Of a DNA stretch of 25,325 nt, positions 1-25,325 are shown in pieces. Below the pieces are notes generated by a model, which saw only the letters and a list, made by a program, of their open reading frames with translations, ran no database searches and was not told the origin of the DNA. Every line of letters begins with the position of its first letter. Positions within the stretch are counted from its first letter, which is position 1. A program made the translations under genes and the position numbers. The stretch is taken from IMG/VR virus record IMGVR_UViG_3300042868_002187, positions 1 to 25,325 of that record; one strand, given 5' to 3'. Source of the stretch: a virus.

Positions 1-3
1 AAG

Positions 4-273
4 ATGGTGACAAAGCAAATGATCAGAGAATTGGAAAAAACAATGGCCATATTATTCCCGGCAAATAGAAACGATGATCCAGAGTTGCCCGATGCGTTGG
101 ATACATTTCAAAATGCGTGTACAGCAATGGAGGCATTTTTTATGTTAGGGATGGAAATGGATCAGATGGATGAAACAAAGAAAGATTCATTAAATACACA
201 GATTAATATTTTGCTGAAATCATACGGAATTGATTGTTGGGAAAAACCAATGTCAAACCTATGGAAAAATTAA
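4..273 (+). CDS. Hypothetical protein, possibly truncated at the left edge
   Basis: This 89-residue ORF is not recognised. The frame stays open to the left edge of the window, so the true start may lie upstream; the ATG at 4 is only the first visible one. The product is acidic and probably helical, rich in Met, Asp and Glu, with no signal peptide or membrane segment. It precedes a DUF3310 gene and a DNA methyltransferase, which suggests it belongs to an early or middle region of DNA-related accessory genes just before the packaging module. No function is assigned. Confidence 0.6.
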   Translation: MVTKQMIRELEKTMAILFPANRNDDPELPDALDTFQNACTAMEAFFMLGMEMDQMDETKKDSLNTQINILLKSYGIDCWEKPMSNLWKN

Positions 274-345
274 ATAAATTTGTTGCGCAGTTGGGTGATG
301 AATAACTGCCGGATCAAAAGCACATATTTACCTAATCAATACTAA

Positions 346-564
346 ATGAAAAATGAGAGCCGTGAAATGGTGGATCATCCGCAACATTATCAATCTGATG
401 GAGGCATCGAGGCAATTGATGTAATCGAAGGGTTCAGCCTGAATTTTAATTTGGGGAACGCAATCAAATATATTTTGAGAGCCGACAAAAAAGGCAACAA
501 GAAACAGGATTTAGAAAAATCCCTGTGGTATATCAAAAGAGAATTAGACAAATTTCAGGGATGA
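346..564 (+). CDS. DUF3310 family protein
   Basis: A 72-residue protein matching the small phage family DUF3310, sometimes labelled SaV-like or nucleotide-kinase-like in annotations. Visible family signatures are the N-terminal VDHPQHY, then GGIEAIDVIEGF, LGNAIKYILRADKKG and the C-terminal DLEKSLWYIKREL. The family is common in tailed phages of many hosts and usually lies near replication or nucleotide-metabolism genes; its biochemical role is not established. Length is usual for the single-domain form. The stop codon overlaps the likely start of the following methyltransferase gene (ATGA at 561-564), which implies translational coupling. Confidence 0.85.
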   Translation: MKNESREMVDHPQHYQSDGGIEAIDVIEGFSLNFNLGNAIKYILRADKKGNKKQDLEKSLWYIKRELDKFQG

Positions 565-2051
565 TTGAAGAAATAAACATCAAATTGGTAATTCCACATC
601 CAAACAATCCGAGATTGATTAAGGATGATAAATTCAAAAAATTGGTGAAGTCCATAAAGGAGTTCCCAGAGATGCTACAATTGCGCCCAATAATCGTGGA
701 TGATAATTGTGTGGTGTTGGGTGGAAATATGCGATTGCGTGCCTGTATTGAAGCCGGATTGAAGCGTGTGCCAATTATTAAGGCATCGGCATTGACACCA
801 GAGCAGCAGAAACGTTTTATCATTAGCGACAATGTTGGATTTGGTGAATGGGATTGGGATATTTTGGCCAATGAATGGGATCAAGATGAATTGATTGATT
901 GGGGTTTGGATTTGCCTGTGATGGACATTATTGATGCAGGAACAGCAGATGAGGATGATTATGATGCACCTGATGGTGGATTAGAAACCGACATTGTTTT
1001 GGGTGATTTATTTGAAATTGGGCCACACAGATTATTATGTGGTGATTCAACAGATAGTGATTCAATCAGCAAATTAATGAATGGAGAAAAAGCCATATTA
1101 GCACACAATGATCCTCCTTATGGAATGAAAAAGGAAAATGATGGTGTTCTGAATGATAATCTTAATTATGATGATTTGCTTGATTTTAATCGTGAATGGA
1201 TACCGTTGCAATTTATGCATCTTAAAGAATCAGCGAGTTGGTATTGTTGGGGAATTGATCAACCATTAATGGATATTTATTCGGGCATTATTAAGCCATA
1301 TATTAAGCAACAAAAAGCAACTTTTAGAAATTTATTGACGTGGGATAAAGGAAATGGACAAGGTCAAAAAGCACCTGAATTTAGGAGTTATCCAAATGCA
1401 GACGAAAAATGTCTTTTTGTAATGTTAGGTGTTCAGGGATTTAATAATAATGCAGATAATTATTTTGAAGGTTTTGATCCTATAAGAAATTATTTAATTC
1501 AAGAAAAAGAAAAAACAGGTTTAAAAAATTATGAAATTGAAAAACTAACAAGTTCATATCACACGCATTATTGGTCAAAATCTCAATGGGCATTCACAAC
1601 AGAAAAGGATTATAATATCTTAAGAGATCATTGTAAAGGAGTTGCATTTGGTAAGGAATACGAACAAATAAAAAAGGAATACGAACAAATAAAAAAGGAA
1701 TATTATTCAACAAGGGCATATTTTGATAATACCCACGATAATATGAATAATGTTTGGCATTTTGATAGAACAAATCAAAAAGAAAGAGAGCATACAGGTG
1801 GACACGCAACACCTAAACCAATTAAATTGTGCGAAAGGGTTATAAAATCAAGTTCAAAAGAAAACGAATTGGTTTTAGATTTTTTTCTTGGATCAGGTTC
1901 AACAATGGTGGCATCGCATCAATTAAAACGCAAATGTTATGGAACTGAATTAGATCCAAAATATTGTCAGGTAATTATTGACCGAATGAAAAAACTTGAT
2001 CCGAGTTTAGTGATTAAGAAAAATGGCGAGATTTACGAATCAGATAAATAA
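561..2051 (+). CDS. ParB-like nuclease domain fused to a DNA N6-adenine methyltransferase
   Basis: A 496-residue protein if read from ATG 561, which overlaps the upstream stop as ATGA; an in-frame ATG at 525 would add 12 residues but lies deep in the preceding gene. Residues 1-80 resemble a ParB/Srx domain, with PHPNNPR near the start and the GGNMR motif at 54-58. The rest is a DNA methyltransferase: catalytic DPPY at 184-187 comes before the AdoMet-binding FFLGSGST at 441-448, the order of the beta class, and DPPY favours N6-adenine. Between them are SKSQW, ATPKP and a YEQIKKE repeat seen in this methyltransferase group. From about 1110 the Arg codons change to mostly AGA/AGG and the sequence becomes AT-richer, suggesting a separate origin for the catalytic part. 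Likely role: self-methylation of phage DNA against restriction, or marking for packaging. Confidence 0.88.
   Translation: MIEEINIKLVIPHPNNPRLIKDDKFKKLVKSIKEFPEMLQLRPIIVDDNCVVLGGNMRLRACIEAGLKRVPIIKASALTPEQQKRFIISDNVGFGEWDWDILANEWDQDELIDWGLDLPVMDIIDAGTADEDDYDAPDGGLETDIVLGDLFEIGPHRLLCGDSTDSDSISKLMNGEKAILAHNDPPYGMKKENDGVLNDNLNYDDLLDFNREWIPLQFMHLKESASWYCWGIDQPLMDIYSGIIKPYIKQQKATFRNLLTWDKGNGQGQKAPEFRSYPNADEKCLFVMLGVQGFNNNADNYFEGFDPIRNYLIQEKEKTGLKNYEIEKLTSSYHTHYWSKSQWAFTTEKDYNILRDHCKGVAFGKEYEQIKKEYEQIKKEYYSTRAYFDNTHDNMNNVWHFDRTNQKEREHTGGHATPKPIKLCERVIKSSSKENELVLDFFLGSGSTMVASHQLKRKCYGTELDPKYCQVIIDRMKKLDPSLVIKKNGEIYESDK
1653..1702 (+). repeat. 21-bp tandem repeat inside the methyltransferase gene
   Basis: Two perfect consecutive 21-bp units (1653-1673 and 1674-1694) and the start of a third encode the repeated peptide KEYEQIK in frame. 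Because the unit is a multiple of three, gain or loss of a copy would only lengthen or shorten a predicted helix between the two catalytic motifs. Related methyltransferases carry similar YEEL/KEYE helices here, so the repeat probably lies in a spacer helix. Confidence 0.85.
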
Positions 2052-2054
2052 ATT

Positions 2055-2420
2055 ATGGCAGTTCCTAAAAATGTGACAAAACTGAATAAAAAACGGATGT
2101 TGGAGGCCCTTGAAAAGTCTTTGGGAATTGTCACATCCGCTGCAAAGATTGCAGGGATACACAGGGCGCAGCATTACGAATGGATCAACATTGATCCAGA
2201 ATATAAAAAGGCAGTTGATGATTTGGCCGATATGACATTGGATTTTGCTGAATCGCAACTGCATAAGCAAATCAAAGATGGCAACACAACAGCCACCATT
2301 TTTTATTTAAAGACCAAAGGCAAAAAGCGTGGATACATTGAACGCACGGAGGTTGTACACGAAACCGGCATAGAATCTGCCATAATAGAATGGACACCGG
2401 CACAAATCGAAAACGAATAG
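2055..2420 (+). CDS. terS: Terminase small subunit
   Basis: A 121-residue protein with an N-terminal helix-turn-helix segment (roughly residues 20-50: TSAAKIAGI followed by HYEWINIDPEY), the layout of small terminase subunits that recognise the packaging site on phage DNA. A helical middle part (residues 55-85) would serve oligomerisation and the C-terminal tail would contact the large subunit. The assignment depends on the HTH pattern plus the directly following large terminase, which overlaps its last 31 bases in another frame. Three bases separate it from the methyltransferase stop, so the genes are probably co-transcribed. Confidence 0.85.
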   Translation: MAVPKNVTKLNKKRMLEALEKSLGIVTSAAKIAGIHRAQHYEWINIDPEYKKAVDDLADMTLDFAESQLHKQIKDGNTTATIFYLKTKGKKRGYIERTEVVHETGIESAIIEWTPAQIENE

Positions 2421-3574
2421 CGCAGAAATGCAACATTCAGTTTTATCAGACATTAAACAGCACCAAAAGAATCAAAGTTCATCAGGGCGGTACACGTTCG
2501 GGAAAAACTTATGCCCTGTGCCAATATCTGATCTATAAATTGACATCATCCAAAAAACCATTGGTGATTTCAATTGTGCGTAAAACATTGCCGGCATTAA
2601 AAGGATCGGTGATGCGTGATTTCCTAGAAATATTGGACACATTGGGCATTCTTTATGTGGGACAACACAACAAATCCGAAAACACATACACGTTTGGCAA
2701 TCACGTTGTGGAATTTCTTTCAGTTGATGAACCACAAAAGATCAGGGGCCGGAAACGAAATATTTGTTATTGCAATGAGGTTAATGAATTAGATCACGAA
2801 GATTTTCGGCAGTTGCTGATGCGTACAACGGATGAAATGATTTGCGATTTTAATCCATCTGATCCGGTGCATTGGATTTATGATGAAGTAATTACACGTG
2901 ATGATTGTGATATGTGGATCACAACCTATTTGGATAATAAGTTTTTGCCGGCTGAATTAGTACACGAAATCGAAAGATTAAAAGCGAAAGATCCGGATTA
3001 TTGGAGGGTGTACGGTGAGGGAAAACGTGCGGTGTTTAGTGATCGCCAGATATTTCCAAATTGGCAATTTATTCCAAAGGTTGATTTTCCTGAATTTGAT
3101 GATGTGTTCTATGGCCTTGATTTTGGATTCAGTCACGATCCAACGGCTATTGTACAATTGGCAAAGGTTGGTGATAAATTGTACATTCACGAAATTATGT
3201 ACAAAAAAGGAATGACAAACAGGGATATTGCCGATTTTCTAAAAGAAAAAAAACTAAATGAACACATAATTTATTGCGAATCAGCAGAACCGAAATCAAT
3301 TGAGGAATTGCGACAAATGGATATTTTGGCAGTTCCTGCAATAAAAGGTGAGGGATCAATAAAGGCCGGAATTAGTTTATTAAAAGAACACGAGGTGATT
3401 TGTTCATCTGAATCACAGAATTTGCATAATGAATTTCAATTTTATTTCTGGGAGCAATTGAAAGATGGAACGATTATAAATAAGCCAATAGACAAACACA
3501 ATCACCTAATGGATGCAATCCGGTATGGGGTTTATACCAAATACAAAAATCGTTCTGATTTTTTTGTGGTTTAA
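2390..3574 (+). CDS. terL: Terminase large subunit (packaging ATPase and nuclease)
   Basis: A 394-residue motor protein that pumps DNA into the prohead and cuts it. The ATPase domain shows Walker A GGTRSGKT at 33-40 and a Walker B/catalytic Glu region CYCNEVNE with E130. The C-terminal RNase H-like nuclease shows GLDFGFSHDPTA (D244), the second acidic position in CESAEPKS (E297, where relatives usually have Asp) and the final HNHLMDAIRY (D375). The architecture resembles the PBSX/Terminase_3 group. The ATG at 2390 lies inside the small subunit gene; the ATG at 2428 is out of frame, so the long overlap is probably real. A candidate promoter follows the gene. Confidence 0.95.
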   Translation: MDTGTNRKRIAQKCNIQFYQTLNSTKRIKVHQGGTRSGKTYALCQYLIYKLTSSKKPLVISIVRKTLPALKGSVMRDFLEILDTLGILYVGQHNKSENTYTFGNHVVEFLSVDEPQKIRGRKRNICYCNEVNELDHEDFRQLLMRTTDEMICDFNPSDPVHWIYDEVITRDDCDMWITTYLDNKFLPAELVHEIERLKAKDPDYWRVYGEGKRAVFSDRQIFPNWQFIPKVDFPEFDDVFYGLDFGFSHDPTAIVQLAKVGDKLYIHEIMYKKGMTNRDIADFLKEKKLNEHIIYCESAEPKSIEELRQMDILAVPAIKGEGSIKAGISLLKEHEVICSSESQNLHNEFQFYFWEQLKDGTIINKPIDKHNHLMDAIRYGVYTKYKNRSDFFVV

Positions 3575-3579
3575 TTATG

Positions 3580-3587
3580 TATTTTTG
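3580..3587 (+). promoter_or_regulatory. Candidate Bacteroidota -7 promoter box before portal
   Basis: TATTTTTG fits TAnnTTTG exactly and lies in the short gap between terL and the portal gene, 19 bases before its ATG and followed by an A-rich leader. A TTG lies only 13 bases upstream rather than the usual about 19, so the -33 element is not convincing. Confidence 0.45.
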
Positions 3588-3606
3588 AGAAAAAAAAGCA
3601 ATACAA

Positions 3607-4974
3607 ATGGCATCAATCATTGATACATTCAAACAATCCATTGCCAAAGCATTATCAAGCGGCACAAACGAGGCATATAATAAACTGATATACACGTGGC
3701 TAGGCACGAATATCATAATGAATGAGGATAATGATTCCACATACATTCGTGATGGTTATCAACGAAATGCCACCATTTATTCAATCATTAACCTGATTGT
3801 TAAGGCAGCCACAACAATCCCTGTTTCTGTTTACCGTGTCACAAACGAAGGCACAGCAAAGCAATACAAGGCAATGACATCGGGTGTGATGGATGGCCCT
3901 GCAATTTACAAGGCCAACATATTACGCAAAAGAGCATTTGAAGAAATAAAAGATTCGGATTTAGAGGCATTATTGAGCAGACCAAACCCGGCACAATCAT
4001 TTTCAGCGTGGTTGGGTGAAATCGTTGCATTTGGTAAATTAACCGGAAACCGTTACATCTACGGCATCGGGCCGGATTCAGGGCCAAATCAAGGTAAATT
4101 CACGGAGTTGTACAATTTACCATCGCAATTGGTTGAAATCGTTTCAAATGGTGTGATGCAACCTGTGGCAGGATACAAAATCCAATATAATTCAATGATT
4201 GAGGTTGCGCCAGAATATATTTGCCACATCAAAGATTTTAATCCGGATTACGACAGCAGCGGTTCAAACCTATATGGCCAATCACCTTTGCGTGCCGGCC
4301 TACGTGTTTTATCGGCCAACAATGAAGCCGTGACCACCGGATTAAAATATTTACAGAATCAAACATCACGTGGTATGTTGATTTCAAAGGATGGCAATTT
4401 GACTGAGGTTCAGGCGCAAGCATTAAAAGACAAATTCAGAAAAAATTATCAGGGTGCAACAAACGCAGGTGATGTGATTATCACACCAAAGGATTTGAGT
4501 TGGGTGAATTTTGGTTTGTCAGCATCTGATTTGTCATTGATTGAACAATACAATGGAACGGTAAAGGATTTGTGTAATTTATACAACATCCCTGTGCAGT
4601 TGCTAAACAATACAGATGCATCCACATACAACAATATGAAGGAAGCTAAAAAGGCATTATACCAAAATGCGGTGATCCCAGAATTAATCAAAATTCGTGA
4701 TGAATTAAACCGTTGGTTAGCACCTAAATTTGGCAAAGAATATTTCATTGATTTTGATTTCACGGTAATAAGTGAAATGCAAGAAGAAGTGGACAAATTA
4801 GTGTCACAATTAGCCGCAGCGTGGTGGGTTACACCAAACGAAAAACGTGATGCAATGAATTATGCTACGGATAAAGAAAATGCATTTATGGATGACTATT
4901 TTATCCCGGCTAATTTAATGGCACAGAATCCAACAATGCCGGCATTGGAAAATCCGAAGCCATTAAACGTTTAG
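3607..4974 (+). CDS. Portal protein, HK97 family
   Basis: A 455-residue portal protein, the dodecameric ring at the capsid vertex through which DNA enters and leaves. Supporting features are size and position directly after terL, the N-terminal IYSIINLIVKAATTIPVSVY segment, LLSRPNPAQSFSAW with a GNRYIYGI strand, the QSPLRAGLRVL segment, and the stem/clip region ending in LYNIPVQLLNN and YNNMKEAKKALYQNAV. These are hallmarks of the HK97/SPP1-type portal fold. The C-terminus contains the WWVTPNEKRDAMNY segment typical of family members. Three bases separate it from the minor head gene. The gene is preceded by a candidate promoter and an A-rich leader. Confidence 0.93.
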   Translation: MASIIDTFKQSIAKALSSGTNEAYNKLIYTWLGTNIIMNEDNDSTYIRDGYQRNATIYSIINLIVKAATTIPVSVYRVTNEGTAKQYKAMTSGVMDGPAIYKANILRKRAFEEIKDSDLEALLSRPNPAQSFSAWLGEIVAFGKLTGNRYIYGIGPDSGPNQGKFTELYNLPSQLVEIVSNGVMQPVAGYKIQYNSMIEVAPEYICHIKDFNPDYDSSGSNLYGQSPLRAGLRVLSANNEAVTTGLKYLQNQTSRGMLISKDGNLTEVQAQALKDKFRKNYQGATNAGDVIITPKDLSWVNFGLSASDLSLIEQYNGTVKDLCNLYNIPVQLLNNTDASTYNNMKEAKKALYQNAVIPELIKIRDELNRWLAPKFGKEYFIDFDFTVISEMQEEVDKLVSQLAAAWWVTPNEKRDAMNYATDKENAFMDDYFIPANLMAQNPTMPALENPKPLNV

Positions 4975-4977
4975 TTT

Positions 4978-6030
4978 ATGCCGTTGCCAAATCCACAGGA
5001 AGGTGAAAGCCGGAATGATTTTATGGGCCGTTGTGTCATTGATCCTAATATTATCAATGATTTTGATACCATTGAACAGCGTGTTGCGGTTTGTAGCACG
5101 TTATTTGATCCACAGAAAGAAACAAAGGCGCAGAAAGATTGGGAAAATGATTTTGAAAACCAATTGACCAAAGCAGAACGCACATCAGTTCGTGATTTTA
5201 CGGAATTTTACAAAGCCGAATATAATGATGCAATTGACCTTTATTTAAAGGTGGGGCAAATGACATCGGCCACAGCACAGGGATTTTTTCAGGACAGCAA
5301 ATATGTTGGAATGTATGAGCAAATGTATTCCAAAATCGGTTTGCAATTTGCCAATTGGTATTCCAAAAACGTTCAAAAATATATGCCAAAAGCCGATCCG
5401 GCTAATATGCAATCTATTTGGGCCAACGCATTTGCATTTATGGGGAATCAGGTGGCAGGGCAACGTGTCACGTTAGTATCGGCAACAGCACAGGCAACAT
5501 TGACAAATACAATTCGCCAATTTATGTCCGATCCTGTTTTTATGTCATCTGGGGAGGTTGTACAATCAAAAATGTTGCGACAAAAATTTGATGGTTTGGC
5601 AGATTATCAGGCACGCAGGATTGTTAGAACGGAGGCAACAAACGCAGCCAATTATGCAACAGAACAGGCAGCGGTCAATTTGTTTGCCGGTCAAGATTTA
5701 ACCAAAACGTGGCGATCTGGATTTGATGCACGTGTTCGTGATGCACATAGGGCTGCAAATGGACAGGTTGTGCCATTCAATAGCAAATTTTCTGTTGGTG
5801 GTGAGTCATTACAAAGACCGGGCGATCCTAATGGATCAGCAAGCAACGTAATCAATTGCCGTTGTTCAATGATTATATTGCCAAGAGAGAATGCAAACAC
5901 AATTGGTGCGCCAATCACAGACATTGGATTTGGTATTGCACAGGCAACCGTGATTGATGCCATTATTAGCGCAGATGTAATCACAGGAACAACAGGTGTA
6001 ATTGTGGCTGAGGAAAATTTGGGCGGATAA
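4978..6030 (+). CDS. Minor head protein, SPP1 gp7 / Mu F-like, with an extra N-terminal module
   Basis: A 350-residue head morphogenesis protein. Residues about 205-300 hold the SPP1 gp7/Mu F signature: RTEATNAANYAT near 217, FDARVRDAHRAANGQ, GESLQRPGDP and the NCRC motif at 293-296. This domain associates with portal and packaged DNA in related phages. Residues 1-45 form a separate short module (PNPQEGESRNDF, GRCVIDP, EQRVAVC), a Cys-containing motif found in head proteins and as small stand-alone proteins in other phages. The linker (about 50-200) is helical. The last 40 residues are hydrophobic and Ile/Val/Thr-rich. The gene starts three bases after the portal stop and is followed by a 63-base gap with a candidate promoter. 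Confidence 0.9.
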   Translation: MPLPNPQEGESRNDFMGRCVIDPNIINDFDTIEQRVAVCSTLFDPQKETKAQKDWENDFENQLTKAERTSVRDFTEFYKAEYNDAIDLYLKVGQMTSATAQGFFQDSKYVGMYEQMYSKIGLQFANWYSKNVQKYMPKADPANMQSIWANAFAFMGNQVAGQRVTLVSATAQATLTNTIRQFMSDPVFMSSGEVVQSKMLRQKFDGLADYQARRIVRTEATNAANYATEQAAVNLFAGQDLTKTWRSGFDARVRDAHRAANGQVVPFNSKFSVGGESLQRPGDPNGSASNVINCRCSMIILPRENANTIGAPITDIGFGIAQATVIDAIISADVITGTTGVIVAEENLGG

Positions 6031-6055
6031 AATTAATTTTTACGTTCTGTTTTCT

Positions 6056-6078
6056 AATTAGCTATTTGACTAATTTTG
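6056..6078 (+). promoter_or_regulatory. Candidate promoter with AATTAG-N8-CTAATT dyad
   Basis: An inverted repeat AATTAG (6056-6061), eight bases, CTAATT (6070-6075) overlaps a TAATTTTG -7 box (6071-6078). The same arrangement with the same spacer length occurs at 23401-23423. The box lies 15 bases before the protease ATG. The overlap of dyad and -7 box suggests an operator or an activator site. Confidence 0.55.
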
Positions 6079-6093
6079 AGCAAAAGAAAGGTT

Positions 6094-6777
6094 ATGATTT
6101 ACAAACAAACATCCATTGGGATTGATGACATTGATGAGGCAAACGGTATTGTTTCTGGATATGGTTCAATTTTCGGCAATATTGATTCAGACAATGATAT
6201 CATTTTGCAAGGTGCATACACCAAAACATTATCTGAAAACGGATCACGTGTAAGATATTGCAATCAACACAGAATTGATCAGCCATTAGGTAAATTCACA
6301 GAATTACGTGAGGATGGCACAGGATTGTATTTTGTTGCGGAAGTTCCAAAAACAAGAATGGGTGAGGATATTTTGTTGTTGATGAAAAATGGTGTGATCA
6401 CGGAAAATTCCGTTGGTATTATGCCAATTGTAAAGAATTACAGACAGGATGGTGTGCGTGAATTGAAAGAGGTGAAGTTGTACGAAATTTCGTGCGTTAC
6501 ATTAGCCGCAAACCCAATGGCATTGATTACAGATGCAAAGGGTGAAATTGATCAAAATTTATTGGCAAAACGTTTCGATGTTTTAGCCAAAATGATAAAG
6601 AAAGAAAACGTATCCGATGAATTAGGATACGCAATCGAAGGTGAGTTGATGAAATTGAAATCATTGTTTATTGATGTAACCACACGGCCGGCAGAAATTG
6701 TCACCGTGCCGGAAGTTAAACAGGTGGAGATTTCCGAAATATTTTCATATTTAAACAAACAAATTAAGTCAAAATAA
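6094..6777 (+). CDS. Prohead protease, HK97/U35 type
   Basis: A 227-residue maturation protease that processes the capsid scaffold domain. The fold signature is visible: GIVSGYGSIFGNIDSDNDI near the N-terminus, a catalytic His in NQHR (about residue 59), and the catalytic Ser in ITENSVGIM (about residue 106), followed by LYEISCVTLAANPMA typical of HK97 gp4-like proteases. I chose ATG 6094 because it follows the AAAGAAAGG-like leader and a -7 box at 6071-6078; a TTG at 6076 would add six residues but overlaps the promoter. One base separates it from the capsid gene, whose N-terminal coiled coil is the expected substrate. Confidence 0.92.
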   Translation: MIYKQTSIGIDDIDEANGIVSGYGSIFGNIDSDNDIILQGAYTKTLSENGSRVRYCNQHRIDQPLGKFTELREDGTGLYFVAEVPKTRMGEDILLLMKNGVITENSVGIMPIVKNYRQDGVRELKEVKLYEISCVTLAANPMALITDAKGEIDQNLLAKRFDVLAKMIKKENVSDELGYAIEGELMKLKSLFIDVTTRPAEIVTVPEVKQVEISEIFSYLNKQIKSK

Positions 6778-6778
6778 G

Positions 6779-7975
6779 ATGACAGAAGAAATCAAAAATC
6801 AATTAGATGAATTAAATTCAGCTATTGATAGCCGTATCGCAAAAGCGGAAGGCCAAGCAGTTGCATCAGCAACAGGAAAAGCGGATGAATTATTAAAATC
6901 CGAAATCAAAAACTTAGAGGCTAAGTTTTCAGAGGTTCACAGCCGTATTGATGCAGCAGAGGTTGCAGCAAAGAAAACAGCATCAGGAGCAAACGCACAA
7001 TCATTCAAACAATCTTTGATTGATGGTATCACAAAGGGTGCATTAGATGGTTTAGTAAATGGCAACAGCCGTTCAGCTAAATTTGAGATCAAAGCAGGTG
7101 ATATGACCGTTGCGGCTAATTTCACAGGTGAGGTTATCCCAGCACAATACGTTCCGGGTATTAAGTACGATCCAACACGTCCGGTACACGTTCGTCAATT
7201 ATTGGCACAAGGTTCAACAAATTCTGATGTTGTTCGTTATGTACGTGAAACAGCATATGACAACGGTGCAGCAGCAACAGCGCAGGGTGCAACATTTACT
7301 GAATCAGATTTCGATTTGACAGCATTTGATGCAAACGTTCAGAAAATCGGTACATATTTCCGTATTTCTGAGGAAATGTTGGCAGATACACCACAGCTAA
7401 CATCTTATTTAGCAGCACGTGCGCCAGAGAAATTATTAACGGTTGAGGATGCGCAATTGCTTTATGGTAACGGTACAGCACCGAACATCAGCGGTATTTC
7501 AACATCAGGTGCAACAGCGTTTGCAGCAGGTGCATTTGCAGATGCAATCACAGCAGCAAATCAGTTTGACGTTTTAACCGTAGCAATCAACCAATTAGCA
7601 TTGGTTAACTACCGTCCTGATTACATCATGTTAAACCCAACAGATTTTGCAAAAATCTTATTGTTGAAGTCAACAACAAATGAGTATTTGAAAGATCAGG
7701 TTTACGCAGGTTTACAACCACAATTCCAAGGGATTCCGGTTGTTCAAAACACAGCAATCACAGCAGGAACGTATATGGTTGGTAATTTCGCAATGGCTAC
7801 TCAATTATGGGTACGTGAAAACCTTTCATTAGAGTTTTTCCGTGAGGATGGAACAAACGTTCGTGATGGTTTCGTGACCGTTCGTTTGGTTGAGCGTATT
7901 GCATTAACTAACTACGCACCACTTGCAATTGTGAAGGGTGTATTTGCAACGGACATCGCTGCAATCGGAGTTTAG
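6779..7975 (+). CDS. Major capsid protein, HK97 fold
   Basis: A 398-residue capsid protein. Residues 1-75 form a predicted coiled coil (LDELNSAID and AKFSEVHSRIDAAE) matching the delta or scaffold domain removed by the prohead protease. The mature part follows with E-loop and P-domain features: EVIPAQYVPGI, VRYVRETAYDN, IGTYFRISEEML, LLYGNGTAPNISGI, and the C-terminal VRLVERIALTNYAPLAIVKG seen in HK97-type capsids. Codon use is distinctive, with many CGT, GCA and AAC codons compared with neighbouring genes, as expected for the most abundant protein. A strong hairpin terminator follows at 8001-8030. Confidence 0.95.
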   Translation: MTEEIKNQLDELNSAIDSRIAKAEGQAVASATGKADELLKSEIKNLEAKFSEVHSRIDAAEVAAKKTASGANAQSFKQSLIDGITKGALDGLVNGNSRSAKFEIKAGDMTVAANFTGEVIPAQYVPGIKYDPTRPVHVRQLLAQGSTNSDVVRYVRETAYDNGAAATAQGATFTESDFDLTAFDANVQKIGTYFRISEEMLADTPQLTSYLAARAPEKLLTVEDAQLLYGNGTAPNISGISTSGATAFAAGAFADAITAANQFDVLTVAINQLALVNYRPDYIMLNPTDFAKILLLKSTTNEYLKDQVYAGLQPQFQGIPVVQNTAITAGTYMVGNFAMATQLWVRENLSLEFFREDGTNVRDGFVTVRLVERIALTNYAPLAIVKGVFATDIAAIGV

Positions 7976-8000
7976 TTTTAATACAATTCCAAATTAAGAG

Positions 8001-8030
8001 AGGCCACCTAAATTTTGGGTGGCTTTTCTT
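8001..8030 (+). terminator. Rho-independent terminator after the major capsid gene
   Basis: A GCCACC/GGTGGC stem (8003-8008 with 8018-8023), with flanking AG/TT able to extend it, is followed by TTTTCTTTTT. It begins 25 bases after the capsid stop codon and directly precedes the next promoter box. Confidence 0.88.
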
Positions 8031-8032
8031 TT

Positions 8033-8040
8033 TATATTTG
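8033..8040 (+). promoter_or_regulatory. Candidate -7 promoter box after the capsid terminator
   Basis: TATATTTG matches TAnnTTTG exactly. It directly follows the capsid terminator and lies 19 bases before the next ATG, so it would restart transcription of the connector genes at a separate level. No clear -33 TTTG at the usual spacing is visible. Confidence 0.6.
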
Positions 8041-8059
8041 TTCAAAAAATAGCACAATT

Positions 8060-8311
8060 ATGGGCAAAGTTTTAATGAAAAAAACGGTATTTGATAACAA
8101 ATCAGGATACCATAAAGCCGGTGAAATTGTAACATTATCGGCCGATGTTGAAAGACATTATTTAGCAAATAATTTTGGAACAAAGGTTGAAGATCAGCCG
8201 GAAGTTATTGCACCAATTGTGGAGGCCGTAGAGGTTGAAACAAAAGAGGAAAAAATAGTTTACAAGACAAAGGGCAACAAAGCAAAAAAGGATGCGGCAG
8301 ATCAAGATTAA
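8060..8311 (+). CDS. Small protein of unknown function between capsid and connector genes
   Basis: An 83-residue protein started at ATG 8060; a longer reading from TTG 8015 would run through the terminator and promoter and is rejected. The N-terminal half (residues 5-45) looks like a small beta domain (KTVFDNKSGYHKAGEIVTL); the C-terminal third is highly charged (EVETKEEK, KTKGNKAKK). Small proteins of this kind often lie between capsid and gp6-like genes in siphoviruses, but no defined role is recognised. It overlaps the next gene by 20 bases, suggesting coupled translation. Confidence 0.75.
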   Translation: MGKVLMKKTVFDNKSGYHKAGEIVTLSADVERHYLANNFGTKVEDQPEVIAPIVEAVEVETKEEKIVYKTKGNKAKKDAADQD

Positions 8312-8801
8312 TGATGTAATTGGTGTTCCAATTATTTCACGTGCAGATGCAAAGAATTACATCCGTATTGATACAACGGCAGATGATACGTTGATTGATA
8401 TGATGATTGAGGCAGCGCACACAGCGGCTGAAAATTATATGAGCCGGGATATTATCGCAAAGGAGCGCACATATTATTTGGATTATTCTGATTCAGGTTT
8501 TATTGATGTTCCATTTGGGCCGGTGGCATCAGTTGATGATGTAACCGTGAAAGGCATTGCCGTTTCATTTTCGGTTTACGGATTAGGTGATCCAATGGTG
8601 GAAATTACCCCATTAGGAACAAATATTAAAATTGATTTCACAACGGAGGGAATGAGTGATGGGCTATTGAAACAAGCATTGTTGATGATGGTTTCCACAT
8701 ATTATGATAATCGTACAGATTTCGTGACAGGAATGACTGTGAATGAAGTTCCAAGCGCATCCGCTAAATTATTGGATGGCATAAAATCTGTATTTATCTA
8801 A
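8292..8801 (+). CDS. Head-tail connector protein, gp6-like
   Basis: A 169-residue protein similar to the gp6/YqbG-like head-tail connectors that form a ring under the portal. The recognisable part is the N-terminal helical segment ISRADAKNYIRIDTTADD, LIDMMIEAAHTAAENYMSRD, followed by beta strands (DVPFGPVASVDDVTV) and a C-terminal helix (LLKQALLMMVSTYYDNR). This pattern matches the family in which DXXXXLR and aENy(t) motifs occur. It starts inside the previous gene and its last base is the first base of the next ATG (TAATG), so the connector genes are tightly coupled. Confidence 0.85.
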   Translation: MRQIKINDVIGVPIISRADAKNYIRIDTTADDTLIDMMIEAAHTAAENYMSRDIIAKERTYYLDYSDSGFIDVPFGPVASVDDVTVKGIAVSFSVYGLGDPMVEITPLGTNIKIDFTTEGMSDGLLKQALLMMVSTYYDNRTDFVTGMTVNEVPSASAKLLDGIKSVFI

Positions 8802-9145
8802 TGGCAACAAGCAACAACGCATCAATTTTAAAACAACGGATTCTGATTAAACGTTTGGCACGCACATCAGATGGATTTGGTGGCACAACACCGGGTGGAT
8901 ATGTAACCATTGACACCGTATGGTGCAGGGTGCAGGAAACCAAAGGGCCAATTGATGAAAGAATTGGAATCAGGTTAAAATCAACGGAAATTGAAATCAC
9001 GATCCGAAAGGAAACGGCCGATTTAATTGCCAATGAAGATGTGTTGCAAGTTGAGGGATTTTCGGCATTGTATCGCATCAATTCTGGATTCCAAACGTTT
9101 GAGAATTTCTGGGTTAAAATGACAGCCACCAAAATTGAGGGATAA
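8801..9145 (+). CDS. Head-tail joining (head closure) protein
   Basis: A 114-residue protein of the phage head-tail joining family (SPP1 gp16-like/PF05521 type). Signs are the basic start LKQRILIKRL, the GFGGTTPGGY turn, the VWCRVQE strand and a C-terminal FQTFENFWVKMTATKI strand. Proteins of this family plug or extend the connector after packaging and provide the tail attachment site. The gene overlaps the preceding stop by one base and its own stop overlaps the start of the next ORF, as expected for an operon of stoichiometric neck proteins. Confidence 0.82.
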   Translation: MATSNNASILKQRILIKRLARTSDGFGGTTPGGYVTIDTVWCRVQETKGPIDERIGIRLKSTEIEITIRKETADLIANEDVLQVEGFSALYRINSGFQTFENFWVKMTATKIEG

Positions 9146-9591
9146 TGGCAAAGAAAAGCGGTGTTGATTCGAAGCAATTAGCCGATTTGCAAAATAAGAT
9201 TGAACAATTGGGCAAATTATCCAAACAGGAATTGTCTAATGAATTGGTAAAAACTGCAATGTTTGCAGTTGCAGGAATGAAAACTGATGCCAGACACGAC
9301 ACGGGTAATTTGAGAAATCAAACCGGATTTGAAAGGCAAAATGAAAATACGGTTGTTATTTTTTCACGTGCGCCATATGCGCCCTTTGTGGAATTTGGCA
9401 CAGGTAGATTGGTAGATTTACAGCATTTGACAAAATTAGGATTCCCAGCATCTTATGCAATGCAATTCAAGGGCAAAGGGATCAAGAAAGTAAATTTACC
9501 GGCACGGCCTTTTTTCTTTACAAATTTGCGTAAAGAATTGGGCGATTTAACAAACAGGTTAGAAACCAAAATTAAACAATTGACAAAATAA
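9145..9591 (+). CDS. HK97 gp10-like neck/tail protein
   Basis: A 148-residue protein with the pattern of the HK97 gp10-like family: DTGNLRNQTGFE near 52, the YAPFVEFGTGR motif in the middle and ARPFFFTNLRKEL near the C-terminus. In lambda- and HK97-like phages this protein lies at the head-tail junction or tail completion step. The N-terminal region (residues 9-40) is a charged helix. It overlaps its upstream neighbour by one base and its final base overlaps the next ATG. Confidence 0.87.
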   Translation: MAKKSGVDSKQLADLQNKIEQLGKLSKQELSNELVKTAMFAVAGMKTDARHDTGNLRNQTGFERQNENTVVIFSRAPYAPFVEFGTGRLVDLQHLTKLGFPASYAMQFKGKGIKKVNLPARPFFFTNLRKELGDLTNRLETKIKQLTK

Positions 9592-10031
9592 TGTTAGAAC
9601 CGATACAATTCATCCGTAAGGCAATCATCACACGTTTGACAAATAATGTGGTGATTGGTGGTGTGACATTTGGTGTTTATAACCGTGTGCCATCAACGGC
9701 ATCGTTTCCATACATTTTGGTGTATTCTGTTTCATCAGATGAAACCGATTTTAATCAATCATCGTATATCACAGAAACAATCACACGTATTGAAGTGGTG
9801 ACACGTTTTCAATCTGATTCAGGCGGTGAAATCACAGCCAACAGCGCAATCAATAGAATTTTAGAATTAATTAGAACACGATCAAACGGATATTTTGATT
9901 TGTCTGCGGATGGATTCAATGTATTTACGTGCGTAAAGGAGTCATCAACGTACATTGTGGATGATGAACCAGATCACACGTATTTTCGTGGTATTGTAGA
10001 AATAAGCAACAAAATCCAACAAACAATTTAA
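9591..10031 (+). CDS. Tail terminator / tail completion protein (DUF3168, gp17-like)
   Basis: A 146-residue protein resembling the DUF3168/gp17-like tail completion family that caps the growing tail tube. Visible features are the N-terminal helix FIRKAIITRL, the VYNRVPSTASFPYILVYSV segment with the conserved P-x(5-6)-PYI, a TRIEVVTRF strand and a helix ANSAINRILELI. Length and position after the gp10-like protein fit. It ends one base before the holin-like gene, so lysis genes follow directly in the same operon. Confidence 0.84.
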   Translation: MLEPIQFIRKAIITRLTNNVVIGGVTFGVYNRVPSTASFPYILVYSVSSDETDFNQSSYITETITRIEVVTRFQSDSGGEITANSAINRILELIRTRSNGYFDLSADGFNVFTCVKESSTYIVDDEPDHTYFRGIVEISNKIQQTI

Positions 10032-10032
10032 A

Positions 10033-10320
10033 ATGGAATTAAGGGATGCCATTATTGGCCTAGCATCATCATCAGTCACGGCATTCATATCGTGGATATT
10101 AGGGAAACGCAAAGAAAATGCGGACATCAGTACAATACAATTAGAAAATTCCCAACGTGTGATTGATATGGTTACCCAAATGAATGAAAAGTTGGAGGCA
10201 AAGGTTGATCAATTAAGCAAAAAGGTTGATGAATTAACGGTTGAAATTGAAAACCTGCGTGAAGAAAATCACAAATTAAAGCACGGAAAACCTGTAAAAA
10301 AGAAAGAGGAAAACGAATAA
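10033..10320 (+). CDS. Holin-like membrane protein with coiled coil
   Basis: A 95-residue protein with one predicted membrane helix at residues 5-24 (AIIGLASSSVTAFISWILG), then a basic GKRK stop and a long coiled coil (about 35-85: NEKLEAKVDQLSKKVDELTV). The basic tail KPVKKKEENE suggests the C-terminus is cytoplasmic or otherwise exposed. It lies immediately before the peptidoglycan peptidase with an ATGA overlap, the typical place for a holin. No holin family is recognised by sequence, so an alternative role as a membrane-anchored structural or antiholin protein cannot be excluded. Confidence 0.55.
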   Translation: MELRDAIIGLASSSVTAFISWILGKRKENADISTIQLENSQRVIDMVTQMNEKLEAKVDQLSKKVDELTVEIENLREENHKLKHGKPVKKKEENE

Positions 10321-10808
10321 TGAAAGATCAAATCACATTGGACAGAATCAAATTGATGCACCCGAAATTGCGTGCGGAAGTTGCGATAATTTACGATGAA
10401 ATTGTGAACGCATTAAGAGGCAAAGCATTTTGCAGATTTACGCACACATTGCGCACATTTAAGGAACAAGAGGCAATATATGCACAGGGCAGAACAAAGC
10501 CCGGCCCAATCGTTTCAAAGGCAAAACCGGGTTTAAGTTTACACAATTACGGATTGGCAATTGACATCGTTTTAATTGATGGCAAATCTGTTTCGTGGGA
10601 TATGAAAAAGGATTTTGATGGGGATGGCAAAGCAGATTGGATGGAGGTTGTGGCCGTGTTTAAAAAGTACGGTTGGGAATGGGGCGGTGATTGGAAAAGA
10701 TTTCCGGATGCGCCACATTTTCAAAAAGCATTTGGAAAAACACCATCGCAATATTTTGCAATGTGGAATGCTAAAAAAGTGGATGCAGATGGGTATGTGA
10801 TTTTGTAG
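10320..10808 (+). CDS. M15 family peptidoglycan peptidase (endolysin)
   Basis: A 162-residue zinc peptidase of the VanY/L-alanyl-D-glutamate endopeptidase type that would cleave peptide stems of the cell wall. Zinc-ligand motifs are SLHNYGLAID (H75 and D82) and DAPHF (H133, with D130 as likely general base). A substrate-pocket segment TLRTFKEQEAIYAQGR precedes them. An acidic loop DFDGDGKAD at 98-106 lies between the ligand motifs and resembles a calcium-binding EF-hand-like loop. There is no signal peptide, so export would depend on the upstream holin. The gene overlaps the holin-like stop (ATGA). Confidence 0.93.
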   Translation: MKDQITLDRIKLMHPKLRAEVAIIYDEIVNALRGKAFCRFTHTLRTFKEQEAIYAQGRTKPGPIVSKAKPGLSLHNYGLAIDIVLIDGKSVSWDMKKDFDGDGKADWMEVVAVFKKYGWEWGGDWKRFPDAPHFQKAFGKTPSQYFAMWNAKKVDADGYVIL

Positions 10809-10818
10809 GATATATTCA

Positions 10819-10847
10819 ACATTAATGGCAAAAATGGGTATTAATGT
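10819..10847. promoter_or_regulatory. Inverted repeat ACATTAAT-N13-ATTAATGT before the spanin-like gene
   Basis: Perfect 8-bp arms (10819-10826 and 10840-10847) sit in the 76-base gap between the peptidase and spanin-like genes. A second small dyad AACAT-TAT-ATGTT follows at 10859-10871. No T-run follows the first dyad, so it is more likely an operator or an mRNA hairpin than a terminator. Confidence 0.4.
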
Positions 10848-10884
10848 AAAATATAACCAACATTATATGTTAAATAATATAAAA

Positions 10885-11334
10885 ATGAAAAAATTCCTAA
10901 TCATCGCAATTATCCTGTTTGCAAGTTGCAAACCATCAAAAACAATCATCAAAGAAAGCACGATTGTTAAATATGATACCATTCACACATCAGATGTGAT
11001 TTATAAAACAAAGGCAATCCGTGATTCAATTATCATCGAAAATCCGTGCGATTCTACGGGCATTTTAAACAAGTTTTATTCGAAATTTGTAATACCACAA
11101 GGCACAATCACATTGCGTTCAACACAGGGCAGAATTGAGGCCAAAATTGACATTGATTCAATTGAATCTGTGTACAAATCCAAATACCAATTGTCAAAAT
11201 CGGACAATGTTCGAATTTCTAACAAAGAGGTGATCAAAAATGTTGTTCCTGCGTGGGCCATTATTACCATCTTTTTTGAATCAGTCATCATTATCGGATA
11301 CGTGTTTTATAAAATGAGGCTTTTTATTTTTTAA
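10885..11334 (+). CDS. Lipoprotein with C-terminal membrane helix: candidate unimolecular spanin
   Basis: A 149-residue protein beginning at ATG 10885. The N-terminus is a lipoprotein signal: MKK, hydrophobic FLIIAIILFAS, then Cys15 followed by KPSK. Residues 20-118 are periplasmic and beta/charged, with repeated Ile/Asp-Ser motifs. Residues 121-142 form a clear C-terminal transmembrane helix (PAWAIITIFFESVIIIGYVF) ending with a basic tail. A lipid anchor at one end and an inner-membrane helix at the other is the defining layout of u-spanins such as T1 gp11, which fuse inner and outer membranes at lysis. It directly follows the M15 peptidase. ATG 10825 would add 20 residues before the signal sequence and is less likely. 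Confidence 0.75.
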   Translation: MKKFLIIAIILFASCKPSKTIIKESTIVKYDTIHTSDVIYKTKAIRDSIIIENPCDSTGILNKFYSKFVIPQGTITLRSTQGRIEAKIDIDSIESVYKSKYQLSKSDNVRISNKEVIKNVVPAWAIITIFFESVIIIGYVFYKMRLFIF

Positions 11335-11338
11335 CTTG
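11331..11338 (+). promoter_or_regulatory. Weak candidate promoter before the tail fibre gene
   Basis: TTAACTTG is a 6 of 8 match to TAnnTTTG, but the following bases GCATAAAAATAAG are nearly identical to those after the -7 box of the second tail tube gene (17768 onward). The shared extension makes a promoter plausible. The site overlaps the end of the spanin-like gene and lies 22 bases before the fibre ATG. Confidence 0.35.
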
Positions 11339-11360
11339 CATAAAAATAAGCAGGTAAAAA

Positions 11361-14300
11361 ATGGCATCATTAACCGGGAATTTGGTTGCGGAAACCTACA
11401 AAGCATTATTAAAAACCATTGATAATGACATCCTAACAGCATCAGAAAAACAAATTACAGATGGATTTGGGGGTGGATCAAATGTTTTTATTGATTCTAA
11501 TGGGTTTTTAAGAGCCAACAAATACAAAGTTACAAACGGATTAGCCACGCAATTTTTAAAGGCTGATGGATCATTGGATGCAAATACCTATTTGACATCC
11601 ATAACAAGTTCACAAATCATCACGGCATTAGGTTACACACCGGTGACAAATGCACGTACATTGACAATCAATGGAACGACATATGATTTGAGTGCAAACA
11701 GATCGTGGACAATTGCAGGAACAGCAGCCGTTTGGGGAAACATTTCAGGCACATTATCAGATCAAACAGATTTGCAAAATGCATTAAATGCCAAATTCAA
11801 CAATCCAACCGGTACAATTTCGCAATACATTCGTGGTGATGGCACATTGGCCACATTCCCAGCCATCACAGGATTTGTGCCATATACAGGGGCAACACAG
11901 GATGTTGATTTAGGAACGCATACATTATTAGCACGTGATTTGGTTATTGATCACGCAAGTGCAAGCGGAACGGCTGTTGATATTACAAAGGGCGGATCAG
12001 GTATTGCGGTTAATATAGAAAAAAGCGGATCAGGCGAAGCATTAACAGTTGTAAAATCAAGCGGTAGCGGTAACGCAGCAAGCATTACAGGCGGAACAAC
12101 ATTGATTTCTGAATTGCATTTAACTACAAAATTAGCCGATGCTTATATTTTATCAGCAGCAACGTGGAATGCAAAACAAAACGCATTGAATGGAACAGGG
12201 TTTGTAAAAGCATCAGGCACGACAATATCGTATGATAATTCAACGTATTTAACCACAGCGGATGCAGCAAGTACATACCAATTATTGACTAATTTATCAA
12301 CGGATTTGACTGCATCGGCAACCAAATATCCATCGGTAAACGCAGTCATTGCAGGATTGGCAACAAAACAAAACCAATTAAACGGGACAGGATTAGTTCG
12401 AATGGATGGCACAACCGTTTCATATGATAATAATTCATATGTAACAGGAAGCGGATCAGTTGGATACATTTCAAGTTGGAATGCAACAACCGGTTTGACA
12501 AATTCATCATTATTTCAATCATCCGGGAGCATTGGATTAAATATCACAAATGTAAATTATTCGGCATACGGTCGGGCATTTACAGGTGCATCATTTGCTG
12601 CATCATCATTTGGTTATGAAATAGCAAGTGGCGCAACAGCGGATGGTGGATTATTAGGCGGATTAGCTTATGTTTTAACTGAAAACGATGCATCACGCAG
12701 AATTGGGGCAAAAATTGAATCAAACGTTGTTGGAACTACGGCCACAAATTTAGGTGCAAATTTAAGATTTTACGTAAAGGCAGACAACGCAGCAATTGCA
12801 GAAATCGCAAGAATGACTGCATCAGGTGTGACATTTTATTCAGGAATTACAGCGACATCATTTGTAAAAACAGGGGGAACATCAAATGAGTATTTGCGTG
12901 CTGATGGTAGTGTGAACGTAATTACAGGGGATATTATTTCAGGAAGTGGCACAGCGGGTTACCTTTCAAAATTTAATTCATCATCGGTAATTGTATCATC
13001 GAATTTATTTGAAAGTGGTGCAAATATAGGTTTTGGAACAATCACATTAAATTATGGATCATATGGCCGTGCATTTACAGGTGCAGGTTTTGGATCAACA
13101 GCATTTGGTTTTGAGGCGGTAACAGGATCAACAACAAATGGTGGTTTAATTGGTGGCCTTTCATTGGTAATTGCATCCAATGATTCTACACGCAGAATCG
13201 GATCAGCGATTCAATCCTATATTTCAGGGGCAACATCAACGCATCAAGGTGCAGATTTAAGATTTTTTGTAAAACCAGACAATGGGGTTTTATTAGAGGT
13301 TGTACGAATGACATCGGCCGGAATCACATTTAATAAGGATTTAACGGCTGCAAATATCACGGCAACAACATTTGTAAAATCGGGTGGAACAGCATCTGAA
13401 TTTTTAATGGCAGATGGCACGGTTTCTACATTATCTAGTCCGGTTTCAGGTTCAGGATCGTCCGGATACATTCCTAAATGGACATCAGCATCTAATCTCG
13501 GTTCATCTAATATTTATTCTGATGGAACATCAATTGGTATTTCATATACAACACCAAATAAAGGCGGATATGGTCGTGCGTTAAGTGGTGCAGCATTCGG
13601 TTCGTCATCGTTTGGATTTGAAGTCGTAGGAGGCACAACGACAAATGGCGGATTGCTTGGTGGTTTATCCTTTATTGTTAATCAAAACGATTCATCACGA
13701 ATTGTTGGATCAGCAATTCAGTCAAATTTGGTTGGCACAACAGCAACAAATTATGGTGCTGATTTAAGATTCTTTGCAAAAGCAGATGGAGTTTTTACAA
13801 TTGCCGAAGTTGCACGAATAACATCGGCCGGATTGCGTGTTTATGGAACGATTGTAAAAGATGGCGGAACATCAAGTCAGTATTTAATGGCGGATGGATC
13901 TGTTTCAACATTGACAGGGGTTGTCACAGGATCAGGAACAACAAATTATTTACCAAAATGGACATCAGGAAGCGCATTAGGAAATAGTTTAATTTATGAT
14001 GATGGAACAAATATTGGAATAGGTACAACCACAATGTATGGCAAACTTTCTGTTTCATCAGGTAATGCACAAGCAATTAGGGTTGATTCGAATGCCGGAT
14101 ATGCATCTATAAGCATTGGAGGTGTTGGAACATTTTCAATAGATGCACCAAGTGTTGCAGGTGGTAGATTCTTAATTTTCGATAACGGAAATACATCAAT
14201 TGGATCAAATACTGATTCAGGTTTTAAATTTTTTGTAAACGGATCAGCTAAAATTTCTACATCAATTGTTTCGCAAGATTACAGATTTGAAGGCACAGGA

Positions 14301-16070
14301 TATATTACATATAATACTAATAATGTAGGAACAAATACATTTATTATTAGAAATTACGGAACATCTGTTTTAAGTTTTAATGCATCTAATGAAGCCACAT
14401 TTGCAAGTAGTATAATTTCAGGGGCAAGTGTAACAATTGGCACAGGTGGTAATTATGCAACAGGTTCAATTTATTCCGATGGATCGTGGGGTATGATTTT
14501 TAGGGCAAAACAAGCATCACCAACAAATGCTGAATATAGATGGGCAAGAAGTAACGATGCCGAATTAATGAGAATTAGTCCATCGGGTGGATTACAAGTT
14601 GGAACAACACCTGATTCAGGTTATAAATTAGATATTGGAGGCACAGGTAGATTTAGTTCAACATTATTTGTAACTGCTGCATCAACATCGACTGCTTTAA
14701 GTTTATGGGGTAGATCAACAGATAATTATTCAGCATTACGATTTGAATCTAATAATGGAGCAACAAGATATGCGACAATTTATACAAATACAACGGATTT
14801 AATTTTTGAAACAACAAGTGAAAATTTAAGAATAAAAAATAGTGGTAATATATTAGTCGGAACCGTAAATGATGCAGGTTATAAATTTGATATAAATGGT
14901 ACTTTAAGAACAACAGGTTATTTAAGAGTTGAAGGATCATATATTCAAATGGTAAATGCTACAAATCCATCAATTTATCTAAATAATACACAAGTACAAT
15001 GGAGATCATATTTACCATCAGGTACATATAATTATGCAATTTCAGATGCAGTTAAGGATGTATTAACGTTGGGGTATAATGGTGGTGCAAGTTATTTTCA
15101 AGGTTGTAGGGTTGGGATTAACGTTACAACACCGGGTGCATTTTTGCATATTAAAGGCGAATTAGAATCAAATTACGGGCTAATTGTTGAGGGTACATAT
15201 GGAACAGGCCACGCATATGGATGGCGAACAAATGGTGGAAATTCTGATGTTTTGAGTTTATTTTCAGTTACATTAAGTTCACGTTTAGCAGTTTTTGGAT
15301 ATTCTGAGGCATTAATTGCAACAGGTGGAGCAACGAGATTGTATGTTACAGGAACAGGGAATGTTGGAATAAATACAACATCTCCTGATAGATCATTAAC
15401 TGTTAACGGACAAATCGGCCTAAATAGCGATTTTGTAAGCACAAAAGGAGGAACAACATTTAGAATTGGATACAATGCTTATATAACAACAAACGGAGTT
15501 AATATTTTTTCTGAAAGTGCTATTCCATTAGTTTTTGGAACATCATCTGCTGAGGGAATGCGATTGACATCATCACAAAATTTGTTAGTTGGTAGGACAG
15601 CAGATAGTGGTGAAAGAATACAAGTAACAGCAGGAAATGCAACAGCAATTCGTATTGATACAAATGCCAATTACAATGCAATTAACATTGGTGGATACGG
15701 AAATATTTCAGTTGATTATCCCGGAATTGGAGGCGGTAGATTTTATTTAGATGGAGGTGGTGCATTAACAATTCGGCAATCAATGACAGCATCTGCATTT
15801 TATGAATCATCCGATATGCGTTTAAAAACCATAATAAATGACAATCCAATCATACATGGAATTGAGCATTTAGAAGCAAAATTATACGAAAAGAATGGCA
15901 AAATTGAATTAGGATATTTTGCACAGGATGCCGAAATTTTTATGCCATATGCGGTGACAAAAAATGCAGATGGATTTTTAAATTTATCGTATCGTGAAGT
16001 TCACACGGCTAAAATTGCAAGGTTAGAAAAAGAGGTAGCACAATTGAAAGCACAATTAAATTTGAATTAA
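11361..16070 (+). CDS. Large tail fibre/spike with C-terminal S74 auto-cleaving chaperone
   Basis: A 1569-residue host-recognition protein. The N-terminal part has motifs common in phage fibres: LKADGSLDANTYLT, IITALGYTPV, and FVPYTGATQDVDLG, followed by Gly/Ser-rich shaft repeats. The centre holds three tandem units of about 160-169 residues and a partial fourth (12441 onward). A later part has many GYKxDIxG-like short repeats. The C-terminus (1484-1569) is a Peptidase_S74 intramolecular chaperone: ESSDMRLK with the probable catalytic Ser at 1483/1484, LGYFAQDAE, and a terminal coiled coil ARLEKEVAQLKAQL. In this family the chaperone trimerises the fibre and then cleaves itself off. From about 14040 to 15650 Arg codons shift to AGA/AGG, suggesting mosaic origin. 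It lies between the lysis genes and tail tube genes, an uncommon position. Confidence 0.93.
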   Translation: MASLTGNLVAETYKALLKTIDNDILTASEKQITDGFGGGSNVFIDSNGFLRANKYKVTNGLATQFLKADGSLDANTYLTSITSSQIITALGYTPVTNARTLTINGTTYDLSANRSWTIAGTAAVWGNISGTLSDQTDLQNALNAKFNNPTGTISQYIRGDGTLATFPAITGFVPYTGATQDVDLGTHTLLARDLVIDHASASGTAVDITKGGSGIAVNIEKSGSGEALTVVKSSGSGNAASITGGTTLISELHLTTKLADAYILSAATWNAKQNALNGTGFVKASGTTISYDNSTYLTTADAASTYQLLTNLSTDLTASATKYPSVNAVIAGLATKQNQLNGTGLVRMDGTTVSYDNNSYVTGSGSVGYISSWNATTGLTNSSLFQSSGSIGLNITNVNYSAYGRAFTGASFAASSFGYEIASGATADGGLLGGLAYVLTENDASRRIGAKIESNVVGTTATNLGANLRFYVKADNAAIAEIARMTASGVTFYSGITATSFVKTGGTSNEYLRADGSVNVITGDIISGSGTAGYLSKFNSSSVIVSSNLFESGANIGFGTITLNYGSYGRAFTGAGFGSTAFGFEAVTGSTTNGGLIGGLSLVIASNDSTRRIGSAIQSYISGATSTHQGADLRFFVKPDNGVLLEVVRMTSAGITFNKDLTAANITATTFVKSGGTASEFLMADGTVSTLSSPVSGSGSSGYIPKWTSASNLGSSNIYSDGTSIGISYTTPNKGGYGRALSGAAFGSSSFGFEVVGGTTTNGGLLGGLSFIVNQNDSSRIVGSAIQSNLVGTTATNYGADLRFFAKADGVFTIAEVARITSAGLRVYGTIVKDGGTSSQYLMADGSVSTLTGVVTGSGTTNYLPKWTSGSALGNSLIYDDGTNIGIGTTTMYGKLSVSSGNAQAIRVDSNAGYASISIGGVGTFSIDAPSVAGGRFLIFDNGNTSIGSNTDSGFKFFVNGSAKISTSIVSQDYRFEGTGYITYNTNNVGTNTFIIRNYGTSVLSFNASNEATFASSIISGASVTIGTGGNYATGSIYSDGSWGMIFRAKQASPTNAEYRWARSNDAELMRISPSGGLQVGTTPDSGYKLDIGGTGRFSSTLFVTAASTSTALSLWGRSTDNYSALRFESNNGATRYATIYTNTTDLIFETTSENLRIKNSGNILVGTVNDAGYKFDINGTLRTTGYLRVEGSYIQMVNATNPSIYLNNTQVQWRSYLPSGTYNYAISDAVKDVLTLGYNGGASYFQGCRVGINVTTPGAFLHIKGELESNYGLIVEGTYGTGHAYGWRTNGGNSDVLSLFSVTLSSRLAVFGYSEALIATGGATRLYVTGTGNVGINTTSPDRSLTVNGQIGLNSDFVSTKGGTTFRIGYNAYITTNGVNIFSESAIPLVFGTSSAEGMRLTSSQNLLVGRTADSGERIQVTAGNATAIRIDTNANYNAINIGGYGNISVDYPGIGGGRFYLDGGGALTIRQSMTASAFYESSDMRLKTIINDNPIIHGIEHLEAKLYEKNGKIELGYFAQDAEIFMPYAVTKNADGFLNLSYREVHTAKIARLEKEVAQLKAQLNLN
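12441..14220 (+). repeat. Three tandem units of about 500 bp plus a partial fourth in the tail fibre gene
   Basis: Units begin at about 12441, 12936, 13443 and 13923 at a shared [VI][ST]GSG..[GN]Y motif. Each full unit then has a YGRA[FL][ST]GA segment, SFG[FY]E, NGGL[LI]GGL, a DSSRRIG-like stretch, GA[ND]LRF[FY][VA]K and a GGTxSEYLxADGSV end. Lengths are 495, 507 and 480 bases. The fourth copy keeps only the first part before diverging. DNA identity is moderate, so the duplication is not very recent. Confidence 0.85.
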
Positions 16071-16071
16071 T

Positions 16072-16515
16072 ATGCAATGGATAAATGTGGCATCAAACCA
16101 AACGTGTTCGTGGGATAGCTTACAAAATGCCTGCGATAATGGTTTTTTCTTGCAATTATTACCGATGCCACCATCTGGGCAATCGGCATTGCGTTGCGTT
16201 CGTAAAGAATTAATCCAATCGTACATTGAAATCAGCCCTGTGCCATTGGTTGGTGTGCCAAATAATGAATTGGTGGTCAAAAGCCAATTGCAGGCAATTC
16301 AATACACATATTATCAATTGACACCGTGTGATGGTGGTGCAGGTGCGTGGACACGAATTTTTCCAACATTGGGGGTTGGGCAACGGTATATTTTGCCCGG
16401 TTTTACTAATAGATTTTTTTATTACAATGGAATATCGCAAGGGCCACAAGTGAACATACCATCCGGATACAACGGATCAATTCAAATTGTAAGTGGTTCC
16501 ACGTATTGCCCATAA
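16072..16515 (+). CDS. Hypothetical protein following the tail fibre
   Basis: A 147-residue protein that starts one base after the fibre stop codon. I do not recognise a family. It has five Cys residues (12, 21, 42, 86 and 146), which is high for this genome, and a beta-rich second half (LGVGQRYILPGFTNRFFYY and IPSGYNGSIQIVSGS) without membrane or signal segments. Its position suggests a fibre-associated protein, such as an accessory receptor-binding or tail attachment part, but this is inference. A promoter-like box follows and marks the end of the fibre unit. Confidence 0.75.
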   Translation: MQWINVASNQTCSWDSLQNACDNGFFLQLLPMPPSGQSALRCVRKELIQSYIEISPVPLVGVPNNELVVKSQLQAIQYTYYQLTPCDGGAGAWTRIFPTLGVGQRYILPGFTNRFFYYNGISQGPQVNIPSGYNGSIQIVSGSTYCP

Positions 16516-16519
16516 TCCG

Positions 16520-16527
16520 TATATTTG
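16520..16527 (+). promoter_or_regulatory. Candidate -7 promoter box before an unknown tail-region gene
   Basis: TATATTTG matches TAnnTTTG exactly, followed by CATA as in the box at 17760-17767. It lies in the intergenic gap just after the stop of the preceding gene and 27 bases before the ATG at 16555. No -33 TTTG at the usual distance is seen. Confidence 0.55.
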
Positions 16528-16554
16528 CATATTAAACAACCAAATCAACATAAA

Positions 16555-16950
16555 ATGAAAAAGAAGTACGCAGAAATCATTGTTTTGTCACGTGTATTGA
16601 GCCATTTTGCCGGTGAGCAAAAGACAAAGGCACAAAAGAAATTGGCCAAAATTAACGAGAAATTGAAGCCATATTTGGATAAATACGAGGAACAGGCAGA
16701 GGAATACCGATTGGACAATGCATCAGTTGATAAGGATGGCAATCTAATTTTGAAAGAAAATGGAGGCTATTCGTACACAAAAGATGGATTGAAAAAATTG
16801 ACTGAGAAATCAAAGGCATTAAATTTGACTGAGGTTGATTTTGAATTAATTCAGGTAATTAATCCGGAGGGATTAGAAGAATTTGGATTCCTGAAAGATT
16901 GGATTGAGGGTGTTGAGTTCACAAATATTGAAGAAGAAATAGAATTATAA
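16555..16950 (+). CDS. Hypothetical protein, mostly helical
   Basis: A 131-residue protein started at ATG 16555, after an A-rich leader; an ATG at 16525 would overlap the promoter box and is not preferred. Residues 18-60 are Lys/Glu-rich and probably coiled coil (AKINEKLKPYLDKYEEQAEEY). A small middle beta part (VDKDGNLILKENGGYSYT) is followed by an acidic C-terminal region ending EEEIEL. No family is recognised. It is co-oriented with the proline-rich protein gene one base downstream, and both lie before the tail tube genes, so a tail-related or assembly role is possible. Confidence 0.75.
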   Translation: MKKKYAEIIVLSRVLSHFAGEQKTKAQKKLAKINEKLKPYLDKYEEQAEEYRLDNASVDKDGNLILKENGGYSYTKDGLKKLTEKSKALNLTEVDFELIQVINPEGLEEFGFLKDWIEGVEFTNIEEEIEL

Positions 16951-16951
16951 T

Positions 16952-17299
16952 ATGAAAACAATCGAACCGGTTTCAATTTGGGACAATGGTCAGGTAAAAG
17001 AGGCCAAAATTTTAAACGCATATGCGGTGAATGTAACGTTGGGCAATTCAGCAACGTTTTACTATTCATTAAGTGCGCAAAATGATGATCAGACAATTGG
17101 AGCACAGGTTGCACAGGGCAATTTAACAATGTTTGGTGATGATTATTCACAATGGGAATTTGATTCATATGCGTGGGATTGGGTTGCACAGCAATTAAAT
17201 TTGACCATTACAGGCGATTATATTCCACCGGTTCCACCGGAACCAACACCGGAACCGGAACCACCGATTGAACCACAAATTGAATCACCTGCGGTTTAA
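16952..17299 (+). CDS. Hypothetical protein with proline-rich tail
   Basis: A 115-residue protein. Residues 1-90 form a compact alpha/beta part: EPVSIWDNGQVKEAKILNAY, VTLGNSATFYYSL, and a QGNLTMFGDDYSQW segment with a helix WDWVAQQLNLTITG. Residues 92-115 are a Pro/Glu-rich tail made from short CCACCGGAACC-type DNA repeats and are probably disordered or a linker. No known family is recognised. The first base of the next gene, a tail tube paralogue, overlaps its stop (TAATG), so both are likely translated together and the protein may act in tail assembly. Confidence 0.75.
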   Translation: MKTIEPVSIWDNGQVKEAKILNAYAVNVTLGNSATFYYSLSAQNDDQTIGAQVAQGNLTMFGDDYSQWEFDSYAWDWVAQQLNLTITGDYIPPVPPEPTPEPEPPIEPQIESPAV

Positions 17300-17748
17300 T
17301 GGCATTAGTAAACGGCACAAATGTTGTTTTGTATGAAGGCGATGTGGCATTGGGACATTCCAAATCAGCCACGATGTCTTTGCAAATGGATATGGCCGAA
17401 TTTACCAATAAAGATTCGCAAGGTTGGAAGGAAGTGTTGGCCGGCAAACGATCGGCATCATTTACAGCGGAAGGTTTGGTGGATTATTCCGATCAGGTTA
17501 ATTTTAATGACTTTGCAGAACGGATAATTACACGATCTGAGGTGCAATGGGTATTTCAAACGGCCGGGATGTTTTATTACGGATTGGGATACATTAACAA
17601 CGTGGAGCAGGTTTCCCAAATGGAAAACGTTTCAACGTATTCGGTTGATTTTACAATTTCGGGCCGGATTTATACTGATCAGCGATTGATTTGGAATTTG
17701 GTGTTTACCAATTGGGAAAACTTAAATATTCAATGGCAAAATCTATAA
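17299..17748 (+). CDS. Tail tube protein paralogue 1 (major tail protein family)
   Basis: A 149-residue protein of the TP901-1-like major tail protein type. It begins NGTNVVLYEGDVALGHSKSA, continues with SLQMDMAEFTNKDSQGWKE, the GKRSASFTAEGLVDYSD segment and a YINNVEQVSQMENV strand pair. The neighbouring protein at 17801-18211 has the same order of segments, so these are tandem paralogues. This copy has a C-terminal extension (DQRLIWNLVFTNWENLNI) and less biased codon use, which suggests lower expression and perhaps a tail end or specialised ring role rather than the main tube. Confidence 0.82.
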   Translation: MALVNGTNVVLYEGDVALGHSKSATMSLQMDMAEFTNKDSQGWKEVLAGKRSASFTAEGLVDYSDQVNFNDFAERIITRSEVQWVFQTAGMFYYGLGYINNVEQVSQMENVSTYSVDFTISGRIYTDQRLIWNLVFTNWENLNIQWQNL

Positions 17749-17759
17749 TGCATTTTGAA

Positions 17760-17767
17760 TATATTTG
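17760..17767 (+). promoter_or_regulatory. Candidate -7 promoter box before tail tube gene 2
   Basis: TATATTTG matches TAnnTTTG exactly and is followed by CATAAAATAAG, shared almost completely with the sequence upstream of the tail fibre gene. It lies 33 bases before the ATG, with an A-rich leader (AAACAAAAAT), consistent with a dedicated promoter for an abundant protein. Confidence 0.65.
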
Positions 17768-17800
17768 CATAAAATAAGAGCATAAAAATTAAACAAAAAT

Positions 17801-18211
17801 ATGGCAACATCGGGAGTATTTAACGGCACGAACCTATTGATCAAAGTTGAAGGGACGGCCATTGCACACACAACATCGTGTTCATTGTCTATTTCACAAG
17901 ACATTGCAGATGCAACAACAAAAAATTCAGGCGGATGGTCTGAGGGAATCAGCGGTTTACGTTCAGGTGAAATTTCATTTGATGGTTTAGTAAACTACGC
18001 ATCGGCTGCAAACGCTGAGGAATTAGTTGATTTCGTTTTAAACCGTACAATCATCACGTGTGTATTCGGTACATCAGCAACAGGTGATGTGATTTACACA
18101 GCAGAGGGTTACATTGCATCAATTGAGCAATCAGCAGAAATGGAAGCAGCGGTGACATTCTCTGGATCAATCACATTGACAGGCGCAATCGTAAAATCAA
18201 CAAACGCATAA
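17801..18211 (+). CDS. Major tail tube protein paralogue 2
   Basis: A 136-residue protein that probably forms the main tail tube. It aligns along its length with the preceding gene: FNGTNLLIKVEGTAIAHT, SISQDIADATTKNSGGWSE, SGLRSGEISFDGLVNYAS and GYIASIEQSAEME. Three facts suggest it is the major copy: its own promoter, a strong terminator behind it (18232-18259), and biased codon use like that of the capsid gene. Subunits of this family stack as hexameric rings around the tape measure protein. The family name is from pattern recognition; paralogy with the upstream gene is directly visible. Confidence 0.86.
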   Translation: MATSGVFNGTNLLIKVEGTAIAHTTSCSLSISQDIADATTKNSGGWSEGISGLRSGEISFDGLVNYASAANAEELVDFVLNRTIITCVFGTSATGDVIYTAEGYIASIEQSAEMEAAVTFSGSITLTGAIVKSTNA

Positions 18212-18231
18212 TTTGTTGAATTAAAATACAT

Positions 18232-18262
18232 CCCCTGCATCGGTAATATGGTGCAGGGGTTT
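18232..18262 (+). terminator. Hairpin terminator after tail tube gene 2
   Basis: Perfect 8-bp arms CCCCTGCA (18232-18239) and TGCAGGGG (18252-18259) with a 12-base loop start 20 bases after the stop codon. The T-tract is short (TTT then AGAGTTT), so some read-through into the assembly chaperone is likely, which would set a high tube-to-chaperone ratio. Confidence 0.7.
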
Positions 18263-18288
18263 AGAGTTTATCACCTAATCAAACACAA

Positions 18289-18678
18289 ATGGAAAATCGC
18301 AAACGTGGTTATTGTCAATTAAATATTGGCGGTCAAGATCGCACACTACATTTTTCGATGAATTTTTGGGTTGCATTTGAGGATGCAAGTGGCCACAAAA
18401 TATCAGAAATCGACAAAGTATTTTCATCAGGAATTTCATTGAATACAATGCGTGCATTAGTTTATGCAGGTTTATTGGCATATGATCAGGAAAATGGAAA
18501 TCCTATTGATTACAACGTTTTTCAGGTAGGATCGTGGATGGAGGATATGACACCAGATTCATTGACATTGTTGGTCAATACATTGATGGAATCAAGAATT
18601 TTGGGTAATGACTTGAATGCAGGTGTGCGCAGAAACGTTGAAAAATCCACAAAAAACCCAAAGCAGATCAACCCCTAA
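18289..18678 (+). CDS. Tail assembly chaperone, short form (gpG-like)
   Basis: A 129-residue protein located between tail tube and tape measure genes, where long-tailed phages encode the chaperone that coats the tape measure protein. Segments LHFSMNFWVAFEDASG, MRALVYAGLLAYDQENG and FQVGSWMEDMTPD fit this group. A canonical slippery heptamer A AAA AAC lies in frame at 18651-18657, shortly before the stop at 18676. A -1 shift there continues into the next ORF and yields a 234-residue fusion, as with lambda gpG/gpGT. Most ribosomes would make this short form. Confidence 0.86.
   Translation: MENRKRGYCQLNIGGQDRTLHFSMNFWVAFEDASGHKISEIDKVFSSGISLNTMRALVYAGLLAYDQENGNPIDYNVFQVGSWMEDMTPDSLTLLVNTLMESRILGNDLNAGVRRNVEKSTKNPKQINP
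18651..18657 (+). other. Programmed -1 ribosomal frameshift site A AAA AAC
   Basis: In the zero frame the codons read ACA AAA AAC, so the heptamer A AAA AAC has the canonical X XXY YYZ phase. The -1 frame is open from 18642 through the downstream ORF. After slippage the reading continues CCC AAA GCA GAT and joins the next ORF. A strong downstream pseudoknot was not found by eye; only a weak CCC/GGG pairing is near 18673-18684. Confidence 0.8.
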
Positions 18679-18689
18679 CGTGGGACAGA

Positions 18690-18992
18690 ATGCTTGATTT
18701 TTATATAGGTCAGGCAGGTATTTCACCGGATCAGTTTTGGCGCAATACTTGGAAAGAAAATGCGTTGTTGGGGGAGAGTTGGAGTGTGAACGTGAATTTG
18801 AATTGGGAAATGGCCCGATATATTTCCACAATGATTGTAAATTCGAATGCCGTGAAAAAATCACAAATAATCACACCTGATAAATTATTCCCGTTGCCAC
18901 AGGATGTGTATTTGGAGAAAGGCAAACCGAAATCAACACCAGAACAATTCAAAGCATTTTTAGATCAAATTGAAAAAAGTCAATCCAAATAA
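18690..18992 (+). CDS. Tail assembly chaperone extension (T-domain), likely made by frameshift
   Basis: As a stand-alone ORF from ATG 18690 it has 100 residues, but the same frame is open upstream to 18642 and encodes ADQPLTWDRM just before this ATG, which reads as a natural start of the domain (TWDRMLDFYIGQAGISPDQFW). I therefore infer it is normally translated as the C-terminal half of a -1 frameshift fusion with the preceding gene, entering at 18657. In lambda-like systems the T-domain recruits tail tube subunits to the tape measure complex. The stop codon lies inside a hairpin terminator (18979-19010). Confidence 0.8.
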   Translation: MLDFYIGQAGISPDQFWRNTWKENALLGESWSVNVNLNWEMARYISTMIVNSNAVKKSQIITPDKLFPLPQDVYLEKGKPKSTPEQFKAFLDQIEKSQSK

Positions 18993-19010
18993 TGGGTTGG
19001 CTTTTTTTTT
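18979..19010 (+). terminator. Terminator overlapping the end of the chaperone extension, just before the tape measure gene
   Basis: Arms GTCAATCC (18979-18986) and GGGTTGGC (18994-19001) pair over 8 positions, two of them G-U type, with a 7-base loop, followed by nine T (19002-19010). It overlaps the chaperone stop codon and ends only 11 bases before the tape measure ATG. Confidence 0.75.
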
Positions 19011-19021
19011 AACTTTACATC

Positions 19022-21340
19022 ATGGCAAATGAATTAAATATAAAATTACAAGGTGATGCATCTGCTTTGCAAAACGCATTATCATTAGCAGCAAATGCGT
19101 TAAAAGAACTTGAAAAACAAGTTAGAAACGCAACCAATCCAATTGATGACCTTGAAAAAAAGTCCAAAAAATCGGCTCAAGCATTAAAAGATATGGCAAA
19201 GCAGGCGGCGGATATTGGCAAAACAATGTCAATGTATGTCACCACACCATTGGTTGCCGCAGGTACTGCATCAATCAAAATGGCATCCGATTTTAATGAA
19301 TCATTGAATAAAGTAGATGTGTCATTTAAAAGCGCATCTGCATCAGTCACTGAATTTGCAAAAACATCATTAAAAACATACGGTATTGCATCAGGTACGG
19401 CATTGGATATGGCATCCAATTTTGGGGATATGGCAACATCAATGGGATTGGGTGTTGGTGAGGCATCCAAATTGTCCACATCATTAGTTGGATTGGCTGG
19501 TGATATGGCATCCTTTAAAAATATTCGAATTGATGTTGCACAAACAGCATTAAACGGAATTTTTACCGGTGAAACAGAATCATTGAAACGATTGGGTATT
19601 GTAATGACCGAAGCCAACGTGAAAGCGTATGCGTTTTCGCAGGGCATCACAAAGCAATACGATACAATGTCACAGGCTGAAAAAGTTATGTTGCGTTATC
19701 AATACGTGATGTCGGTGACAAAGAATGCACAGGGTGATTTTGCCAGAACAAACGAAAACGCAGCCAATCAGATGCGTATGTTTGGGGAAGGTACGAAACA
19801 ATTGAGTGCTGAAATAGGTCAAGTAATGTTGCCGGTGGTTACATCAATAACAAGGGCAGCAAATGAAATGATTTCAGAATTTTCCGGTGCATCAGAAAGT
19901 ACAAAAGGATTTATCGTTGTACTTGGTGGAATTGCGGCAGCAACAGGGCCATTGTTGTTTTTGGTGGGAACAATTGTACCGAAAGTAATTGAGGGATTCA
20001 ATTTAATGAGTGCGGCAGCGGTTAAATTTAATTTAACATTAAGCACAGCCACAGGAATTGTAGGATTGGCGGCATTATTTGGGGTTGCTGCAAAATCAGC
20101 ATATGATTTTGCCAAAGCATTAAAGCCTGATAATAAATTAACAGAGGCGCAGAAAAAGGATTTAAGTGCCATAAAGGAAAAAAATACCGAAATACTTGCA
20201 TCAATTGAATTGCTTAAAAAGCAAAAAGCAATGGCATCTGGTATTAAAACCGGTATGGATACAGCAGGGAGTGTTTCAGTAGCAGGAATTGATGCACAGA
20301 TTGCAAGCCAACAGAAATTATTAGTACAGAATAATGCATTAATTGCAAGCATTCAGAAAAAACAGCAAGAAGAAGCAAAAGCGGCACAAAAAGCAACAGA
20401 GGAAGCGGATAAAAAAGCAAAAGAAGAACAAGCAAGAATATCCAAATCATTAGCTGCAAAAGAAAAAGCACAAAAAGTCGAAAAAGACAATTTGCTTGAA
20501 ATGCAATTGTTAAAATTGAAAAATGCAGCATTAGATGAATCAATTGCCAAAAAGGAATTAAAAATTGCTAAATTTCAGGCATTTGGTGACACATCAAATG
20601 TCAAAGATTTGCCAACATTTGCCGGTGATCTTGTAAAGCATTTCGAAAAATTCCCTGCAATTGGTGAAAAGATTATGGGAATTACCACCAATTTAGGTAC
20701 GTTAAAATCACCATTATCTGTGATGGATGCATCAATTCAAGCATCAACACTATTGCAAACAACACAGCTAGATGGTTTATTATTAAAATATAATCAGATT
20801 ATGACTGTTGGCCAAATGGTTGCAGATACAACAGGACAGGCATTTACAGCATTGGGTGATTCAATTGTCAAATCAATGGGTTTTGCATCCACAGGTTTTG
20901 AAGGATTTGCCCAAATAATGTTGCAAACATTGGTAAAATTAGGATCAATGATTTTGCAACAAATTGTAATGAATCAAGCATCAGCAATGGGTGCAGCGAT
21001 TGCAGGTGCAACACAATCAGGTGCAGCAACAGGGCCGGCTGCGGTATTTACAACACCGGCATTTATTGCAACGGCAATTGGTGGTGTATTATCAGCATTT
21101 GCAGCCATACCAAAGTTTGCGGCAGGTGGTATCGTATCCGGGCCAACAATGGGTTTGATGGGAGAATATCCGGGCGCAAAATCGAATCCAGAGGTGATTG
21201 CACCATTGTCTAAATTACAGGGAATGTTGGATCAAGGCAATGGCGGAACGGCAAATGTATCAGGTGAATTTGTGCTGAGAGGTCAGGATTTGGTGGTGGC
21301 ATTACAAAGAGCAGAAAAGCAACGAAATAGAATTGGATAA
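19022..21340 (+). CDS. Tape measure protein
   Basis: A 772-residue tail length protein. The N-terminal part is helical and coiled (ALKELEKQVRNATNPIDDLEK), followed by the TMP core pattern with AGTASIKMASDFNESLNKVD, GLAGDMASFKNI and ALNGIFTGETESLKRLG, which is typical of phage tail tape measure proteins. Hydrophobic segments lie at about 296-323 (GFIVVLGGIAAATGPLLFLV), 343-366 and 679-695, and the C-terminal FAAGGIVSGPTMGLMGE motif is common in this family. A Lys/Ala/Glu-rich coiled coil covers about 445-510. At roughly 0.15 nm per residue the tail would be near 115 nm, a siphovirus length. A terminator lies directly upstream. Confidence 0.95.
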   Translation: MANELNIKLQGDASALQNALSLAANALKELEKQVRNATNPIDDLEKKSKKSAQALKDMAKQAADIGKTMSMYVTTPLVAAGTASIKMASDFNESLNKVDVSFKSASASVTEFAKTSLKTYGIASGTALDMASNFGDMATSMGLGVGEASKLSTSLVGLAGDMASFKNIRIDVAQTALNGIFTGETESLKRLGIVMTEANVKAYAFSQGITKQYDTMSQAEKVMLRYQYVMSVTKNAQGDFARTNENAANQMRMFGEGTKQLSAEIGQVMLPVVTSITRAANEMISEFSGASESTKGFIVVLGGIAAATGPLLFLVGTIVPKVIEGFNLMSAAAVKFNLTLSTATGIVGLAALFGVAAKSAYDFAKALKPDNKLTEAQKKDLSAIKEKNTEILASIELLKKQKAMASGIKTGMDTAGSVSVAGIDAQIASQQKLLVQNNALIASIQKKQQEEAKAAQKATEEADKKAKEEQARISKSLAAKEKAQKVEKDNLLEMQLLKLKNAALDESIAKKELKIAKFQAFGDTSNVKDLPTFAGDLVKHFEKFPAIGEKIMGITTNLGTLKSPLSVMDASIQASTLLQTTQLDGLLLKYNQIMTVGQMVADTTGQAFTALGDSIVKSMGFASTGFEGFAQIMLQTLVKLGSMILQQIVMNQASAMGAAIAGATQSGAATGPAAVFTTPAFIATAIGGVLSAFAAIPKFAAGGIVSGPTMGLMGEYPGAKSNPEVIAPLSKLQGMLDQGNGGTANVSGEFVLRGQDLVVALQRAEKQRNRIG

Positions 21341-21342
21341 TT

Positions 21343-23271
21343 ATGGCATACGGTGTGAAATATCGTTTGGAATTTGCCGACATAAAAGGCAACAAACGAA
21401 AGGTTGAGATTTTCAAAAATGGGTACACCGGTGAGGTTTTACCAATGATTGGAACAGGTGAGCCGGTTGAAATAGAGTGGAAGGCTGAGGAGGATTTATA
21501 TGAGCCATTGATTGGATCATTATGCACGTTGAATTTATTGGTAACGGATGACGTTACCTATGATGATTTTTATCTGTATGATGAACGTGAATACAAAGTG
21601 GTTGTGTATTTCGAGGCATCGGCCGGATCGTGGCAAACATATTGGTCAGGTTGGGTTGTAAACGATCTTTATTCACAGGCATTGGTTTCCACACCATATT
21701 CATTGTCAATCACAGCCACAGATAATTTGGGGCAATTAGATGGGTATGATACGTGGATGCCGGCAGTAAACGTTGATAATCAAAGCCTGTGGAAATTTAT
21801 GTGGAATGCATTGGCCAATTTACAATTGGGTTATGACATCTACATCAGCAATGATTTAAGGATTTCAACAGATACAGCGTGGAAAAACGTATTTGATCAA
21901 ATTACAATCAAAAAATCTGGGTTTTACAACAATTCATACATCATCAATGATTCAAAAATGACATTGCGTTCAATTTTACTTGGATTCAATTGCCGTATTT
22001 TTCAATCATTTGGCCGGTGGTATATTGTCAATTGTTCATCTTATGGTGATCAACGAATCATCGCAGGAATACAGGCAGGAACATACACAGGATCGGGTAT
22101 TTTAACAGCCAAACAAGGGTTTTTAAATGCAGGATCAGAGGACATCAAATATTGGATTTATAATGCATCTGGTGTTGAGCAATCAACGGTAACAACCAAT
22201 ATGTTGAAAGTTGTGCCAACAAATATGCAGCCAATTGGCCAAAATTTGTTTAGAACACCACGCAGACCGGTCAAAAAATATCAGGAAATTGTTGATATTT
22301 CACAGCAACAGGATGATTTGAATTTGAACGCATCATTTGAATTTGACTATGAGAATTGGACAACAACATTAGTAACAACGGAATTTGTGCCTGTTCCATT
22401 TGCCGGCCGTAAATCACTTAAATATGTAGGCACAAGCGCATTGGGTGTTTACACGGTAAGATTGTCAAGCACAGGGGCAGCATCAGCCATAAAAGGGAAT
22501 CAATATCAGGTATTAATATCAGTTAATATTGACAGAGGCGGAAGCGATAACAGATTGCCGTGGTTTTTAAGAATTGAATATGCACCGGGTGTTTATACAT
22601 ATTGGAGTAATGTGAATAAAACTTGGGGTACATCAGGTGGATCAGTTTTATGGAATGAAACGCAAGTTGTGGGAGCAGGTAGATTTGAAACGTTTAAATT
22701 CACAACAGCAGCAGCACCAGAACCCGGCACAATGCAATTGGGTTTTTCATATCCATATATTGATGCACCGGGATCATACACAGGGATGTATTTGGACAAT
22801 TGTGCAGTCAGAAATATTGACAGGGATCAAAACGTTTACAAAGAGGCTTGGTTTATCCGGGAGCAATCAGGCACATTTGCAACATCTGATGTTCTAGAAC
22901 ATACAGGGGTTGTTCAGGCCGATTTGGATTCAGTTGTGTTTTTAGGGGCATTTACGGACAATAATTCATTTAAACGTGCGCAGGATGCAAATGGTTTATT
23001 TTTGGAACAGATTGTCACGCAACAAAGATTGAATGATTTTAGGCAATATTCAATGCAATATGAAGGGGATTTGTACAATATGGATGATTTTTCTGTGATG
23101 ACAATGGCCCATAAATTATGGATCAAATTTCCGACATTAACAGAAACAGATTCGGCAATTGTGGATTCAATCCGGGTGCAATTAAAATCAAACCTTTACA
23201 CGTGTCAATTTCATATTCCGAATAATTACACGGATGTTGCAAGCACATACAGGGTTTCATATCAGGAATAA
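21343..23271 (+). CDS. Tail-tip / distal tail protein with carbohydrate-binding-like domain
   Basis: A 642-residue protein that starts two bases after the tape measure stop, the place of distal tail and hub proteins. The N-terminal 130 residues are beta-rich (VKYRLEFADIKGNKRKVEIF, FYLYDEREYKVVVYF, WSGWVVNDLYSQ) and resemble tail-tip proteins of Bacteroidota phages. Residues about 327-493 look like a CBM4/9-type jelly roll: NASFEFDYENW at the start, alternating strands, and MYLDNCAVRNID at the end, the usual calcium-site/edge strand pattern. The C-terminal 140 residues include a GDLYNMDDFSVM segment. I infer a baseplate protein that also contacts host surface glycans. The family of the flanking parts is not firmly recognised. 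Confidence 0.78.
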   Translation: MAYGVKYRLEFADIKGNKRKVEIFKNGYTGEVLPMIGTGEPVEIEWKAEEDLYEPLIGSLCTLNLLVTDDVTYDDFYLYDEREYKVVVYFEASAGSWQTYWSGWVVNDLYSQALVSTPYSLSITATDNLGQLDGYDTWMPAVNVDNQSLWKFMWNALANLQLGYDIYISNDLRISTDTAWKNVFDQITIKKSGFYNNSYIINDSKMTLRSILLGFNCRIFQSFGRWYIVNCSSYGDQRIIAGIQAGTYTGSGILTAKQGFLNAGSEDIKYWIYNASGVEQSTVTTNMLKVVPTNMQPIGQNLFRTPRRPVKKYQEIVDISQQQDDLNLNASFEFDYENWTTTLVTTEFVPVPFAGRKSLKYVGTSALGVYTVRLSSTGAASAIKGNQYQVLISVNIDRGGSDNRLPWFLRIEYAPGVYTYWSNVNKTWGTSGGSVLWNETQVVGAGRFETFKFTTAAAPEPGTMQLGFSYPYIDAPGSYTGMYLDNCAVRNIDRDQNVYKEAWFIREQSGTFATSDVLEHTGVVQADLDSVVFLGAFTDNNSFKRAQDANGLFLEQIVTQQRLNDFRQYSMQYEGDLYNMDDFSVMTMAHKLWIKFPTLTETDSAIVDSIRVQLKSNLYTCQFHIPNNYTDVASTYRVSYQE

Positions 23272-23299
23272 TTTTGTTTTTCATAGGTTTAGGGTTGCG

Positions 23300-23329
23300 C
23301 ATCCGTTCATTTTATGGGTGAATCGGATG
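23300..23329. other. Intergenic hairpin after the tail-tip gene
   Basis: CATCCGTTCA (23300-23309) and TGAATCGGATG (23319-23329) pair with one bulged base around a 9-base loop. No T-tract follows, so it is not a simple terminator. It lies 20 bases before a second hairpin that is a terminator and may be an mRNA 3' end stabiliser or a regulator site. Confidence 0.55.
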
Positions 23330-23349
23330 TTGATTAGGTTGAATGCAGA

Positions 23350-23386
23350 ATGGTCGTGGAATTATCTACGGCCATTTTTGTTTTAT
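23350..23386 (+). terminator. Rho-independent terminator closing the tail operon
   Basis: Arms ATGGTCGT (23350-23357) and ACGGCCAT (23368-23375), 8 pairs including one G-U, with a 10-base loop, are followed by TTTTTGTTTTATTT. It ends the tail gene unit before the dyad promoter at 23401. Confidence 0.85.
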
Positions 23387-23400
23387 TTGTCGGTTTTACT

Positions 23401-23423
23401 AATTAGTTAAATGGCTAATTTTG
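23401..23423 (+). promoter_or_regulatory. Candidate promoter with AATTAG-N8-CTAATT dyad, second copy
   Basis: AATTAG (23401-23406), eight bases, CTAATT (23415-23420) overlaps a TAATTTTG -7 box (23416-23423), as at 6056-6078. Upstream TTTT and CTAATTAG context and downstream A-rich leader are also shared. It follows a terminator and lies 14 bases before the ATG at 23438. Confidence 0.6.
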
Positions 23424-23437
23424 AAAAAAAACTACAA

Positions 23438-24421
23438 ATGGGTTTAAAACACGATCAAATCAAGGATCATTTTTTTTCATCGCCATTGTCAATGAAACAT
23501 TTTTCGGAAAAATACCACGAAACGTATGGGTATTCAGATGCAAAGCAGATGCGAAAAATGATGAGCCGGTACAATATTTTATCACGTGTAAGGGCTGAAA
23601 AAACATTGGCTGATTTACCAAAGGCACAAATTGAAACATTAACGTGGGAGGAAATTGATAATTTTGGAATTGAGCCATCAATTGGCAAAGAATACACATC
23701 GGCACGATTACCTGATAATTTAAAGAAAATTGGCATATTATCGGATATTCACGTGCCGTTCCATTCAGTTGAAGCCGTTGTGTGTGCCATTAAGTATTTA
23801 AAGGATCAAAACATTGATTGCTTGTATCTAAATGGCGACATTTTTGATATGTATAGTCAATCCAGACACGAGAAAGAAAAAGATTTAAGGGATTTGCCAC
23901 GTGAAATTGAAATGGGCCGTAATTTTTTGCAAAAACTTCGTGATATATTTCCAACAATACCGATTTATTATAAAATGGGAAATCACGAAAATCGTTGGCA
24001 AAGATATTTAAACGAACAAGCAGAGGAATTTGCGCAATTACACGAAATGCAATTTGAGCAATTTTTTAGATTGGATGTATTGGACATTAAATATGTTCCT
24101 GATTGGCAGGGAATGGAAATGGGCGATTTGTTGGTTTGTCACGGTCACGAATTGATGGCAGGTGGAATGAATCCATCGCAAAGCACGTTCAATAAAACGT
24201 TCTGCAATACATTGATTGGACACGTTCACAGATCAACAAATACCACAAAAAAAACAGGATTTAAACAATACATCCACACGTATTCCACAGGATGTTTGAC
24301 ACAATTATCCCCCAAATACTATCCATTTGCACAGCACAATCACGGGTTTGCATTAGTAATGATAACCGATGGAAAAGCAAAGGTTGAAAATCTAATGATA
24401 AAAGATGGAAAAATTGTGTAG
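23438..24421 (+). CDS. Calcineurin-like metallophosphoesterase
   Basis: A 327-residue protein from ATG 23438, chosen because the earlier in-frame ATG 23411 lies inside the dyad/-7 box and this one follows an A-rich leader ending CTACAA. All metallophosphoesterase motifs are present (numbered from 23438): LSDIHVPFH (D103, H105), NGDIFD (D134), MGNHENR (N182, H183), VCHGHE (H235) and GHVHR (H262, H264). The N-terminal 80 residues are helical and contain a KHFSEKYHETYGYSDAKQMRKMM segment that may be a DNA-binding helix-turn-helix. The family cleaves phosphoesters, including nucleic acids and nucleotides; the substrate here is unknown. It is the first gene after the tail module, with its own promoter and terminator. 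Confidence 0.9.
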   Translation: MGLKHDQIKDHFFSSPLSMKHFSEKYHETYGYSDAKQMRKMMSRYNILSRVRAEKTLADLPKAQIETLTWEEIDNFGIEPSIGKEYTSARLPDNLKKIGILSDIHVPFHSVEAVVCAIKYLKDQNIDCLYLNGDIFDMYSQSRHEKEKDLRDLPREIEMGRNFLQKLRDIFPTIPIYYKMGNHENRWQRYLNEQAEEFAQLHEMQFEQFFRLDVLDIKYVPDWQGMEMGDLLVCHGHELMAGGMNPSQSTFNKTFCNTLIGHVHRSTNTTKKTGFKQYIHTYSTGCLTQLSPKYYPFAQHNHGFALVMITDGKAKVENLMIKDGKIV

Positions 24422-24469
24422 TTTTGCATTGGTAGTAAAGGTTTAATGATTCATACAGTTGTTGTTTAG

Positions 24470-24501
24470 AAAGGGCAGATCCGATGGGTTTGCCCTTTTT
24501 T
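24470..24501 (+). terminator. Rho-independent terminator after the phosphoesterase gene
   Basis: Perfect arms AAAGGGCA (24470-24477) and TGCCCTTT (24491-24498) with a 13-base loop and a T-run to 24501 begin 48 bases after the stop codon. Confidence 0.9.
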
Positions 24502-24575
24502 ATTGCACAGAAACGCAATATTTTGACCGTTAAATAAATAATTGATATTTTTTTGATTTATTTTGTTTGAAATTG

Positions 24576-24606
24576 TTTGAAAGTTAAAATAAAGGTTGTA
24601 GGTTTA
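24576..24606 (+). promoter_or_regulatory. Candidate Bacteroidota promoter, TTTG-N19-TAGGTTTA
   Basis: A -33 TTTG (24576-24579), a 19-base spacer and TAGGTTTA (7 of 8 to TAnnTTTG, 24599-24606) match the known Bacteroidota consensus spacing better than any other site in the window. It lies 31 bases before an ATG, with a CAACAAACAACAACAAA leader that lacks structure. Confidence 0.65.
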
Positions 24607-24637
24607 CATCAACAAACAACAACAAAACACAAAAAAA

Positions 24638-24859
24638 ATGAATAACTACAAATTAACATTTGACAACGGACAAATTATTGAGATCAAAATTGACCTTACA
24701 AATCCAAAATCATATATGAATTTAGAGGCATTTTGTGTTCATCACATTACTAAAAACAATTTAACAAATTGCCATATTCAAAAACCAAATGGAGAAATTG
24801 GTAGAATTGTAAAAAGTGGATCATATCATTGGAATCACAATGGATTTTCTTTTTGCTAA
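24638..24859 (+). CDS. Small hypothetical protein
   Basis: A 73-residue protein with a beta-type start (YKLTFDNGQIIEIKIDL) and a His/Cys-containing middle (FCVHHITKNN). No family is recognised. It follows the best promoter of the window and a long unstructured A/C-rich leader, and is closed by a GC-rich terminator, so it is probably a true, efficiently expressed gene. Its position after the phosphoesterase suggests the start of an early or accessory gene block. Confidence 0.7.
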   Translation: MNNYKLTFDNGQIIEIKIDLTNPKSYMNLEAFCVHHITKNNLTNCHIQKPNGEIGRIVKSGSYHWNHNGFSFC

Positions 24860-24869
24860 ATTAACACCG

Positions 24870-24895
24870 TGCCGGGCGGATTCCCGGCAATTTTT
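24870..24895 (+). terminator. Short GC-rich terminator
   Basis: TGCCGGG (24870-24876) and CCCGGCA (24883-24889) pair perfectly around a 6-base loop, then AATTTTTAAA. It starts 10 bases after the preceding stop codon. Confidence 0.85.
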
Positions 24896-24908
24896 AAACA
24901 ACAACAAT

Positions 24909-25019
24909 ATGTGGAATCTATTAAAAACAATTGACAAAAATGACATTGCAGGTTTAGTTATCGTTTTAACAGCCGGTGCAATTTGTGTGAAACTTATGTA
25001 TATCGTTGGAAACATTTAA
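24909..25019 (+). CDS. Small membrane protein, 36 residues
   Basis: A short ORF from ATG 24909 encodes 36 residues with one predicted membrane helix (DIAGLVIVLTAGAICVKLMYIV). The longer reading from 24816 would run through the preceding gene and terminator and is rejected. The leader AAACAACAACAAT is the A-rich type seen before other genes here. Function unknown; small single-helix proteins are common in phage early regions and may act on the host membrane. Existence is less certain because of the short length. Confidence 0.5.
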   Translation: MWNLLKTIDKNDIAGLVIVLTAGAICVKLMYIVGNI

Positions 25020-25030
25020 TCACTACGGCA

Positions 25031-25219
25031 ATGATCTACAAAATCACATTCAAAGACAATTCCGGTTATTACACCGTGACAAAAGATTTTGCCAACACAG
25101 ATGATTTAGGCAAATACATCCAGAATGAAATGGCCAATTATGGCGGAAAAGAAATAGGCATTGAGGAATTTGAATCAATGCAGGAAATGTTAGAAAAAAG
25201 ATATGAGGGTAAAAATTAA
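25031..25219 (+). CDS. Small hypothetical protein
   Basis: A 62-residue protein started at ATG 25031, 11 bases after the preceding stop; the longer reading from 24983 overlaps the membrane protein gene and lacks a suitable leader. The sequence is a beta start (MIYKITFKDNSGYYTVTKDF) followed by an acidic helical half (IGIEEFESMQEMLEKRYEG). No family is recognised. It resembles in style the 73-residue protein upstream (both begin with a short KxTF[KD][DN] strand), which may be coincidence. It overlaps the next ORF by 17 bases. Confidence 0.65.
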   Translation: MIYKITFKDNSGYYTVTKDFANTDDLGKYIQNEMANYGGKEIGIEEFESMQEMLEKRYEGKN

Positions 25220-25325
25220 TCACGGTGAATTGCACCAAAAGGTGGCAGACGATTTGAACAAACGAGGGATTCTGCCACCACGCAAAGACAAATGGGAATC
25301 GCACAATGTGCAGATGGCCATTTCA
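25203..25325 (+). CDS. Partial ORF running off the right edge
   Basis: From ATG 25203 the frame stays open for 41 codons to the end of the window (start MRVKINHGELHQKVADDLNKRG, without stop). It overlaps the end of the preceding ORF by 17 bases, the same tight arrangement seen elsewhere here. Too little is visible to name a family; the content is basic and soluble. Confidence 0.6.
   Translation, partial: MRVKINHGELHQKVADDLNKRGILPPRKDKWESHNVQMAIS

Follow-up and report, generated by a model that had tools for sequence, protein, structure and literature searches.

Gene order and the candidate gene

We analysed a window of 25,325 bases, the whole of one IMG/VR virus record. Its genes encode, in order, a terminase, a portal protein, a Mu-F-like protein, a prohead protease, a capsid protein, a head completion protein and connectors. 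Next come a membrane protein of 95 aa, the M15 endolysin and the protein studied here (149 aa), and then a 1569-aa repetitive protein, the tail tube and the tape measure. The features of the cassette are listed in Table 1. The best matches of the terminase were in Phocaeicola and Bacteroides phages (about 41%), those of the endolysin in Riemerella and Cellulophaga phages (58% identical), and those of the capsid protein in proteobacterial phages (about 34%); homologues of the 149-aa protein occur in Polaribacter and Cellulophaga phages. Judged from such sequence matches, the host phylum is likely to be Bacteroidota. Promoter and terminator scans of positions 9500 to 11700 gave hits at shuffle level only, and no integrase (PF00589) was found in the eight related records, all of which may be fragments. 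The window also contains a ParB-like N-terminal domain fused to an N6/N4 DNA methylase (525-2051).

A sequence-only reading of this DNA had described a gene product at 10885-11334 with a lipoprotein signal (Cys15) and a membrane helix at residues 121-142, placed behind a zinc endolysin. The ORF (plus strand, 149 aa) is present as described. Its frame is open from position 10825 (169 aa), and the ATG at 10885 gives 149 aa; in the relatives L006, L007 and L014, the endolysin stop codon lies 2 bases upstream of the ATG that corresponds to 10885, which supports this start over 10825. We found the lipobox (FASC), and the best 19-residue hydrophobic window (residues 120-138, mean Kyte-Doolittle 2.15) and the AlphaFold helix both lie close to the helix described. 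The lipobox and helix calls throughout were made by our own rules, not by SignalP or DeepTMHMM. The single C-terminal membrane helix is followed by a basic tail, and the periplasmic part between Cys15 and the helix has about 107 residues. The upstream zinc endolysin was likewise recovered as an M15 peptidase ending 76 nt before the candidate. It carries the motifs HNYGLAID and PHF, which we take to be zinc-ligand motifs.

Table 1. Features of the predicted lysis cassette (window coordinates)
Feature	Position	Strand	Evidence
Candidate holin, 95 aa; one membrane helix at the N-terminus followed by a coiled coil; predicted topology N-out/C-in	10033..10320	+	charges; neighbour conservation
Endolysin (162 aa), M15 zinc peptidase without a visible signal sequence	10320..10808	+	PF13539 E 2.4e-19; PHROG endolysins E 2.5e-29
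Unimolecular spanin candidate, 149 aa	10885..11334	+	ORF, family conservation, lysis position, AlphaFold
Lipoprotein signal sequence, residues 1-14	10885..10926	+	sequence; AlphaFold helix 4-13
Codon of lipobox Cys15 (FASC)	10927..10929	+	invariant, 40/40 in alignment A4
Codon of invariant periplasmic Cys55 (PCDSxG motif)	11047..11049	+	one periplasmic Cys in 102/102 full-length members scored
Predicted three-stranded beta meander, residues 63-90	11071..11154	+	AlphaFold, pLDDT ~60
C-terminal membrane helix, residues 123-148	11251..11328	+	AlphaFold block means 84, 92, 79; hydropathy

Specificity of the dual-anchor signature

The detection rule required a lipobox and a C-terminal helix. The spanin candidate was the only positive among the 83 ORFs of at least 60 aa in the window. 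Across the loci collected for comparison, 111 of 2498 ORFs were positive; 108 of these carried the CD[ST] motif of the family, two were spanin-like proteins of other phages, and one was an antisense false positive. When the residues of the candidate were shuffled, 4 of 20000 shuffles passed the rule. As a positive control, the rule picked exactly gp11, the prototype unimolecular spanin (u-spanin), from the 29 ORFs of a 7.5-kb stretch of phage T1. By the window, locus, shuffle and T1 controls, the dual-anchor signature of the candidate is not a chance one. In addition, the median dN/dS of the gene was 0.11 (404 pairs, 29 distinct close relatives).

Relatives of the candidate

The first scan returned 40 viral loci, with most full-length relatives 84-100% identical. 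Profile scans of IMG/VR gave 105 and later at least 209 relatives; the lowest identity among the relatives returned (the best 80 of 209 in the last scan) was about 38%. A scan started from the Polaribacter homologue added seven loci, with 29-37% identity to this query. The only cultured phage matched by the candidate sequence was Polaribacter phage P12002S (tblastn, 26%), and an HMM of 15 members additionally reached the Cellulophaga phages Nekkels, phi10:1 and phi19:1. Met1, Cys15, Asp31, Cys55, Asp56 and Trp124 were invariant in an alignment of 18 sequences that included all kinds of relatives.

The profile of phrog_30696, a family of unknown function, matched candidate residues 1-144 with its positions 1-145 of 157 (E 1e-5), and 6 of 15 members matched at E≤0.01 when phrog_30696 was compared with alignment A2. 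The matches of the candidate in Pfam and NCBIfam were all below threshold and at chance level. A profile search of host genome contigs with the A1 and A2 patterns found no relative; these patterns are narrow and would still allow for prophage occurrence. The family is currently without annotation as lysis proteins. A C-terminal LF motif that the candidate shares with the Riemerella and P12002S proteins was dropped from consideration, the relatives ending in FKFIY, LLSR, GLRV and others.

The members of the family are not independent of one another. The protein tree was built on 91 distinct proteins, three of which (L124, L127 and L129) lie outside the 102 full-length members scored for residue conservation. 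That scoring omitted L054 (a longer start was picked), two loci to which no hydrolase class was assigned (L091 and L105), loci without an upstream ORF, and cut frames.

The lysis-gene neighbourhood is conserved while the hydrolase changes

The sequence-only reading had proposed a comparison of neighbours and held that homologues lying consistently far from lysis genes would speak against a spanin. A peptidoglycan hydrolase was the immediate upstream ORF in 107 of 109 scorable family loci, and homologues away from lysis genes were confined to three Cellulophaga phages. The count covered 115 loci, with the copy of the window (L001) left out; six lacked an upstream ORF of 70 aa, four of them near contig ends (L017, L022, L026 and L036) and two in Cellulophaga phages (L092 and L093). 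The upstream enzymes were a GH24 lysozyme (53 loci), M15_4 (34, the window included), M15_3 (14), a second M15_4 type (5) and another M15_4 (1, in P12002S). These types are BLAST clusters, of which 11 representatives were checked by Pfam (Phage_lysozyme, M15_4, M15_3); the P12002S enzyme fell just below the Pfam cut-off (23.9 vs. 25 bits). At most hydrolase-spanin junctions, the starts overlap or lie a few bases apart. The protein tree requires at least 10 changes of upstream hydrolase type, and the well-supported branches alone force five changes for GH24. The spanin gene thus keeps its place while unrelated hydrolases are swapped, and the best reading of it is that of a lysis gene itself. 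What is conserved is the predicted role of the neighbour, not one linked gene.

The two exceptions were L091 (Nekkels) and L105. In Nekkels, the genes before gp70 are one for an acyl carrier protein and a small one, and the lysozyme lies 1.7 kb off with reverse-strand genes between. The upstream frame of L105 did not yield a hydrolase call, and the frame at this locus is longer and possibly fused. In phi10:1 and phi19:1, no annotated lysis gene was present in the stretches viewed around the homologue. Phage lipoproteins include superinfection-exclusion proteins, and a protein of that or another lipoprotein kind, set beside the endolysin by happenstance, would suit the Cellulophaga homologues that are not adjacent to an annotated lysozyme. 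We regard this as extremely unlikely, given the endolysin adjacency through repeated endolysin swaps, the C-terminal inner-membrane helix in the AlphaFold model, and the lack of a surface-export signal.

A calcineurin-like phosphoesterase is encoded at 23411-24421 of the window (phrog_221, E 1e-40). Its relatives lie at most 400 nt downstream of the spanin gene in 39 of 98 family loci; the window differs, as the tail module intervenes. Synteny with the phosphoesterase beside Nekkels gp70 was set aside as support, because the enzyme of the window has no BLAST similarity to that one.

Among the seven loci from the Polaribacter-homologue scan, DUF5675 was upstream in three and M15_3 in one; the other three were not scored (L126 unparsed; L128 with the upstream frame cut and no Pfam match; L130 cut). 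DUF5675 (PF18925) occupies the endolysin slot at L127:3442-3852 (E 9e-26), L125:1189-1599 (E 4e-23) and L129:1402-1812 (assigned by near-identical sequence). It lies directly before the spanin gene in L127 and with one ORF between in L125, and L124 has an M15_3 peptidase in this place. Since it fills the endolysin slot before distant spanin members, DUF5675 is a candidate for an uncharacterised peptidoglycan hydrolase.

The 95-aa membrane protein

A relative of the 95-aa membrane protein precedes the hydrolase in 81 of 106 family loci. This association, the single membrane helix with a coiled coil, as in i-spanins, and a far sub-threshold match to LysB would fit a two-component spanin, in which the 10033-10320 protein is the inner half, the candidate is the outer-membrane half and the C-terminal helix of the candidate is incidental. 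However, the acidic N-terminus and the GKRK after the helix predict a C-in topology for the 95-aa protein, the reverse of i-spanins, and we take it for a holin candidate rather than an i-spanin. Moreover, it was not found in 25 of the 106 loci, all of which keep the spanin gene, and the C-terminal helix, the best-predicted part of the candidate, is conserved among the members scored. A two-component arrangement at this locus is therefore improbable.

Predicted structure and sorting to the outer membrane

The AlphaFold model of the candidate had a mean pLDDT of 57.9 and a pTM of 0.25, and the end helix was the only high-confidence part. Behind the signal helix, residues 14-50 were of low confidence, followed by strands at 63-70, 73-80 and 83-90 and a helix at 93-104. 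For a distant family member, four strands and the same end helix were predicted (pLDDT 52.2). The periplasmic part had earlier been described as beta-type. The model bears this out only in part, with three predicted strands beside the low-confidence linker and helix 93-104; 24 of the roughly 107 periplasmic residues lie in strands in this low-confidence model. A beta content of the periplasmic part is plausible, though weakly supported by models of such confidence. The sole Foldseek match of the model under 1e-3 was the protein of P12002S; the other matches, all listed above 0.06, were disregarded. A sequence search of solved structures with the candidate gave no matches.

The lipobox cysteine was present in all 102 full-length family members scored. 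The residue after it was K in 92, R in 9 and G in 1, and D or E occurred at +2 to +4 in none of the 102. The net charge of the last 12 residues was +1 to +3 in every member scored. According to the available part of PMC5080379, the surface-export signal of Bacteroidota is K-(D/E)2 or similar, with the optimum C-X-K-(D/E)2-X. As the candidate has no such signal after the lipid cysteine, its lipidated N-terminus should, by prediction, stay on the periplasmic face of the outer membrane.

An invariant periplasmic cysteine

Exactly one cysteine lies between the lipid cysteine and the helix in 102 of 102 full-length members scored. Its distance from the lipid cysteine is 39 or 40 residues in these members; P12002S and Nekkels have a spacing of 40, and L124 one of 38. 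This residue was overlooked in the sequence-only reading. Kongari et al., in the part of the paper available to us, give no periplasmic cysteine for any of 58 catalogued u-spanins, a regularity and not a definition (PMC6139136). We found no cysteine between the lipobox and the helix of T1 gp11, and the dual-anchored proteins of Riemerella and Elizabethkingia phages, which are unrelated, have no periplasmic cysteine either. The invariant periplasmic cysteine is a real departure from the catalogued u-spanins.

The same part of that paper reports that homotypic disulphides were needed in the two-component spanin systems tested (PMC6139136). We tentatively propose a class of cysteine-bridged u-spanins, a reading that we consider possible but short of probable. 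Cys55, between the flexible N-terminal linker and the beta-type core, would form an intermolecular disulphide between two dual-anchored chains, and the covalent dimer so made would be the working unit, held by a pair of lipid anchors and a pair of membrane helices. If this is true, the disulphide requirement of two-component spanins extends to a single-chain family without detectable relation to gp11, and the family offers a route to locating where the membrane-fusion force is borne. In the titles, abstracts and passages searched, mostly from outside subscription journals, we recognised no description of a cysteine-bearing u-spanin family.

A probable unimolecular spanin as the third gene of the cassette

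Taken together, the 149-aa protein is very probably a unimolecular spanin, the third gene of a cassette with a candidate holin and an M15 endolysin. The sequence-only reading had proposed this function, and it is borne out by the dual anchoring, the position after the endolysin, and the conservation of both in relatives. Several lines of evidence carry this reading. First, both anchors are present and conserved in the full-length members scored. Second, the hydrolases directly upstream belong to unrelated families that changed repeatedly along the tree. Third, the T1 cassette has the same gene order with near-zero spacing. Finally, the P12002S homologue, found by tblastn and Foldseek, directly follows an endolysin, and the family profile reaches Nekkels gp70, in whose neighbourhood the authors noted a potential unimolecular spanin, as stated in the accessible part of PMC8776804. 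Against this reading stand the lack of a detectable relation to gp11, the periplasmic cysteine, the low model confidence outside the helix, the distance of the Nekkels gene from the lysozyme, and the lack of an annotated lysis gene near the homologues of phi10:1 and phi19:1.

Cassette position alone cannot separate a spanin from other lysis accessory roles, and a lysis regulator, antiholin-like or holding the endolysin, with both ends tethered in the inner membrane would also sit here. For such a regulator, a lipobox with lysine at +2 and a periplasm-crossing linker would be unneeded, and the T1 cassette is a close architectural parallel. We consider a regulator very unlikely.

As a u-spanin, the protein would be cleaved by signal peptidase II before Cys15, and the Lol pathway would put the lipidated N-terminus into the inner leaflet of the outer membrane, as suggested by Lys +2 and the lack of an acidic export signal. 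The C-terminal helix would stay in the inner membrane, so that one chain spans the periplasm. In the published spanin model, the peptidoglycan mesh would hold the spanin inactive until the endolysin, freed by the holin, has cut it. The spanin molecules would then diffuse, cluster and collapse, and this collapse would pull and fuse both membranes and rupture the outer membrane.

Bacteroidota u-spanins are already in print. The portions of the sources available to us report two cases among North Sea flavophages, a unimolecular spanin in Ingeline and, close to the GH19 of Nekkels, a potential one (PMC8776804), state in a 2025 survey that unimolecular spanins are the only kind used by Bacteroidetes phages (PMC12596118), and credit spanins also to crAss-like and Porphyromonas phages (PMC10136315, PMC10367356). 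The earlier statement that u-spanins are poorly documented outside proteobacterial phages is thus out of date (PMC8776804, PMC12596118), and the kind itself is not new. The function described here is an ordinary one and is well supported; the family is unannotated and shows one real departure, the invariant cysteine. In the literature searched, we came across no experimental model of how Bacteroidota phages rupture the outer membrane. The family provides a large alignable set of u-spanins, with the IMG/VR relatives, a cultured representative (P12002S gp33) and a clear cassette. Its one invariant residue, Cys55, can be mutated, which asks whether single-chain spanins need covalent dimers. The conserved third gene of the cassette also points to the gene before it, as with DUF5675 in three distant loci.

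Comparison with known systems

Among six isolate loci, selected as M15 neighbours or by homology, a dual-anchored protein lay beside the endolysin in P12002S, PJA1 and TCUEAP1; by the lipobox and helix rule, none lay beside the endolysin of phiSM, fF4 or 1/32. In Elizabethkingia phage TCUEAP1, the unannotated ORF L045:2540-3067 overlaps the M15 endolysin and has a lipobox and a C-terminal helix. It is likely a missed u-spanin outside the profile of the candidate family. In Cellulophaga phage phiSM, overlapping genes for an N-terminal-helix protein and a lipoprotein (gp12-gp13, L043:3492-4044) follow the M15 endolysin, and the lipoprotein start seems misplaced, with an ATG near L043:3676. These genes are possibly a two-component spanin, which, if real, contradicts the exclusive use of unimolecular spanins in Bacteroidota phages.

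The Riemerella phages (PJA1; RAP44 gp03) also have a protein with lipobox and C-terminal helix beside the endolysin, and in RAP44 beside an annotated holin as well. It differs from the candidate in having no family-profile match, 192 aa and no periplasmic cysteine. The same protein occurs at 100% identity in OQ791282.1 ('Shigella phage Henu10'), whose endolysin is 57.5% identical to that of the window, as similar as those of Riemerella phages; there may be an error in the record or in its host label.

Polaribacter P12002S gp33, annotated as 'hypothetical protein', is 26-30% identical to the candidate and has the same architecture and cysteine. Its annotated start (L042:3019) cuts most of the signal, and the ATG at 2977 restores it (L042:2977-3429). 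In the P12002 genome paper, a term search of the main text found no mention of spanin, holin or endolysin (PMC4615864). The family profile identifies Nekkels gp70 (phrog_30696) as a homologue (E 1.5e-9, searched against a small set of ORFs), and gp70 shares the lipobox, the C-terminal helix and the cysteine spacing. It differs in being only about 25% identical and not adjacent to the lysozyme. Of the 33 ORFs in the 12 kb around the lysozyme, gp70 alone is dual-anchored, and by elimination it is probably the 'potential unimolecular spanin' meant in PMC8776804.

Compared with a two-component o-spanin of the Rz1 type, the candidate differs by its own C-terminal helix and by a neighbouring membrane protein of opposite predicted topology to an i-spanin. 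The closest parallel in architecture is the T1 gp11 family (phrog_1804, 'Rz-like spanin'; PMC6139136). Both have a lipobox and a single C-terminal helix, their lengths are similar (133 aa for gp11, 149 aa for the candidate), and the order of the T1 cassette (gp13 holin, gp12 endolysin, gp11 spanin, gaps near zero) matches the order and spacing of the family. The two proteins have no sequence similarity (hhalign probability 0.7%; BLASTP E 18). Moreover, the gp11 pattern, as given in the available part of PMC6139136, is a short helix followed by four or more strands, whereas the candidate is predicted to have a low-confidence linker, three strands and then a helix.
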